A stretch of DNA of 64,000 bases from Dehalobacter sp. (GTDB lineage: Bacteria; Bacillota; Desulfitobacteriia; Desulfitobacteriales; Syntrophobotulaceae), in contig JAMPIU010000206.1 in NCBI GenBank assembly GCA_023667845.1, positions 1-64,000 on the forward strand, read 5' to 3'. Positions 1 through 64,000 of this stretch are shown here, in pieces; position 1 is the first letter of the stretch; each line of letters begins with the position of its first letter. The notes beneath the pieces are model-generated. The model worked only from the letters and a program-made list of their open reading frames with translations. It searched no databases and was not told where the DNA came from. The position numbers and the translations under genes are program-made.

Positions 1-391
1 ATCTCGCCTGGCGGTCTTTGACCCTGCGGTCTGAATTCACCTGGTGGTCTTTGACCCTGCGGTCTGAATTCACCCGGCGGTCTTTGGCCCTGCGGTCTCA
101 TCTCACCTGGCGGTCTTTGACCCGGCGGTCTCATCTCGCCTGGCGGTCTTTGACCCTGCGGTCTCATCTCACCTGGCGGTCTTTGACCCTGTGGTCTCAT
201 CTCACCTGGCGGTCTTTGACCCTGTGGTCTCATCTCACCTGGCGGTCTTTGACCCTGCGGTCTCATCTCACCTGGCGGTCTTTGACCCTGTGGTCTCATC
301 TCACCTGGCGGTCTTTGACCCTGCGGTCTCATCTCGCCTGGCGGTCTTTGACCCGGCGGTCTCATCTCACCTGGCGGTCTTTGACCCTGAC
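1..391. repeat. 33-bp tandem repeat inside infB (about 12 units)
   Basis: Twelve near-identical 33-bp units run from the window edge to about 391 and keep the infB frame. On the minus strand each unit encodes PPGEMRPQGQR or a close variant (Phe for Met in the distal units, Pro for Gln in a few). Units differ by single substitutions such as CTGCGG/CTGTGG/CCGGCGG, so the array is a coding minisatellite rather than CRISPR. The left boundary is not visible. Confidence 0.95.
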
Positions 392-683
392 TTCTTTTGT
401 GACCTTCTGCATCTCTGAAGCTTTCCGGGGGAATATCTTCTTCGGTCCTTTTTCTGGCAGGGACTTTTTCCTCAGCCCCGGCAGCCTTAACCGGCTTGCT
501 TGCTTCTTTTTGCTGTGATTCGCCTATCTTGGTCAGCACTTTTTTAACTTTTTCAACTTCCTCCGTGGATACCGCACTTAAGTGGTTTTTCACTGGTATC
601 CCAATATCATTAAACTTTTCCATTAAAGCCTTGCTGGATATATTCAATTCTTTAGCCAGTTCGTGAACTCGAATATTGGTCAC
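1..683 (-). CDS. infB: Translation initiation factor IF-2, N-terminal part (cut by window edge)
   Basis: Initiation factor that brings fMet-tRNA to the 30S subunit and drives subunit joining. Only the first 227 codons are inside the window; the GTPase core lies beyond base 1. Translation starts at a GTG (681-683) preceded by a GGGGGGTG ribosome binding site. The protein opens with an IF2_N helical domain (TNIRVHELAKELNISSKALM, residues about 2-21), followed by a lysine-rich linker. From about residue 98 it becomes an 11-residue tandem repeat (PPGEMRPQGQR) encoded by a 33-bp DNA repeat that continues to the edge. It is the last visible gene of the nusA-ylxR-ylxQ-infB operon, 75 bp after ylxQ. 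The identification rests on the IF2_N domain and on conserved gene order. Confidence 0.93.
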   Translation of the reverse strand, partial: MTNIRVHELAKELNISSKALMEKFNDIGIPVKNHLSAVSTEEVEKVKKVLTKIGESQQKEASKPVKAAGAEEKVPARKRTEEDIPPESFRDAEGHKRSQGQRPPGEMRPPGQRPPGEMRPQGQRPPGEMRPQGQRPPGEMRPQGQRPPGEMRPQGQRPPGEMRPQGQRPPGEMRPQGQRPPGEMRPPGQRPPGEMRPQGQRPPGEFRPQGQRPPGEFRPQGQRPPGE

Positions 684-758
684 ATTGTCACCCCCCAAAA
701 ACGAAAATAGAAATATAACCTTTCAACTCCTTATCTTTTACTGAGGACATTAAAACTT

Positions 759-1076
759 TTAAACCCGCTCATTTTCAGGTGTGTCCCCCAACCTGATGAT
801 TGCTTTGGCGAAACCGTCATCCATAATCAGTATAAGTGCTCTTGGTGATAATCCGACAGCCGTCCCGAGTTCTTGTTTCGTGCTGCAGATCATAACCGGA
901 ATATGAAGATCATCGGCCCATTGCGTGTACTTGGTGATAGAGCCCGGTGAATCTTCTGCAATAATCAATAACGAGCCCTTTTGTTTTTTTAAGAACGCTT
1001 CAACCTGTGATTCTCCGGAAGAAATTTTCCCGGCTCTCCTTGCCATTCCAAGCAATGATAATATTTTTGGTGTCAA
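759..1076 (-). CDS. ylxQ: L7Ae-family ribosomal/RNA-binding protein YlxQ
   Basis: Small (105 aa) kink-turn RNA-binding protein of the L7Ae/L30e/Gadd45 family, normally found between ylxR and infB. The N-terminus (LSLLGMARRAGKISSGES) and the following AEDSPGSITKY segment match the L7Ae fold. It starts with TTG at 1076 and overlaps the end of ylxR by 4 bp (TTGA), which implies translational coupling. Family members bind structured RNA; the exact ligand here cannot be read from the sequence. Confidence 0.9.
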   Translation of the reverse strand: MTPKILSLLGMARRAGKISSGESQVEAFLKKQKGSLLIIAEDSPGSITKYTQWADDLHIPVMICSTKQELGTAVGLSPRALILIMDDGFAKAIIRLGDTPENERV

Positions 1077-1339
1077 GAAGAATTCATCTGCCTTTCAATT
1101 TCGGCCAGCATCTCTTTGGTCGGTTTGATGCCAAAAGTTTTTTCAAAACGGTTTTGTTTCAGAGCTTTTATCAGACAATCTGGACACTGGCAAAGGTAAG
1201 CTCCACGCCCATTTTTCTTGGAAGAAGGATCAAATTCCAATACTCCCTCAGGTGTTTTTACGATTCTCAATAATTCTTTTTTTGGTTTCATTTCCTGGCA
1301 GCCAAGACACATGCGCAGAGGGATTTTTCGTACCTTCAT
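1073..1339 (-). CDS. ylxR: YlxR/RnpM family RNA-binding protein
   Basis: 88-aa DUF448 protein. The family is known as YlxR; in Bacillus the member RnpM has been reported to bind RNase P RNA and modulate it. The sequence has the family hallmarks: RKIPLRMCLGC near the N-terminus, a KKELLRIV strand, and GRGAYLC followed by further cysteines. It lies between nusA (38 bp upstream) and ylxQ (overlapping), the standard nusA operon position. Confidence 0.9.
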   Translation of the reverse strand: MKVRKIPLRMCLGCQEMKPKKELLRIVKTPEGVLEFDPSSKKNGRGAYLCQCPDCLIKALKQNRFEKTFGIKPTKEMLAEIERQMNSS

Positions 1340-1377
1340 TTTCTCACCTTTCAGGAATTACTTTTGGTCACTGAAGC

Positions 1378-2850
1378 CTATTTTTTCTTGCTTGAAGACT
1401 TGGCCTTTTTCTTGGGTTTCTCTGCTTCCTGCTGTTCATCTGCTTGGGAAGCTTCATCAGCAGGTGATTCTAATTCTGAATAAGAAACATCAGCATCACT
1501 GTCTTCATTTCGGGCATTTTCATCGCCGTCATATTCTGCAGATTCATCGTATTCATCGTAGTATTGGCTGTCCTCGTCCTCCTGATAACTCCCGTCATCA
1601 TATTCATCGTATCCTTCTTCTGTGTAGTCCTGATAGCCTTCATCATATTCCTGATATTCTTCTTCAGATTCTTCATACTCGCCTTCTACATAATCGCCGT
1701 AGGGTTCGTCTTCATAATCTGTATATTCTCCTTCTTCATAGGGTTCATACGCCTGTTCATAGTATTCACTCTCATACTCTTCATCCTGATAGCCGTCTTC
1801 CGGGATCAAATTCTGAGCGAGCGCCTGCGTTTCGTTCTTAATATCGATTTTCCAGCCGGTCAGCTTTGCGGCCAGTCTGGCGTTCTGTCCTTCTTTCCCG
1901 ATAGCGAGTGATAATTGATAGTCCGGCACGACCACCAACGTCACCTTGTCTTCATACCGCGGATAAACGCCCAGGACTCTGGCCGGGGAAAGCGCATTGG
2001 AGACAAAATCAATCGGATCAGCCGACCAGTTGATGATGTCCATTTTTTCGCCTTTCAGTTCATTCACGATATTCTGTACCCTGCTGCCCTTCGGTCCAAC
2101 ACACGCTCCGACCGGATCAACGTTTTTGTCTTTCGAGTAAACGGCAATTTTGGAGCGTGCACCTGCTTCCCTTGCAACTGCTTTGATTTCTACAATTCCA
2201 TCGTGAATCTCCGGAACTTCCAGCTCAAACAATCGTTTGATCAGTCCTGGATGGGTGCGGGAAAGCAAAATTTGGGGGCCTTTGGTCGTTTTCTTCACTT
2301 CAACAACATAGGCCTTGATTCTTTCAAAAGGCTGGTAGTTTACTCCGGGATTCTGCTCTGAGGCAGGCAGTACGGCCTCCACCTTGCCAAGATCCACAAT
2401 GACGTTACGCTGTTCATAGCGTTGGACAATACCGGTGACAATATCTCCCTCGCGATTAATATATTCATCGTATATCAATCCGCGTTCAGCCTCGCGTATT
2501 CTTTGGACAACAACCTGCTTGGCAGTCTGCGCTGCGATGCGGCCAAAGTCACGCGGGGTGACTTCAAATTCAACAATATCTTCAGTTGAATAGTTCGGGT
2601 CAATTTTTTTAGCTTCTTCTAATGATATTTGGGTGCGAGGATCATCCGCAATTTCCACAACGTTTTTGCGGGCATATACTTTAATTTCTCCATTCAAGCG
2701 GTCTATATGGATCCTTACATTCTGTAAAGAGGAAAAGTTCTTTTTATATGCCGATATCAGAGCAGCTTCAATCGCTTCAAACAATATCTCTGTCGAAATA
2801 CCTTTTTCTTTTTCTAATTCGTGAATTGCCTCAATGAACTCCATGTTCAT
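1378..2850 (-). CDS. nusA: Transcription elongation/termination factor NusA with long acidic C-terminal tail
   Basis: NusA binds RNA polymerase and nascent RNA and controls pausing, termination and antitermination. The 490-aa product has the N-terminal polymerase-binding domain, an S1 domain (EGDIVTGIVQRYEQRNVIVD) and two KH domains (GACVGPKGSRVQNIV; LAIGKEGQNARLAAKLTGW). The conserved part ends near residue 350. The remaining ~140 residues are unusual: a run extremely rich in Glu, Asp and Tyr, closing with a basic KPKKKAKSSSKKK end. Bacillus-type NusA is about 370 aa and lacks this. The start is ATG 2850 (or 2844) behind AAGGAGGG. It follows rimP by 27 bp. Confidence 0.97.
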   Translation of the reverse strand: MNMEFIEAIHELEKEKGISTEILFEAIEAALISAYKKNFSSLQNVRIHIDRLNGEIKVYARKNVVEIADDPRTQISLEEAKKIDPNYSTEDIVEFEVTPRDFGRIAAQTAKQVVVQRIREAERGLIYDEYINREGDIVTGIVQRYEQRNVIVDLGKVEAVLPASEQNPGVNYQPFERIKAYVVEVKKTTKGPQILLSRTHPGLIKRLFELEVPEIHDGIVEIKAVAREAGARSKIAVYSKDKNVDPVGACVGPKGSRVQNIVNELKGEKMDIINWSADPIDFVSNALSPARVLGVYPRYEDKVTLVVVPDYQLSLAIGKEGQNARLAAKLTGWKIDIKNETQALAQNLIPEDGYQDEEYESEYYEQAYEPYEEGEYTDYEDEPYGDYVEGEYEESEEEYQEYDEGYQDYTEEGYDEYDDGSYQEDEDSQYYDEYDESAEYDGDENARNEDSDADVSYSELESPADEASQADEQQEAEKPKKKAKSSSKKK

Positions 2851-2877
2851 CTGTCTGAATCCCTCCTTAAAATCATT

Positions 2878-3336
2878 TTAAAACTCAAAAGTAAGATGGG
2901 CCTTTTCAATTAGCGACAAAGGAATGGCAATCTCCCGCCCTTCATATTCTAGGATAACCTGGTCATCAGCCAATCCTTTTAAATTTCCGGTAAAGCGGTT
3001 GTATCCCTCAAACACTTCTGTCGTATTAATACTGACAAGCTTTCCTGTATATTTGATATAATCTTCTCTCTTTCTAAGCGGTCTCTCAATTCCGGGAGAA
3101 GAGACTTCCAGCATATAGGCCTGGGGGATCGGGTTTTCTTTATCCAGAACCTCATTAATTCGATGGCTTACCTCGGCACAGTCGTCAATCTCTACTCCGC
3201 CTTCCTTATCAATATATAATCGCAGATACCAGTAAGCACCTTCCTTAACATACTCGACATCGACGAATTCCAGTCCCAGCTCCATTACGAGTGGTTCTGC
3301 CAAACTTCTAACTTTATTTAGAATAGAATTGCTCAT
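2878..3336 (-). CDS. rimP: Ribosome maturation factor RimP
   Basis: 152-aa 30S maturation factor required for late 16S/S12 assembly. It has the N-terminal alpha/beta domain (SLAEPLVMELGLEFVDVEYVKEG is spread over residues 12-34), the family signature LEVSSPGIERPL, and a C-terminal Sm-like barrel. ATG at 3336 follows AAAAGGAG. It is the first gene of the rimP-nusA-ylxR-ylxQ-infB operon, 158 bp downstream of polC. Confidence 0.96.
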   Translation of the reverse strand: MSNSILNKVRSLAEPLVMELGLEFVDVEYVKEGAYWYLRLYIDKEGGVEIDDCAEVSHRINEVLDKENPIPQAYMLEVSSPGIERPLRKREDYIKYTGKLVSINTTEVFEGYNRFTGNLKGLADDQVILEYEGREIAIPLSLIEKAHLTFEF

Positions 3337-3494
3337 CGTATACTCCTTTTAGAGTTAAGCATTTTTTATTTTTTCATCATACCAAATGAAAGAGTGGGTA
3401 ATCCCCACTCTGAACCAAAAATCTGCTTAGAATAAAATTCCTGCTTTTACTATATCATATACTGTTTCCGTCTGCAATATTCCTAATGTCCAGT

Positions 3495-6400
3495 TTAAAA
3501 CAAACTCAGCTGATTTTTGTCGGGCAGCCCTTCCAAACACCCGTGCTGCTGAAGCGTTTCAATGACGGTTTTGCTGATTTTTCCGTTGGATCGGGCCTGG
3601 ATATCTTCGACAGATTTGATCGTTCCATGTTCCCTGAGTTTGACCAAACTCGCCGCAGCCGTTTCACCGACTCCCTGCAGGGATGACAGTGGCGGCAGGA
3701 GCCCATCAGGCGTTACCTGAAAACGTACCGCATCGGATTCCCACAGGTTAACCTTGCGCAGCTTAATCTTCCGGCAGTACATTTCCACCACAATCTCAAG
3801 GATCGTCTGCAGGTTCTTGTCCTTAGCCGTTGCATTGTTGCCTTTGGCGGCAATTTCTTTGATAGCCTCCCGGCACTTTTTCACACCGCTGCAGATCAGT
3901 TCCGCATCAAACTCATCTGCCCTGACGGTAAAAAATGTCGCATAAAACGCTTCAGGATAATTGATCTTAAACCAAGCGATCCTGAAAGCCATTGTCACAT
4001 AAGCTACAGCATGGGCCTTCGGAAACATATAGCTGATCTTCTGACAGGAGTCAATATACCAATCCGGAACGTTTTGCTTTTTCATGGCCTCAATATCTTC
4101 ATCTTTGAGTCCTTTACCCTTGCGGACCGACTCCATAATTTTAAAAGCATGACTGGAATTAAGTCCCATCTGAATCAAATAGATCATAATATCATCACGG
4201 CAGGCAATAATGTTGGAGATGTCAGCTGTACCGTTTAAGACAAGGTCCTGGGCATTGCCAACCCAGACATTCGTACCATGGGAAAGTCCGGATATTCTGA
4301 CCAGATGGGAAAAGCTTGAAGGTTTGGTGTCTTCCAGCATCTGTCTTACAAATTTTGTACCAAATTCCGGGATGCCAAGTGTTCCGGTCGTGGACCCGAT
4401 TTCCTCCGCAGTCACGTCAAGCGCATCCGTACTCGAAAAGAGTGAGAGGGTTTGCGTGTCATCAAGCCGAATTTTCTTCGCATCAAGCCCTGTCAAGTCC
4501 TCTAGCATTTTAATCGACGTCGGATCGTCATGACCGAGCAGGTCCAGTTTGGTTAAACGCCCGGAGATGGAATGGTAGTCGAAATGGGTCGTAATAATAT
4601 CTGAAGAGGTGTCGTTGGCCGGTCTTTGCAGCGGGGTAAAATCAAAAACATCGCATTCTTTCGGGATAACCATTAATCCTCCCGGGTGCTGTCCTGTCGT
4701 TCTTTTTACCCCCGTACAACCGCTGACCAGCCGGTTCAGTTCTGTCTGGTTATATTTGACCTTTCTTTCCTCAAGGTAATTCTTCACAAAACCATAGGCA
4801 GTTTTTTCAGCAATCGTGGAAATCGTTCCGGCCCGGAAAACATTTTCCTTGCCAAATATCTCCTCGGTGTATTTCATAGCTCTGGGCTGATATTCTCCCG
4901 AGAAATTTAGATCGATATCAGGAACCTTGTCTCCCTTAAAGCCTAGGAAGGTTTCAAACGGAATGTCATGTCCGTCTTTGACCAGTTCCCTGCCGCACTG
5001 CGGACATATTTTATCCGGCAGATCCACACCTGCTCCGGCGATTCCGTCCGTCACAAACTCTGAATAAAGACACTCCGGGTTAGCACAACGATAGTGCGGC
5101 GGAAGCGGATTGACCTCCGTGATGCCGGTAAAAGTTGCGACGAGCGATGAACCGACGGAACCCCTTGATCCGACCAGATAACCATCCTCGTTTGATCTTT
5201 TTACGAGCAGATGCGCAATCAGATACAATACGGCAAAACCGTTGCCGATGATGGAATCCAGTTCCTTATTTAAGGTTTTCTGAACCATTTCCGGCAAAGG
5301 ATTGCCGTACAGCTCATACGCTCTGGTCATCGTCATATCCCGGATTTTATCGGCAGCACCTTCAATCTTCGGTTCGAAAAAGTCGTCCGGAAACGGTTTG
5401 ATTTCAGCGACCTGTTCAGCAATCATTCTCGGTGTTGCAACTACCGCCCGATAGGCATCCTCTTCATCAAGATAAGCAAATTCCTTGAGCATTTCATCCG
5501 TTGACCTGAAATACAGCGGAGCCTGCTCATCGGCATCGGCAAAGCCTTTCCCGGCCATCAAAATTCTTCGGTAAACTTCATCTTCCTTATCAAGAAAATG
5601 GACGTCACAGGTAGCCGCGACAGGAATACCAAGTTCCTTGCTAAGAGAGACAATGTGCCGGTTCATATCGATCAATTCTTGTTCGCTGGAAACCTCACCG
5701 TTTTTCAGCATAAACCGATTGTTCCCCAGCGGCTGGATTTCCAGATAATCGTAATACGAAGCAATTTTTTTGATTTCTGCCGCATCTTTCTTTTGCAAGA
5801 TTGCCCGCATCAGTTCTCCTGATTCGCAGGCCGAACCAAGGATCAAACCTTCCCTGTGGGCATCAAGCAGCGAACGCGGAATACGGGGACGTCTGTAAAA
5901 ATACTCCATATGGGAAGCGGTAACAAGTTTATACAGATTTTTTAAGCCGGTATAATCCTTGGCCAGAATAATGATATGGAAAGAACGGCTGCGGCTCAAC
6001 TCGACCGGATTCGTTCCGGCATCCTCGACCAAATAGCCTTCCATGCCATAGATGATTTTGACACCGTACTTTTTTCCGGCTTCAGCCGCATCCGGAAAAG
6101 CCTGGACGACCCCGTGGTCTGTTACAGCAATCGCGGTATGTCCCCATTCACCGGCTCGCTTCACCATGTTTTGGATCGATGAAACACCATCCATTTCCGA
6201 ATGCTTGGTGTGCAGATGCAGTTCAACCCGTTTCTCTTCCGCAAGATCCGGCTTGGACGTCTTCGAAACAGTCATCATATCCCTTGGCATCAACGTCAGC
6301 TCGGTCGTATACCGATCGAACTGTACAGCTCCTTTCACTCTGAGCCAGTCACCTTTGTTGATTTCCAGAGGTTTTTTTCCTTCGTCAAAGAACAGTTTGC

Positions 6401-7208
6401 AGCCTATCGAGTTTGTCTTGTCTGTCAGACCGAACGACAATAATTGACGCCCGCTTTTTAATAGTCTGATTTCTGTTTCACAGACCTCACCCTCTACAAT
6501 GACCTGTTTCTCCTCGTCATGAATATCGGCTAACGGAGCCGGCGTACCCTTTATCTCTCTGCCAAGCAAAACAGCATTCTGCTCTTTCTTCTCTTTTTTC
6601 TCCTCAGGCTTTTTGGACAGGATTTCCTCTACATACTTTTGCTCTTCTTTTTCCGCGTCAAAATAGATTTCTTCTTCGGCGGCAGTCTCTTCAATTTCCC
6701 AGAAAATCCTTGCCTCCAGACCATATTTCTGCCGAAAGAAGCTTTCCAGACTATCCTGTTTCAGCTGACAATATTCCATTGCCATCATGCTCGGAACGAA
6801 GAAGGTCAGTCTGTTTTTAACAACCTCGTATTTTACGGAAGCATTCAGCCAGACCTTAAGGGAAGGCACCTTCTCGTGAATATCCTGAATGATTTGCAGC
6901 CAATGTTCTTGACAAAACATCTCTAGGGTAAAATCGGGAGACATTTTTGTTTTTATCTCAATCGTGATTCCGTTATTTTCGTTCCCACTATTTAATCTTT
7001 TCTTTAAGGATTCAGTTAAAAGGCCCAGAATTTCTTCCTGGACCGGACAGGATAAAGAAAGATGGAGTATCCACTTTCTTTGTTCAGGAACAATCTCCAC
7101 CCTCTCCAGCAATATGTAATTTAGAAAAGTATCCAGCCTCATGCTGACATCACTTGGTAATTCCTGATAAAAAGGTGTTGCTTCCAGTTTGACTGCTGCA
7201 GTTGACAC
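3495..7208 (-). CDS. polC: DNA polymerase III alpha subunit PolC-type, lacking the exonuclease domain
   Basis: Replicative polymerase of Gram-positive bacteria. Visible in order: PolC-specific N-terminal domains; an OB fold (about 235-315); the PHP domain (ELHLHTKHSEMDG, TDHG); polymerase palm and fingers (GSRGSVGSS; a zinc-binding CxxxxC...CPQCG; DIDLNFSGEYQPRA near residue 765; HPGGLMVIP); and a C-terminal beta-clamp motif QLSLF as the last five residues. In typical PolC a DEDD exonuclease of about 170-200 aa (DVETTGL motif) is inserted in the PHP domain. Here GMEGYLVEDAGTNP runs straight into RSFHIIILAKDYTG, so the domain is absent, which explains 1237 aa against the usual ~1430. The start is chosen at GTG 7208, 8 nt after GAGGAGG; an upstream in-frame TTG (7238) lies ahead of that site. 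Confidence 0.95.
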   Translation of the reverse strand: MSTAAVKLEATPFYQELPSDVSMRLDTFLNYILLERVEIVPEQRKWILHLSLSCPVQEEILGLLTESLKKRLNSGNENNGITIEIKTKMSPDFTLEMFCQEHWLQIIQDIHEKVPSLKVWLNASVKYEVVKNRLTFFVPSMMAMEYCQLKQDSLESFFRQKYGLEARIFWEIEETAAEEEIYFDAEKEEQKYVEEILSKKPEEKKEKKEQNAVLLGREIKGTPAPLADIHDEEKQVIVEGEVCETEIRLLKSGRQLLSFGLTDKTNSIGCKLFFDEGKKPLEINKGDWLRVKGAVQFDRYTTELTLMPRDMMTVSKTSKPDLAEEKRVELHLHTKHSEMDGVSSIQNMVKRAGEWGHTAIAVTDHGVVQAFPDAAEAGKKYGVKIIYGMEGYLVEDAGTNPVELSRSRSFHIIILAKDYTGLKNLYKLVTASHMEYFYRRPRIPRSLLDAHREGLILGSACESGELMRAILQKKDAAEIKKIASYYDYLEIQPLGNNRFMLKNGEVSSEQELIDMNRHIVSLSKELGIPVAATCDVHFLDKEDEVYRRILMAGKGFADADEQAPLYFRSTDEMLKEFAYLDEEDAYRAVVATPRMIAEQVAEIKPFPDDFFEPKIEGAADKIRDMTMTRAYELYGNPLPEMVQKTLNKELDSIIGNGFAVLYLIAHLLVKRSNEDGYLVGSRGSVGSSLVATFTGITEVNPLPPHYRCANPECLYSEFVTDGIAGAGVDLPDKICPQCGRELVKDGHDIPFETFLGFKGDKVPDIDLNFSGEYQPRAMKYTEEIFGKENVFRAGTISTIAEKTAYGFVKNYLEERKVKYNQTELNRLVSGCTGVKRTTGQHPGGLMVIPKECDVFDFTPLQRPANDTSSDIITTHFDYHSISGRLTKLDLLGHDDPTSIKMLEDLTGLDAKKIRLDDTQTLSLFSSTDALDVTAEEIGSTTGTLGIPEFGTKFVRQMLEDTKPSSFSHLVRISGLSHGTNVWVGNAQDLVLNGTADISNIIACRDDIMIYLIQMGLNSSHAFKIMESVRKGKGLKDEDIEAMKKQNVPDWYIDSCQKISYMFPKAHAVAYVTMAFRIAWFKINYPEAFYATFFTVRADEFDAELICSGVKKCREAIKEIAAKGNNATAKDKNLQTILEIVVEMYCRKIKLRKVNLWESDAVRFQVTPDGLLPPLSSLQGVGETAAASLVKLREHGTIKSVEDIQARSNGKISKTVIETLQQHGCLEGLPDKNQLSLF

Positions 7209-7295
7209 CAATGATGCCTCCTCTGTATCCAAACGCAATTTCTGATAAATGATTGACTTTCATGATATCTATGTTTGATATCTATGTTTGGGGTT

Positions 7296-7402
7296 GCCTG
7301 CATGCTACAATACCGCTTTTCGGCGAATTGCGCCCTCCGTGGCGCAAATGCCGCGCTACGCACTCCATGCTTCGCTTGTCGCGGTAATTGTAGCACGCAG
7401 GC
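7296..7402 (-). repeat. Palindromic element copy A
   Basis: 107-bp element with 21-22 bp near-perfect terminal arms (GCCTGCATGCTACAATACCGC against GCGGTAATTGTAGCACGCAGGC). Inside is the hairpin TTGCGCC-ctccgt-GGCGCAA bounded by CGGC/GCCG. On the minus strand it shows the family core AAGCGAAGCATGGAGTGCG...AGCGCGGC. Its outer arm differs from copies B, C, E and G but pairs with itself. Confidence 0.85.
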
Positions 7403-7568
7403 TAATCTTTAGCTAATCTTTGGATAATAAGATTATAATGTTTGCTTAAATTAAGCATGTAACTTTGAGAAGTATAACGAATACACTGTTCTGTTCTTTT
7501 CTTTTAATAAATTCTCAAGAATAATCTACATTCTGACATGCAGACTTGCTTGAATAACCCTAAGATCA

Positions 7569-7674
7569 GTCTGGGGGCCACAGTTCCGCGACAAGCGGAG
7601 CATGGAGTGCGCAGCGCGGCCTTTTGTGTCATGGATGACACAACGGCCGAAAAGCGGTATTGTGGCCCCCAGAC
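7569..7674 (+). repeat. Palindromic element copy B
   Basis: 106-bp element. The outer arms GTCTGGGGGCCACA and TGTGGCCCCCAGAC are perfectly complementary. The core is AAGCGGAGCATGGAGTGCG..AGCGCGGC, and the inner hairpin is TTGTGTCAT-gg-ATGACACAA bounded by GGCC/GGCC. It lies 36 bp downstream of the proS stop codon. Confidence 0.88.
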
Positions 7675-7710
7675 CTGCCATACATAATGGTTTTGTAATA
7701 CTCAATAGAA

Positions 7711-9435
7711 CTAGGCACGACAGGCTTCTTTGATGATTTCTGTTACAAGACTGCAAACGCGGTCCACTTCAATCAGCTCAACTTGTCGGGTGCTTCTGTT
7801 GTACAGTTCAACTTTACCTTCGGCGAGTGCTTTAGCGCCGATTGTCAGTCTTAGAGGATATCCGACGAGATCCGCATCCTTGAATTTTACGCCCGGACGT
7901 TCATCCCTGTCATCATATACTGTCTCGACGCCGGCTGCCTTTAATTCTGCATACAACCTTTCGGCAGTTGAGACGACATTTTCGTCCTTTAAGGAAACCG
8001 GGACGATAATACAATGATACGGGGCAATCGGCATTGGCCAGATAATTCCATTCTCATCATAATTCTGCTCAATGGCGGCAGCCATTGTTCTGCTGACGCC
8101 TATCCCATAGCAACCCATATAGCAGACCTTTTCCTTACCTGTATCGTCGAGGTAGGTTGCCTGAAGGGCCTGACTGTATTTCGTACCAAGATTGAAGACT
8201 TGCCCGACTTCAATCCCACGGGCTTCCTGGAGCGATCCCTGGCATTTCGGGCAGGGCTCACCCGGCGTTACCATTCTGAGGTCTGCTATTACAGCAGGAA
8301 TAAAATCCTTTCCGCAAGTGACGCCGAGCAGGTGATAGTCTTTTTTATTGGCTCCGCAGACTCCCTGTTTCATCTCAGCTACTTCAAGGTCTGCGGCAAC
8401 ATAGACATCCTTAAGTCCAACCGGCCCGATGAACCCGTGCTCGCAGTTGAAAACCTCCCGGACTTCCTCCGGGTCAGCCATTCTGAGGTTCAGGAACGGT
8501 CCGAGCATATTATTGACCTTGATTTCATTGACTTCCCGGTCTCCCCTAACCAGGACAAGTATAAAACGGTCGTCGCCTTTATACAAAAGCGTTTTTATCA
8601 GAGAAGACTTGTTGATTTTTAAGAAATCGGCCAGCTGGTCAATCGTTTTGATATCGGGGGTATGAACCTCACCTGTCCGGCCTGCCAAAATATCCTGATC
8701 ACTGTCTGGATGCGGCAGACATTCAGCTTTCTCGACATTGGCGGCATAATCGCAATCAGGACAGAATACCACCGCAGCCTCTCCTGATTCAGCCAGCACC
8801 ATAAATTCATGGGTTCCGCCTGTTCCGCCAATCGCACCGGCATCTGCCTCGACAGCACGGAAAGTCAGGCCACAGCGCGTAAAAATCCGTTCATAAGCCT
8901 CATACATATTGCGGTAACTCTCCCGGGAACCTTCCGAATCCCTGTCAAAAGAATACAAGTCCTTCATGATAAATTCCCGGCCGCGCATCAGTCCGAAACG
9001 TGGTCTTCTTTCATCACGGTATTTGTTTTGAATCTGGTACAGAAGGAGCGGCAGCTGCTTGTAGGAACGGACTTCACTTCTGACCAGGTCGGTGATGACT
9101 TCTTCATGCGTGGGTCCGAGACAGAATTCCCGGTCATGCCTGTCTTTTAATCGGAACATCTCCGGACCATAGACATCCCAGCGTCCGGTTTCTTTCCACA
9201 GTTCAGCCGGCTGGACAATCGGCAGCATGACTTCCTGTCCGCCTTTGGCATCCATCTCTTCGCGCACGATTTGCTCGATCTTTTTAATGACTCTGAGTCC
9301 CAGAGGAAGATATGTATAAATACCGGCTGCAGCTTTGCGGATAAATCCGGCTCTCAGCATGAGCTGGTGACTGATCACTTCGGCTTCTGCAGGCACTTCC
9401 CGCAAGGTCGGATTCAATAATTGGCTAACTTTCAT
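7711..9435 (-). CDS. proS: Prolyl-tRNA synthetase (bacterial type, with editing domain)
   Basis: Class II aminoacyl-tRNA synthetase that charges tRNA-Pro. The 574-aa length is typical of the bacterial form carrying the insertion editing domain (about 225-405) between motifs 2 and 3. Visible signatures are [62 protein letters not shown], and motif 3 [17 protein letters not shown]. The C-terminal anticodon-binding domain starts near [13 protein letters not shown] at 9435 follows GAAAGGAAG. It stands between ispG and polC, as in Bacillus. Confidence 0.97.
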
Positions 9436-9563
9436 TGTTTATTTCTTCCTTTCAACAAGTGCTTGCTCTTAAAAAGTTCTTGCTCTTCAATATTACCATT
9501 TTCACACAGGATTAAACAACCGGAAAACCTCAGATTTATTTTTAAAGATCTACCAGAAAATGT

Positions 9564-10643
9564 TTAGCGTTTTTCTGATAGACTTAAATCCGCCTCGATT
9601 TTCTCCATCAAAGCCGGCACTAATTCATCTTCAGGCAGCTGCGCGATGACCTCACCCCGTGCAAAAAGCAGCCCCCTGCCTTTTCCTCCTGCAATGCCAA
9701 AATCGGCTTCCCGGGCTTCCCCAGGGCCATTGACCACACAGCCCATCACGGCTATGGAGACCCTCTTGGAGGGTGCCGGTAAAGTTTCAAGTCTCTGTTC
9801 TACTTCCTCAGCCAGATGAACTAAGTCCACCTGAGTCCTGCCGCAGGTCGGACAACTGATTAATTCGAATCCGCCTTTCTTGAGATCCAGTACCCGCAGA
9901 ATCTGCTGGGCAACCGGAATCTCCGCTGCAGGATCGCCTGTCAGTGAGACTCTGATCGTATCGCCGATGCCTTCAGCCAGAAGCGTTCCTATACCGATCG
10001 CAGACTTCACCACCCCGGATCTGACCGTACCGGCTTCAGTTACCCCGATATGCAGCGGATAGTCCACCCGATCGGCAATCATGCGGTAAGCGTCAATCAT
10101 CAACGGAACATGGGACGACTTCAGGGAGATCTTGATATGATGATAGTTTTCTTGTTCCAGGATGCCGACATGGCCCAAAGCGCTTTCGACCATCCCTTCC
10201 GCGGTCGGTCCGCCGTATTTCTCAAGGATTTCCTTTTCCAGAGATCCGGTGTTGACTCCGATCCGGATCGGGATGTTTCTTTCGCGGACCGCGTTGATAA
10301 CCTCCTGTACCTTCCAGCGCTCACCGATATTTCCCGGATTGATTCGGAGTCCATGAACCCCGTTGGCAACAGCTTTAAGTGCAAGCCTGTAGTCAAAGTG
10401 AATATCCGCAACTACCGGAATCGGACTTAGGTTGCAGATGTCTTTCAACGCAAGCGCAGCCTGCTCATTTAAGACAGCCGTCCGGATAACCTCACAGCCA
10501 ATTTCCGCTAGGTGCCTGATCTGATTGAGGGTGGCTTGAACATCCCGGGTATCCGTATTGGTCATCGACTGAATCACGACCGGATTATTTCCGCCAATTG
10601 CCACCGATCCGATTTTCACTTCTCGCGTAATCCTACGTTTCAA
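9564..10643 (-). CDS. ispG: 4-hydroxy-3-methylbut-2-en-1-yl diphosphate synthase (IspG/GcpE)
   Basis: Penultimate enzyme of the MEP isoprenoid pathway, converting MEcPP to HMBPP with a [4Fe-4S] cluster. The 359-aa protein has the N-terminal TIM barrel (IQSMTNTDTRD, VVADIHFDYRLA, GVNTGSLE) and the C-terminal cluster cysteines (SCPTCGRTQVDL; MGCVVNGPGEA). I place the start at TTG 10643, 8 nt after AGGAGGG. An upstream ATG at 10706 lies in a fragment of the palindromic repeat and is unlikely. The gene ends in a hairpin (CAGAAAA...TTTTCTG, 9549-9584) that includes the stop codon and may terminate transcription. Confidence 0.96.
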   Translation of the reverse strand: MKRRITREVKIGSVAIGGNNPVVIQSMTNTDTRDVQATLNQIRHLAEIGCEVIRTAVLNEQAALALKDICNLSPIPVVADIHFDYRLALKAVANGVHGLRINPGNIGERWKVQEVINAVRERNIPIRIGVNTGSLEKEILEKYGGPTAEGMVESALGHVGILEQENYHHIKISLKSSHVPLMIDAYRMIADRVDYPLHIGVTEAGTVRSGVVKSAIGIGTLLAEGIGDTIRVSLTGDPAAEIPVAQQILRVLDLKKGGFELISCPTCGRTQVDLVHLAEEVEQRLETLPAPSKRVSIAVMGCVVNGPGEAREADFGIAGGKGRGLLFARGEVIAQLPEDELVPALMEKIEADLSLSEKR

Positions 10644-10691
10644 TCGATAAACCCTCCTATTTCGCGAAGTTGACAAATATTCCTTGAGCCT

Positions 10692-10711
10692 GTCTGGTAG
10701 CCACAATACCG
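10692..10711 (-). repeat. Remnant arm of the palindromic element
   Basis: GTCTGGTAGCCACAATACCG matches one outer arm of the dispersed palindrome (minus-strand CGGTATTGTGGC...CAGAC as in copies B and C). No partner arm is found nearby, so it is probably a truncated copy in the ispG leader. Confidence 0.55.
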
Positions 10712-10842
10712 TTTAATCAAATCAGATATAGATACCGTAATTATAAGTCTGATATGAATGTTTAGTAAAAAGGCACTATGGTATTTTCTACAAAGAACAA
10801 CCGTAAATTCAGAATAAGACTAACCAAAGGGCTCTAGAAATC

Positions 10843-10948
10843 AGGCTGCTGGCCACAGTTCCGCTGTGAGCGGAGCATGATGCGGAGCGCGGCTTTTTAC
10901 GCCATGGAGGGCGTAATAGCCGAAAAGCGGTATTGTGGCCTGCAGCCT
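10843..10948 (+). repeat. Palindromic element copy C
   Basis: 106-bp element. The arms AGGCTGCTGGCCACA and TGTGGCCTGCAGCCT pair with a single mismatch. The core is GAGCGGAGCATGATGCGGAGC, and the inner hairpin is TTACGCC-atgga-GGGCGTAA flanked by GGC/GCC. It sits between rseP and ispG. With copies B, D and E it shows that hairpin bases change in compensated pairs. Confidence 0.88.
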
Positions 10949-11022
10949 TACCCGAACAGAGATAGATATCCATCATGTCAATCATTATAGATACTCATCC
11001 GGCATCATTATTCAGATGAAAT

Positions 11023-12102
11023 TTACTTCGTAATTATCCTCAGTATATCCTGATACGTCACCGCGATCATCAGTGCGATGAGCAGCGCAAAGCCTGTCAG
11101 CTGAATCCAGCCTTTCTTTTCGATACTTAAAGGCTTACGCCGGATTCCTTCAAAAGTCATCACGGCCAGCTGACCGCCGTCGAGCGCCGGCAGCGGCAGA
11201 ATATTTAATACACCAAAGTTGATGCTGAGCACAGCGGCCAGGGTAAATAGCGACGACATTCCCTGTTTTACGCCTTCCCCGATGACCTGGGCAACACCAA
11301 TCGGACCCGAAAGTTCGACCGGCGCCTTACCGGTAATCATTTGAATCAGATAAAGGACGAGTTGTCTAGTAAACTCTACCGTCTGCTGAAAACCATATTG
11401 GATGGATTTCAGGACGGATACTTTCTGCATGGTATAAGAAGGTGTAATCCCGATCAATCCTTTTCCAAGCTCCTGATCATAGACCGGGGTAATCTCAATC
11501 GTGACAATTTGTTTCGTATCCGCTTTTTCTACGGTAAACGACATCTTTTCTCCAGGGTTGGTGTGAATTTGCTGCGTTACAGAATTCCAGTCTGGAGTCT
11601 CTGTGCCATTGATCGCAATAATTCTGTCTCCGGCGGCGAGTCCTGCCGTGGCTGCAGGTTTACCCAGTGACACCTCACCGATTAGGTTCTGGTTATCGGC
11701 TACGGCTACGCCAAAAAAGGCAAAAGCAACCACAAAAAGCACCGCACCGAGGATGAAGTTCATGAGCGGTCCGGCCACAATGACGGCCATTCTCTTCCAG
11801 ATTGATTTGCTTTCAAAACTTCGGGCCAACAGTTCCTCCCTACTGACCTGATCGCCTTCTTCGACTTCTTCAGCACTTAAGAATCTGCAAAATCCTCCCA
11901 GAGGTAGTATCCTGACGGAGTAAAGCGTTTCCTTACCCTGGAACCCAAAAAGCTTTGGCCCAATGCCAAAAGCAAATTCCAGCACTTTAATCCCCGATCT
12001 CTTGGCTACGATAAAATGCCCAAATTCATGTACGAATACCAAAACGCCAAATATTACGATAAAAGCAATTACCGTTTTTAAGATGTCAAACAAACCATTC
12101 AC
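11023..12102 (-). CDS. rseP: Site-2 intramembrane zinc metalloprotease RseP/RasP
   Basis: Membrane-embedded M50 protease that cleaves anti-sigma factors and leftover signal peptides. Of 359 aa, TM1 carries the HEFGH zinc motif (His25-His29). A PDZ domain spans about 130-205 (AATAGLAAGDRIIAINGTE). A later TM segment has the third zinc ligand in LPALDGGQ. The last TM lies at the C-terminus. It starts with GTG one base after the dxr stop, so the two are co-translated, the usual dxr-rseP pairing. Confidence 0.95.
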   Translation of the reverse strand: MNGLFDILKTVIAFIVIFGVLVFVHEFGHFIVAKRSGIKVLEFAFGIGPKLFGFQGKETLYSVRILPLGGFCRFLSAEEVEEGDQVSREELLARSFESKSIWKRMAVIVAGPLMNFILGAVLFVVAFAFFGVAVADNQNLIGEVSLGKPAATAGLAAGDRIIAINGTETPDWNSVTQQIHTNPGEKMSFTVEKADTKQIVTIEITPVYDQELGKGLIGITPSYTMQKVSVLKSIQYGFQQTVEFTRQLVLYLIQMITGKAPVELSGPIGVAQVIGEGVKQGMSSLFTLAAVLSINFGVLNILPLPALDGGQLAVMTFEGIRRKPLSIEKKGWIQLTGFALLIALMIAVTYQDILRIITK

Positions 12103-12103
12103 C

Positions 12104-13252
12104 TCAACCCAGATTTATTTGTGATGCAGCATAATCCCTAGCCCATCTGTCCGCAGCCAGTACGGTATCCAAGTCCTTTATCTCCTGAACCTGATGGGCC
12201 TGACAAGTGCGTTCCACAAGTTCGTGCATCTCATGATATTTTATGCGGCCTGCCAGGAAAGCATGTACACAGATTTCGTTGGCAGCATTCATGACCGCAG
12301 GAAGTGTCTTTCCTGTCTGACCGCAGGCATAAGCGAATTTCAAAAACGGGAAAGCGGCCAAATCAGGCTTCTCAAACGTTAAGCTCTTTCCGGCAAGCGA
12401 AAGTTCCGGTAAACGGTTTTCCCAGCGTTCGGGATAGGTTAGCGCATACTGAATCGGAATGCGCATATCCGGTATGCCAAGCTGGGCAAGAACAGTGCCG
12501 TCACGGAATTCGACCATCGAGTGAACAATGCTCTGAGGATGAACCAAAACATCAATTTGGTCATAATCTACGCCGAAAAGAAATTTTGCCTCAATAACTT
12601 CCAAACCTTTGTTCATCATGGTTGCCGAATCAATGGTGATCTTGGCACCCATATTCCAGTTCGGATGTTTCAGCGCCATTGCCGGTGTTACCTCAGCCAG
12701 CCTTTCCCTGTCCCATCCTCTGAAAGGGCCGCCTGAAGCAGTCAGAATAATTTTTTTAACTGCATTTTTGTTGCCGCTGAGACACTGGAACACAGCAGAG
12801 TGTTCACTGTCGACAGGAATAATGGAGCAGCCGTTCCGTTCTGCTGTCTGCATTACAAGTTCCCCTGCGGCAACGAGCGTTTCTTTGTTGGCCAGCGCAA
12901 TATTTTTTCCTGCGTTCAGTGCAGCCAGTGTAGGCTCAAGACCAATACTGCCGCTGACAGCGGTCACAACCGTGTCAACCTCTGCTGCAGTCGCCGCCTC
13001 AAGCAGTCCCTCCATACCTGCCAGCACCTTGACAGACAGGTCAGCAACCCGTTGTTTCAGGAAAAGTGCACTTTCTTCCTGCATCATCACGGCAATCCTC
13101 GGCCTGAACTCGCGGATCTGTTGTTCAAAAAGGTCGGCCCGGGAATTGGCCGACAAAGCATAAACAGCTAATTTTCCTTCCGAGTTTCTGACCACATCCA
13201 GTGTCTGCGTGCCAATTGAACCGGTGGAACCTAAAACCGAAATTATTTTCAC
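12104..13252 (-). CDS. dxr: 1-deoxy-D-xylulose 5-phosphate reductoisomerase
   Basis: Second enzyme of the MEP pathway, converting DXP to MEP with NADPH and a divalent metal. The 382-aa protein has the NADPH-binding start VLGSTGSIGTQTLDVV, the NKE motif in GKNIALANKETLVAAG, the metal/substrate motif VDSEHSA, and a flexible-loop segment GWDRERL. It lies in the cdsA - permease - dxr - rseP - ispG series, linking lipid carrier and isoprenoid synthesis. The start ATG is internally consistent with the family N-terminus. Confidence 0.96.
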   Translation of the reverse strand: MKIISVLGSTGSIGTQTLDVVRNSEGKLAVYALSANSRADLFEQQIREFRPRIAVMMQEESALFLKQRVADLSVKVLAGMEGLLEAATAAEVDTVVTAVSGSIGLEPTLAALNAGKNIALANKETLVAAGELVMQTAERNGCSIIPVDSEHSAVFQCLSGNKNAVKKIILTASGGPFRGWDRERLAEVTPAMALKHPNWNMGAKITIDSATMMNKGLEVIEAKFLFGVDYDQIDVLVHPQSIVHSMVEFRDGTVLAQLGIPDMRIPIQYALTYPERWENRLPELSLAGKSLTFEKPDLAAFPFLKFAYACGQTGKTLPAVMNAANEICVHAFLAGRIKYHEMHELVERTCQAHQVQEIKDLDTVLAADRWARDYAASQINLG

Positions 13253-13345
13253 TTTGATATCTCCAATTCCAATTCTATCCTAATTCGTTATGCTTAAGTT
13301 TTACTTAGAGTGGATCTTTTAAGAGAGTGGCTTTGAATGGCTTTG

Positions 13346-14449
13346 CTATTCTCCCTTAAAAAATCCGGCTTTCCTGACGGCTTCATACATGACGACCAGA
13401 GCGGGGCCGATGAGCAGCCCTACTGCTCCGAAAAGGTTCATTCCAACGTACATGGACATCAGGGTGGCCAGCGGATGCAGCCCGATATTTTGAGACAAAA
13501 TCTTTGGTTCCAGGATCTGCCGGATCACTGTAGCGGCAAGGTAGATGACCAAGAGTTTGACTGCCGAGGCTATACTGCCGGTAAAAAGCAGTACCAAGAT
13601 CCACGGAATAAATATGAGGGCCGGTCCGATAACCGGTATCAGATCGAGCAGGCCGGCCAGAATGCCAAGCGTAAAGGCATAGCTATTACCGATGATCAAC
13701 AGTCCAATTGTGATCACAGCGAATGTGATGCAGACAAGAATGGTCTGGGCTCTTAAGAATCCTACGAGCGCTGAACCAAGGTCTGCAGCAATTTGTCTGG
13801 TTTTTCCAAGATATTTTCCTTTTACCCTGCCAAACAGCCATTCCTTGACGGCTGGAAAACTCATGCTTGTCAGCAGCGTTGCTACAGTTGTGATCACAAT
13901 CACAACCATCAAACCCGGCAGCGAGCCCAGGAAATTCAGCAGACCTAGACTGCCGTTTTTAAGAATGACCTGGAGTGCCGCAAGTATTTTTTCCATGTTG
14001 GACTGAATCGCACTGTTGATCTCAGGATTCAGCTGAATGAACTGCTGAATTAAGCCGATCTTTTCTGTCAGCATTGCCAAGGTTTGTTGATAAATTATTG
14101 GAAAAGCGGTATATAGTTCGGCTAACTCGCGGTATATCCGGCTCCCGAACAAAACCAGCAGCAGTACAAACACAATCAAAACCAGTACCACCACAAGCAG
14201 AGATGCGTAGGTTCTCTTGATTTTAAGCACTTTAATCAGTTTTAATATAAGAGGTTCCAGCAGGAAAGAAATGATAAACGCTAAAATAAACGGCAGCAGG
14301 GCCGAGACCACTGTTCCAAGCGTTGAACCAAAGACAGGGAAAAACTCAACGATTGCATAGGTAAAAAGTTTCAGGCTGAGTAATGCAGCTGCAATAATAG
14401 CCAACCTGTTTAGATTCACCCTTAGGGAGTTCTTGGTTGTATCGTTCAT
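13346..14449 (-). CDS. AI-2E/PerM family membrane permease
   Basis: 367-aa polytopic protein of the AI-2 exporter (PerM/YdiK/TqsA) superfamily. Hydrophobic segments lie near residues 12-35, 38-70 and 70-90. A soluble middle holds KIGLIQQFIQLNPEINS, followed by further TM segments with the family-typical GLLDLIPVIGPALIFIPW and a C-terminal VGMNLFGAVGLLIGPALVV. It begins 2 bp after cdsA. The substrate cannot be deduced. Its place between cdsA and dxr departs from the Bacillus order. Confidence 0.85.
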   Translation of the reverse strand: MNDTTKNSLRVNLNRLAIIAAALLSLKLFTYAIVEFFPVFGSTLGTVVSALLPFILAFIISFLLEPLILKLIKVLKIKRTYASLLVVVLVLIVFVLLLVLFGSRIYRELAELYTAFPIIYQQTLAMLTEKIGLIQQFIQLNPEINSAIQSNMEKILAALQVILKNGSLGLLNFLGSLPGLMVVIVITTVATLLTSMSFPAVKEWLFGRVKGKYLGKTRQIAADLGSALVGFLRAQTILVCITFAVITIGLLIIGNSYAFTLGILAGLLDLIPVIGPALIFIPWILVLLFTGSIASAVKLLVIYLAATVIRQILEPKILSQNIGLHPLATLMSMYVGMNLFGAVGLLIGPALVVMYEAVRKAGFFKGE

Positions 14450-14451
14450 GC

Positions 14452-15234
14452 TTATCCCACCAATCCAAGGTTAATAGAAAAAAACACCAATGGCAGCGCA
14501 AACAAAAAGCTGTCAAAGCGATCCAGGATACCACCATGGCCCGGGATCAGTCTGCCGGAATCCTTCACACCGGCAGTCCGTTTCAGTGCGGATTCAAAAA
14601 GATCACCAATTTGGGAGGCAATACTGGTCAAGAGTGACAGCACAAGGATAGCCGGGAGCGTTGCTTGCTTGGTAATCAACCAGAAAACAAAACCGCAGAC
14701 TAAAGCCGTCACCAGGCCGCCAACAGCCCCTTCGACTGTCTTGTTCGGGCTGACTTTCGGGGCAAGCTTTCTTTTGCCGAACATGTTCCCGACAAAAAAA
14801 GCTCCGGTATCTGTGAGCCAGACCAGTAAGAAAACAAGAAAACACCAAGAAACGCCAAATTCTCTCAAAGAGTAGAGATAGGTAAACAGAAAGACCGGAT
14901 AAATCAGCGCCAGAAAATAATACGTTGAAGACGCTAAAGACTGATTTGGATAGCGCAACGCATAACTTCCAAATGTCAGCATGAACCATATGATCGCAAG
15001 CGGCAGCATCCATTCCGTGCGGCCAAGAAGAAAAATAGCCAGCCACAAGATGCTGTAAACGACTGCCGGCCATAACTTGTTTATTAAACCGGCCTTTTGT
15101 CCAATCTGCAAAAACTCTTTAAGTCCAAGTAAAGCCAGAATCACAACAGCAATGGACAAATACCATCCTCCGAGCCAGGTTAATACTAATAAAAGGGGGG
15201 CTCCGATTAGAGCACTCAAGATTCTCTTTACCAT
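14452..15234 (-). CDS. cdsA: Phosphatidate cytidylyltransferase
   Basis: Integral membrane enzyme making CDP-diacylglycerol from phosphatidate and CTP, the precursor of bacterial phospholipids. The 260-aa protein has about seven hydrophobic segments and the CDS signature near the C-terminus (SALKRTAGVKDSGRLIPGHG followed by GILDRFDS). ATG at 15234 lies behind GAGGGATAG, 10 nt after the uppS stop. It is the usual partner of uppS. Confidence 0.95.
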   Translation of the reverse strand: MVKRILSALIGAPLLLVLTWLGGWYLSIAVVILALLGLKEFLQIGQKAGLINKLWPAVVYSILWLAIFLLGRTEWMLPLAIIWFMLTFGSYALRYPNQSLASSTYYFLALIYPVFLFTYLYSLREFGVSWCFLVFLLVWLTDTGAFFVGNMFGKRKLAPKVSPNKTVEGAVGGLVTALVCGFVFWLITKQATLPAILVLSLLTSIASQIGDLFESALKRTAGVKDSGRLIPGHGGILDRFDSFLFALPLVFFSINLGLVG

Positions 15235-15244
15235 TTTCTATCCC

Positions 15245-16006
15245 TCAACCTTCTTTTACGCCACCAAACCTGCGTTCCCGGTTTTGAAAAATCCGAATCG
15301 TTTCAAATAATAATGCTCTGTTAAAATCCGGCCAGCATTCATTCACAATCACAATTTCTGAATAAGCGGCCTGCCAGAGCAGATAATTGCTTAAGCGCAT
15401 TTCACCTGAAGTCCTGACGACAAGCTCCGGATCAGGACAATCTTTCGTATACAAGTGCTTTTCAAATATTTCCTCGGTAATTTGCTGAACATTTAGCGCT
15501 CCGCTTTGGACCTCCTGCGCAACCTCCTTGACTGCTTTGAGGATTTCGATCCTGCTTCCGTAATTCAAGGCAACATTCAACACTAATCCGGTATTGTTCT
15601 TTGTTTTTTCACAAGCCTCGTGATAAGCCTTCAGGACATCTTTTGGTATATCTTCTTGCTGCCCGAAAATACATACCTTAACATTATTCGCATATAGCTC
15701 AGCAAGTTCTTTGCGGACATACTCCTTCAAGAGCGACATAAGAATCCCAATCTCCGACTGTGGTCTTTTCCAGTTCTCGGTTGAAAAAGCATATACGGTC
15801 AGATATTTGATTCCAAGCTCATCGCTACCCCTGACGACCTCCCGCAGCGCTTCTACTCCGGCCCGGTGACCGACAGAGCGAGGCAATCCTTTCTGCTGGG
15901 CCCATCTTCCGTTTCCGTCCATAATGATTGCCAGATGCCGAGGGATTCTATTCATATCAATGTTTTTCAGTTGAATATCTCCACTGTCTTTTTTCCAGAT
16001 TATCAC
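15245..16006 (-). CDS. uppS: Undecaprenyl diphosphate synthase
   Basis: Cis-prenyltransferase that makes the C55 lipid carrier for peptidoglycan. The 253-aa sequence has the catalytic motif LAIIMDGNGRWA, GHRAGVEALREVV, YLTVYAFSTENWKRP, and the C-terminal signatures ELVVRTSGEMRLSNYLLWQ and ECWPDF. GTG at 16006 with AGAGGAA five bases upstream is the chosen start; ATG at 15952 (MNRIPRH) is an alternative closer to the family N-terminus. Confidence 0.95.
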   Translation of the reverse strand: MIIWKKDSGDIQLKNIDMNRIPRHLAIIMDGNGRWAQQKGLPRSVGHRAGVEALREVVRGSDELGIKYLTVYAFSTENWKRPQSEIGILMSLLKEYVRKELAELYANNVKVCIFGQQEDIPKDVLKAYHEACEKTKNNTGLVLNVALNYGSRIEILKAVKEVAQEVQSGALNVQQITEEIFEKHLYTKDCPDPELVVRTSGEMRLSNYLLWQAAYSEIVIVNECWPDFNRALLFETIRIFQNRERRFGGVKEG

Positions 16007-16110
16007 AAGTATTCCTCTTTATATCTGTACTTAGTACCATGGTCATACATATTAGAGCTGCCAAGATACTAGAACGGCTGCGGAAAGACCCCCTGTTCCG
16101 TAGGGGGCCA

Positions 16111-16168
16111 TATAAAGAAAACTTGGCTGGCGCCAAGCCTTTGGCGGCAGCCTTAGCTGCACCTAGAT
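16111..16168. repeat. Second dispersed repeat, copy 1
   Basis: Shares TAAAGAAAACTTGGC and CAGCCTTAGCTG..CCT(T)AGA with a site at 58761-58801. This copy has an inserted hairpin CGCCAA-gcct-TTGGCG between the two shared blocks. It sits between uppS and the small ORF, beside another hairpin (CCCCCT-gttccgt-AGGGGG, about 16090-16108). Only two copies are present, so the family is tentative. Confidence 0.5.
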
Positions 16169-16208
16169 ATATCAGCAAGTGTACTTATACTTTTGATATA
16201 CCAAAAAA

Positions 16209-16400
16209 CTACTTTATAAATTTATCATGGATTAGTATAAATTTCAAATAACCATCAGTACAACTTATTCTGGCCACACGTAAATCTCCGCAGGGAACAG
16301 CCTTTCCTGCAGGGCTGGTTATCTCATAACAGAAATTCGCGCTTTCTTGTGTCAATTCCTCTTGAACATCGTCCCACTTTTTCCCGAGCCAACGCAACAC
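16209..16400 (-). CDS. Small conserved-looking protein between frr and uppS (63 aa)
   Basis: 63-aa protein starting with GTG one base after the frr stop, which suggests translational coupling. The sequence (LRWLGKKWDDVQEELTQES..., then YEITSPAGKAVP and a C-terminal LKFILIHDKF) has no membrane segment or signal peptide and balanced codon use. I do not recognise a named domain. Small proteins with a similar opening occur at this place in related clostridia, as far as I recall, but I cannot verify it. The function is unknown. Confidence 0.6.
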   Translation of the reverse strand: MLRWLGKKWDDVQEELTQESANFCYEITSPAGKAVPCGDLRVARISCTDGYLKFILIHDKFIK

Positions 16401-16401
16401 G

Positions 16402-16959
16402 CTACACTTCCATAATTTCTTTTTCTTTTTTGTCGAGGATCTCGTCGATATCCTTTACAATTTTATCGGTAAGTTTCTGCGCTTTTTCTTGTCCTTTTTT
16501 GGAATCGTCCTCCGAGACAGTTTTATCCTTCTCGAGCTGTTTTATATCATCAATAAGCTCCCGTCTGATATTCCGGACAGCAACCTTGGCATCTTCCGCT
16601 TTCTTTTTAACCGTCTTGACAATCTCTGCACGACGTTCCGCTGTCAATTGCGGAATATTTAACCTGATGACCATGCCGTCATTCGAAGGCATAAGTCCAA
16701 GATCGGATTTAAGAATCGCCTTTTCAATATCCTTAATTGAAGATTTATCCCAGGGCTGAATAGTAATCATCCGCGGGTCAGGAACTGAGACATTGGCCAG
16801 CTGGTTAATCGGGGTAGGAGTCCCGTAATAATCAACGGAAACCTTGTCCAGGACTGCTGGATTCGCCCGACCTGCCCTGACAGATGCGAGGTCCTTCTTG
16901 AGTACCTCCTCTGTTTTATGCATTTTTTCTTCAGCGTCATTCAGAAATTCATTGAGCAT
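16402..16959 (-). CDS. frr: Ribosome recycling factor
   Basis: 185-aa factor that splits post-termination ribosomes with EF-G. The full-length signature is present: KTEEVLKKDLASVRAGRANP, VDYYGTPTPINQLANVSVPD, ITIQPWDKSSIKDIEKAI, LTAERRAEIVKTVKK and IRRELIDDIKQLEKD. ATG lies behind GGGAGGTAATG. It follows pyrH by 6 bp in the rpsB-tsf-pyrH-frr order. Confidence 0.97.
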   Translation of the reverse strand: MLNEFLNDAEEKMHKTEEVLKKDLASVRAGRANPAVLDKVSVDYYGTPTPINQLANVSVPDPRMITIQPWDKSSIKDIEKAILKSDLGLMPSNDGMVIRLNIPQLTAERRAEIVKTVKKKAEDAKVAVRNIRRELIDDIKQLEKDKTVSEDDSKKGQEKAQKLTDKIVKDIDEILDKKEKEIMEV

Positions 16960-16965
16960 TTTTCA

Positions 16966-17682
16966 TTACCTCCCTACATAGGTACCTATTGGTTCTCCCT
17001 TAAGTGCTTTAATAATATTGCCATTTTCTTTCAGGTTAAAAACAATGATTGGAATATCATTGTCCATACACAATGAAGTTGCTGTCGAATCCATCACACC
17101 CAGCCCTTTGCTGAGCACATCAAGATAGGTCAATCTTTCAAATTTCTTAGCATCAGGGTTCTTCATCGGATCACTGTCAAACACGCCGTCAACCTGTTTG
17201 GCCATTAAAATAACGTCTGCTTCAATCTCCGCGGCCCGCAAAGCCGCCGTCGTATCTGTCGAAAAATAGGGATTGCCTGTCCCCGCTGCAAAAATCACAA
17301 TACGGCCCTTTTCCATATGGCGGATTGCTCTTCTTCTGATATAAGGTTCCGCTACCTGCCTCATCTCAATCGCCGACAATACTCGGGTGACAATGTTATG
17401 TTGTTCCAGAACATCCTGCAGCGCTAGGGCATTCATTACAGTAGCAAGCATTCCCATATAATCAGCAGTTGTCCGGTCTATTCCCTGAGAGCTTCCGGCG
17501 ATGCCTCGCCAGATATTTCCCCCGCCAACGACCAGTGCCATTTCCACACCAAGCTTCTGAACTTCAGAAATCTGTCGGGCGACAGACTCTAGCATGCTAT
17601 GCGCAATTCCAAAACCTTGTTCCCCAGCAAGCGCTTCTCCACTTAGTTTCAATACGATGCGGCGGTAACGTGCATCTGTCAT
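16966..17682 (-). CDS. pyrH: UMP kinase
   Basis: Amino-acid-kinase-fold enzyme that phosphorylates UMP to UDP, hexameric and GTP-regulated. The 238-aa protein has [67 protein letters not shown], and [12 protein letters not shown] at 17682 follows a CGGAGG site. It lies downstream of tsf, separated from it by a terminator-like hairpin. Confidence 0.97.
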
Positions 17683-17813
17683 AAACGAACCTCCGTACTT
17701 AGTTTATTTCTACACCAAAGATAAAAATCCTCTTGTCGCTGTACGTAGATGTAGCAGAAAGCATTTATACTCTGTATTATACACAAGAAGCAATAAACCT
17801 TTCTGGTTCCCCT

Positions 17814-17841
17814 AAAAAAGAGAACACCGAAGTGTTCTCTT
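17814..17841 (-). terminator. Rho-independent terminator after tsf
   Basis: Minus-strand hairpin AGAGAACAC-ttcg-GTGTTCTCT followed by TTTTTT. It starts within the tsf stop codon. The UUCG tetraloop and T-run make it a strong intrinsic terminator, partly separating rpsB-tsf from pyrH-frr. Confidence 0.9.
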
Positions 17842-18493
17842 ATCGATTTATTTCTTTCATGACTTCATCGGCAAAATTATCCTGGCGCTTTTCAATTCCT
17901 TCACCCAACTCATAGCGGGTAAATCTGCGAATAGCTATTTTCTCACCGATTTTAGCAATCTTAGCCATGACCAGGTCTTTGACTAAAATATCGGGGTCCT
18001 TGATAAAAGGCTGTTCTACAAGACAAACTTCCTTATAGAATTTCTCTATGCGGCCGTCAACCATCTTGTCAACAATTTTTTCCGGTTTCCCTTCGTTCAA
18101 TGCCTGAGCCCTAAATATTTCTCTTTCATGGGCAACAACGTCAGCCGGAACATCTTCTTTATTGACATAAAGCGGTTTAGCTGCGGCGATCTGCATCGCA
18201 ATATCCTTAGCCAGCTGCTTAAATTCATCTCCACGGGACACAAAGTCGGTCTCGCTGTTTAATTCGAGCAGAACGCCAATTCTGCCACCTCCATGAATGT
18301 AGGCTTCTACAGTCCCTTCGGCAGCAATTCGTCCTTCTTTTTTAGCAGCAGCAGCCAGACCTTTTTCTCTTAGGAAATCTATCGCTTTGTCCATATCGGC
18401 ATTACATTCGGTTAATGCCTTTTTGCAGTCCATCATTCCGGCTCCGGTTCTTTCCCTGAGTTCTTTCACCTGAGAAGAAGTAACTTCAGCCAT
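17840..18493 (-). CDS. tsf: Elongation factor Ts
   Basis: Nucleotide exchange factor for EF-Tu. The 217-aa protein starts at ATG 18493 ([20 protein letters not shown]) directly behind AAGGAGGG; the frame is open further upstream but without a better start. It shows the UBA-like N-terminal domain, the TDFV motif ([15 protein letters not shown]) and a single short dimerisation core, as in Firmicutes. It follows rpsB by 92 bp with an attenuator-like hairpin between. Confidence 0.97.
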
Positions 18494-18532
18494 ACGGTAA
18501 CCCTCCTTTATTGAATACTTTACGACACATAT

Positions 18533-18583
18533 AAAAACAGGGTAAGTCATGAAGAACATACCCCAATCTCACCCTGTTTTTTT
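18533..18583 (-). terminator. Attenuator-like hairpin between rpsB and tsf
   Basis: Stem ACAGGGT / ACCCTGT around a ~30-nt loop, with TTTTT on the tsf side of the minus strand and an A-run on the other. The location between rpsB and tsf suggests partial termination that lowers tsf relative to rpsB; this is inference. Confidence 0.55.
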
Positions 18584-18585
18584 AA

Positions 18586-19323
18586 CTATTCTTCGTCTTC
18601 GGTTTGATTGCTCTCTTCAGCTTCTTCAGTATTGTCAAGACTTCCTTGTTGTCCTTCGATGATGGCATCAGCCATTTTCGCGGTGAGCAGTTTTACAGCC
18701 CGGATCGCGTCATCGTTGGCAGGAATCACAACATCGATCTCGTCAGGATCACAGTTGGTATCGACAATTCCTACGATCGGAATATTTAATCTTCTTGCCT
18801 CAGCCACGGCAATTCTTTCTTTACGCGGATCAACGATGAATAAAATATCAGGAAGTTTCTTCATGTTTTTGATACCGCCAAGGAATCTTTCCAGCTTACC
18901 CATTTCATGGCGCAGCGCAGCGACTTCCTTCTTAGGAAGAACTTCAAAAACGCCTTCTGCTTCCATTCTTTCGAGCTGATGCAGTCTTTGGACTCTCTTT
19001 TGGATGGTCTGGAAGTTCGTCAGCATTCCGCCGAGCCAACGCTCGTTAACAAAATACATGCCGCAACGTTCAGCTTCTTCTTTCACAGATTCCTGAGCCT
19101 GTTTTTTTGTACCTACAAACAGCACAGTTCCGCCGTTTACTGCGATATCCCGGATAAAATTGAAAGCCTCGTCAACTTTTTTGACGGTTTTCTGAAGGTC
19201 AATGATATAGATACCATTTCTCTCCGTAAAAATGTAACGAGCCATTTTAGGATTCCAGCGGCGGGTCTGATGCCCGAAGTGTACACCGGCCTCTAAGAGT
19301 TGCTTCATAGAAATTACAGCCAT
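18586..19323 (-). CDS. rpsB: 30S ribosomal protein S2
   Basis: 245-aa S2. It starts at ATG 19323 behind GAGGAGGTG (the open frame continues upstream without support). Signatures: [53 protein letters not shown], and [20 protein letters not shown]. The C-terminus is acidic ([13 protein letters not shown]). The leader (about 155 bp to the next gene) has GC-rich complementary segments that might fold, but I recognise no named motif in it. Confidence 0.97.
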
Positions 19324-19482
19324 TGTGTAACACCTCCTCTCTTCATTTGTTTTTTTCCTCCGCAGGTTCATTCCTGGTACCCTTTGCTTGCGCAAAGAAC
19401 TTGTACGCTAAGTCCCACTGCGTGTGTACTCCAAAAAATCACACTGCGAATAGAATATCATACCCTACTCCCGAATGCAACT

Positions 19483-19947
19483 TTAATTAATCCCGTAATG
19501 GGCGGCCAGATTGGACCGGATATTATGAGAAATGATAAACTCCTCTAAATCTGTAAGCAGTTCATTATAGGGAAAATAAAGATCAGTAAGGTAATACACT
19601 TTATTATTCCCGGCTTTAAGCAGCACAATTTCTTCATTGTTTTTGGTCCAAAAGAATGAGGCTTTACGGATATCTTTCGGTTCAAATGTCTTTTTCCGGA
19701 ATAAGGACCGGAAGATGATCGCCTGATCATCAATAACAATCCGTTTCGTTTTCGCCGTCAACCAGATCAACAGGATCAAGAGAATCGTAACAGCATAAAT
19801 TCCGGAAAGGATCAGCAAATAAAGTGTCGGTAAAGCGTAGTAAAAGAGTACCCCTCCGATCAGCAGCGGATACAGGATGATATATAGCACTCCCGGAATT
19901 ACTAAAGGTTTCATGCGGTAACCATATTCTTGCGCATCCATAATCAT
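19483..19947 (-). CDS. Membrane protein with PH-like domain, unknown function
   Basis: 154-aa protein with two hydrophobic segments (about 14-33 and 38-62, VLYIILYPLLIGGVLFYYAL and the ITILLILLIWL-type second helix). A soluble C-terminal region follows (KRIVIDDQAIIFRSLFRKKTF...), reading like a bacterial PH-like domain. It is 12 bp downstream of codY, on the same strand. The start is ATG 19947 or 19941. It is not a recognised named gene. Confidence 0.7.
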   Translation of the reverse strand: MIMDAQEYGYRMKPLVIPGVLYIILYPLLIGGVLFYYALPTLYLLILSGIYAVTILLILLIWLTAKTKRIVIDDQAIIFRSLFRKKTFEPKDIRKASFFWTKNNEEIVLLKAGNNKVYYLTDLYFPYNELLTDLEEFIISHNIRSNLAAHYGIN

Positions 19948-19959
19948 TTACCCTTCTCT

Positions 19960-20751
19960 TTAACGATGCCGTTTAATGTACTTATCCAGCTCTTCCAGCA
20001 GATAGTCATTCAGAACCTTGATATACGTGCCTTTCATTCCGAGAGACTTTGATTCAATCACGCCTGCTGATTCAAACTTGCGCAGCGCGTTGACAATTAC
20101 CGAACGGGTAATGCCAACCCTGTCGGCAATTTTGCTGGCTACCAGCAGCCCCTCGCCACCGCCCAGTTCAGCAAAAATATGCTCAACTGCCTCGAGTTCC
20201 GAGTAAGACAGTGTTCCCACCGCAATTTGCACAGCAGCTTTCTTGCGGGCTTCTTCCTCCGCCTGTTCAGCCTTGACGCGCAGGATTTCCATACCAATCA
20301 CGGTAGCACCATATTCTGCAAGGATCAAATCCTCCGAGCGAAACTGCTTGCCAAATTTGGCCAGAACGAGCGTCCCGACCCTGTCTCCGCCTCCAAGAAT
20401 CGGCACAATTGTTGTCATCTTATTGCCGAAAACACACTCGTGATGCTTGCTGAATACACAGGCATTCGCAACTTGCGTTGTGTTCGCCTTTGTTTCGGTC
20501 ATTTTTAGCAGACCTTCATTGTAGCTTTCCGGGAATCTTTCTGTATGAAGAACGATTTGTTCCATTTCCCCGCAGTGGAAATCGTCCATGAAGCTATAGC
20601 CGAGGATTTTCCCCCTGCGTCCGACAATATAACAATTGGCAGCAATCTCCTGACTTAGTACTTTGGCCATCTCGTCAAAATCCACAGGTTTTCCGGCAGC
20701 ACGCTGAATGAGTCCGCTAATTTTTCTGGTCTTTTCTAGTAAAATTTCCAC
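19960..20751 (-). CDS. codY: GTP/branched-chain amino acid-sensing repressor CodY
   Basis: Global regulator of stationary-phase and nutrient genes in Firmicutes. The 263-aa protein has the N-terminal GAF ligand domain ([13 protein letters not shown]...; [20 protein letters not shown]) and the C-terminal winged helix with the invariant [20 protein letters not shown], followed by [23 protein letters not shown] at 20751 follows GGGGGTAA. It lies at the end of the xerC-hslV-hslU-codY cluster, as in Bacillus codVWXY. Confidence 0.97.
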
Positions 20752-20829
20752 AGATTACCCCCCTTATTCTTGGTACTCAGAACTCAAAAACTTGAACTAT
20801 ATTGATGTTAATAATTTTGAAATACGAAT

Positions 20830-22212
20830 TTAAAGAATATACTTTGACAGGTCCTGATTCTTCGCAACATCGCCGACCCGTTTCTGGATATACTCCCGGT
20901 TAATGGTGATGGAATAATCCTCCGGCAGTTCTGAAGCTTCGAACGAAAGCTCCTCCAAGACTTTTTCGACAATGGTATGCAGTCTCCGTGCCCCGATATT
21001 TTCCGTGTAAGCGTTGACATTGTAAGCGATCTGGGCTATTTCTTCAATCGCATTCTCGGAAAAAATGACGTCTATGCCCTCTGTAGAGAGCAGCGCACCA
21101 TACTGTTTAATCAGTGAAGCCTGCGGTTCAATCAGAATCCGTTTAAAATCTGCAACACTCAACGATTCCAGCTCGACACGGATCGGCAGTCTTCCCTGGA
21201 GTTCCGGTATCAGATCGGAAGGTTTCGCTACGTGGAAAGCGCCTGCAGCAATAAATAGAATATGATCCGTCCGGACAGGACCGTACTTGGTCATTACGGT
21301 GGATCCTTCAATCAGCGGCAGAATATCCCGCTGGACCCCTCCGCGGGAAACATCAGGACCGCCTGAAGATTCCTTGCCGGCAATCTTATCAATTTCGTCG
21401 ATAAAAACGATGCCTTCCTGCTCAGTCCGCCGAATGGCTTCCTGCACCGCCTCATCTTGGTCAATCAGATTCTGGGCCTCTTCCTGAGCCAGAATTCTGC
21501 GGGCTTCTTTGACGGTTACTTTGCGTTTTTTGCGTTTCTTCGGAAACATTCCGGCCATCATGTCCTGAATGTTGACGCCGAGCTCCATGCCTGAAGCACC
21601 AAGCATATCCGTATATTGAGAGCTTTCTTCCACTTCAATCTCAAGGGTATGCTCCTCAAGCTCTCCTTTTTGAAGCTTTTCTTTGAGGAATTCCCTGTCT
21701 TTTTCTACTTCCGGAGAAGCAGGGCTTTCTTTTTCCGGTTCATTATCCTGGTTGAATAAATACTGAAATGGATTAATATTGGATGATTCTTTCTTTTTGC
21801 CCGGGACAAGTATTGTTAGAAGACGTTTCTCCGCATTCACCTCAGCCTGAGCTTCAACTTCTTGCATTTTTTCGCTTTTGACCATGCGTAAAGCGATCTC
21901 GGTCAAATCCCGGATGATCGATTCAACGTCCCTGCCGACATAGCCGACTTCGGTAAACTTCGTGGCTTCCACTTTGGTAAAAGGAGCCTTGACGAGCTTA
22001 GCCAGGCGCCGGGCAATCTCTGTCTTGCCTACCCCCGTAGGCCCGATCATTAAAATATTCTTCGGAAGAACATCCTCCTGCAGGGCTGCAGGCAGAAGCG
22101 AGCGGCGGTATCTGTTGCGCAGGGCAATGGCTACGGCTCTTTTGGCCTGTTTTTGTCCAACGATATATTTATCCAGTTCGGCGACGATTTCCTTTGGTGT
22201 AAGCTGTTCCAT
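20830..22212 (-). CDS. hslU: ATP-dependent protease ATPase subunit HslU (ClpY/CodX)
   Basis: AAA+ unfoldase that feeds substrates to HslV. The 460-aa protein has Walker [17 protein letters not shown], the pore motif GYVGRD, Walker B FIDEIDKI, an inserted I-domain (about 145-245), a sensor region and the C-terminal helix ending SKYIL that docks into HslV. Its ATG overlaps the hslV stop by one base (TGATG). Confidence 0.97.
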
Positions 22213-22754
22213 CAGTCCACGTCCTCCAGTTCTTCCACGACAATATTTTCATTGGTATAAACACAAATAGAGGCAGCCACTTTCATGGCTTCCCTGACAA
22301 GCTCTCCCGCGTTAAGATCCGTATGTGTATTCAGGGCGCGCGCCGCAGCCAGCGCGTAATTTCCGCCTGATCCAATCGCGGCAATACCGTCGTCAGGCTC
22401 AATGACTTCCCCTGAGCCGGAAATCAGCAAAATTGTATTTTTATCGGCCACGATCAGCAATGCCTCAAGGTTTCTGAGCATCCTGTCCGTCCGCCATTCT
22501 TTGGCCAACTCTACTGAGGCTCTCTGCAAATTGCCGTGATACTCCTCGAGCTTTCCTTCAAATTTTTCGAAAAGCGTAAAAGCATCGGCCACAGAACCAG
22601 CAAATCCCGCCAGGACTTTTCCTTGATACAAACGGCGGATTTTACGGGCCGTATGCTTCATCACTGTCGCTTGTCCCATGGTAACCTGGCCGTCGCCTGC
22701 AATAGCCACTTTTGATTCCTTTTTGATCGCAATAATCGTCGTTGCATGAAACAT
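22212..22754 (-). CDS. hslV: ATP-dependent protease peptidase subunit HslV (ClpQ/CodW)
   Basis: Proteasome-beta-like threonine peptidase, 180 aa, forming the double hexamer capped by HslU. ATG 22754 ([10 protein letters not shown]) lies about 7 nt after a GAGGGGGA site; an upstream ATG is unsupported. The expected catalytic N-terminal Thr is residue 5, so four residues (MFHA) would need removal rather than just the initiator Met. Conserved segments are [29 protein letters not shown], and [14 protein letters not shown]. Confidence 0.96.
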
Positions 22755-22856
22755 GAATATGTTCCCCCTCAATTTGCAGTGTACTTATAATTTTCTGAAG
22801 AGTCAAGGGTAATTTTCAAAAATGCAGTAGCTTTTATGAATATTCTAAATATTACT

Positions 22857-23759
22857 TCATTTTGCTCTTGGGTGAGATTTCAGATAGACGCTCCGAAGTT
22901 TTTCCCTGGACAGGTGCGTGTAAATCTGGGTTGAAGACAATTTCTTATGCCCCAGCAGCTCCTGAACACTTCTTAAATCCGCGCCGCCCTCCAGCAGGTG
23001 CGTTGCAAATGTATGACGCAGCATATGCGGATGAACATGCTGGTTAAGCTTAGCGGTTTTCTCCAGTTTGTCCAGGATCCGGCGCACTGAGCGCGAACTT
23101 AGCCGCATATCTTTGTAGTTTAAAATCAGCGCTTCCTGTTGATCATCCCGCTGCAGCAGGTACCTTTTGACCGCCTCTTCCGCCGGTTCCGTCAAAGGAA
23201 CAATCCGCTCCTTTTTCCCTTTCCCGAACACCCTGATCAGGCTGCCATCAATATCCACATCTGATTTATTCAAGCTGACAAGCTCGCTTACCCTAAGTCC
23301 CGAACCATAAAGCAGTTCGACAATCACCTGGTCGCGCAGTCCGTTCTTTTCATCCTGATTGGAAGCTTCCAGAAGCTTTTCCATATGCTCCTGGAAAAGA
23401 AAACGCGGGAGATTTTTGCCGACTTTGGGCGTTGCAATTTTCTGTATAGGGTTCTGGCTGACAATTTCTTCGCGGCAGAGATATTTAAAAAAAGAACGCA
23501 TTGCAGCGATTTTTCGGGCAATGCTTTTTCTTTTCAGTTCCCTTTCTGTCATCTGACCAATGTAACTGCGGACAATATATTTATCAATCTGGCTAACTTC
23601 AAGACTTTCGGTCTCGATTCCGAGTTCATGGGCAGAGAATTCCAGAAACTGAATTAAATCACTCTGATAAGCCGCAAGCGTCAGTTCGGAAGAATTTCTG
23701 GTTTTGAGATATGCGGTAAACACATCCAGGGCTTTATCTGCCAGCACCTGTTTCACCAC
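22857..23759 (-). CDS. xerC: Tyrosine recombinase XerC (CodV)
   Basis: Site-specific recombinase that resolves chromosome dimers at dif. The 300-aa protein has an N-terminal SAM-like core-binding domain (residues 8-95) and the catalytic domain with Arg in YGSGLRVSELVSL, Lys in GKGKKERIVPL, HxxR in HPHMLRHTFATHLLEGG, His in LLGHKKLSSTQIYTH, and the nucleophile Tyr in that same segment. The start is annotated at GTG 23759; no strong ribosome binding site is seen, so it may lie a few codons on. The cluster position xerC-hslVU-codY matches Bacillus codV. Confidence 0.93.
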   Translation of the reverse strand: MVKQVLADKALDVFTAYLKTRNSSELTLAAYQSDLIQFLEFSAHELGIETESLEVSQIDKYIVRSYIGQMTERELKRKSIARKIAAMRSFFKYLCREEIVSQNPIQKIATPKVGKNLPRFLFQEHMEKLLEASNQDEKNGLRDQVIVELLYGSGLRVSELVSLNKSDVDIDGSLIRVFGKGKKERIVPLTEPAEEAVKRYLLQRDDQQEALILNYKDMRLSSRSVRRILDKLEKTAKLNQHVHPHMLRHTFATHLLEGGADLRSVQELLGHKKLSSTQIYTHLSREKLRSVYLKSHPRAK

Positions 23760-23807
23760 CCATATTCATAATGTAGTAGACCGATTCATTAAGCCTATGG
23801 TTCGGGT

Positions 23808-23917
23808 TAGTCTCCGTAATGGATGACCGCTTTCGGCTGTTGTGCCATCCATGGCACAAAAAGCCGCGCTGCGCAATCCATGCTCCGCTTGACGCTGGAC
23901 ATCCATTACGGAGACTA
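23808..23917 (-). repeat. Palindromic element copy D
   Basis: 110-bp element with a perfect 18-bp outer inverted repeat TAGTCTCCGTAATGGATG / CATCCATTACGGAGACTA. That arm sequence is unrelated to those of the other copies, while the internal core is the same (minus strand AAGCGGAGCATGGATTGCGC..). The inner hairpin is TTGTGCC-atccat-GGCACAA. It is the clearest case of exchanged but still paired arms. Confidence 0.88.
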
Positions 23918-24017
23918 GTCTGGAGTAGTATAAGCTTTTTTGGAGTTAGCGTTATTCTGAGAACCTATTCTAGTATACCGTTCTCTAAATAACTAGACAT
24001 TTAACCCTTCATAGCTT

Positions 24018-24123
24018 GGTCTGTGTGCCACAGTTCCAGCGTAAGCGGAGCATGGATGCGGAGCGCGGCAGTTAGCGCCATGGAGGGCGCTATCTGCCGA
24101 GAGCGGAATGTGGCGCGCAGACC
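24018..24123 (+). repeat. Palindromic element copy E
   Basis: 106-bp element with arms GGTCTGTGTGCCACA / TGTGGCGCGCAGACC (mostly paired). The core is GTAAGCGGAGCATGGATGCGG, and the inner hairpin is TAGCGCC-atgga-GGGCGCTA within GGCAG/CTGCC. Its right half (GCTATCTGCCGAGAGCGGAA) is identical to part of copy F, so the two are close relatives. Confidence 0.88.
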
Positions 24124-24154
24124 AGACCCAAATAAATATAAAAAGATCAATGTA

Positions 24155-25465
24155 CTAGAGTTGTTTTTCTTCGATGAACCTTTCCAGCTCGTGCAACGCC
24201 CTTGCCGATAACCTTGCATTTTTTTCGCGTTTTCCTTTGATTCGTTCCCCGAGAGGAGTGATTAGACCAAAGTTCATATTCATCGGCTGAAAATGAACAC
24301 TGGGCGAACCTTCCAAATGGCGGGCGAGTCCGCCAAGCGCTGTTTCAGGCGGGAAGACAAGCGTATCCTGTCCATTCAGCAGGCGGGCCATATTCAATCC
24401 GGCCAAAAGCCCGCTGGCCGCGGATTCGACATAACCTTCCACGCCGGTAATCTGACCGGCAAAAAACAGATCTGGCTTCATCCTGCAGCTAAAATCAGCA
24501 TTCAGGACTTCAGGCGCATTCAGGAACGAATTCCTGTGCATGACACCGTAACGTACGAACTCAGCGTGTTCTAAGCCTGGTATCAGCCTGAACACGCGTT
24601 TTTGTTCGCTCCACTTTAAATGTGTCTGGAAGCCAACTAAATTCAGAAGGCTTCCCTGGATATTTTCTTTCCGCAGCTGAACAACAGCAAACGGTTTTTT
24701 ACCGGTATGCGGGTTCATAATCCCGACAGGTTTTAACGGCCCGAACGCCATCGTCATGAGTCCGCGCTGGGCCATGACCTCGATCGGCATACAGCCTTCA
24801 AACACCAGATTTTTTTCAAAACCTTGAACCTCGGCAGCTTCGGCCTGAATCAGGGCCTCATAAAAAGTTTCATACTCTTCTTTGCTGAGCGGGCAATTCA
24901 GATAGTCTGCCTCGCCTTTGTCATAGCGGGATGCCCAAAAAGCTTTGGACAGATCAACGGTCTCAAGATCGACAATCGGTGCCGCCGCATCAAAGAAAGA
25001 CAACGCCTCTTTCCCGGTCAGCCGCAGAATATCCGCAGCAAGTTCATCTGTTGTCAGCGGCCCTGTGGCAATGATCACTTTTTCGTCCGCCGGAATCGTT
25101 TTCACTTCCTCGCGGATGATATTAATATTCGGATGACCCGAGACCTTATCGGTAACCATTTGCGCAAAAAGATTCCTGTCAACAGCCAAAGCCCCTCCGG
25201 CCGGTACAGAAGTCTGGTCTGCTGCCGCCATGATCAGCGAATTCAAACGCCTCATTTCTTCCTTCAGCAGCCCGACAGCATTTTCAAGGCCGGCAGCCCT
25301 CAGCGAATTGCTGCAGACCAGCTCGGCAAATTGTTCCGTTTGATGAACGGGTGTGTTTTTCAGCGGACGCATTTCATAAAGATCGACGTCAATCCCGCGC
25401 TGGGCCATCTGCCAGGCAGCTTCGGGCCCCGCAAGGCCCGCGCCAATGATTGTCGCTTTTGCCAT
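24155..25465 (-). CDS. trmFO: Methylenetetrahydrofolate-tRNA-(uracil-5-)-methyltransferase TrmFO
   Basis: Folate- and FAD-dependent enzyme that makes m5U54 in the T-loop of tRNA. The 436-aa protein opens with the FAD dinucleotide motif [20 protein letters not shown]. It has the family segments [68 protein letters not shown] and [12 protein letters not shown]. The start is taken at ATG 25465 (MAKATII); ATG 25474 is the alternative. It is 35 bp downstream of topA. Confidence 0.95.
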
Positions 25466-25509
25466 AGTACCCATCCTAGTCGTGTAGTATCGTTCTTAGA
25501 TTCTAATTT

Positions 25510-27603
25510 TTATTCTGTTTCCTTGATTTCTTCGGTAAACCTGCAGTCCTGATTGATGCAGACATATTTTTTGTTTTTTCTGGTACTTTTCTCGGTCATT
25601 ACCCCGCCGCACTCCGGACAAGGGTGAGGTGCCGGTTTCTCCCAGGAAATAAAATCACAGTCCGGGTATTTGCTGCAGCCGTAAAACTTACGTCCTTTTT
25701 TCGATCTCCTGACGACAAGTTTTTCTCCGCATTTCGGGCAGTTCACGCCGATTTCCTCGAGTAAAGGCCGCGCATTCCGGCAGTCAGGAAAACCGGGGCA
25801 AGCCAAAAACTTTCCGAACCGTCCCATCTTGATGACCATATTCCTGCCGCAAAGTTCACAGACTTCATCTGAAACTTCATCCTCAACTTTGATTTTGCCG
25901 ATCTTCTGCTCAGCTTTATCAAGTGTATCGGCAAACGGGCCGTAAAATTCTCCGATAATTTTCTTCCAATCCGATTTTCCGTCTTCGATATCGTCAAGCT
26001 TTTCCTCCATGTTGGCTGTAAACTCCTGGTCGACAATATCCGGAAAATGCTCTTTCAACAAGTTGATCACAATTTCACCAAGCTCGGTTGGAACAAGTTT
26101 CTTGTCTTCCTTTGCTACATAGCCCCTCGTTTGAATCGTTTCAATCGTCGGCGCATACGTACTCGGACGCCCGATCCCCTCTTCCTCCATTTTCCGGACC
26201 AAGGTTGCCTCAGTATAACGCGCCGGGGGCTCGGTGAAATGCTGCTTCTCCTGAAGCTGCCTTAACTGCAGCTTCTGCCCGATGTTGAGATCTCCTTTCA
26301 GGCAGTTTTCCTCATTATCCAGTTTTTCCGGTTCATCGGTGCTTTCTTCATAGACGGTGAGATATCCCGGAAACTTCACTGCTGAAGCATTGGCTCTTAA
26401 AAGGTAATCACCGGCCAGAACGTCTACGGTAATCGTATCATAAACCGCCGCACTCATCTGGCTGGCGACAAAACGGTCCCATATCAGCCGGTAAAGCTTG
26501 AACTGCTCCCGTCCGAGAAAGCCTTTGACGGATTCAGGCGTCCTGAGAGCGGATGTTGGTCTGATTGCCTCGTGCGCTTCCTGGGTCCGGCCTTTGCTGG
26601 CAAATTTCCTCGGCTCTTCGGGATAATAGGCTTCGCCGTAAGTCTCGAGGATAAAACCTTTGGCCTCCTCCTGTGCAGTGTCGGCGATCCGGACAGAGTC
26701 CGTACGCATATACGAAATTAATCCGACCGTACCGGCCTTCCCGAGATCAAGTCCTTCATAGAGCTGCTGGGCCAGCATCATCGTCTTTTTAGGTGTATAG
26801 TTTAATTTGCGGTAGGCTTCCTGCTGGAGACTGCTGGTCGTAAAAGGAGGCGCCGGCTGTTTTCGCTTTTCCTTCGTTTTTACCTCTCCGACTGTGAATG
26901 CGGCCGCCCGAAGTTCCCGCAATACTTCATCCATCTGCTCGCGGCTCGAAATCGTGATCTTTTTGCCCTGCTTATGAAGCAGTTTGGCGGCAAAACTGCC
27001 GCCCCGGCACAAGAATTCCGCATCCAGAGTCCAGTACTCTTCCGGTTCAAAGTTGCGGATTTCTTCTTCTCTGTCACAGATCATTCTGACCGCAACAGAC
27101 TGAACACGTCCGGCACTTAAACCTTTTTTAACTTTCCGCCACAGAAGCGGGCTTAATTTGTAGCCCACCAGTCTGTCCAAAACCCTGCGCGCCTGCTGGG
27201 CATCTACGAGATGCATATCCAGTTTGCGAGGTTTTTTAACGGCATTTTGAATCGTTGGTTTCGTTATTTCATGAAATTCGATCCTGCTCAGCTCTTCGGG
27301 ATTCAGACCGAGCAAGTGCGTCAAGTGCCAGGCAATCGCTTCACCTTCCCTGTCGGGGTCGGACGCCAGCAAGACACGGTCGGCAGTCTTCGCTGCAGCT
27401 TTAAGCTCTTTGACCAAATCGCCGCGTCCTCTGATTGCAATGTATTTCGGCTCAAAATTATGATCGACATCAACCCCGATCTGGCTCTTTGGCAAATCTC
27501 GCAGATGTCCCATGGAAGCTTTGACCGTATAATTCTTAGACAAAAATTTGCTGATGGATTTTGCCTTGGCCGGGGATTCAACGATAACCAAAGTTTTCGA
27601 CAT
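25510..27603 (-). CDS. topA: DNA topoisomerase I
   Basis: Type IA topoisomerase that removes negative supercoils. The 697-aa protein has the Toprim domain (LVIVESPAKAKSISKFL; DPDREGEAIAWHL), the active-site Tyr in GLISYMRTDSVRIA, and a C-terminal tail of three cysteine zinc ribbons (CELCGR..CPGFPDC; CPKCGEKL..CSKYPDC; CPECGG..CINQDC). ATG at 27603 follows a GAGGTGA site. It sits between dprA and trmFO, as in Bacillus smf-topA-gid. Confidence 0.97.
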   Translation of the reverse strand: MSKTLVIVESPAKAKSISKFLSKNYTVKASMGHLRDLPKSQIGVDVDHNFEPKYIAIRGRGDLVKELKAAAKTADRVLLASDPDREGEAIAWHLTHLLGLNPEELSRIEFHEITKPTIQNAVKKPRKLDMHLVDAQQARRVLDRLVGYKLSPLLWRKVKKGLSAGRVQSVAVRMICDREEEIRNFEPEEYWTLDAEFLCRGGSFAAKLLHKQGKKITISSREQMDEVLRELRAAAFTVGEVKTKEKRKQPAPPFTTSSLQQEAYRKLNYTPKKTMMLAQQLYEGLDLGKAGTVGLISYMRTDSVRIADTAQEEAKGFILETYGEAYYPEEPRKFASKGRTQEAHEAIRPTSALRTPESVKGFLGREQFKLYRLIWDRFVASQMSAAVYDTITVDVLAGDYLLRANASAVKFPGYLTVYEESTDEPEKLDNEENCLKGDLNIGQKLQLRQLQEKQHFTEPPARYTEATLVRKMEEEGIGRPSTYAPTIETIQTRGYVAKEDKKLVPTELGEIVINLLKEHFPDIVDQEFTANMEEKLDDIEDGKSDWKKIIGEFYGPFADTLDKAEQKIGKIKVEDEVSDEVCELCGRNMVIKMGRFGKFLACPGFPDCRNARPLLEEIGVNCPKCGEKLVVRRSKKGRKFYGCSKYPDCDFISWEKPAPHPCPECGGVMTEKSTRKNKKYVCINQDCRFTEEIKETE

Positions 27604-27802
27604 GCTTCACCTCATGATTTCTCTCAATGTAATTCTATTGTATCAATATTGATTAAAATTTGATTAATATTACTAAATTATCTTCCTTAATCCTATGCAT
27701 CGTTTCTGATTTAACCCTTAAAAAAAATAGCAACACAAATTATACCATTTATTTTCAAAACCACAATGGTAAAACAAAATATTGTACAAATGAATAACGT
27801 TT

Positions 27803-28930
27803 TTAACGCTGAAGGACATAATGCTGGCCTGGCAGCTGCAAAATCTCTCCGGCAAGCTGGAGCTCCAGCAGTCCCAGTGCAATGCCCTGAGCCGGAAGCG
27901 GGCATAAGACAGCCAACCGGTCAATATGCAGCGGAATATCGCTCAAACACCCCAGGATTTCAGCCCATTTCGATTCTGTTTGCCTCATTCCCTTAGACCT
28001 TACCCGAGTCGTTCCTTCTCGACATGCCAGAACTTCGGATAGCCTGTTTTCGGGTGTGAACGGAGCCAGTTCGCTCAGTACATCCTTCATGTCCTCCGTT
28101 ACTTTTGCGCCCATCCGCAGCAGCTGATGTGTTCCCCGGCTTAGCTTACTGAAGATCGGACCTGGAACAGCGTACACCTCCCGTCCCTGTTCCAGGGCAC
28201 AGTCAGCTGTAATCAGTGCGCCACTTTTTTCGGCTGCTTCAACCACAATGACTCCGCGGGACGAACCGCTGATCAGCCTGTTCCTGGCCGGGAACTGTCC
28301 TGGCTCGGGCGGAATACCCGGTGGATACTCACTTAACAGTGCGCCTTTTTCCATAATGGAATCTGCGAGCTTCGTATTCTCGTACGGATAGATCGTATCA
28401 AGCCCTCCGGCCATAAAGGCCCAGGTAATTCCACCGGCCTCAAGTGCTCCTCGATGCGCTGCCGTGTCAATGCCTCGGGCCAAACCGCTGACCACAGCAT
28501 AACCTTCTCCGGCAATCCCACCGGCTAAAAAAGATGCCGCCGCTTTGCCATAGGGTGAAGCCTTTCTCGCACCCACCACCGCTATTCCCTCCTGCTGAGC
28601 CTGAAGCACACCTTTGTAAAACAGCACAGGGGGTGCATCCGGACACTCGGCCAGTAAACATGGGTACTCTGACTCTCCCGGCATAACCAAGGATATACCT
28701 TTCCTCTGCAGTCTTTCCTGAAACGCTCCAAGATCAAGTTCTGCCCTGTGCTGCAGAAATTCTTTCACCCAAACGAGATGGGCTAACTCGGAAAAAGCAC
28801 CGGCAGGCGCTTCCAGAGCTTGAGCAGCACTCCCAAAATAGGCTATCAGCTGACGCAGTCTTTGACTACCGATCCCTGAAATGGTCAAAATACTTGCTCG
28901 AAAGATTTTTTCCTGGATTATCCTCATCAT
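27803..28930 (-). CDS. dprA: DNA processing protein DprA/Smf
   Basis: Rossmann-fold protein that loads RecA on incoming single-stranded DNA in competent cells; it is also present in many bacteria not known to be competent. The 375-aa product has an N-terminal helical region (LTISGIGSQRLRQLIAYFG), the Rossmann core (AVVGARKASPYGKAAA; VVSGLARGIDTAAHRGAL; RNRLISG) and a C-terminal winged-helix-like segment. The start is ATG 28930 or 28927, behind TGGAGGG. The frame extends upstream to 29029 without support. Confidence 0.92.
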   Translation of the reverse strand: MMRIIQEKIFRASILTISGIGSQRLRQLIAYFGSAAQALEAPAGAFSELAHLVWVKEFLQHRAELDLGAFQERLQRKGISLVMPGESEYPCLLAECPDAPPVLFYKGVLQAQQEGIAVVGARKASPYGKAAASFLAGGIAGEGYAVVSGLARGIDTAAHRGALEAGGITWAFMAGGLDTIYPYENTKLADSIMEKGALLSEYPPGIPPEPGQFPARNRLISGSSRGVIVVEAAEKSGALITADCALEQGREVYAVPGPIFSKLSRGTHQLLRMGAKVTEDMKDVLSELAPFTPENRLSEVLACREGTTRVRSKGMRQTESKWAEILGCLSDIPLHIDRLAVLCPLPAQGIALGLLELQLAGEILQLPGQHYVLQR

Positions 28931-28993
28931 GATCCCTCCAACAACAGCGATTCGACATATTCCATATTTTTCCTGCCTAAACCATTTATTTTG

Positions 28994-29044
28994 AAGAAGG
29001 AGGAGCCTTAAGAACTGGGTGCAGTTCAAAAAGCGCCTCCTTTT
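28994..29044 (-). terminator. Probable terminator after the DUF2922 gene
   Basis: GGAGG...CCTCC outer pairing encloses a second hairpin (GAACTG / CAGTTC). It lies between the DUF2922 stop and dprA. The T-run is weak, so efficiency is uncertain. Confidence 0.45.
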
Positions 29045-29059
29045 CTATGGGCAAATTGC

Positions 29060-29299
29060 TTATGCTACCGGCGGATCATACAGATCGTTCGTAGTCATGT
29101 CAATTACCCGGATATCCCGTATCGTGACCAGTTCGCCGCTGGGGCTGTTAAATATATTCTTGGCAATAACCGTTTCCATCGCGGTCTGGGCCTCAGCCAG
29201 CGTCAGGTCCACCCTCGGCTGGGGGACGGAAATAATGAAGGATTTGCCGCCGGTGGTGAGAAAAGTTAGCTTTAACACCTTGCTTGTAATAATCGCCAT
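29060..29299 (-). CDS. DUF2922 family small protein
   Basis: 79-aa protein recognisable as DUF2922 (VLKLTFLTTGGKSFIISVPQPR, LTLAEAQTAMETVIAKNIF, IRVIDMTTNDLYD). ATG 29299 follows AGGGGGTGATT. It forms a pair with the DUF1659 gene 87 bp upstream, a co-occurrence seen widely in spore-forming Firmicutes. The function is unknown. Confidence 0.85.
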   Translation of the reverse strand: MAIITSKVLKLTFLTTGGKSFIISVPQPRVDLTLAEAQTAMETVIAKNIFNSPSGELVTIRDIRVIDMTTNDLYDPPVA

Positions 29300-29386
29300 T
29301 TTAATCACCCCCTGAAGATTTGCCTTGACAATCACATTGGCATTCACACTAAACCTAGCCAGTCTTTCAGATAGATTTGCCGCTGC

Positions 29387-29611
29387 TTATTCATCCGTAA
29401 GCTCCCAGTTTTTGCTGAGCACAACATTCAGCAGCGGATACTGGCTCAAACCGGATAGAGCCGCTGCAACATCATAGATGTCTTGACTCGTGGCAGTAGG
29501 CTTCACATAATTCAGGCTTTTCTTCTGGGTCACCGGGCCGCCTGCCGGCGAAGTCCCGGTCTGGTATTTTGTTGACACGATCGAATCCAAAGTTATTTCT
29601 GTCACTGCCAT
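29387..29611 (-). CDS. DUF1659 family small protein
   Basis: 74-aa protein matching DUF1659 (ITLDSIVSTKYQTG; SLNYVKPTATSQDIYDVAAA; LSGLSQYPLLNVVLSKNWEL). ATG 29611 lies behind GGGAGGGATG. It is co-directional with and just upstream of the DUF2922 gene. The function is unknown. Confidence 0.85.
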   Translation of the reverse strand: MAVTEITLDSIVSTKYQTGTSPAGGPVTQKKSLNYVKPTATSQDIYDVAAALSGLSQYPLLNVVLSKNWELTDE

Positions 29612-29668
29612 GGTTCATCCCTCCCTTCAACAGTTTGACAAGCCGGGCTTGTTCGTTCCCGACCTTAT

Positions 29669-29697
29669 ATACTATGAGAGAGATTGTCCGATGTTAA
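29669..29697 (-). promoter_or_regulatory. Candidate sigma-A promoter for the DUF1659-DUF2922 pair
   Basis: Minus-strand TTAACA (29692-29697), 17-bp spacer, TAGTAT (29669-29674). It lies about 58 bp upstream of the DUF1659 start. Confidence 0.4.
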
Positions 29698-29818
29698 GGA
29701 TTTGGGGAAATAAAAGATTTCTTCCCTAAAATAAAAAGCCTGACGACTGAGCTTGTCACACTTTTAAGCCTGGCCACGTATCCTATGAGTGAAATCAGCC
29801 CCAAGGAGTGTGGATATC

Positions 29819-30712
29819 TTGACGGATCCAGTGACTAATCCAGTAACTGATACATTATCTAATACGGTATCTGATACACTAACGGATATCATCAGCGGAC
29901 GCACGCCGCATGTCATAGCAGCTGAAATTAACATGATCAAATACCAGACGGAGAGGATCTACCTTGCCGCCGCTGTCGAGATTGGAAGGCGGCTGACGGA
30001 GGCCAAGGCCCTGCTTAAGTTTGGAGAATGGGGCAAGTGGCTGGAGGAGTCGGTCGATTTCTCTCAGAGCAGGGCCAATAAACTGATGCGTATCTTCAAA
30101 GAGTACGGAGCAGGACAGCTTAGCTCCTCAAATTCGGATCCGGCTCCGAATTTAAACTACAGCCAGGCGGTGATCCTCTTAGGAGTCCCAAAGGAGGAAC
30201 GGGCGCAATTTATCGTTGATATGGATATCGAGGGGATGACCAAGCAGGAACTCAGGAAAGCGGTCAAGGAACGGACGCAGGCCCGGCAAGAAAAAGACCT
30301 GGCCTTACAAAAGAACACAGATCTCCAGAAAACAGTGGCAGACCAAAGCGATATCATCACCGGGCTGACATCAGAACTCGCCCATCTGAAGGTCCAATTG
30401 GAGAACGTCAAGACGTCCAAAGCAGAACTCGCTAAAACGGCCAGGCAGCTGAATGATGCGCTGGAATCGCTCCAAAAAAGCTCAGCCGCCAAGGGCTACG
30501 AGCGGATGAAAACAAACTTCCTGAATACGTCGCTCAAAGTCAGGGCCAACCATATCGCCTTCCTCTGTGAAAACTTGGATCAAACCATGAAGGAAGTCAA
30601 GCATAAGCTGCTCCAAATCGCCCCTAATGACAAGGAGACGTATATCATTTATAAGAATAAAGTTTACGATCTTCTGAATGTGTGGCTTAAAGACGAGACG
30701 TGGAGCAGGTAA
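29819..30712 (+). CDS. DUF3102 domain protein
   Basis: About 297-aa protein. A DUF3102 domain covers residues ~30-120 (HVIAAEINMIKYQTERIYLA, VEIGRRLTEAKALLKFGEWG, KWLEESVDFSQSRANKLMRI). A long heptad-rich coiled coil spans about 165-235, with a C-terminal helical region after it. The start is TTG 29819, 10 nt after AAGGAG; the frame is open from GTG 29789. DUF3102 proteins are common on clostridial phage-like and mobile elements. It is followed by the HicB-like gene on the same strand. The function is unknown. Confidence 0.8.
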   Translation: MTDPVTNPVTDTLSNTVSDTLTDIISGRTPHVIAAEINMIKYQTERIYLAAAVEIGRRLTEAKALLKFGEWGKWLEESVDFSQSRANKLMRIFKEYGAGQLSSSNSDPAPNLNYSQAVILLGVPKEERAQFIVDMDIEGMTKQELRKAVKERTQARQEKDLALQKNTDLQKTVADQSDIITGLTSELAHLKVQLENVKTSKAELAKTARQLNDALESLQKSSAAKGYERMKTNFLNTSLKVRANHIAFLCENLDQTMKEVKHKLLQIAPNDKETYIIYKNKVYDLLNVWLKDETWSR

Positions 30713-30752
30713 GCTTACCCTATCGGAAATGCGCAGTAAGAGATGGTGGATG

Positions 30753-31217
30753 ATGAAGAGCAAATATGTTTTCCCGGCCATTATTGAGCGGAATAAAATA
30801 AGCAGTAAATATACGGTTGTTTTCCCGGATCTGCCGGGCTGCGCCTTCGAAGCAGAGGATTTTATCCAGGCATATTACTGGGCCGGACCCAGGCTGGAGT
30901 ATCATTTATATAGGATGGACAAAGCGTATGAGCACATCCCCGAAGCTTCAGATACTTCAGGCTGGGAGATCGCAGCGGACGCTATCGTTGTTCAGGTAGC
31001 GGCCGGTCTGCCGGAGTACCGGAGAATGTTCGGCCCAAAATACGCCAGAAAAGCCATCGGGTTTCCCAACTGGCTTTTCCAATTGGGGAAAAAAGACGAG
31101 CCGATGTCCGCGCAGAACATCCGGGAGGTATTAAGGGAGAAGCTGGGGATTGACATGCTGCTTGAAAACGCTCATGATTTATCCGAAGTGTTCGGGAATG
31201 AAGACGGGTCGTTTTAA
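30753..31217 (+). CDS. HicB-like antitoxin-fold protein (no HicA partner)
   Basis: 154-aa protein. Its first ~70 residues fit the HicB partial-RNase-H fold (YVFPAIIERNKISSKYTVVF, PDLPGCAFEAEDF, and a later ...EHIPEASD). The C-terminal part (KAIGFPNWLFQLGKKDEPMS, IREVLREKLGI) may be DNA-binding. It starts at ATG 30750 or 30753, 37 bp after the DUF3102 gene, and ends at a strong terminator. No 60-aa HicA toxin is visible on either side, so a toxin-antitoxin role is not supported. Confidence 0.75.
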   Translation: MKSKYVFPAIIERNKISSKYTVVFPDLPGCAFEAEDFIQAYYWAGPRLEYHLYRMDKAYEHIPEASDTSGWEIAADAIVVQVAAGLPEYRRMFGPKYARKAIGFPNWLFQLGKKDEPMSAQNIREVLREKLGIDMLLENAHDLSEVFGNEDGSF

Positions 31218-31253
31218 TTTATAATCTATCTACGGGCTGTAAATATTTCAGCT

Positions 31254-31291
31254 AGAAAAAGGTTTGTCTAAATAAAGACTAACCTTTTTCT
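31254..31291 (+). terminator. Rho-independent terminator after the HicB-like gene
   Basis: Almost perfect 16-bp stem AGAAAAAGGTTTGTCT / AGACTAACCTTTTTCT with the loop AAATAA. T-rich on both strands, so it can work in both directions. Confidence 0.8.
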
Positions 31292-31434
31292 GGCTTATCG
31301 TTGCCACGTAATGAGAAATCAAACCTTTCGCAGCAAAAATTAATTTCATTTATCATTTTCTTCTATTTCGCAGTTATCCTCCAAGTAATTTCTTCTTCGC
31401 TTATCGGCCTTACATTATTTCCAAAGTCAAGTTT

Positions 31435-31851
31435 CTAATAAATATCATCGTTATTTTGTTCTATTACGATATCTTGACCTTCAAATTCAGGTAACTTTTT
31501 CTTTCTTATCCTATTTCCAACCAATAGTAATATAATCGAGAACAGATAAAAAGCTAGAGCTAATCCGAAATACCTAAAAATACTAGGGTTCATTGCCATG
31601 TATAAACCTAATGGCAATAAGATTAAGAATACTATGATTAAAGGCCATACTTTTTTTAAAACAGAAGATACTAGCCCTACAATCCCAGGTAGAATTTGGG
31701 TTATTATATATAGTTTCGAAGCATGTTGCCCTTTTGCAAAAAAGATAAGGATTACCCATAATGTAATAGATATTACCGAGCCACAAATTCCAAATAAAGC
31801 TCCAACTTTCTGATAATAATTACTTTGTATGCGATAAGAGGGAAACTTCAT
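31435..31851 (-). CDS. Small membrane protein, unknown
   Basis: 138-aa protein with four hydrophobic segments (about 15-40, 48-64, 68-88, 90-112), then a charged tail (RIRKKKLPEFEGQDIVIEQN). The start ATG 31851 follows GAGGAGG with good spacing, so it is translated. The gene and its flanks are clearly more AT-rich than the housekeeping blocks, suggesting recent acquisition. No family recognised. Confidence 0.65.
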   Translation of the reverse strand: MKFPSYRIQSNYYQKVGALFGICGSVISITLWVILIFFAKGQHASKLYIITQILPGIVGLVSSVLKKVWPLIIVFLILLPLGLYMAMNPSIFRYFGLALAFYLFSIILLLVGNRIRKKKLPEFEGQDIVIEQNNDDIY

Positions 31852-32046
31852 TGACTTACCTCCTCGTAAATTGAAAAGAAAAATTTAAAATGTTAATTAA
31901 TTATACTCACAATATTGTCGTGAATAGTTGACATTGAATCAAATAGTTTTCTTATGAGACCATGGTTTTAACAACTCTGTTATGATCAATTTACTCAATG
32001 CTGAAAATCTTCCAAAAGAAATATTAATAAAACAATTGTTCATATT

Positions 32047-32083
32047 CAAAAACCTCCAATAAATCAATAAATGAAGGTTTTTG
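32047..32083. terminator. Possible bidirectional terminator
   Basis: CAAAAACCT / AGGTTTTTG inverted repeat around a 19-nt AT-rich loop, between the two AT-islet genes and downstream of the secreted protein gene. Confidence 0.4.
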
Positions 32084-32117
32084 GTAAAATATTTAGATAC
32101 ATCAATGAAACCCAAAG

Positions 32118-32867
32118 TTAATATGTCGTGTAATTAAAGCTTAATAAAAAATAATCCTCTCCACTCCTTGTAGTTGAAGCCGTATAATAAGCACTCCCAT
32201 TCCAGCCACCTTGACAAGTTATGCTATGGCTTACATATGTTGCATAATTAGGTAAAATGAAGTCCCAGTTATAAAAATCAGCAGTATTTGAGCTAGTTAC
32301 TGAAGGCACCCCCTGACTTAAGCCCGTCCAATAAAGACCATTACAGTACCAATGTGTACCAAGAATTGATGGATTAGCCGCATAATAGCCTTCATATCTG
32401 CTTTGTAAATAACTGGTAGTCCCTTCATTATACCAATATAACTCATTATAAGTTTGGCATAGAACATATCCAGGAGGATCAAATGTTGTTGCAGCAACTC
32501 TTAAAGAATATGATCCTCGACTGGATAAACCAGACTTAGAAGACGGGCTGTTCCTTTCTATTGTGCTTGTAATTTTTTCTAATTCTTTACCTGTTGCTTT
32601 TCTGGCTTTATACGTTTTATTTTCTTTGTCAATAGTAACGGTATAAGATTCTAGCCCTGCATCTTTCTCTTTATGATCCTTTACAGTTAATGTTGCACTG
32701 TCTGTGTTCATAATTAATTCAACATTATCCAGTATTTTTTCTGTTTGTACATCTGGCGAAAGTTGAATAACTTTACTTGTTGACTCGATTGCATAAACCG
32801 GCATAGTAAAACAAATCAACATTAATAAGCTCAGAACAAGACATAACATCCTTTTTGCTTTAAACAT
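32118..32867 (-). CDS. Secreted protein of unknown function
   Basis: 249-aa protein with a clear Sec signal peptide (basic MFKAKR, hydrophobic LCLVLSLLMLICFTMPV, cleavage likely at VYA-IE). The mature part is divided into a charged N-terminal half (to ~115) and a C-terminal half rich in Tyr, Ser, Thr and Trp (TSYLQSRYEGYYAANP, LGTHWYCNGLYW, with a final SFNYTTY). The start is ATG behind AAGGAGGAG. AT-rich composition. No recognised domain; it might be an exported adhesin-like or peptide-type protein. Confidence 0.65.
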   Translation of the reverse strand: MFKAKRMLCLVLSLLMLICFTMPVYAIESTSKVIQLSPDVQTEKILDNVELIMNTDSATLTVKDHKEKDAGLESYTVTIDKENKTYKARKATGKELEKITSTIERNSPSSKSGLSSRGSYSLRVAATTFDPPGYVLCQTYNELYWYNEGTTSYLQSRYEGYYAANPSILGTHWYCNGLYWTGLSQGVPSVTSSNTADFYNWDFILPNYATYVSHSITCQGGWNGSAYYTASTTRSGEDYFLLSFNYTTY

Positions 32868-33431
32868 TTATTCTCCTCCTTAAAAAAATACTTTTTGATA
32901 TTAAATTCTTTAATATTACATATATCACCCCCCAATGAACATCTATATATTGCTATATTATCAAACATATGTAAATACCATTGCGCTCATTTATCTATTT
33001 TCAACAAAATGAGCAAAATATTGACACTGATGAATAAAATTGACAGTAATATTATAGAGTAAGAATACAGAAGCTAAAAATTATTCATCGTATGATATTT
33101 TTGGGATTTCCAGTACAGCAAAAATTACATAACAGTAAAGCTATGAGACAGAAGCCTCCTAATATTGATTAGAAAACTTATCTCATAGCTTTTAATATTT
33201 ATTAACGAATTCTTATTTCTCGTTCGAGTGTATTGTAATAGGTACATGTGCAATTTACAAGTTTCTCCTTATTCCTTTAAAATCTATCGTTGCCGTCTGA
33301 TATTGATGATTTGAAAATTAGGCAGCAAAAGTTGAGTAAAATAGCAAATGCGGGCTCAAAGAGCCCGCAAACACTGTATCATTATCGGTCGGAGATAACC
33401 GTCTATGAATGTAAGAACTGCCAAAACTGCC
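32868..33431. other. AT-rich intergenic region with hairpins
   Basis: About 560 bp. No good gene is visible. It contains an 11-bp inverted repeat (AAGCTATGAGA / TCTCATAGCTT, 33138-33191, loop 32) and a perfect 9-bp hairpin with a 3-nt loop at 33349-33369. A short frame at 33297-33440 ends in YECKNCQNC and resembles a piece of IS1182-type transposase, but it overlaps the hairpin and is not convincing. Confidence 0.6.
33349..33369 (-). terminator. Terminator of the serA-like/endonuclease IV-like operon
   Basis: TGCGGGCTC-aaa-GAGCCCGCA, a perfect 9-bp stem. On the minus strand it is followed by a T-rich stretch (TTTGCTATTTT). It lies 63 bp beyond the stop codon of the endonuclease IV-like gene. 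Confidence 0.65.
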
Positions 33432-34265
33432 TTAAGAATTTAGCTCCAAATAAGCCTTTTGCAGGATCAGAGCATCCTCCTCAAGCTTCGGACTTTCACA
33501 AATCACGGTTCCCTGGATGCCAAAGCTCAGGCAGGCTTTAAGGATTTCCCGGAATTTCAGGTCAGCTTCTTGCAAAACGAGATGTCTCTTTTCGCCTTTC
33601 GGACCATATTCAATCCCGGAAATATGGAAATGCGCATTGCTTGTCCACTTCTCACCAAGCCCTTCGGCTGTCTGCTCAAGAATCGCGCAGAACTCGTCAT
33701 AGCTGTTGAATTGACCATTGGCTCTGGCATGCAGATGGCTGAAGTCAATACAAGGCAATACACCCGGAACCTCCTGCGCTATTTTGATCGTTTCGCCGAG
33801 ATCGCCAAACTGGGAGGGTTTGCCTGTCGTTTCAGGCCTCAGGATGACTTGATTACCTTCCTGATCAAGTTCCTGCCGGACATCGCTGAGTTCTTTGACT
33901 ACTCTGGCTAAGACGGTATCCGAAGTATCCCCGGAATAAAATGCCGGATGAAAGACGATGCTTCCGGCCCCAAGTATCCTGGCAATCCTGGCAGTATGAA
34001 TAATCCTTGTTTTGCTTGCCTCAACTTTTTCCGTTTCACTGGAATTCAGGTTGATATAGTAAGGCGCATGACAAGACAGGGATACGCATTCTTTTTTCGC
34101 AGTTCCCCCGGTCTTTAACGCTTTGTCTTCCTTCATTCTCACCCCGTGAACGAACTCGACTTCCATCGCATCCATTCCGAGTTCCCTGATTCTTAGGATT
34201 CCGGCCTCGGTGGATGCTTCCTTGGAAGACAAAGGCACTCCGGCCGTGCCAAACTTGATGCTCAT
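33432..34265 (-). CDS. Endonuclease IV-like TIM-barrel protein
   Basis: 277-aa xylose-isomerase/endonuclease IV-fold protein. Metal-ligand motifs of AP endonuclease IV are present in order: SLSCHAPYYINL, IVFHPAFYSG, LRPETTGKPSQFGDLGE, CIDFSHLHAR, FHISGIEYGPKGEKRH and a late VICESP. It resembles the archaeal-type Nfo more than E. coli Nfo. It lies 12 bp after the SerA-like gene and shares its transcript. A role in abasic-site repair is likely by family; a sugar-phosphate isomerase role is the alternative. Confidence 0.8.
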   Translation of the reverse strand: MSIKFGTAGVPLSSKEASTEAGILRIRELGMDAMEVEFVHGVRMKEDKALKTGGTAKKECVSLSCHAPYYINLNSSETEKVEASKTRIIHTARIARILGAGSIVFHPAFYSGDTSDTVLARVVKELSDVRQELDQEGNQVILRPETTGKPSQFGDLGETIKIAQEVPGVLPCIDFSHLHARANGQFNSYDEFCAILEQTAEGLGEKWTSNAHFHISGIEYGPKGEKRHLVLQEADLKFREILKACLSFGIQGTVICESPKLEEDALILQKAYLELNS

Positions 34266-34277
34266 GCCGATCTCCCC

Positions 34278-35870
34278 TTAGGACAGATATTTATTGAAGA
34301 AAATCTCTTCAACATTTTCGGTTCCCTTAATCTCTTTCAATTTGCCGATGACTTCCGAATCGGCTTCGGTTTGAATACCGACAATCATAATGTTTCTGCT
34401 CATGGAACTGATCTTGCCAACCTGCATACTGGTAATGTTGATGTTATGCTCACCTAATACAGTCCCGACTTTGCCGATCATTCCCGGATAATCCTCATGT
34501 GAGATAAGCAGGAACCACCCCGAAGGATCTATTTCAACCCTGAAATCGTCGATCTCCACAATCCGCTGTTCGCTTTTGCCGAAAAGCGTGCCTGCTACCT
34601 TATGCTCAGTCAAATCAGTTTTAACGGTAATGCTGATCAGATCAACAAAGCTTTGCGCCTCTTTGCTTTTGATCTCCTTGACGGTTATGCCGCGTTCTTT
34701 CGCAACTTCAGGCGCGTTGACAATATTGACCTCTTCCTGAAGAATTGGATTTAAGACCTCTTTTATGGCTGCCAGCGTCAGCATTTTGGTATCCGCAGTG
34801 CTGATATCTCCATTATAGCGGACTTCAATATTTTTTATTCTTCCTTCAGTCAGTTTGACAGCCAGAACACACATTTTTTGCATCAAGTGAAGGTAAGGCT
34901 TGATCATATTCATGACATCTCTTGATACAGGCGGAATATTCAGTGAAGTTGAGACCGGTTCGGATCTCAGCGCAGCAAGCACTCCGCGGGCTGCGCAAAG
35001 TGCAACCTCATTTTCAGCCTCCTGCGTCCGGGAGGCAATCCTGGGAGTGCAGACCACATTCTCCATCTTCACCAGCGGATGATCTGACTGAAGAGGTTCT
35101 TCAGCAAACGCATCCAAAGCTGCCCCGGACACAATCTCTTCCTGCAGTGCCCAGATCAAAGCTTCCTCATCAATGATTCCGCCTCTGGCACAGTTAATAA
35201 TCTTGATGCCCTTTTTCATTTTAGAAAACGCATCTTTATTCAGCAGATTGCGCGTGTCAACTGTCGCCGGAATATGCAGCGTCAGGTAATCTGCTTTACT
35301 TAAGATCTCATCCATATCCACCAGCTCGATCCCCAGCTCTCTGCCTTTATCATCACTTAAAAACGGGTCATAGGCAATCACTTTCATATCGAACGCTTTG
35401 GCCCGCTTGGCCACGCCCATGCCGACCCGCCCCAGGCCGATGATGCCCAAGACCTTTTCTTTCAGCTCCATTCCCAGGAACTTCTGTCTTTGCCACTCTC
35501 CGCGCTTGACGGAGGAATAAGCCTGAGGAATCCTTCTGGCCAGAGCCAGGATCATCCCGATGGTATATTCAATGGAAGAAGCACTGTTGCCCTGAGGGGC
35601 ATTCAGGACAACAATCCCCTGCTTTGTGGCTGCCTGAATATCGATATGCTCAACTTCCAGACCGGCCCTTCCGATTACTTTCAAATTCCTGCCAGCTTCA
35701 ATGACTTCACTGCTGACAATCGTATCGCCTCTGATGACCAGAGCATGATATTTCGGAATCATTTTGATCAGTTCTTCCTGAGATAATGTACAATAGGTAT
35801 CCACGTCATGTTCTTCACGCAGCAGTTGAATTCCAGCCTCTGCCACTTTGTTATTCACCAGAATCTTCAT
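34278..35870 (-). CDS. serA: D-3-phosphoglycerate dehydrogenase-like protein with altered catalytic His
   Basis: 530-aa long-type PGDH: substrate- and NAD-binding domains (GLGRVG at 145-150), an allosteric domain, and a C-terminal ACT domain (GMIGKVGTVLGEHNINITSM). Normally it oxidises 3-phosphoglycerate in serine synthesis. Arg229 (NCARGG) and Glu258 (DAFAEEP) of the catalytic triad are present. The catalytic His, normally in TPHxGxST, is Arg277 here (CTPRIASRT). The substrate loop also differs (GRAGLEVEHID for GRAGVGVDNID). So this may be an inactive or re-purposed paralogue; the symbol reflects family only. A strong promoter lies ~100 bp upstream. Confidence 0.85.
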   Translation of the reverse strand: MKILVNNKVAEAGIQLLREEHDVDTYCTLSQEELIKMIPKYHALVIRGDTIVSSEVIEAGRNLKVIGRAGLEVEHIDIQAATKQGIVVLNAPQGNSASSIEYTIGMILALARRIPQAYSSVKRGEWQRQKFLGMELKEKVLGIIGLGRVGMGVAKRAKAFDMKVIAYDPFLSDDKGRELGIELVDMDEILSKADYLTLHIPATVDTRNLLNKDAFSKMKKGIKIINCARGGIIDEEALIWALQEEIVSGAALDAFAEEPLQSDHPLVKMENVVCTPRIASRTQEAENEVALCAARGVLAALRSEPVSTSLNIPPVSRDVMNMIKPYLHLMQKMCVLAVKLTEGRIKNIEVRYNGDISTADTKMLTLAAIKEVLNPILQEEVNIVNAPEVAKERGITVKEIKSKEAQSFVDLISITVKTDLTEHKVAGTLFGKSEQRIVEIDDFRVEIDPSGWFLLISHEDYPGMIGKVGTVLGEHNINITSMQVGKISSMSRNIMIVGIQTEADSEVIGKLKEIKGTENVEEIFFNKYLS

Positions 35871-35975
35871 CTGACTCTACCCCCAGTATCTGAAATAACT
35901 AAACCTCCCATCCCCATGGAGACGAGAGGTAATACCTTCCCTTGCAGCGATTTGCCTAAATTCTAGATTATTTTG

Positions 35976-36004
35976 ATTATAGAGTTTATTGATTATTCTG
36001 TCAA
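35976..36004 (-). promoter_or_regulatory. Consensus sigma-A promoter of the SerA-like operon
   Basis: Perfect TTGACA (35999-36004), 17-bp spacer and perfect TATAAT (35976-35981) on the minus strand. It implies a leader of about 98 nt before the start codon. The leader includes a 12-bp hairpin (CCTCTCGTCTCC / GGGGATGGGAGG, three G-T wobbles) followed by the GGGGGT ribosome binding site. Confidence 0.85.
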
Positions 36005-36052
36005 GAATCCGTCTTTTATATCAACATACTTGCCAGATGATTGTCCTCAGTA

Positions 36053-36715
36053 TCACGCAATCACTCTTCTGCTGCCCCGGTAATGCTCCGCCCAGTAACG
36101 CTCATCCATCGAAGAAATCTGTACGCAATGCTTGGCCGCAGAAATAAACTTGTTATCCCCGAGATAGATTCCTACATGACTTGCTCCCGCTCCGTTGGTA
36201 TGAAAAAAGATCAGATCACCAGGTTGTAATCTTGCTTTAGGTATGCCAACCCCCTCTCTGAATTGTTCGTACGATGTCCTTGGAAGTTGAATTCCATTCT
36301 CAAGGAATACTCTTTGAACCAGCGCTGAACAGTCGACACCGGATCTAGACCGGCCGCCCCATTTATAGGCAGTCCCTTCCCAGGTTAGTACCGAAGCTAC
36401 GATACCGGCCTGAATCTCTGCTTTTTCTTTGCTTGCTTCTATCAGGGAAAGCGTACTGACATTTACACAAGAAAAGCTGCTATTGCCAGCTTTTTCCTCC
36501 ATAATTCTAATATTGTCGGTCCGCATTGGGCCTTCGTCAACCGTTTTAGCAGGAGCTGCCGTAATCTTCGTACGCAAGGAGGCAATCTCCTGCAGGGCAT
36601 AAGGATTTGAGGGGACTACGGCAGTTCCGGCCAGTAGAAGTGCTGTTAGGCCAATCACCTGTTTTGGAACGAGGGTGGGCTGATTGGATTCTGTCAAAGG
36701 GAGCGCAACTTGCAT
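36053..36715 (-). CDS. NlpC/P60 family cell-wall peptidase
   Basis: 220-aa exported protein. A hydrophobic stretch near residues 19-35 (VIGLTALLLAGTAVVPS) may act as signal or anchor. The C-terminal NlpC/P60 domain has the catalytic Cys in RSGVDCSALVQRVFLENG, the His in ASHVGIYLGDNKFISAA, and a third polar residue in AKHCVQI. Such enzymes cleave peptidoglycan peptides (gamma-D-Glu-diamino acid bonds). ATG is behind GAAAGGAG. It could act in growth or germination; the sequence does not decide. Confidence 0.85.
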   Translation of the reverse strand: MQVALPLTESNQPTLVPKQVIGLTALLLAGTAVVPSNPYALQEIASLRTKITAAPAKTVDEGPMRTDNIRIMEEKAGNSSFSCVNVSTLSLIEASKEKAEIQAGIVASVLTWEGTAYKWGGRSRSGVDCSALVQRVFLENGIQLPRTSYEQFREGVGIPKARLQPGDLIFFHTNGAGASHVGIYLGDNKFISAAKHCVQISSMDERYWAEHYRGSRRVIA

Positions 36716-37012
36716 GATTCGAAACTCCTTTCTAAATAAAATCCAGACAGTCTATATCATTTTTTTATGCAGAAAGAAGATGAATTATGCTTTTTATCCG
36801 GCCAGACAAAGAAAAAGGTTGTCTGCATTCATATCATTTTTGAATATTTGTTGTATTTTTTTCCCTTTGTTTTATTTCTTCTGTAACTCTTCTGTAACTC
36901 TTCCTCATAAAAAGATTTGTCTTTTTTTTGCCTGAATAGCAAAACATTTCATCGTATTTGCGCTGTAGAATTGAACAAACTAAAATAAGAAAAAATAAAG
37001 AGGTGATTTAGT

Positions 37013-37294
37013 TTGGGGAATTCTGACTTGAATCAACTAAAATATGAAGTTTCCAAAGAGTTAGGTATCATGAACAGCGGACCGCAGGAATATGCACAGT
37101 ATCTGGACAACGCCAAATATGAAGTAGCCAATGAGTTGGGCATCCAGTTAAACAAGGGATATAATGGAGACATCACATCAAGGGATGCTGGCCGGATTGG
37201 CGGCCAAATTGGCGGTAGAATCGGCGGAAATATGGTTAAAAAGATGATTGAATTTGCTGAAAGTAACATGGTGAACAACGGTGGAAAACTCTAG
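37013..37294 (+). CDS. Alpha/beta-type small acid-soluble spore protein
   Basis: 93-aa SASP that coats and protects spore DNA. The two family motifs are visible: KYEVANELGI (also the germination-protease site region) and GDITSRDAGRIGGQIGGR, with the KxxxEFAE end. It starts with TTG behind AGAGGTGATT and ends at a strong terminator. It shows that the organism forms endospores. A forespore sigma-G promoter is expected but I could not identify it with confidence. Confidence 0.92.
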   Translation: MGNSDLNQLKYEVSKELGIMNSGPQEYAQYLDNAKYEVANELGIQLNKGYNGDITSRDAGRIGGQIGGRIGGNMVKKMIEFAESNMVNNGGKL

Positions 37295-37302
37295 TACTGA
37301 TT

Positions 37303-37334
37303 AAGAGGATGGTTTCGTTTCCATCCTCTTTTTT
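37303..37334 (+). terminator. Rho-independent terminator after the SASP gene
   Basis: AAGAGGATGG-tttcgttt-CCATCCTCTT followed by TTTT, with a perfect 10-bp stem. Confidence 0.92.
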
Positions 37335-37340
37335 AAATGA

Positions 37341-38294
37341 TCACATTTCCTCAATTTCCTCATATTCTTTAACCAAATCACGGATCATCTTCCCTGCAGG
37401 TAGGATTTCAGTTATTTTTTCAATATATTGTCCTGAAAAAATCAGTCCCTGATCCAAATTACCCTGTTGGGCATTGATCAAGGCTTCCTTTATGCAAAAA
37501 GTTGCTGTGCATTTTTTTAAACAGCCCTCACATGTTTGTGGGGATTTTACTTTCCCCAAAAGGATTTCATCTGTAAATTTGTTTCGGATTGCTCTCCCGG
37601 GCAGCCCGACAGGGCTCTGAATGATGACAATATCCTCTGCCGTTGCTCTCAGATAAGCTTCTTTGAGGGACGGTGCTCCATTCGCCTCTTCACTGGCAGC
37701 AAAGCGGATCCCCATTTGCACGCCGTTAGCACCAAGGCTAAATGCCTCCTGTAAATCTCCGGTATCCACAATACCTCCTGCTGCAATGACCGGGATAGAA
37801 ATAGCCGCCTTGATCTCAGGAACAAGAACTCTCATAGACTGATCTGTTCCGAGATGTCCTCCGGCTTCTTTCCCTTCTACTACGACCGCTGCCGCTCCCA
37901 GGCTTTCAGAAATCCTGGCAAGCTTGGCCGTCGATACAATCGGGACTAAAGGGGTTTTTGCCTCAGCGCACCAACGAAAAATGTCCCTGGAAAAACCGGC
38001 TCCCTGGATAATCAGGTCAATGCCTTCTTCCAGCGCAGTACAGACAAGCTCCTTGAAACGCGTTGCTGCAAACATAATATTTATTCCGATGATTCCTTTG
38101 GATTTCTCCCTGGCCTTTCTGATTTCGCCTTTTAATTCAGTTTCATCCAAAGCCGTCGCAGCAATAATTCCTATTCCACCGGCGTTGGCCACAGCCGCAG
38201 CCAGCCGAGAAGTGGAAATTCTAATAGCCATTCCGCCCTGGATGATCGGATACTTCGGGATCAGACCTCCTACTTTTAACACAGGTAACTTCAA
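37341..38294 (-). CDS. Nitronate monooxygenase / FabK-like flavoprotein
   Basis: 317-aa FMN-dependent TIM-barrel protein of the NMO/2-nitropropane dioxygenase and enoyl-ACP reductase II family. Motifs: PIIQGGMAIRIS, AAVANAGGIGIIA, VVVEGKEAGGHLG, IPVIAAGGIVDTGDL, GANGVQMGIRFAAS. The C-terminal region holds a cysteine cluster CEGCLKKCTATFC, seen in clostridial NMO-like proteins and possibly metal-binding. TTG 38294 lies 7 nt after GGAGGG; the open frame to 38324 lies ahead of it. It could be a nitronate oxidase or FabK; the sequence does not decide. Confidence 0.85.
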   Translation of the reverse strand: MKLPVLKVGGLIPKYPIIQGGMAIRISTSRLAAAVANAGGIGIIAATALDETELKGEIRKAREKSKGIIGINIMFAATRFKELVCTALEEGIDLIIQGAGFSRDIFRWCAEAKTPLVPIVSTAKLARISESLGAAAVVVEGKEAGGHLGTDQSMRVLVPEIKAAISIPVIAAGGIVDTGDLQEAFSLGANGVQMGIRFAASEEANGAPSLKEAYLRATAEDIVIIQSPVGLPGRAIRNKFTDEILLGKVKSPQTCEGCLKKCTATFCIKEALINAQQGNLDQGLIFSGQYIEKITEILPAGKMIRDLVKEYEEIEEM

Positions 38295-38493
38295 AATACA
38301 GCCCTCCAATAATTTCTTCAGCAAATTTCTGCGTAATTTTTTGCAAACATTAATTCTTTCTAACGGTTCCCTTTATTCATTAATTTTTCAAGATTATTTT
38401 GATATTCAAAGTAATTTTCTCTTTGATTCTACCTCTTTTTGAGCCACTATTCAAGTTTGCTTTTTTCTGTCTATTCCACAACACCAGGCTTTT

Positions 38494-38522
38494 TCATATT
38501 TTACCGCGTAATGTTCATACTA
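38494..38522 (+). promoter_or_regulatory. Candidate sigma-G (forespore) promoter for ku
   Basis: CATACTA (38516-38522) matches the sigma-G -10 consensus exactly. TCATA (38494-38498) sits 17 bp upstream as a near match to the -35. It lies 33 bp before the ku start. Bacillus ku/ligD are known to be sigma-G dependent. Confidence 0.5.
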
Positions 38523-38554
38523 CATATATCTGAAAAATGGAGGGCTAAAACAGG

Positions 38555-39361
38555 ATGCATACAATGTGGAAAGGTTCCATAAGCTTTGGTTTGGTTAATA
38601 TTCCCATAAAAATGTTTGCTGCTACGGAAGAAAAGGATATCCATTTCAGATACATCCATAAGGAGTGCAGTACTCCTCTTAAGTATCAAAAGCATTGTCC
38701 GACATGTAACAAAGAAGTAAAAGAAGAAGAAATCGTCCGCGGGTACGAATATGAAACCGGTCATTTTATTGTTATCAATGAGACAGATCTTATCGCCTTA
38801 AAATCTGAAGTGGAAGAAAAGTCGATTGAAATCCTTGATTTTATTAATCTTGTGGAAATTGATCCGATTTATTACGACAAATCTTATTACCTGGCTCCGC
38901 AGGATACCGGCGGCAAAGCCTATCATCTCCTGCGGCAGTCCATGAATGATACCGGCAAAATTGCCCTGGCTAAAATGACCATCCGCAATAAACAGACGCT
39001 GGCTGCTTTAAGGGTTTACAACAAGGTCCTGGTCCTGGAAACCATTTTCTATCCGGATGAAATAAGACCCGTCAGCGAGGTACCGGGGATCAGCGAGCAG
39101 CAGGGTGTCAACGAAAAAGAGCTTAATATCGCGACCCAGCTGATTGCCAACTTAACTGCACCATTCGAGCCGGAAAAATATAAGGATAATTACCGGGAAG
39201 CACTGAAAGAGCTGATCAATAAAAAGATTGAAGGCAGGGAAATAGAAATTGCACCTGAAGCGCCCCACCGTAATGTCATTGACTTGATGGAAGCCCTTCA
39301 GGCCAGTTTAAAAGAGACCAAAAAGCCCTCCAGAAGCAAAACAGAGACGACAGCAAGCTAG
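38555..39361 (+). CDS. ku: Ku homodimer DNA-end-binding protein
   Basis: 268-aa bacterial Ku, which threads onto double-strand ends and recruits LigD for non-homologous end joining. It opens MHTMWKGSISFGLVNIPIKM and has the Ku core (FRYIHKECSTPLKYQKHCPT, YYLAPQDTGGKAYHLLRQSM, KMTIRNKQTLAALRV) and a basic C-terminal end. ATG follows GGAGGG. It is followed by the ligD ligase and polymerase genes with two palindromic elements between. In spore formers NHEJ repairs germinating or dormant spores, when no sister chromosome exists. Confidence 0.95.
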   Translation: MHTMWKGSISFGLVNIPIKMFAATEEKDIHFRYIHKECSTPLKYQKHCPTCNKEVKEEEIVRGYEYETGHFIVINETDLIALKSEVEEKSIEILDFINLVEIDPIYYDKSYYLAPQDTGGKAYHLLRQSMNDTGKIALAKMTIRNKQTLAALRVYNKVLVLETIFYPDEIRPVSEVPGISEQQGVNEKELNIATQLIANLTAPFEPEKYKDNYREALKELINKKIEGREIEIAPEAPHRNVIDLMEALQASLKETKKPSRSKTETTAS

Positions 39362-39369
39362 TACATGTC

Positions 39370-39520
39370 GTCTGGACGCCACATTCCGCTCTCGGCAGAT
39401 AGCGCCTCCATGGCCAGTCGCTCTTTGCCATCCATGGCATCGCGACATTAGGCCATCCGCGGCCGTCTAACAGCCGTGCTCCACATCCGCTCCGCTTACG
39501 CTGGAACTACGGCAACAGAC
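39370..39520 (-). repeat. Palindromic element copy F (composite)
   Basis: 151-bp copy with weaker outer arms (GTCTGGACGCCACA against CGGCAACAGAC). On the minus strand it has the core TTCCAGCGTAAGCGGAGC and ends like copy E (GCGCTATCTGCCGAGAGC). About 45 extra bases sit in the inner hairpin, including another TGCCATGGATGGCA hairpin. This suggests one element inserted in, or recombined with, another. Confidence 0.75.
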
Positions 39521-39577
39521 CCTGCTATAAAGATTTAAATGTCTGGTACATTGTATTTTTGATAACTCCCCAAATTA

Positions 39578-39684
39578 GGTCTGGACGCCACAATTCCAGC
39601 GTTAAGCGAAGCCGGATGCGGAGCGCGGCTGTTTATGCCATGGAGGGCATAATCAGCCGCAAGCGGACTTGTGGCGTCCAGACC
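39578..39684 (+). repeat. Palindromic element copy G
   Basis: 107-bp element with outer arms GGTCTGGACGCCACAA / TTGTGGCGTCCAGACC paired perfectly over 16 bp. The core is GATGCGGAGCGCGGC, and the inner hairpin is TTATGCC-atgga-GGGCATAA within GGCTG/CAGCC. It ends 21 bp before the ligD ligase start. Confidence 0.88.
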
Positions 39685-39705
39685 AAACCCAGAATGGAGA
39701 TTCAT

Positions 39706-40647
39706 ATGAAACTACTGGAAGTAATGGAACCTATCCTGGCATCAGAAATCAAGACCGGTGATGAGTGGATCCACCAGATTAAATGGGACGGTATCAGAGG
39801 GATATCCTATATTGAAGACGGCAGCCTCCAGATCTATACCAAAAGTGGCAGAGAGCGAACTTCTTTCTATCCTGAAATCCAGATAGCTCCAAAACTGCTG
39901 AACGGCCATCAGGCCGTACTGGATGGTGAACTGGTTGTTTTCAATACCGAGAACAGACCATCCTTTCATCTGATCATGAATCGGGAACGCCTCAGAAACC
40001 TATCTAATCTGCCAGTCTATCAGCAAAAATACCCGGTCTGCTACATCTTGTTTGATCTTTTGTTCCTTAATGGCACAGACTTGCGCAGCCGGCCTCTAGA
40101 AGAGAGACAAGATCTTCTTCGGGCCAAGGTGTCATCTTCTTCCGACATCGCGGTTGCCGATGATTTTACGGACGGCTCAGCTCTGTTTAAGCTAATGAAA
40201 GAAAAAAATTATGAGGGAATCGTTAGCAAGAGAAAGAACAGCCGTTACCAAGCCGGCAAAAAACATAATGACTGGTTCAAAACCAAAATCAGCAAAAAAA
40301 TCCTGGCCATTGTCGGCGGATTATCCTGGAAAGAGCAATTTCCAAACTCACTGCTGCTTGGTATCTTCCAGGGAGACCAGTACCTCTACATCGGGAATGC
40401 GAGTCTTGGACTGTCTCAGAAGGACTTCCAGCTTTTCAAAGCTTACGCTTCGGATTATACCCAGAAAAGCAGCCCGTTTGACAACCTCAAGAAAATGAAG
40501 GATACGACCTGGCTCAAACCGGACTTGACCTGCTGGGTAAGTTTCCTGGAATGGACAGACAGCAGGAGTCTCCGCCACCCTAAGATTCTTGGTTTCAGCA
40601 AAGATCCTGCCTCTGAAGCGCAAGGAAAGGAAACTATCATGGAATGA
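39706..40647 (+). CDS. ligD: ATP-dependent DNA ligase (LigD ligase module, stand-alone)
   Basis: 313-aa ligase of the NHEJ LigD type. The nucleotidyltransferase domain carries the adenylated Lys in IHQIKWDGIRGI, then VLDGELVVF, YILFDLLFLNG, YEGIVSKRKNSRYQ and KTKISKKILAIVGG. An OB-fold C-terminal domain follows. In many bacteria this is fused with polymerase and phosphoesterase modules; here it is separate and no phosphoesterase is present. ATG 39706 has GGAG 6 nt upstream. The polymerase gene overlaps its end by 4 bp (ATGA). Confidence 0.9.
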   Translation: MKLLEVMEPILASEIKTGDEWIHQIKWDGIRGISYIEDGSLQIYTKSGRERTSFYPEIQIAPKLLNGHQAVLDGELVVFNTENRPSFHLIMNRERLRNLSNLPVYQQKYPVCYILFDLLFLNGTDLRSRPLEERQDLLRAKVSSSSDIAVADDFTDGSALFKLMKEKNYEGIVSKRKNSRYQAGKKHNDWFKTKISKKILAIVGGLSWKEQFPNSLLLGIFQGDQYLYIGNASLGLSQKDFQLFKAYASDYTQKSSPFDNLKKMKDTTWLKPDLTCWVSFLEWTDSRSLRHPKILGFSKDPASEAQGKETIME

Positions 40648-41561
40648 ACCTGGAATTCGACGGCAAGACGCTCAATATAACCAACCCTGAAAAATTATTA
40701 TGGCCCGCCCTCGGTATCCGCAAGCTTGATTATTTAAAAATCCTGCTGGAATTAGCCCCGTACCTTCTGCCTCACGTCAAAGACCATCTACTGACGACGA
40801 TCCGTTATCCTGATGGTTTCCAGGGCAAGTCCTTCTTTCAGAAAAACATCCCTGATTATGCCCCTGGGTGGATTCCGACGATCGAATGGCGGGATAATCA
40901 GTATATCCTTTTAGAATCAGAAGCAATCCTCATTTGGCTCGGAAACCAGGCCTGTCTGGAATTCCACATTCCATTTAACCCCTATGACAGGGATCAGTAT
41001 CCTTCTGCACTGGTTTTCGACCTGGACCCTTCCGAAGACCAGACCTTTGAGGATGTCACGGAAGCGGCTCTGCTGATTTTTGAAGAGCTTCAAGCGCTTC
41101 AGATTACAAGCTATATCAAAACTTCCGGGGCAAGCGGACTTCAGATCCATATTCCGACAGGCGGGAAGTATGATTACGGTACCGCCAGAAAAATCAATGA
41201 ATTTTTCGCGGTTTATTTCAGCCAGAAATACCCCCGGCAAATTACCCTGGAGCGCAGTGTCGCCAAAAGAGGCCATAAGCTCTATTTTGACTATCTGCAG
41301 ATGTGGCAGGGCAAAACCATCATCAGTCCATATTCACCAAGAGCAACAGCCTCCGCCTCCGTTGCCGCTCCGCTGGAATGGGAAGAGCTGCGGCGCGGGG
41401 TCAAACCCCAGGATTTTAATCTGCTGAATATCAGCAGCAGGCTGAAGGATAAAGGGGATCTTTTCGCTCCGCTGCTTAATAAAAAAAATGGACAGGACAG
41501 AAAGAATAGCCAGGATCTCGACTTTATCCTTGAACGGATTGTGGCCTACAGACAACCCTAG
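40644..41561 (+). CDS. ligD: LigD-type primase-polymerase (NHEJ), stand-alone
   Basis: 305-aa archaeo-eukaryotic primase superfamily enzyme that fills gaps and adds nucleotides at ends joined by Ku/ligase. Recognisable: LNITNPEKLLWP, FFQKNIPDYAPGWI, the metal motif ALVFDLDPSE, the TSGASGLQIHIPT phosphate-binding motif, and LERSVAKRGHKLYFDYLQM. It is translationally coupled to the ligase gene. Confidence 0.9.
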   Translation: MNLEFDGKTLNITNPEKLLWPALGIRKLDYLKILLELAPYLLPHVKDHLLTTIRYPDGFQGKSFFQKNIPDYAPGWIPTIEWRDNQYILLESEAILIWLGNQACLEFHIPFNPYDRDQYPSALVFDLDPSEDQTFEDVTEAALLIFEELQALQITSYIKTSGASGLQIHIPTGGKYDYGTARKINEFFAVYFSQKYPRQITLERSVAKRGHKLYFDYLQMWQGKTIISPYSPRATASASVAAPLEWEELRRGVKPQDFNLLNISSRLKDKGDLFAPLLNKKNGQDRKNSQDLDFILERIVAYRQP

Positions 41562-41616
41562 CAAATGATTTTAATCTAATTCAATGAATTTTAATTATAA
41601 TTTGATAAATCATTTG
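41562..41616. terminator. Inverted repeat between convergent ligD and prfC
   Basis: CAAATGATTT / AAATCATTTG, a perfect 10-bp inverted repeat around a 35-nt AT-rich loop, beginning one base after the polymerase stop. A bidirectional terminator is likely; the loop is long. Confidence 0.5.
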
Positions 41617-41627
41617 AAAATAGCGTT

Positions 41628-43214
41628 TTAGTCGTTAGAGGATGTATGGAACGTGATCTCCGAGTATTTGTCCTTCAATCTGTCCAGGTAGTATTCATCT
41701 TCAAGAAGAACGACCAGCTGGTCATCCTGATCTTTGACGCACAGATTACGGAGTCCGCGCAAATTGGCCGGATCAACAGGTTTGTCGCTTCTGACCCAGC
41801 GGGCCATATGATGCAGAAGATGATGAAGCTGGATTCTTGTGCCATATTCATTTTCGAGGCGGTATTCCAGGACTTCAAACTGAAGCTTGCCCACAACTCC
41901 GACAATCAGTTCCTCCGGCCCATCCATAAAGGTCCGGAAGACCTGCACTGTCCCTTCTTCCGTCAGCTGCTTGATTCCCTTCTGGAACTGTTTGTATTTG
42001 GAAAAGTCCAGATTGATGATCTTAGCAAAATACTCCGGTGCAAACTGCGGCAGCTTTTCGAATTCAAAGGTTCCTTCCTCACTCAGGGTGTCGCCGATCC
42101 GAAAAATGCCCGGATCAAATAAACCCACCACATCTCCGGGATAAGCCTCTTCCAGGATATCGCGTTCCTGTGCCAAGAACTGCTGTGGCTGCGGAAGCTT
42201 GATCTTCTTACCGCTTCGGACATGATTGGCTGCCATTCCACGTTCGAACCTGCCCGAACAGACCCGCATAAACGCAATCCGGTCCCTGTGGGCCGGGTTC
42301 ATATTGGCCTGAATCTTAAAAATGAAACCTGAAAATTGGGGATCAGTTGGCTGAATGTAACCAACCGAACTTTTTTGCGGTCTTGGCTCAGGCGCCATTT
42401 CCAGGAACTGCTCCAGAAAAGTTTGGACACCAATACTGCTCAGCGCACTGCCAAAGAAGACCGGAGACAGCATCCCCTGCTGAATCATTTCCTCATCAAA
42501 CGGATCCCCTGCAATATCCAATAGTTCCAGATCTTCGCAGAGCTTATTATATAAGGCGGGTTCAAGACAGTCTTTGAGAGCGGGATCTTCAAGTCCGCGT
42601 TCGCCCGTATCAATCCGTCTCCGTTCGCCGTCCCGGTAAAGCTCCAGACATTGATGCCGCCGGTCGTAGATTGCACTGAAATCTTTTCCCATTCCGACCG
42701 GCCAATTCAAAGGAACCGTATTAATGCCTAAAACATCCTCAATCTCCTGAAGGACATCCAGCGGGTCTTTGCCAAAACGGTCCAGCTTGTTAATAAACGT
42801 AAAAATCGGTATGCCTCTCATCCGGCAGACTTTAAACAGCTTGATGGTCTGGGCTTCGACACCTTTGACCAGATCGATTAGCATGACGGCGCTGTCGGCT
42901 GCCATCAGCGTGCGATAGGTATCTTCACTAAAATCTTCGTGCCCGGGTGTATCTAAAATATTGATATGAATTCCGTTGTATGAAAACTGCATGGCGCTCG
43001 AAGTTACGGAAATGCCACGTTCTTTTTCAATTTGCATCCAGTCGGAAGTTGCATACTTGGCTGTTTTTCTTCCTTTCACTGTACCAGCCAGCCGGATAGC
43101 TCCGCCAAAAAACAGCAGCTTTTCTGTTAAGGTCGTTTTTCCCGCATCCGGGTGAGAAATAATTGCAAATGTCCTTCTGGGTTTAATCTGATTCTGGTTC
43201 GCCGTCTTTTCCAT
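41628..43214 (-). CDS. prfC: Peptide chain release factor 3
   Basis: 528-aa GTPase that removes RF1/RF2 from the ribosome after termination. Motifs: SHPDAGKTTLTEKLLFFGG (G1), ERGISVTSS (G2), LDTPGHEDFSED (G3), INKLDR (G4). The RF3-specific domains follow (YFAKIINLDFSKYKQFQKGI). The start is ATG 43214, one codon inside the open frame. Convergent with the NHEJ genes. Confidence 0.94.
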   Translation of the reverse strand: MEKTANQNQIKPRRTFAIISHPDAGKTTLTEKLLFFGGAIRLAGTVKGRKTAKYATSDWMQIEKERGISVTSSAMQFSYNGIHINILDTPGHEDFSEDTYRTLMAADSAVMLIDLVKGVEAQTIKLFKVCRMRGIPIFTFINKLDRFGKDPLDVLQEIEDVLGINTVPLNWPVGMGKDFSAIYDRRHQCLELYRDGERRRIDTGERGLEDPALKDCLEPALYNKLCEDLELLDIAGDPFDEEMIQQGMLSPVFFGSALSSIGVQTFLEQFLEMAPEPRPQKSSVGYIQPTDPQFSGFIFKIQANMNPAHRDRIAFMRVCSGRFERGMAANHVRSGKKIKLPQPQQFLAQERDILEEAYPGDVVGLFDPGIFRIGDTLSEEGTFEFEKLPQFAPEYFAKIINLDFSKYKQFQKGIKQLTEEGTVQVFRTFMDGPEELIVGVVGKLQFEVLEYRLENEYGTRIQLHHLLHHMARWVRSDKPVDPANLRGLRNLCVKDQDDQLVVLLEDEYYLDRLKDKYSEITFHTSSND

Positions 43215-43250
43215 CAAATTCCCTTTCCTTTTTTACGTGCGTGTTTTTGC

Positions 43251-45488
43251 CTATATTACTATATCATATTCCTTAACTTTTTTCTTCTTTAACACCCGCA
43301 TTGCATTCAGGATCGCAATCACAGCCACACCTACATCGGCAAATACAGCTTCCCACATTGTCGCAACGCCCATCGCTCCAAGGATGAGGACGCCTATCTT
43401 TATTCCGAGCGCAAAACCAATATTCTGCCAGACAATTCCTTTCGTTTTCCGGGCAATCCGGATTGCCTCGAGCAGTTTGGCAGGTTCGTCCGTCATCAGG
43501 ACAATATCCGCGGCCTCAATCGCTGCATCCGACCCAAGTCCGCCCATGGCAACCCCGATATCAGCCCTGGCCAGGACCGGTGCATCATTGACCCCATCTC
43601 CGACAAAAACGAGTTTACTGCCGTTTTCCTTTTGTTCCTCCAGCGTTTCCAGAACAGCAACCTTTTGATCGGGAAGCAATTCAGCGTAAACTTGGTCAAA
43701 CCCCAACTGCTGTCCGATCTGTTCACTGATCGCCTTCGTGTCTCCGGTCAGCATAACCAATTTCTTAACTCCTGCCTGTCTCAATCCCCGCAACGCCTCA
43801 TGAACATCTTTTTTGACTCTGTCCGTAATCAGGATATAGCCGGCATATTGACGCTCAATCGCGATATAGGCAGTCGTTCCAGCCTCGGGTATTTGCGTCA
43901 GGGAGATTCCTTCCTCAGTCAGGAGCCTAGCGCTGCCGGCAATGACTTCTTTTCCCTGATATACTGTTTTTACGCCATAGCCCGGTATTTCTTGATACTG
44001 GTGGATATCTTTCTGATCAATGCCCTTCGTATTCAGTTTTTTCGTATCGTCTTCGGTGTATCGTTTCAAAATCGAAGCCGCAATGGGATGACCTGAAAAA
44101 TATTCAGCCGCAGCAGCATATTCCAGCAAAGTATCTTCATCAAACCCCTGAGCAGCTTGTATTCCGGTAACTTCAAACACACCTTCGGTTAGCGTGCCGG
44201 TCTTATCAAAAACAACCGTACGCACTTGATTCAGGCCTTCCAGGTAGTTGCTTCCCTTGATCAGGATGCCGTTTCGGGAAGCGCCTCCGATACCCCCAAA
44301 AAAGCTTAACGGGATGGAGATCACCAGTGCGCAGGGACATGACACCACGAGGAAGACCAAAGCCCGGTTCAGCCATTCGCTGAACGTGGCCCCTTCAATA
44401 AACAGCGGGGGTAAAAAAGCTAAAAGTGCAGCTCCGAGCACAATAATTGGTGTATAGACACGCGCAAATGTTGTCATGAAATTTTCTGTCTTAGCTTTTT
44501 TCGAGGCGGCCTTTTCCACCAAATCCAGAACCCGTGCAACCGTGCTCTGCTCATAAACCTTCGTAACTTTCACGGTCAAAACCCCGGTCTTATTGATAAA
44601 ACCAGCCAGAATACTGCTGCCGGCTTCGACCTCCCTCGGGATAAATTCTCCGGTGAGCGCCGAGGTATCCAAAACAGACCTGCCCGCAAGCACTGTGCCA
44701 TCGAGGGGAACTTTCTCTCCCGGCTTGATCAGAATCATCTGGCCTTCCCTGACTTCCTCCGGTGGTACTTTGCTTATGGAATCGTCCTTCATTAAATTCG
44801 CATAGTCCGGACGAATATCCATCAGTTCACTGATCGAGCGGCGGGAACGGTTTACAGCACTGTCCTGGAAAAATTCACCGACCCGGTAGAACAACATCAC
44901 AGCTACAGCCTCGGGATATTCCTGAATAGCCAGCGCCCCGACTGTAGCAATAAACATCAGAAAGTTTTCATCAAGAAACTTGCCGCGGCTAATATTTTGG
45001 AGTGCCGCCCAGACAATCTTGCCGCCAATCAACAAATAGCTGACCAGAAACAGTACGATTTCAATGGCAGGTTTCAATTTTAGCAGAAACGCAGCCGTAA
45101 AAATGACTGCTCCAATGACAAAGCAAACCAGCTCGGCATTCACTTTCTGTTCTTTCTGTTCTTTCTGTTGTTTCTGTTCTTTCTGTTCTCTTCGTTTTTC
45201 TTGTTCCGTGGTTTTCTCTTCTTTACTGGCTGCACCAATATCTTTGGACCGGATCCCAGTAATTCTTATCCCGGCTTCAATCCGGGAAGCAATTTTTTCA
45301 ATTTTGAGGGCGATATCTGTGATCTTTTCAGAATCGTTTACCTCGAGATAGAGTTTACTGCCGGCAAAATCAATATTTGCAGTTTTTATACCATCCAGCT
45401 TTTTTACTTCTTGTTCGATTTTAGCCGAGCAGTTTGCACAGCCAAGACCGGCAAGCAGGATGACAGCTTCCTGACTTCTTGTATCCAT
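43251..45488 (-). CDS. cadA: Heavy-metal P1B-type ATPase (Cd/Zn/Pb class)
   Basis: 745-aa efflux ATPase. An N-terminal HMA domain has GLGCANC (Cys17, Cys20). A Gln/Lys/Glu-rich linker follows (about 100-125). The membrane part has the CPCALVISIPLSFFGG ion-binding motif, the phosphorylation site DKTGTLTEG, the TGDTKAISEQIGQQLG nucleotide-binding motif and GDGVNDAPVLARADIG. The CPC motif and partner CadC point to Zn2+/Cd2+/Pb2+. It sits 23 bp downstream of cadC and shares its metal-controlled promoter. Confidence 0.92.
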   Translation of the reverse strand: MDTRSQEAVILLAGLGCANCSAKIEQEVKKLDGIKTANIDFAGSKLYLEVNDSEKITDIALKIEKIASRIEAGIRITGIRSKDIGAASKEEKTTEQEKRREQKEQKQQKEQKEQKVNAELVCFVIGAVIFTAAFLLKLKPAIEIVLFLVSYLLIGGKIVWAALQNISRGKFLDENFLMFIATVGALAIQEYPEAVAVMLFYRVGEFFQDSAVNRSRRSISELMDIRPDYANLMKDDSISKVPPEEVREGQMILIKPGEKVPLDGTVLAGRSVLDTSALTGEFIPREVEAGSSILAGFINKTGVLTVKVTKVYEQSTVARVLDLVEKAASKKAKTENFMTTFARVYTPIIVLGAALLAFLPPLFIEGATFSEWLNRALVFLVVSCPCALVISIPLSFFGGIGGASRNGILIKGSNYLEGLNQVRTVVFDKTGTLTEGVFEVTGIQAAQGFDEDTLLEYAAAAEYFSGHPIAASILKRYTEDDTKKLNTKGIDQKDIHQYQEIPGYGVKTVYQGKEVIAGSARLLTEEGISLTQIPEAGTTAYIAIERQYAGYILITDRVKKDVHEALRGLRQAGVKKLVMLTGDTKAISEQIGQQLGFDQVYAELLPDQKVAVLETLEEQKENGSKLVFVGDGVNDAPVLARADIGVAMGGLGSDAAIEAADIVLMTDEPAKLLEAIRIARKTKGIVWQNIGFALGIKIGVLILGAMGVATMWEAVFADVGVAVIAILNAMRVLKKKKVKEYDIVI

Positions 45489-45511
45489 ATCTTTTTTCTC
45501 CTCGCTAATTC

Positions 45512-45877
45512 TTATCCTTCTTTGACATGGAGCATTCCCTGGCCGAAAATGCCTTTGATATGCTCGTCATCCAGCGCATAGAATACGATCTTTCCTTCTT
45601 TTCTGTTCTTTACCAGCCTGCATTGCTTAAGAATCCGCAGCTGATGTGAAATTGCCGACTGGGTCATATTTAGCAGAAAGGCTAGGTCGCAGACACACAT
45701 TTCCGCTTCGGAAAGCGCCCAGAGTATTTTTATCCTTGTCGTATCACCAAATACTTTAAACAACTCGGCAAGATCGTACAGATTTTCTTCCTGCGGCATC
45801 GCTCCTTTGACCTTACTGACAATTTCTTCATGAATAACCAGACAGTCACACCGCAAATTCTCCGCTTTTCCCTCCAT
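45512..45877 (-). CDS. cadC: ArsR/SmtB-family metal-responsive repressor (CadC-like)
   Basis: 121-aa winged-helix repressor of the cadCA operon. It has the N-terminal CDC site (ENLRCDCLVIHEE), ELFKVFGDTTRIKILWAL, the ELCVC-type metal motif EMCVCDLAFLLN, the recognition helix TQSAISHQLRILK, and DDEHIKGIFGQG. The start is ATG 45877; the frame runs open to 45982, but that stretch holds the promoter and operator, so the longer version is not coding. In family members metal binding releases the operator. Confidence 0.93.
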   Translation of the reverse strand: MEGKAENLRCDCLVIHEEIVSKVKGAMPQEENLYDLAELFKVFGDTTRIKILWALSEAEMCVCDLAFLLNMTQSAISHQLRILKQCRLVKNRKEGKIVFYALDDEHIKGIFGQGMLHVKEG

Positions 45878-45925
45878 CAAAACAAACCGCTCCTTTGTAT
45901 TTGCTCTATCAATTGAATACTCGAT

Positions 45926-45947
45926 TGAATACTTGAATAAGTATTCA
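45926..45947 (-). promoter_or_regulatory. cadC: CadC operator
   Basis: Perfect 9-bp inverted repeat TGAATACTT-gaat-AAGTATTCA, with further TTGAATAC half-sites at 45913-45920 and 45925-45932. It covers the predicted transcription start, 50 bp upstream of the cadC start codon. This is the typical position and sequence style for an ArsR/SmtB repressor. Confidence 0.75.
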
Positions 45948-45953
45948 TATATT

Positions 45954-45982
45954 ATATTATTACGTATTTCTTTTATGGTCAA
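45954..45982 (-). promoter_or_regulatory. cadC: Promoter of cadCA
   Basis: TTGACC (45977-45982), 17-bp spacer, TAATAT (45954-45959) on the minus strand. It is directly followed by the operator. Confidence 0.6.
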
Positions 45983-46101
45983 TTCATTTTTCTATTTTTC
46001 TAATTTATTTTCCTTGTACGATTTCCTTGTACGATTCTCTGCATGATTTTTTTTAGCTTTTTCTGCCTTGGGTTCAAACGCCACGCTCTTTGAACCGGAA
46101 T

Positions 46102-46674
46102 CTACGCATAGCCTGTAAATATTGATTTAAGTTTTTTAAGGCTATTTGTTAGGGTAAAATAAAGATGGACGGATATGAATGAGACCATCATTAATGCCGC
46201 CAGATAATGCAGCCAGCGTACAGGGTTTAATCCTCCTGCCGCTTTGACCGCTCTCTGCAGGGGCTTGAAGTAGAGGGTCATCCCGGTAATCATCTGGACC
46301 GGGATTAATCCTGCGAGCGAGGTAATCAATATTTTCTGACCTGGATTGTATTTGGGATACTTCGTCTTTTTTTCGGATAGGAAGAATTCGTATTTTAAGA
46401 ATTCGGGTATTGCCTTTAAGGTCTTGCGGTTCGGAATGATTTCTTTATAGTTTTTGTCTTTAATCCCGTAGCAAATCCGTGCCAGGTACGAATTTAACAG
46501 TAAAAACTGGGCGACGGCATGTGTTTTCCGGGCTGAATCCATCCGTTTGAACCCGAAAGCGCGCGATGGGCTGTGAATGTAAAGCCCGCTAAAAATTAAA
46601 GCCAGTACGGCCGGCGCATAGACCCAGTGAAGCAATCTGACTGTTCCTGAATGACGTTGCTTTTTCCAATTCAT
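46102..46674 (-). CDS. Di-haem cytochrome b-like subunit of the [NiFe] hydrogenase
   Basis: 190-aa four-helix membrane cytochrome of the Ni/Fe-hydrogenase b-type family. Helices lie at about 13-33, 52-70, 115-135 and 148-180. Candidate haem His residues are in VRLLHWVYAPAV, ARKTHAVAQFLL, NPVRWLHYLAALMM and FISVHLYFTL. It would pass electrons from H2 oxidation to the quinone pool. Its ATG overlaps the large-subunit stop by 4 bp (ATGA). Confidence 0.85.
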   Translation of the reverse strand: MNWKKQRHSGTVRLLHWVYAPAVLALIFSGLYIHSPSRAFGFKRMDSARKTHAVAQFLLLNSYLARICYGIKDKNYKEIIPNRKTLKAIPEFLKYEFFLSEKKTKYPKYNPGQKILITSLAGLIPVQMITGMTLYFKPLQRAVKAAGGLNPVRWLHYLAALMMVSFISVHLYFTLTNSLKKLKSIFTGYA

Positions 46675-48074
46675 ATCATGATCTCCCTAACGGGTGTTCC
46701 CGTGGTTATTAAATGTGTCGAACAAGAGGAACAAATGTCAAATGCCCTGATCACCCGGCCGATTTCAATGGGCTGTTTTTCATCCGCAATCGGAATTCCG
46801 ATCAGCGCTTCCTCAACCGGTCCTCTGCAATTCTGATTATCCCGAGGCGAAAAATTCCAGGCACTTGGTGTAATTATTTGGTATTGGGCAATCCTGCCGT
46901 TTTCAATTCGCAGCCAGTGTCCGAGCGGACCGCGCATTGCTCCGGTAATGCCAATGCCCTCGGCATTTTTCGGTACTTCAAAGGGTAAGAATATGCGTCC
47001 TTCCGGCTCAAGCTCATCGAGCCAGGATTCCATCAAAGCCCCTACTTTTTGGGCCTCGAGCGTCCTGGCGATCATCCGGTCCATCGTCGATATACCCTTT
47101 CGGTAATCTCCTTTGATCCAGAGCCTGGCCAGCGGGCCTCCTTCCAGCGGCACACCGAAATAGCGGGGCGCCTTTATCCAGGAATAAGCGTTTTCTTTTT
47201 CCCGTTCGGAAACAGTCCGTCCGTCAGAGGGGTTCCGCGGTCCGGGCTCTGCTGCATACCAGGACCTTGCCGTATGTTCTTTAATCAGCGACAGATCAAG
47301 CTTCTGGATTTGGCCGTTCACCACTGCTCCACCTGGAAAATATCTCTCCCGGTCTTGCTCCGTGCATGGAAACAGTCCGTATTCAAGCATATTCGGGGCT
47401 CTTTGGCCGAGTTCAAAGTAATCACTGTAAGCGTCTGCAAGGATGTATACATCGGCTACCATCTGATTCTGGATGAACCGATTTACTTTTTGGAGCTTCG
47501 ACCGGAAATTCATGACCACATCGGCAGAAGGCGGAACTGTAGCCCCTCCAGCCAATATCCCATGAGGGAACGGGGCTTTTCCGCCTAGCAGCGCCACCAT
47601 TTCGTGAGCCAGGCGGCTTATTTCCAGTGCTAAATACATATTCTGCACCATCGTATCGTTTTTCTTTTTTTCTAGCCGCTTATCTTTTGTATAACCTGGA
47701 ACAAAGGGGGCTCTCTCTGGCAGGATCAAATAATCCACCAGGGAAAACAAATACAGATGACGGATATGATTCTGGAGAATATCTGCCCCGGTAATCAGGT
47801 TTCGCAAAATGTTGGCATTACGGGGCGGCTTGATCCCGGCAGCGTCTTCCAAGGCGTAGGAGGCAGCTGCTCCATGCAGCGATGAGCAGATCCCGCAGAT
47901 TCTTTCCGTAAGGTATGCGGCGTCCCGCGGGTCTTTTCCCTGCAGTATCAGTTCAAACCCCCTGAAAAAGATCCCGCTGCAGCGGGCATCTACCACTTTT
48001 TTGTTTTCAACTGTGACCTCTACGGCGCAGGAGTTGTTAGCCCTTGTAAGTGGCCCTATGACAATCTTTTTCAT
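46671..48074 (-). CDS. [NiFe] hydrogenase large (catalytic) subunit
   Basis: 467-aa subunit holding the NiFe(CN)2CO site. The N-terminal L1 motif is RICGICSSLHG (Cys60, Cys63). The C-terminal L2 motif is FDICSSCSTH (Cys448, Cys451, His454), with Ile where most have Pro after the Asp. A 13-residue tail (LITTGTPVREIMI) follows His454 and would be cut by a maturation protease; no protease or hyp genes are in the window. Lies between the small subunit and the cytochrome b. Confidence 0.92.
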   Translation of the reverse strand: MKKIVIGPLTRANNSCAVEVTVENKKVVDARCSGIFFRGFELILQGKDPRDAAYLTERICGICSSLHGAAASYALEDAAGIKPPRNANILRNLITGADILQNHIRHLYLFSLVDYLILPERAPFVPGYTKDKRLEKKKNDTMVQNMYLALEISRLAHEMVALLGGKAPFPHGILAGGATVPPSADVVMNFRSKLQKVNRFIQNQMVADVYILADAYSDYFELGQRAPNMLEYGLFPCTEQDRERYFPGGAVVNGQIQKLDLSLIKEHTARSWYAAEPGPRNPSDGRTVSEREKENAYSWIKAPRYFGVPLEGGPLARLWIKGDYRKGISTMDRMIARTLEAQKVGALMESWLDELEPEGRIFLPFEVPKNAEGIGITGAMRGPLGHWLRIENGRIAQYQIITPSAWNFSPRDNQNCRGPVEEALIGIPIADEKQPIEIGRVIRAFDICSSCSTHLITTGTPVREIMI

Positions 48075-48131
48075 GAAGTCATTCCTTTTGCTTTATTCGC
48101 GTCTTCATACAATCTTTTACCTGCCGTTTTC

Positions 48132-49139
48132 TTACTTATGACCTTTTTTAAGCCGGGGCCTGATTTTTAGCTTACTCCCGCCTGGAAGATCCTTTTTCAG
48201 TGTTTCCGCAAGTCTGCCTGTCAGGATGCTTCCCATCAGATGAGCGCCAATACCAAGCGCGGTCACAACCCCTGTCCATAGGCCCACCCTATTTGCCGTT
48301 ACTTTGATCCCAGGAAGCTTTACATCCGGTAAGTGTTCAAAGAATGGAACGTTCCCATCGGAAAACTCCGGGCTGGCACAGCCGATACAAGGGGTATTGG
48401 CTTTTACCGGCCAGCTTAGATGCTCTCCGTTCCACTGGCGGACAGGGCAATCTGCATAGGTGACCGGCCCTTTGCAGCCGATCTTATACATACACCAGGG
48501 TTCTCCCGGCTTAGCGGCAAAGATGCTGTTGTCAAAATAATCCCGCCGCTGGCAAAGGTTATGGATGGTTTCTCCATAGAAAAGTTTGGGCCGGCTATAA
48601 TCATCAAGTGCTGGCTCGCCGTACTGAATTAAATGGTTTAAAGTGCCCATCATCCATTCGGGGTTGATTGGGCATCCAGGCACATTGATAACTTTTCTGT
48701 CCAGAACAGCCTGTAACGATACGCATTTAGAAGGGTTCGGAGCCGCAGCATAGATTCCTCCGAACGCTGCACAGGTACCGGCAGCAACCACATAACGGGC
48801 TTCAGCACCCAGTTCCCGCACTGCCTGCAAAGCCGTCCAAGCCTTGCCGTTCCGATAACCGATCACAGAATACAGGCCATTGGACCTCGTCGGGATGCTC
48901 CCTTCAACTACCAGGATATATGCTGCTTTATGATTTTTCTGGAGATCATCAAGAACGTTGATGGCATCACTGCCTTCGGACGCGCCCAAAAGATAATCAA
49001 AACGAAGCTCTGCAATGCTGCTGATCAACTCCTGGTAGCCCGGATCCTTGGCATTAAGAAGGGAAAGCATGTCGCCGGCACAGGTATTCGTCCCGAGCCA
49101 GATAATGAGAGGTTTTGCTGGAACATCTTTATTCACCAT
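48132..49139 (-). CDS. [NiFe] hydrogenase small (Fe-S) subunit with CxGD proximal-cluster motif
   Basis: 335-aa electron-transfer subunit. The proximal-cluster motif, normally CxxC, is Cys20-Ala-Gly-Asp23 (LGTNTCAGD). The other cluster ligands are present: GTCAAFGG, VPGCPINP, the His/Cys distal set (ETIHNLCQRRDYF; CMYKIGCKGP) and ADCPVRQWN with PCIGCASPEF. There is no twin-arginine signal at the N-terminus. A single hydrophobic segment near the C-terminus (WTGVVTALGIGAHLMGSIL) would anchor it. Asp ligation of this cluster is known from the actinobacterial-type (group 1h) enzymes. Confidence 0.92.
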   Translation of the reverse strand: MVNKDVPAKPLIIWLGTNTCAGDMLSLLNAKDPGYQELISSIAELRFDYLLGASEGSDAINVLDDLQKNHKAAYILVVEGSIPTRSNGLYSVIGYRNGKAWTALQAVRELGAEARYVVAAGTCAAFGGIYAAAPNPSKCVSLQAVLDRKVINVPGCPINPEWMMGTLNHLIQYGEPALDDYSRPKLFYGETIHNLCQRRDYFDNSIFAAKPGEPWCMYKIGCKGPVTYADCPVRQWNGEHLSWPVKANTPCIGCASPEFSDGNVPFFEHLPDVKLPGIKVTANRVGLWTGVVTALGIGAHLMGSILTGRLAETLKKDLPGGSKLKIRPRLKKGHK

Positions 49140-49325
49140 CCCCTTACATCCCTTCTGCGGTCTTTCGTACGCTGTTATTTTATACTTCGCGATTTTTTTA
49201 GTTCAAAGAATATTATTACCGTATGCTATTGCACTATACGAGATTTACAGGTCTATCCTGTTTTGTTCAGGCATAGATAATTATGATTAGCCTTTCTCAA
49301 GGTTCCCCGGAAGGATGAACAAGCC

Positions 49326-50276
49326 ATGAACTTTAAACAATTTATCTTAAGTCTGATTGTAATTGTCTTGTTAGCTACAGGCTGCAAAATCATCTGGGAC
49401 AGACATCTAATAACCGTAAATGCAGTCGCAGTGTCCCCGGTTTCCGATTGGGAATATGAGGCCGTAATGAAAAGGGATATCCTCTGTCTGATGCTGGCCT
49501 ATCCCGAAACCATTACCGGTGTGGATAAAGCATCTGAAAATGAGGTCTATGTCCTTTTAAAATCCGGGAAAAAAATCTTATATGATGACCGAAAAGAAAA
49601 AAACTCCTGGCAGAAATCTGGGAGCCCCGACCTCCAGGATATGATGGATCAGCTCTACCCCTTATCCAAGATTACGGAGATTTTGCCGAATTACTACAAC
49701 CCTGGCTGCGCAAGAGTTTATCCGCTTCTGAAAGAAGCCTATGGAACGAGCAAGAAAGCAATCCTGTCCAATCTGATCAAAGTCAGCATTGGCTACAAGT
49801 ATGTAGAGTTTAACGGTAACAATAAAGCTGCAGAATCCTTAAAAGCGGTCATGAAAGAACTGCTTCCGTTGTCCCGCCAAAGCCATAAGGTGTACGCTGC
49901 TTCTTTTCCGAGCAGCGGGGCTTTCAATTACCGGCTGATCGGCGGTACAAATAGGCTGAGTTCCCATGCCTACGGTATCGCAATCGATCTTAACAGTAAT
50001 AAATACGATTATTGGCGCTGGTCCACCCGTGAAGAAGGTCAGAAAAGGCTTAATGCCTATCCCCAGGAGGTCTCTGCTATCTTTGAGAAATATGGTTTTA
50101 TCTGGGGCGGCAAATGGGGAAATTTCGATATTATGCATTACGAATACCGTCCGGAAATCATTCTGAAAGCGCGTTATTTTTCCGAAAGACCCGTCTCGGG
50201 GATTCCATGGTATGACGGTTTACAAAGCAGCCAGAAAGCCTGGGAATATATCTGGCTGATTGAAGAAAGCCTGTAG
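49326..50276 (+). CDS. M15-family (VanY-like) peptidase lipoprotein
   Basis: 316-aa exported protein with a lipoprotein signal (LIVIVLLATGC, Cys20). The C-terminal half is an M15 D-Ala-D-Ala carboxypeptidase-type domain: zinc ligands in LSSHAYGIAIDLN and NFDIMHYEYRPE, plus IFEKYGFIWGGKWG. It likely trims cell-wall peptides. ATG lies behind GGAAGGA. The short gap to yraN holds no separate gene. Confidence 0.85.
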   Translation: MNFKQFILSLIVIVLLATGCKIIWDRHLITVNAVAVSPVSDWEYEAVMKRDILCLMLAYPETITGVDKASENEVYVLLKSGKKILYDDRKEKNSWQKSGSPDLQDMMDQLYPLSKITEILPNYYNPGCARVYPLLKEAYGTSKKAILSNLIKVSIGYKYVEFNGNNKAAESLKAVMKELLPLSRQSHKVYAASFPSSGAFNYRLIGGTNRLSSHAYGIAIDLNSNKYDYWRWSTREEGQKRLNAYPQEVSAIFEKYGFIWGGKWGNFDIMHYEYRPEIILKARYFSERPVSGIPWYDGLQSSQKAWEYIWLIEESL

Positions 50277-50484
50277 CTTTATATGCTTAGCGTTCAGTCA
50301 ACTTGAATCGCTAACAACACTGAATCGGGAACATCCTGGCGGTATTTTTTCTTTCATGATACAATTATTCACAACAATACATTACTATTTTATGTCATTT
50401 TTGGTAATATTAATCATGATATACAAGTTGATCTGTTACGTTGAATATGTACGGGAGTTTTTACTCTTAGGAGGTCCTGAACCA

Positions 50485-50838
50485 TTGAATAAAAGACAGT
50501 TGGGGCAGCGGGGCGAAGATATGGCTTTGGAACATATTAAGGAAGCCGGCTTGAACATTATCCAGCGCAATTATCGTTGTCCCAAGGGAGAAATCGACAT
50601 TATCGCCAGGGATGGGAAAACAATTGTATTTATCGAAGTCAGACTGAGGAGTTCCAATTGCCGGGGATCCGCAGAAGAAAGCATCGGCCTCTGGAAAATC
50701 CAAAGGCTTAAAAGTATTGCCTCGTATTATCTTCTGGAACAACACTATCGTCAATGGCCGCAAATCAGGTTTGATGTTTTCGCCATTAACATGGCTGAAG
50801 GCGTTCCCGAGTTTAATTGGATCCAAGGGGCACTATAA
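50485..50838 (+). CDS. yraN: YraN/UPF0102 family nuclease-fold protein
   Basis: 117-aa restriction-endonuclease-like protein of unknown exact function. Motifs: GQRGEDMALEHIKEAGLNII, RNYRCPKGEIDIIARDG and FIEVRLRSSNCRG. The active-site EVK of the family reads EVR here. I choose TTG 50485, 10 nt after AGGAGG; the frame is open to 50260 but that stretch has no support. It stands next to yifB and rnhB, the common neighbourhood. Confidence 0.88.
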   Translation: MNKRQLGQRGEDMALEHIKEAGLNIIQRNYRCPKGEIDIIARDGKTIVFIEVRLRSSNCRGSAEESIGLWKIQRLKSIASYYLLEQHYRQWPQIRFDVFAINMAEGVPEFNWIQGAL

Positions 50839-51013
50839 ATGGCTCATTTTCTTTCCGTTTCTATTGACGTTTCTGTCTGATGTTTCTGTCTGTTTTCTGG
50901 TTTCTGTCTGATTCCACAAAGCTCGTTAAAATTTTACTATATTCATCCATTAATGTAATTTTATAGAAGGATATTTGCTGTCAGAAGCGAATTCTGTTTT
51001 CGAGGTGAAAAAA

Positions 51014-52546
51014 ATGTTTGCTTCTGTCAGCGGAATGTCTGTCGACAATCTCTCGGCCCAGCCGGTCAGTGTCGAAGTGGATATTGCCAATGGTCTTCCC
51101 TGTCTGGAAATTGTAGGCCTTGCGGCCACTGCTGTGAAAGAGGCCAGAGACAGAGTCCGGTCAGCGTTGAAAAACTCAGGTTTCGATTTCCCTTTGAAAA
51201 GAATTACAGTTAATCTTGCTCCTGCAGACCTGCGCAAAGAAGGCTCCGGTCTGGATTTGCCGATCGCATTGGGTATATTGGCTGCCATGGAAGAACTGAA
51301 TAACTCCGTACTGAACCGCTATGTTTTTGCCGGCGAACTTTCCTTGGAAGGTCTTTTGCGTCCGATACCGGGTGTTCTGACCATGGCGCTGGCTTTAAAA
51401 AGCGAGCCAGAAAAACAAGTCCTGATTATACCGCCTGCGAATCTGGCCGAAGCGAGGCTTGTAACCGAAATAAAGAGTGCAAGCGTGATCAGCCTTGCTG
51501 AGCTAGTGGGGATTTTGAACGGAGAAGACAGTTTTTCCGTAATTCCTTCTCCGCCCTCTGCCGAAATCCTTGAAAAGGTATCTGTGGACTGGTCGGATAT
51601 CCATGGCCAGATACAGGCCAAACGTGGACTCGAAATTGCCGCCTGCGGCGGGCATAACCTAATTATGGTTGGTCCGCCCGGCTCCGGGAAAACGCTGCTG
51701 GCCAGAGCATTTGCCGGGATCCTGCCTCCGCTCACGGTTGAGGAGAGTCTTGATGTGACTCAGCTTCACAGCCTGACTGGTATTATCCGGGGAAATGGAC
51801 AGCTGATTACGCAAAGGCCTTTCCGCAGCCCTCACCATACGGCTACAGTTGCCGGAATCATCGGCGGGGGACAGAAAATTAAGCCCGGGGAACTCGCCCT
51901 GGCCAATCATGGTGTTCTCTTTCTGGATGAACTGCCTGAGTTTTCCCGGGAAGTCCTCGAAGCACTCCGTCAGCCGCTCGAGGATCGGAAACTGACGTTA
52001 ATCCGTCTGAGAGGCAGAATCGAGTTTCCGACACGCATTTGTGTCATCGCTTCGATGAATCCGTGTCCGTGCGGTTATTTTGGGGAGAATGGCCGGGAAT
52101 GTTCCTGCACACCCCTGCAGGTTAGCCACTACCGTGGGAGGGTTTCCGGACCCTTACTGGACCGCTTTGATCTTCAGCTTGAAGTGCCCCGTTTGAGCTA
52201 TGGGGAGTTAAAGCATGGGGACAACCGGGAAACCTCTGAGATTGTCCGCAACCGGGTGATCAGAACCAGAGAAATTCAGTACAAAAGATTGAATGAGAGC
52301 AGGACAAACTCAGAAATGACCGGACGCGAAACAAAAGTGCTGTGCCAATTGGACAGCGCCGGTGAATCCCTCCTGCAAAAAGTTTTTGATAAGAACCTCT
52401 TCAGTGCCCGGGCCCACGACCGTATCCTGCGGGTAGCCAGAACGATTGCTGATATGGTGGGATCAGAAAATATCCGGGCGGAACATCTGGCCGAATCACT
52501 ACAGTACAGGGCTTTGGACAGGGCAAATTTGCATGAGATAAATTAA
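51014..52546 (+). CDS. yifB: YifB/ComM family Mg-chelatase-like AAA+ ATPase
   Basis: 510-aa ATPase related to ComM, the helicase that aids branch migration in natural transformation. It has an N-terminal Lon-protease-like S5 domain (VEVDIANGLPCLEIVGLAAT), Walker A GPPGSGKTLLARAFAG, the SPHHTATVAGIIGGG motif, Walker B GVLFLDELPEF, and a cysteine cluster (NPCPCGYFGENGRECSC). ATG 51014 follows GAGGTGA. It could pair functionally with dprA, 22 kb away. Confidence 0.93.
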   Translation: MFASVSGMSVDNLSAQPVSVEVDIANGLPCLEIVGLAATAVKEARDRVRSALKNSGFDFPLKRITVNLAPADLRKEGSGLDLPIALGILAAMEELNNSVLNRYVFAGELSLEGLLRPIPGVLTMALALKSEPEKQVLIIPPANLAEARLVTEIKSASVISLAELVGILNGEDSFSVIPSPPSAEILEKVSVDWSDIHGQIQAKRGLEIAACGGHNLIMVGPPGSGKTLLARAFAGILPPLTVEESLDVTQLHSLTGIIRGNGQLITQRPFRSPHHTATVAGIIGGGQKIKPGELALANHGVLFLDELPEFSREVLEALRQPLEDRKLTLIRLRGRIEFPTRICVIASMNPCPCGYFGENGRECSCTPLQVSHYRGRVSGPLLDRFDLQLEVPRLSYGELKHGDNRETSEIVRNRVIRTREIQYKRLNESRTNSEMTGRETKVLCQLDSAGESLLQKVFDKNLFSARAHDRILRVARTIADMVGSENIRAEHLAESLQYRALDRANLHEIN

Positions 52547-52585
52547 ATTAATTCAGAAAAATAAAGTCTAAGAAAAAACAAAAAA

Positions 52586-52609
52586 TAAAGGCCGCTTATA
52601 AAGCCTTTA
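52586..52609 (+). terminator. Weak hairpin after yifB
   Basis: TAAAGGC-cgcttataaa-GCCTTTA, 7-bp stem, no proper T-run; possible weak terminator. Confidence 0.35.
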
Positions 52610-52752
52610 CAATTATTCATGATTTTGATTTTCAGACTCTTGACAATCTAGAATTACGATCATTTACAATTAAATAGTTTTTTGTACAGACACAAACAAC
52701 CTTTTTCATTCCATAATATGGATATATAATTTGACTGAATGGAGTGATTAGT

Positions 52753-52899
52753 TTGCATCATCAGGTTCACAAGGGAGACAATTTATCAAAAATCGCGCGT
52801 TTACACGGCGTGACCATCGTAATTTTATTAAGATTGAACCCTCATTTAAAAAAACGCAGACACCGAATTTATGTTGGAGAAAAAATCCGCGTTAGTTGA
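52753..52899 (+). CDS. 48-residue single-LysM protein
   Basis: A mini-gene starting with TTG behind GGAGTGATT and ending in TGA. The whole product is one LysM domain: HHQVHKGDNLSKIARLHGVT, then ILLRLNPHLKKRRHRIYVGE and KIRVS. LysM binds peptidoglycan or spore cortex. There is no signal peptide. The TTG start and its RBS resemble those of the SASP gene, and the product could be a spore-coat or mother-cell protein; that is inference. A strong terminator follows. Confidence 0.8.
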   Translation: MHHQVHKGDNLSKIARLHGVTIVILLRLNPHLKKRRHRIYVGEKIRVS

Positions 52900-52938
52900 A
52901 GATAAATATAGAGCTCATGGAAAAATACGTCTCAGAAT

Positions 52939-52980
52939 AGTAAGGGATAGCCGCTTTCGTGCAGCTATTCCTTACTTTTT
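52939..52980 (+). terminator. Rho-independent terminator after the LysM gene
   Basis: AGTAAGGGATAGC-cgctttcgtgca-GCTATTCCTTACT with one mismatch, followed by TTTTT. Confidence 0.9.
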
Positions 52981-53094
52981 CCGGATATATGCTAATTATT
53001 ATTCTAATAACCCTATTGTCTTATAGCTTCTTTATGTAGGCGCATGTTCTAAAATATATACTTACGTATCACAAAAGCTTACGTATCGTAAAGA

Positions 53095-53742
53095 TTACCC
53101 AAGCTTGTACTGCGTTCCGGTAATGATTTCTTTGATCGGGGAGAAACTTTGCCGGTGGATTGGGCAAGGACCAAAGCGGTTTATTACCTCCATGTGCAAC
53201 TTGGTTCCATAACCCTTGTGTTGATCAAAATGATATTCCGGATAAAGCTGATGCATCTCATCCATCAGCTCATCCCTGGTGACCTTGGCCAGAATTGAAG
53301 CTGCGGCAATACTCGCACTAAGACCGTCTCCACCAATAATGGCTTTCTGAACCGTATTAATGTTCAGCATGTCCCTGCCGTCAATAATGATGTAATCAGG
53401 GTTGGGTTTCAGGTTTTCCAAGGCTCTTGTCATCGCCAGCTTTGTAGCTCTTAATATGTTCAGCAGGTCAATTTCCTCGGATGTCGCACTTCCCAGCGCA
53501 AAAGCTACAGCCTGCCTTTTAATTTTTCCCGCTAATTCTCTTCTTTTCTTTTCCGAACATTTTTTAGAGTCATTCAGACCGGGCAGGTCAAACTCCCTTG
53601 GGAGGATGCAGGCAGCGGCAATAACAGGCCCGGCAAGTGGGCCTCTCCCTGCTTCATCTACACCGGCAATACGTGAATACCCTTCAGCGAACAAACCTTT
53701 TTCTATCTCCAGGAGTTTCTCTATCCTTTCGATTTCATTCAT
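53095..53742 (-). CDS. rnhB: Ribonuclease HII
   Basis: 215-aa enzyme that removes ribonucleotides from RNA-DNA hybrids. Motifs: RIAGVDEAGRGPLAGPV (catalytic Asp/Glu), LNDSKKCSEKKRRELA, DYIIIDGRD, ASIAAASILAKVTRDELMDE. The start is ATG 53742 (MNEIERIEK) with GGAG upstream; the frame is open to 53817 across a palindromic element remnant. It follows rbgA, as in Bacillus ylqF-rnhB. Confidence 0.95.
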   Translation of the reverse strand: MNEIERIEKLLEIEKGLFAEGYSRIAGVDEAGRGPLAGPVIAAACILPREFDLPGLNDSKKCSEKKRRELAGKIKRQAVAFALGSATSEEIDLLNILRATKLAMTRALENLKPNPDYIIIDGRDMLNINTVQKAIIGGDGLSASIAAASILAKVTRDELMDEMHQLYPEYHFDQHKGYGTKLHMEVINRFGPCPIHRQSFSPIKEIITGTQYKLG

Positions 53743-53766
53743 TCCTTCATCTCCCCAGCTGAATAA

Positions 53767-53803
53767 AATGTGGCACATACGCCAGAGACCAGTCTCCGTA
53801 ATG
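53767..53803. repeat. Remnant of the palindromic element before rnhB
   Basis: TGTGGC...GCCAGAGACC resembles the right arm of copy E. It is followed at once by AGTCTCCGTAATG, which matches the outer arm of copy D. It looks like a deleted or composite element. Confidence 0.45.
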
Positions 53804-53820
53804 TATAGAAGCGTCAAATT

Positions 53821-54642
53821 TTAATCCATCGTCACTTTGGCGATCTTACCGCTGCGGAACTCACGAAGAAAGATCTGGGCGGCTTTGAAGGTATCGATCC
53901 TGCCACCGCTAACCAAACAGCCTCTTTTACGGCCAATTCCTTCAAGATCAGTGTCTGTTTCTTCAAGCTTGTAAAAGCTTTGCAGTTCCTGAGGATAGTT
54001 CTGTTTAAGCCAAGCGAGAAGCCACTGGGCAAGTTCTTCCTGGTCGAATACCTCATCTCTTACCGCGCCGGTCACAGCCAGCTTCCTGCCTACTTCGGGA
54101 TCATCAAATTTGGGCCAAAGCATACCCGGAGTATCAAGCAACTCGACTTTATCATGTATCCTGATCCACTGGTTGCCGCGCGTAACACCTGGTTTGTTGC
54201 CCGTCTTGGCTTGTGAACCGCCGGTCAGCTGATTAATCAGCGTAGACTTGCCAATATTGGGTATCCCGACAACCATGACGCGAATAGGTCTTCCCCGCAC
54301 TCCCCTGGCGGCCAGCCGTTCTCTTTTATCCGTCATCAGTTCGTCGAGCAGCGGGACAATTTTTTTGACGCCAACACTGGTCATGGAACTAATCGCTAAA
54401 ACAGGTCCTTCTTTGCCAAGTTCAGCTAACCACTGGTCGGTCCTCTTTTTGTCGGCCAAGTCCGATTTGTTCAACAAAAGCAAGCGGAGCTTGTTTCCAA
54501 GCAGCTGCTTCAGCAGGGGATTCCTGCTGCTCAGCGGCAAACGAGCGTCTCCCAGTTCCATGACAATATCAACCCAAGCCAGTTGTTCTTCGAGCTTTCT
54601 TTTCGCTCTGGTCATATGACCAGGATACCATTGAATGTTCAT
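53821..54642 (-). CDS. rbgA: Ribosome biogenesis GTPase RbgA (YlqF)
   Basis: 273-aa circularly permuted GTPase required for late 50S assembly. The order G4 (LLLNKSDLAD), G1 (VGIPNIGKSTLINQLTGG), G3 (LDTPGML) shows the permutation. It opens NIQWYPGHMTRAKRKLEEQL. ATG follows TGGAGG. Lies between rplS and rnhB. Confidence 0.95.
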   Translation of the reverse strand: MNIQWYPGHMTRAKRKLEEQLAWVDIVMELGDARLPLSSRNPLLKQLLGNKLRLLLLNKSDLADKKRTDQWLAELGKEGPVLAISSMTSVGVKKIVPLLDELMTDKRERLAARGVRGRPIRVMVVGIPNIGKSTLINQLTGGSQAKTGNKPGVTRGNQWIRIHDKVELLDTPGMLWPKFDDPEVGRKLAVTGAVRDEVFDQEELAQWLLAWLKQNYPQELQSFYKLEETDTDLEGIGRKRGCLVSGGRIDTFKAAQIFLREFRSGKIAKVTMD

Positions 54643-54659
54643 AATCCTCCATAGAAAAC

Positions 54660-54687
54660 GAAAGAGCTGAATTTCTCCAGCTCTTTT
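54660..54687 (-). terminator. Hairpin between rplS and rbgA
   Basis: Minus strand AAAGAGCTGG...CAGCTCTTTC with a weak T-rich tail (GTTTTC). It may attenuate rbgA expression. Confidence 0.5.
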
Positions 54688-54702
54688 CCATCTTCTCTGT
54701 TA

Positions 54703-55044
54703 TTAGCGGCGTTCTCTGATTCTGGCCGATTTGCCGTAACGGTCACGCAGATAGTAAAGTTTCGCTCTGCGGACAATACCTTTACGTACAACTTCAATCT
54801 TGTCAATACGTGGAGAATGAAGGGGGAATGTTCTTTCTACACCTACTCCGTTGGAAACACGGCGCACGGTGAAAGTCTCCCTTAAGCCATCGCCCTTCCT
54901 TTTAATCACAAGCCCCTCAAAGACCTGAATACGCTCACGAGAACCCTCGATAATACGTACATGTACTTTGACTGTATCTCCAGGACGGAATGAAGGAATA
55001 TTATCTTTAAGCTGCTGCTCTTCAATCATACGAATATAATCCAT
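54703..55044 (-). CDS. rplS: 50S ribosomal protein L19
   Basis: 113-aa L19 at the 30S-50S interface. Typical segments: [77 protein letters not shown] lies behind AAGGGGGT. In many relatives it follows trmD directly; here the SQR-like and SPOUT genes lie between. Confidence 0.97.
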
Positions 55045-55281
55045 AATAAATTACCCCCTTCCTTGCCTAGATGTTCTTAACTTCTTACATCAAGCCAGAG
55101 GACCATCCGTTTTTTACACTGTATCATATTACCACACACACCAAAAATGCGCAATATACTATATCTTTTTTACTAAATCTCTAGTTAATATTCTTCAAGT
55201 TTTCGATACAGCGTCAATTTTTGCTTGTCCTTCATATCTGCTTTTCATTTCTGTTTTTTCTGATCTTCTCTGATTCCGGGA

Positions 55282-56427
55282 TTATATAAAACGGCCAAAC
55301 CAGTATTTTTCAAATCCGAGTTTTGCCAAATAGGCTGCCCGTGTTGGCTTCCATAGAGAGATCGATGGGCTTGGCTTTTTATAATACTGAACCGATGAAT
55401 ATCGGGCTCGACCGAACCCGGTATTCATGATTCAGGTTCCCTTTCCTTTATAGGTATATTCCGGCTTTGCCCCCCTGGACAGAAGATAGATATTTCTTGC
55501 CACTACATCTGCCTGGTAATGCGCAAACGTGCCGGCTTTCGGTGCGTAGGCCCCCATTACCGGAAGCTTTACCGCTGCAGCATCACCAATGGCATAGATT
55601 GTCGGGTAATTTGTTTCCAGCGTGTGAAGGTCTACTTCAACAAATCCACTGCTATCCACCAAATTCGACTTTCGCAATACCTCCGGAGTCCAGTGAGGCG
55701 CAATACCCAACAAAAGATCCGCAGCAATTTTCGTGCCATGATCCAGGATTAAAGCTTTTTCCTCAATCCTGAGCACTTTCGCTTCCGTGATCAATTCTAT
55801 CCCTTTTTCAGCAAGCATTTTCCTTACGCTTTGCCCAACCTTGGGCTTGGCTAATGGCTCCGGGGAGTAATCCGGCGTCACCAAGATAAGCTCAATTTTA
55901 TTTCGAATTCCCCTTTTTCGAAAAAACTGGTCCAAAAGAAACATTATTTCATAAGGAGCAGGTGGACATTTGTAGGGCAAGCTAGATATAAAAAAAACAA
56001 TTCGTCCGGAGGAGAAATTGTTTAATTGCTGATTTATCTTTCTCACCCCATCAAAATCATAAGCATTTAAAGCATATTCTTTGAATCCGGGTACGGTCTC
56101 CGTGTGATACTCCACTCCCAAAGAAATAATCAAGTAGTCAAAAGGCAAGACTCCCTGATTTGTTGAGACCTGATGTCCGGTTACATCGATTTTCTGTACT
56201 TCCTGATGCAAAACATGGATATTCTTCTTTTTTAAATTGGTTAACTTCCTTGTTATATCCGTTGGTTCTCGCTGACCGATCATCAGAAGTGGATAAGCGG
56301 CTGCAAAGTAATGATTTACTTCCCGGTCTACGACCGTTACCTGCATGGAATCCCCCGCCGCATTTTTAAGAATATTGGAGGCAACAATACCGCCGATTCC
56401 CCCACCCAGAATTAAAGTGTTTTTCAT
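55282..56427 (-). CDS. SQR/NDH-2-like flavoprotein with in-frame UGA (candidate selenoprotein)
   Basis: Flavoprotein disulfide-reductase-type enzyme related to sulfide:quinone reductase. The first 331 codons encode FAD-binding LILGGGIGGIVASNIL, a redox Cys154 (LPYKCPPAPYEIMF) and YAIGDAAAVKLPV. At 55432-55434 comes TGA after KGKGT. The same frame continues without any other stop for 49 residues (IMNTGFGRARYSSVQYYKKP, then KPTRAAYLAKLGFEKYW) to TAA at 55282. That extension fits the family's C-terminus and membrane helix, making 381 aa (usual ~380-400). Cys154 is the only cysteine, so the TGA falls where the second redox Cys belongs (Cys160/Cys356 pair in A. ferrooxidans SQR). A SECIS-like hairpin follows. 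Confidence 0.8.
55395..55434 (-). promoter_or_regulatory. Bacterial SECIS-like element with its UGA
   Basis: Right after the UGA, the minus strand folds ATGAATA-c-CGGG / CCCG-a-TATTCAT around the loop TTCGGTCGAG. The base extends by UGAAUC pairing with GGUUCA (one wobble), so the UGA forms the stem foot. The loop has GGUC starting after exactly 18 nt from the UGA, the same distance as in the E. coli fdhF SECIS. Confidence 0.75.
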
Positions 56428-56501
56428 AATCTCACCCCAGCACTATTTTCTCCAAAAGAAAACACTTTATTCTAGTGCCTTGTCAATCCGAAAGATCGCG
56501 A

Positions 56502-57062
56502 TTAATGGCCTCTGAGCCTATCCAAAATGATTGCCGCAGCTGACCGGACAGACAGATGATTATAGTCCCCAAAACCATAAACCGGCTTCAGAATATAGTC
56601 TGCTTTTTCCATTTCTTCCTTTATAATACCCCAACCTGTTCCGAAAAGCAGCAGAAAGTCCTCATCAGTTTCCTCGAGTTTCCGGCGCAGGTCGGAATAT
56701 TCAATCGTATTCCGATACAGTCTCGCATCCGTTGCAACCGTGAATAATTTCTTGCCGGGATTCCTGCTTTTGATTTCCTGGACAACTTCTTCCAGCGTCG
56801 AAGCAAGCTTCACTTTCTCAAAAGCTTCATATCTATTGGGGTTATATTCAGCGCCATACCCTTCCCGCCAAAAGCCCATGATCCGCCGGGCGAGATCCTG
56901 CTGAGCCGGACCGGGATGGACAACATAATAGGTATTCACCCCATAAGTAGCTGAGCTTCGGGCAATATCGTGCAAATCAAGGTTGGTTATCGACGTTGCG
57001 ATCTGCTCCATATTTTTGTTGTAGACAGGTGCGTGAATAAGGGCTACATATAATTCTCCCAT
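56502..57062 (-). CDS. SPOUT-type RNA methyltransferase (PF09936-like)
   Basis: 186-aa protein of the SAM-dependent RNA methyltransferase family found next to trmD in many clostridia. Segments: VALIHAPVYNKNMEQIATSI, NLDLHDIARSSATYGVNTYY, LLLFGTGWGIIKEEMEKADY and DYNHLSVRSAAAIILDRL, the last two forming the knotted SAM site. The RNA target is not known. ATG lies behind GGAGG. Separated from trmD by copy H. Confidence 0.85.
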   Translation of the reverse strand: MGELYVALIHAPVYNKNMEQIATSITNLDLHDIARSSATYGVNTYYVVHPGPAQQDLARRIMGFWREGYGAEYNPNRYEAFEKVKLASTLEEVVQEIKSRNPGKKLFTVATDARLYRNTIEYSDLRRKLEETDEDFLLLFGTGWGIIKEEMEKADYILKPVYGFGDYNHLSVRSAAAIILDRLRGH

Positions 57063-57378
57063 TATTTCCTCCAGATCTTATTAAATAGTAATCTAGGGTT
57101 AGTCTGTGGGTCACAATATCCGCGTGCCATGGATGGCATAATCCGTTTAAAGGCCGCGCTACGCAATCCTGCTCCGCTCACAGCGGAACTGTGGCCCCCA
57201 GACTGATCGTAGGATTATTTACGCAGATCTGCATGCCAGAATGCAGATCTTTCTTTAGACGCATAAGCATTCACTTCGTAAGACGGCACTAGAAACGAGG
57301 CTTACAACGAAAAGCAATACGCTAAATAAGTGGCTATATAGCATGCAGACCTGCCACAATAGGTCTTTGGTCTTTATA
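57063..57378. other. SPOUT gene-trmD intergenic region
   Basis: About 316 bp without a gene. It holds palindromic element H (57101-57204) and a perfect 10-bp hairpin AGATCTGCAT-gccaga-ATGCAGATCT at 57225-57250. The remainder shows no promoter or gene I can support. Confidence 0.65.
57101..57204 (-). repeat. Palindromic element copy H
   Basis: 104-bp copy with outer arms AGTCTGTGGGTCACA / TGTGGCCCCCAGACT (wobbles). The minus-strand core is GAGCGGAGCAGGATTGCG..AGCGCGGC. The inner hairpin is eroded (TGCCAT/ATGGCA shifted, the GCCGAAAAGC block lost), so this looks like an older copy. Confidence 0.8.
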
Positions 57379-58182
57379 CTACTCACTCTTAATTCGTCGT
57401 CTCCGTTTCGGAGCAGTCTTTAAATGCTCCCATTTCTCGCGGTAAATCTTAATCTCCGGATGATCGAGCGCAAGTTCCTCTAGAAGTGGATAATCTGTTT
57501 GCTGAAACTCTATCTGCGGGATTAAATCACTTCTTTTCAGGAGAGTCCTTCTCAGAGACTCTTTTCTACGCCAGCATTCAATGTTGGCGTGGTGTCCTGA
57601 AAGCAGAACCTCGGGCACCTGCATTCCTTCAAAGTCGGGAGGACGTGTATACTGAGGATACTCGAGCAGACCCTGACTGTGGGAATCATCCTCTTGAGAA
57701 ACACTGTTCCCGAGGACGCCCGGTAAGAGCCTTGCCACCGAATCGATCATCACCATCGCAGCAAGTTCTCCTCCCGTTAAAACATAATCTCCGATGGACA
57801 TCTCCTCATCGACCAGGGCGCGTATTCTCTCGTCAAATCCTTCATAATGGCCGCACAAAAAAACTAACTCATCATACCCAGCCAGTCTCAAAGCTTCCCG
57901 CTGCTCAAATTTTTTCCCCTGAGGCGAGAGCAAAATAATTCGGCGGCTTCCTGCAGGCTCCGGCAAATTCCGGACAGCCTTGAACAGAGGCTCCGGCTTT
58001 AAAACCATTCCCGAACCCCCGCCATACGGGATATCATCCACATTTTTATGTTTGCTCTCGGCATAATCGCGGAAATTGACAAGCGCTATCTCAAGCAGGC
58101 CCGCTTCCTGAGCCCTTTTCAGAATGCTTTCTTTTAATGGCGCAAACATTTCCGGAAAAATCGTCAGTACCGTAAACTTCAT
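57379..58182 (-). CDS. trmD: tRNA (guanine-N1-)-methyltransferase
   Basis: 267-aa SPOUT enzyme that makes m1G37 in tRNAs and prevents frameshifting. Motifs: TVLTIFPEMFAPLKESIL, DIPYGGGSGMVLKPEPLF, FLCGHYEGFDERI, MSIGDYVLTGGELAAMVMID and YTRPPDFEGMQVPEVLLSGH. It follows rimM by 18 bp. Confidence 0.97.
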   Translation of the reverse strand: MKFTVLTIFPEMFAPLKESILKRAQEAGLLEIALVNFRDYAESKHKNVDDIPYGGGSGMVLKPEPLFKAVRNLPEPAGSRRIILLSPQGKKFEQREALRLAGYDELVFLCGHYEGFDERIRALVDEEMSIGDYVLTGGELAAMVMIDSVARLLPGVLGNSVSQEDDSHSQGLLEYPQYTRPPDFEGMQVPEVLLSGHHANIECWRRKESLRRTLLKRSDLIPQIEFQQTDYPLLEELALDHPEIKIYREKWEHLKTAPKRRRRIKSE

Positions 58183-58200
58183 ATGCAGCCTCTCTTTATG

Positions 58201-58710
58201 CTAAGACTCATCATCGAGTAGCCCCGGAGGCAAAATGACATCCATTCTTTTCGCCTGGACATCCACCTTTTTGACAACGGTTCTTAAGGCCGGAACACAG
58301 AATTCAGTTTTTTCGCCGCGGACAATATAGATATCGTTCGAACCAGTTTCCTGAACTCTTATCAAAGTTCCCAGCAGAATATCATTCTCGTAAACCTGCA
58401 TTCCCTCAAGCTCAAAGTAATACCAGCGGTCTTGCAGCGGAGGAATCTCCGATCGATCTAGCCTGACCTCAAATCCACGGATCTTTTCAGCATCCTCCCT
58501 GGTAGCAATGCCTTCCAAAGTCAGGAACACGATACCTTTCGGATCGATCCTTACCCCCTGGACATGAAAAATTTTTTCAGTCTCTCCATCAGATAGATAA
58601 ATTTCTTTCAGATCCCTGAACCGCTCTGTATTATCCGTAATCGGATATACCTTGATCTCTCCTTTGATACCCTGCGGTTTCAGGACCTCTCCAATTAATA
58701 CACTTTCCAA
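58201..58710 (-). CDS. rimM: 16S rRNA processing protein RimM
   Basis: 169-aa 30S maturation factor that binds S19. It has the N-terminal barrel (LIGEVLKPQGIKGEIKVYPI, TREDAEKIRGFEVRLDRSEI) and a C-terminal PRC-barrel (WYYFELEGMQVYENDILLGT; FCVPALRTVVKKVDVQAKRM). It starts with TTG behind AAGGAAAGGG. Between khpA and trmD. Confidence 0.95.
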   Translation of the reverse strand: MESVLIGEVLKPQGIKGEIKVYPITDNTERFRDLKEIYLSDGETEKIFHVQGVRIDPKGIVFLTLEGIATREDAEKIRGFEVRLDRSEIPPLQDRWYYFELEGMQVYENDILLGTLIRVQETGSNDIYIVRGEKTEFCVPALRTVVKKVDVQAKRMDVILPPGLLDDES

Positions 58711-58760
58711 GGCGTTACGCCCTTTCCTTTAAAGAATTTCCGAAATCCATCCATCCCATT

Positions 58761-58801
58761 TAAAGAAAACTTGGCCATCGTCAGCCTTAGCTGTCCTTAG
58801 A
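58761..58801. repeat. Second dispersed repeat, copy 2
   Basis: TAAAGAAAACTTGGC..TCAGCCTTAGCTGTCCTTAG matches 16111-16168. It is followed at 58803-58836 by a hairpin TGGTTCA...TGAACCA. Its minus strand has TCAGAAAAACGCTAA, a 15-base match to the hairpin at the end of ispG (9549-9584). Confidence 0.5.
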
Positions 58802-58869
58802 TGGTTCAAAAAGCACTTAGCGTTTTTCTGAACCAGTAAAGTCAAAAAGGGCCTGAGCCCTTTCCAACC

Positions 58870-59100
58870 TTACTGGTCAATATCAACAATAACCCTGCGT
58901 CCGTCTTTCACGGCCGCAGCCTTGACAATTGTCCGGATAGCGTTAGCGATCTTGCCCTGTTTACCGATCACTTTACCCATATCTTCCTGAGCAACTGTCA
59001 ACTGAAGGTGCACAGTTCTCTCTGTAGCATTCTGAACCACAATAACTTCTTCAGGATGATCCACCAATGCCTTAGCTAGTACCTCTACGACTTCTTTCAC
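58870..59100 (-). CDS. khpA: KH-domain RNA-binding protein KhpA (YlqC)
   Basis: 76-aa single-KH protein (VEVLAKALVDHPEEVIV, GKVIGKQGKIANAIRTIVKA with the GxxG loop, RRVIVDIDQ). The start is GTG 59100, because GGAGGTGA lies 5 nt upstream and the upstream ATG (59115) would place that site inside the gene. Partner of KhpB in controlling cell division and elongation in related bacteria. 17 bp after rpsP. Confidence 0.93.
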   Translation of the reverse strand: MKEVVEVLAKALVDHPEEVIVVQNATERTVHLQLTVAQEDMGKVIGKQGKIANAIRTIVKAAAVKDGRRVIVDIDQ

Positions 59101-59117
59101 AGGAGTCACCTCCATGC

Positions 59118-59381
59118 TTACTTGGATTTATGAAATTTCTCCATAATTCCGGTCTGACTGAGCAGAGATTTTGCGGTATCCGAAGGTTGAGCTCCCTGAG
59201 TCAACCATTCCAGCGCTTTGATCTCATCTATCTTGATTTCATGAGGATTTTTGGTAGGATCATAATACCCAATTTCCTCAATTGCTCTGCCATCACGGCG
59301 GGATGCTGAGTCGCATACTACAAGACGGTAGAAAGGATTTTTCTTTGCACCCATGCGGCGCAAACGAATCGTTGTTGCCAT
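59118..59381 (-). CDS. rpsP: 30S ribosomal protein S16
   Basis: 87-aa S16 ([59 protein letters not shown]). ATG 59381 follows GGAGGAGGTG. The frame to 59426 lies ahead of this site. Confidence 0.97.
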
Positions 59382-59486
59382 AATTTCACCTCCTCCAACA
59401 AACTCTAAGAATATATTCAACAACATAAATGTTATTTGGGAATCGCCAATAATTCTAAGGTATATTCCAATTATTTGAAATTGACA

Positions 59487-60875
59487 CTATATCTGGAAAG
59501 GAAATTTGGGGAAAGACTTCTTGCCTTGTTTTTTCCCTTTTTTCCCTTTCTTCGCACCGCCTTTGGCGGCTCCTCCCATCCCTGGGAGCCCGGAAAGCTG
59601 TTTCATCATTTTCTTGGTTTGTTCATATTGCTTAAGAAGCCTTCCAACATCGACAACCGTTGTTCCGCTCCCTTTCGCTATCCTTTTTTTACGGGAGTCC
59701 TTGATTAGGATCGGTTTTCTTCTTTCATCCGCTGTCATCGAGCAGATGATGGCTTCCGCCTTGTAGAACTCTTTCTCATCGATCTGGACGCCTTTCATCT
59801 GCTTGCCGATTCCAGGCAGCATTTCCAGCACAGACGACAAAGGACCCATCGAGCGCAACTGTTTGATCTGGTCAAGATAGTCATCCAGCGTAAGCTCTTG
59901 TTTGCGGATTTTCTCTTCCAGTTCCCTGGCTTTTTTCTCGTCGACATTCTGCTGGGCTCTCTCGATCAGGGTCAGCACATCGCCCATACCTAAAATCCTG
60001 GACGCGATCCGGTCAGGGTGAAAAACTTCCAAAGCATCTATTTTTTCGCCGGTTCCGGCAAATTTGATTGGGCAGCCGGTCACTGCTTTGACGGAAAGCG
60101 CTGCACCGCCGCGGGTATCCCCGTCAAGCTTGGAAAGAATAACGCCGTCAAGTCCGAGCTGTTGGTGAAAAGCATCGGCAGCATTTACTGCATCCTGACC
60201 TGTCATGGCATCGACGACCAACAATATTTCATGCGGTTTGACATTTCCTTTGATCCTGGACAGTTCATCCATGAGTTCTTCATTAATATGCAGCCGTCCG
60301 GCAGTATCAATGATGACGACATCATTGCCATTTTTTCTCGAAAATACCAGACTCTCGGAAGCGATCTTCACGGGATTTTCCTGACCGAGAGAAAAAACCG
60401 GAACCTTGATCTGTTCCCCTAAAACTTCCAGCTGTTTAATTGCAGCAGGACGATAGATGTCACAGGCGACCAGCAGCGGGTGTTTCCCCTGCTTTTTCAG
60501 CATATTGGCGAGCTTGGCACCATGGGTGGTTTTTCCGGCTCCCTGCAGTCCCACCAGCATAATAATTGTCGGTGGTTTGGAGGAAATCGATATTTTGCTT
60601 TCACTCCCACCCATCAGACGGATAATCTCTTCGTGGACAATTTTTATCACATGCTGCCCGGGAGTAAGGGATTCTAGTACTTCCTGACCTACAGACCTCT
60701 CCTTGATCCGGGCAATCAGTTCTTTGACAACCTTGAAATTGACGTCTGCTTCAAGCAGCGCAATTCTAACTTCACGCAGGGCCTCTGTAACATCGGCTTC
60801 GGTTAATTTACCTTTTCCTCTAAGTCTTTTGAAAGTAGCCTGGAGTTTTTCGCTTAGACCCTCAAACATTGCCAT
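59487..60875 (-). CDS. ffh: Signal recognition particle protein Ffh
   Basis: 462-aa SRP54 GTPase that targets nascent membrane proteins with SRP RNA and FtsY. N domain, then the G domain ([71 protein letters not shown]), and the M domain ending [19 protein letters not shown] with a basic tail. It follows ylxM in the usual ylxM-ffh-rpsP order. ftsY is not in the window. Confidence 0.97.
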
Positions 60876-60912
60876 CCCGGCGTCCCTTCTTTCCCCATCG
60901 TATTTTTATTCG

Positions 60913-61278
60913 CTATTCGAGCGTATCTGCGATAATCTCTTTGATCCGCATATTTATATCCAACTGACGTTTCCAGGCAGATCCGCTGGAGAAATCTTCT
61001 TTTTTTACTTCTTCCAGCAGGGATTCTATGCGGTGGAATTTATCTCTTTCCTGGATAAATCGGAAAATGAGTCCAAGCTTGTGCTCATATCCCTCCAGAA
61101 TCTTTTCAGTTCTTTTGAGTAAATCATAAACCGCCTGGCGGCTGATGCCTTCTTCGGCAGCAATCTCAGACAGTGAGTAATCCTGCTGATAGTACAAATC
61201 CCATATTTTTCCTTGCTTTTCTGTCAGCAAGGGGCCATAAAAATCAAATAACAAGGCTTTTTCAGCAATTTCTTTCAT
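60913..61278 (-). CDS. ylxM: YlxM-type helix-turn-helix protein
   Basis: 121-aa UPF0122 protein that precedes ffh in Firmicutes and is thought to assist SRP. It has a sigma-70 region-4-like HTH ([40 protein letters not shown]). It has its own consensus promoter. First gene of the ylxM-ffh-rpsP-khpA-rimM-trmD series. Confidence 0.93.
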
Positions 61279-61608
61279 TTTGATATTCCGGCCTCACCGT
61301 AAAGTATTTTTGCTTTACATCTTTTGTATTTTATCCAAAAATACTTTCGTTGTCAAGTTTTTTACTGCGTGTTGGATTGGGATTGGCAAGTCAGAATAAT
61401 AAGAAATTTGTAAATCATTGTCTAGTTTTAGCATTCTTAAAGCTACTCACTTCATTTATTATTATGAGTATAATTGACTATATAATAAATGTATTTACAT
61501 TTTTATGTATAAATCGCTATTTTTCCGTGGTAATATATTACATATATTTCAGAAAATCAAAAAAATTTCCGATAATATTATGGATAAATACTGTACGGAG
61601 AAATAAAT
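61279..61608. other. Divergent region between ylxM and the GGDEF-EAL gene
   Basis: About 330 bp, AT-rich, between two divergently transcribed genes. It holds the ylxM promoter (61328-61356). The plus-strand gene must have its promoter to the right of that; sequences such as TTGACT near 61471 lack a well spaced -10. Confidence 0.6.
61328..61356 (-). promoter_or_regulatory. ylxM: Sigma-A promoter of the ylxM-ffh operon
   Basis: TTGACA (61351-61356), 17-bp spacer, TAAAAT (61328-61333) on the minus strand, about 50 bp before the ylxM start. Confidence 0.85.
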
Positions 61609-64000
61609 ATGAAAGTAACAAAGAATAAGACACTAATTTTTGTTTTCATTGCTGTTTATTATCTTTTTTACCTTACTGCGACCATTAACCAATCCAATTT
61701 TTGGGGGAATATTCTCTCGCCGATTGGTGCCCTGATATCATTTTCTCTGCTTTTGTATGCCTATTTTAAGCCAAACCAGCCAAAGTATGTCCGTTACATC
61801 TGGCTGTCTTTTTCTTTTGCTTCCCTTTCCTGGGCAGTCGGTGACTTCATGTGGGACTATTCTGTTTGGGTGCTTGGGATTGATCCAATAGATGATTTGT
61901 ATATTGCGACCCTGTATTTTGGCACCAATTTTTTTCTTTCGATCGGTTCTGTCATCTTTGCCCTAAACCGCTTCAGAAGATGGAATGCCCTACAGCTGCT
62001 GATTGACAGTCTGACGATGTCCGTTTCCATTCTGCTGTTGATTTGGGTCATTTACCTTGATGCGCACTATGAGAACCTTTACCTTATTTCCAAAGGCGGC
62101 TGGACTTTATCTATGAGCATCCTTCTCGATATTGGAATGATGACCGGTATATCCATCTGGTTTTTCTCAATCCGGGCCGGAAATATCGCCCCCTCCGTCC
62201 GACTTTCATCAGGCTCCGTTTTTGCCTTCGCTTTGCTCGACTTGATCTATTATTATCTCTATCTCCATGATCTTTATATTCCGAATTCAGTGATTGATTC
62301 GATTTATATGGCAAGCTTGCTTGGTATTGCGCTCAGTGCGCTTATAACGCCCCAGAATATAACAGCAGAGGCTGATGATCTCACGCTATATGGGGATTAT
62401 TCTAACGAAGGTTACAGAAATCAGGGGTTACTTTTATTGGTCGGGCCTATTATCATTCTGTTTTTTGTTGGATTCAATATTCAAAGCTTATTGATTTTTT
62501 TCATTATTATCTTTCTTCATGGAATATTGAGCAATCATATTCAGAATTCCATCAAAGACCAGCGTCTCTTAACAAGAGAAAAAGAGCTGAATGCCGAACT
62601 TGAAAAACGTATTGATGAACGTACACGGGAGCTTTCGGAAAAAGCCAGAGAACTCGAGAAAAAAAACCGCCAGCTACATTGTCTCTCCAGTCAAGATATC
62701 GTAACGAAGCTTTACAACCGCCGCTTCTTTCTGGAAGCTGTGCAGGAAAAAATCAAAAACTGCCAGGACGATAATATTCTCGTCCTGTTATTTCTTGATA
62801 TTGACCGGTTCAAAACGATCAATGATGTTTATGGCCATATTATCGGAGATAAACTGATCATTGCACTTTCCAAGCGTCTCCAGAAATTTACCGATCCTGA
62901 ACATGACCTGCTGGCCCGCTTCGGCGGTGATGAATTTGTGCTGGCGTTCCATGGCAAATATCATAACGGCGATATTGAGAAGCTGGCCCAAGGTATCATC
63001 GCCATCTGTACAGAGCCAATCCAGCTCAGTAAATATACATTCCACATAACGATCAGTGTCGGGATCTCCATTTACCCGCATGATGCTTCAAGTCTTGACG
63101 CCCTGATCCAGAATTCCGATATAGCGATGTATGAGGCCAAGAAAATAGGGTTCAATAAATACGTCTTTTTCAATGAGCAAATCAATGCGATCCTCCAACG
63201 GAATCTAAAGCTTGAAATTTTATTGAGAAAGGCGATCTATGATAAAGAATTTTCACTTCATTACCAGCCCCAGTTCAGCATACCGGATAACAGTCTTATC
63301 GGAATTGAAGCACTGCTCCGCTGGAATAGTCCGGCTGAAGGTTCAATTCCTCCGAACGAATTCATTTCGATTGCAGAGGAGACAGACCTGATTATTCCGC
63401 TTGGAAAATGGGTGATGAACAGGGCGATCCGCCAAATTGCCGAATGGAACAACCGTTATCAGACCACTCTGAAAATGGGCATCAACGTTTCGATCAAACA
63501 GCTGAATCATAAAGAATTTGGTGAAATGGTCAAATCAGCAATCAAATTCTATGCTGTTCCTCCGGAATGGATTGATATGGAGATCACTGAAAGCATAGCA
63601 ATCGAAGAAGCCTATGATATTCACGGGATTATCAAAACGATCAGGGATATCGGAATTTCTATCTCGATTGATGACTTTGGAACCGGCTATTCCTCTCTAA
63701 ATCATTTGAAGATGTTTCCATTTGACCGCATAAAATTTGCCAAACTCTCCATTGATCATATTGTCAATGATGAGTTTGACAAAGAAATTGTGCGTTCGAT
63801 TATTGTGCTGGCGAATTTTATGAAAATTAAAACCATCGCCGAAGGCGTTGAAACTGCAGCCCAATACGAAGTGTTGAAAGAATTGGGCTGTGATCAGATT
63901 CAAGGCTACTATCTGGGCAAGCCCATGCCGGCTAAAGAGTTCGAAAAAGCCTTTTTTAGCTTACCCCAACAGTTCCTTTTAGAAAATTCTCCAGTAAATT
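61609..64000 (+). CDS. Membrane GGDEF-EAL cyclic-di-GMP protein (runs off the edge)
   Basis: At least 797 codons, still open at base 64000. The N-terminal ~300 residues hold about eight hydrophobic segments (an unnamed membrane sensor), then a coiled coil (EKRIDERTRELSEKARELEK). The GGDEF domain has RFGGDEF near residue 437 with TKLYNRRFFLEAV; no RxxD inhibitory site is seen. The EAL domain starts near IGIEALLRWNS (~565) with INVSIKQL, MEITES, SIDDFGTGYSSL, AEGVET and QGYYLGKPM. The usual KID triplet reads KFA. Both domains look mostly intact. ATG follows CGGAG. Confidence 0.88.
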   Translation, partial: MKVTKNKTLIFVFIAVYYLFYLTATINQSNFWGNILSPIGALISFSLLLYAYFKPNQPKYVRYIWLSFSFASLSWAVGDFMWDYSVWVLGIDPIDDLYIATLYFGTNFFLSIGSVIFALNRFRRWNALQLLIDSLTMSVSILLLIWVIYLDAHYENLYLISKGGWTLSMSILLDIGMMTGISIWFFSIRAGNIAPSVRLSSGSVFAFALLDLIYYYLYLHDLYIPNSVIDSIYMASLLGIALSALITPQNITAEADDLTLYGDYSNEGYRNQGLLLLVGPIIILFFVGFNIQSLLIFFIIIFLHGILSNHIQNSIKDQRLLTREKELNAELEKRIDERTRELSEKARELEKKNRQLHCLSSQDIVTKLYNRRFFLEAVQEKIKNCQDDNILVLLFLDIDRFKTINDVYGHIIGDKLIIALSKRLQKFTDPEHDLLARFGGDEFVLAFHGKYHNGDIEKLAQGIIAICTEPIQLSKYTFHITISVGISIYPHDASSLDALIQNSDIAMYEAKKIGFNKYVFFNEQINAILQRNLKLEILLRKAIYDKEFSLHYQPQFSIPDNSLIGIEALLRWNSPAEGSIPPNEFISIAEETDLIIPLGKWVMNRAIRQIAEWNNRYQTTLKMGINVSIKQLNHKEFGEMVKSAIKFYAVPPEWIDMEITESIAIEEAYDIHGIIKTIRDIGISISIDDFGTGYSSLNHLKMFPFDRIKFAKLSIDHIVNDEFDKEIVRSIIVLANFMKIKTIAEGVETAAQYEVLKELGCDQIQGYYLGKPMPAKEFEKAFFSLPQQFLLENSPVN

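Follow-up and report, generated by a model that had tools for sequence, protein, structure and literature searches.

A group-1 [NiFe] hydrogenase of Dehalobacter without a Tat signal, with a retained membrane anchor and cytochrome b partner and a putative cytoplasmic orientation

A window of 64,000 nucleotides (the whole stretch of DNA analysed) from Dehalobacter sp. was found to encode a group-1 [NiFe] hydrogenase whose small subunit has lost its Tat signal and kept its C-terminal membrane anchor and its cytochrome b, and the enzyme is best read as an inward-facing H2:menaquinone oxidoreductase, with a probability of about 0.6. The notable point is that the export signal is missing with the respiratory partner retained. 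Taken together with the replacement of residues that are normally essential, the loss of the signal makes it probable that the enzyme acts at the inner side of the membrane and with an altered chemistry.

Results

Structural organization of the hydrogenase operon

The operon lies on the minus strand in the order small subunit, large subunit and b-type cytochrome. The small subunit (48132..49139, minus strand; 335 amino acids, ATG start, without a signal peptide), defined by ORF call, profile matches, alignments and an upstream scan, occupies exactly the interval given to it by an earlier note on this DNA, scores 250 bits against the hydrogenase small subunit profile TIGR00391 (cut-off 179.5) and contains the Pfam domains NiFe_hyd_SSU_C and Oxidored_q6. 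Ligand positions 1 and 2 of the proximal cluster fall in Cys20-Ala-Gly-Asp23 (codons 49071..49082, minus strand), in the context IIWLGTNTC20-A-G-D23-MLS, where related enzymes have CxxC ('ctgc' opposite 'cagd'); this CAGD, already read by the earlier note, was recovered in the ORF translation and in alignments with HofK (CDGD), HyaA (CTCC) and HybO (CTGC). Asp23, aligned with the Asp of the HofK motif, is a putative fourth ligand of the proximal cluster, and the remaining ligands (C123, C156, H193, C196, C216, C222, C251 and C254) are the same in all 23 aligned rows. A CAGD motif and the absence of a Tat signal were observed together in all eight gene-carrying genomes of the family, the window's own genome counted, indicating neither chance nor a sequencing error. 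The genome encodes two further group-1 small subunits, which have CTGC or CTCC and an intact Tat signal. The C-terminal membrane segment claimed by the earlier note was likewise found, as a hydrophobic helix at residues 282-306 (48222..48296, minus strand) followed by a basic tail; the helix is predicted by an AlphaFold2 model of low overall confidence (mean pLDDT 62) and is also hydrophobic. The basic tail is shortened in L010 (~2496; also L038), where it ends in TGRLRKH and the remainder is readable in another frame.

The large subunit (46671..48074, minus strand; 467 amino acids) contains both CxxC pairs, the C-terminal His and a C-terminal extension, as judged from profiles and alignments. 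Its gene end is overlapped by that of the cytochrome subunit (46102..46674, minus strand; 190 amino acids; Ni_hydr_CYTB by ORF call and Pfam), which is the cytochrome b partner that the earlier note had named. One maturation protease and one hypD were detected in the genome, both outside the 64-kb window, indicating that the hydrogenase operon relies on genes elsewhere. The hydrogenase genes are followed immediately, in the same orientation, by genes for an ArsR-type regulator and a P-ATPase of the cadmium/zinc type (43251-45982), and four further loci of the genus share this arrangement. An open frame at positions 18-518, right at the window's edge, is highly repetitive (SLTLRSHLTWR units) and is probably the antisense reading of a gene rich in repeats.

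Loss of the Tat signal

Upstream of the small-subunit ATG the frame is open for only 21 codons and contains no RR, and an RRx[FL]-type motif was absent from all three frames of the 300 nt upstream, which agrees with the missing twin-arginine signal of the earlier note and rules out a missed upstream start or a frame-split signal. All 10 exported relatives scanned with the same script showed the Tat motif where it was expected. The window's genome also encodes TatC and two paralogues with a Tat signal (SRRDFLRF and SRRGFLKL), so the Tat pathway has not been lost.

The window belongs to a Tat-less branch with a helix, which comprises 23 small-subunit rows (support 93) and 20 large-subunit rows (support 95) from Dehalobacter, Desulforudis, Desulfoscipio geothermicus and several MAGs, and which retains the helix and, contig permitting, mostly the cytochrome b gene. 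This gene is adjacent in 19 branch members, the window counted, with His 16, 52 and 170 of the cytochrome conserved in 19 of 19 and His 156 in 16 of 19. No Tat motif was detected in any frame within 240 nt upstream in 19 of the 21 branch loci scanned, with L072 (contig end, odd frame) and L068 left out, and the two matches that did appear have no signal-like core. Peak hydrophobicity upstream has a median of -0.1 in the 19 branch loci long enough to score (of 20 listed) versus 1.38 in 46 Tat-bearing relatives. Worn-down leaders are visible in L064 (MLSRKDFSRLVKKLL, with SRKDF for SRRDF) and L063 (MISRNKFSRVF, with SRNKF), where relatives have MLSRRDFLKLVV. What sets the window's branch apart is the loss of the Tat signal.

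A second branch without Tat signals, comprising 26 rows, is soluble and has neither the helix nor the cytochrome gene, and its leaders (MQKEEF..LC and MRREDFERLC) resemble eroded Tat signals. A single Tat loss common to both branches was not rejected by the AU test (p = 0.107), and parsimony on the small-subunit tree counted 4 changes of Tat state across the 105 rows scored, among them the references. A [NiFe] enzyme of Syntrophaceticus schinkii without a signal peptide is called very likely cytoplasmic in PMC5113046, and the gene described there is presumably a member of the second branch. No paper on a cytoplasm-facing [NiFe] small subunit that lacks a Tat signal and is linked to cytochrome b turned up in a literature search.

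Proximal cluster residues across the lineage

The second proximal position was compared in 89 distinct rows of the lineage, after 80 named loci from other genomes had been added: 51 have Asp, 18 Asn, 19 DSGDN (with the first Cys changed as well), 1 Gly and none Cys. Asp or Asn is therefore the rule in this anaerobic Bacillota lineage (88 of 89, a figure that counts the DSGDN rows as Asp/Asn, the exact alignment of DSGDN being uncertain). Among 22 loci from two other families of the order, 20 exhibit CTGD and 2 CTGN, all 22 with a Tat motif, and the closest Cys-bearing relative is Carboxydothermus (L098, CTGC). The earlier note had regarded Asp at this site as a mark of group 1h and as unexpected in a strict anaerobe, and had proposed placement in a normal group with Cys in all neighbours as one outcome that would speak against it; the neighbours display the opposite, with Asp or Asn in nearly all of them and a Tat signal in many, and neither of the two claims holds. 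The distribution indicates that Asp is an old trait of an anaerobic Bacillota lineage, in which the Asp ligand itself appears to be ordinary.

Natural changes at the same position, Cys-to-Asp in Geobacter metalloreducens and Cys-to-Asn in Nostoc, are entered in Table 1 of a 2014 survey (PMC4070099). For Huc, the fourth coordinating residues and the density maps are reported to indicate three [3Fe-4S] clusters (PMC10017518), and by analogy the Asn rows of the lineage may have a [3Fe-4S] proximal cluster. In the 19 soluble relatives with DSGDN instead of CxGD, both CxxC cysteines of the proximal cluster are apparently replaced, so that two Cys plus Asp residues remain, an arrangement undescribed in the literature cited here.

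Active-site replacements and selection

The missing proton-gate Glu and the displaced His of the large subunit, both absent from the earlier note, are the most interesting features of the enzyme. The proton-relaying glutamate, which is E28 of HyaB (its alignment position was computed), is replaced by Asn13 in the window (48036..48038, minus strand; alignment of the large-subunit rows). Among 93 lineage rows this position is occupied by His (31), Asn (30), Ser (23), Leu (3), Met (1), Gln (1) or a gap (4), with Glu in none of the 89 readable rows, and HofG of group 1h has Val. The glutamate is described as relaying protons from a Ni-bound Cys (PMC11212049), and no description of its absence was found in a literature search of titles and abstracts. 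The His229-Pro-Asn231 of HyaB is represented by Phe169-Pro-His171 in the alignment (47562..47570, minus strand). In 19 of 88 rows, the window's among them, the position of His229, which PMC3940037 describes as fully conserved in [NiFe]-hydrogenases, is taken by Phe (15), Asn (3) or Tyr (1), and all 19 have a His two residues on; the site lies near the proximal cluster and is Phe in the window's branch.

All 88 rows have Cys in the columns that correspond to HyaB 79, 576 and 579, and the motif listing shows the first Cys of the L1 pair. Against relatives of the genus and family, dN/dS ranges from 0.05 to 0.12 for the small subunit and from 0.08 to 0.14 for the large subunit (one of the five large-subunit comparisons having no dS), which argues for a working enzyme under purifying selection and rules out a pseudogene. 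L041 and L058 exhibit a C-terminal FYVCSSCSAQ in the large subunit instead of FDxCxxCxxH, with the conserved Asp and the processing-site His changed, in this one genome.

Phylogenetic position and closest known systems

In quick maximum-likelihood trees the lineage forms one clade (SH-aLRT 99 for both subunits), placed next to the [NiFeSe]/group 1a enzymes and apart from the group 1h references, a deep placement that is tentative. The [NiFeSe]/group 1a enzymes are the nearest reference in the large-subunit tree, which contains a single [NiFeSe] reference and in which the lineage is sister to 5jsu plus Carboxydothermus (SH-aLRT 86). L068 (broken frame) and L123 (N-terminus missing) were removed before the small-subunit alignment and 9 duplicate rows before its tree; 12 listed rows (mostly duplicates, one fragment, one truncated start) and rows of <=380 amino acids were removed before the large-subunit tree, and 15 further Desulfosporosinus-type rows were thinned out for the AU tests. 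The [NiFeSe]-related model NCBIfam NF033181 was matched at 511 bits, below its cut-off of 600. The periplasmic [NiFeSe]/group 1a hydrogenases (Desulfovibrio 5jsu; D. baculatum 1cc1) are the best or near-best solved-structure matches for both subunits, but the [NiFeSe] enzymes have CTGC, TRIEGH, Cys at the fourth medial position and selenocysteine (by PDB names), where the window has CAGD, TRANNS, Pro and Cys.

The Tat-exported three-subunit uptake hydrogenases of Desulfosporosinus, Desulfitobacterium and Tepidanaerobacter share with the window the small-large-cytochrome b order, Asp/Asn, the missing proton-gate Glu and the C-terminal helix, whereas they have an intact Tat signal, less basic cytochrome loops and His229. 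The soluble two-subunit enzymes of Pelotomaculum, Heliobacterium, Sporomusa and Syntrophaceticus, from the same lineage, resemble the window in having no Tat signal, only its recognisable remnants, and no proton-gate Glu, and differ from it in the absence of the helix and of a cytochrome b gene and in having mostly DSGDN for CxGD. The extra proximal Cys of group 1d (CTCC in HyaA and HoxK) is absent from the window's CAGD.

Discussion

The earlier note had left two options, a cytoplasm-facing respiratory hydrogenase or an oxygen-tolerant type; the first gained support from the missing Tat signal with retained helix and cytochrome b, and the second is unsupported, as nothing in the analysis points to oxygen tolerance. 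It is barely credible that the enzyme belongs to the oxygen-insensitive, actinobacterial-type group 1h, even though HofKG of Cupriavidus necator shares CxGD and the lack of both a Tat signal and a proton-gate Glu, and even though an AU test with the lineage and 1h as one clade did not reject the grouping (p = 0.213) and so still allows it. The 1h motifs were looked for in the window's large subunit and were absent, TERICGICSSLH and FDICSSCSTH standing where 1h enzymes have TSRICGICGDNH and SFDPCLPCGVH; the bit scores to HofK and HofG (117 and 139) are far below those to [NiFeSe] enzymes (193 and 384 for the small and large subunit); HofKG is distant in the trees; and the domain content differs, since group 1h is without a C-terminal membrane helix (PMC5364354) and HofKG has no adjacent cytochrome b gene, whereas the window has both. 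A decaying or sensory copy without respiratory function would fit the replacement of normally essential residues (E28, His229 and one proximal Cys), but it is very unlikely in view of the low dN/dS, the retention of the other cluster ligands and of the checked NiFe cysteines, and a cytochrome b kept alongside across families.

Continued export of an outward-facing enzyme, by Tat passage with a signal-bearing partner or by an unrecognised route, is a serious though rather improbable alternative. The 20 residues after the helix carry +4.6 in the branch versus +4.0 in exported relatives, and under the positive-inside rule such a basic tail would place the C-terminus inside, so that a spanning helix would put the catalytic part outside; the inside loops of the cytochrome are also more basic, and its predicted topology is therefore not inverted but as in exported relatives, both points standing against an inward-facing enzyme. 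Published annotations (PMC3910700 and two other papers) present all three Dehalobacter Hup enzymes as periplasmic, and the orthologue in Dehalobacter restrictus PER-K23, at ~1.07 of 2.94 Mb, is probably among the uptake hydrogenases Dehre_1061-1063 of PMC3910700; a search under the locus tags Dehre_1061-1063, Dehre_0551 and Dehre_2405 found no paper. Against export, the branch loci share no neighbour, as judged by conservation, beyond the large subunit, cytochrome b and sometimes a maturation protease, the large subunit has no leader, and the eroded traces of a signal that the enzyme once had point to weakened selection for export. The summed net charge of the cytochrome b loops that face outwards in exported enzymes ranges from 5 to 11 in the branch, as against 0 to 5 for 38 relatives and -2 to 2 for 5 classical references (8 duplicates dropped; rows within branches are related and hence are not independent tests). 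Such unusually basic loops fit a changed arrangement at that face, and the charges do not decide the orientation.

For the inward-facing oxidoreductase, the following history and mechanism are proposed. The enzyme belongs to a Bacillota lineage next to [NiFeSe]/group 1a with a putative proximal cluster of three Cys plus Asp/Asn and no proton-gate Glu, and in the Dehalobacter branch the Tat signal was lost, with the C-terminal anchor and cytochrome b kept. From this combination we infer that the folded small-large heterodimer remains cytoplasmic and attaches to the membrane from the inner side. Electrons would flow from H2 through NiFe, the proximal [4Fe-4S] cluster (3 Cys + Asp), the medial [3Fe-4S] cluster, the distal [4Fe-4S] cluster and heme b to menaquinone, and protons would be led around the missing Glu by another route. 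Oxidising H2 on the inner side would be electroneutral, and H2 produced within the cell could be recovered in this way. The fuller proposal, that an inward, cytochrome-b-linked [NiFe] H2:menaquinone oxidoreductase arose by Tat erosion and, without the Glu, with Asp/Asn for a proximal Cys and with His replaced by Phe plus a new His, represents a natural alternative wiring for protons and electrons, is advanced tentatively, at somewhat under even odds.

For Dehalobacter, which lives on H2 and organohalides, the energy balance depends on the side of the membrane on which H2 is split. If one Hup enzyme faces inwards, the models of proton-motive force and H2 recycling in Dehalobacter would change. 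The lineage also offers a natural test of how protons move in a [NiFe] enzyme without the Glu considered an essential gate and, its members being anaerobes, of what the Asp at the proximal cluster is for.
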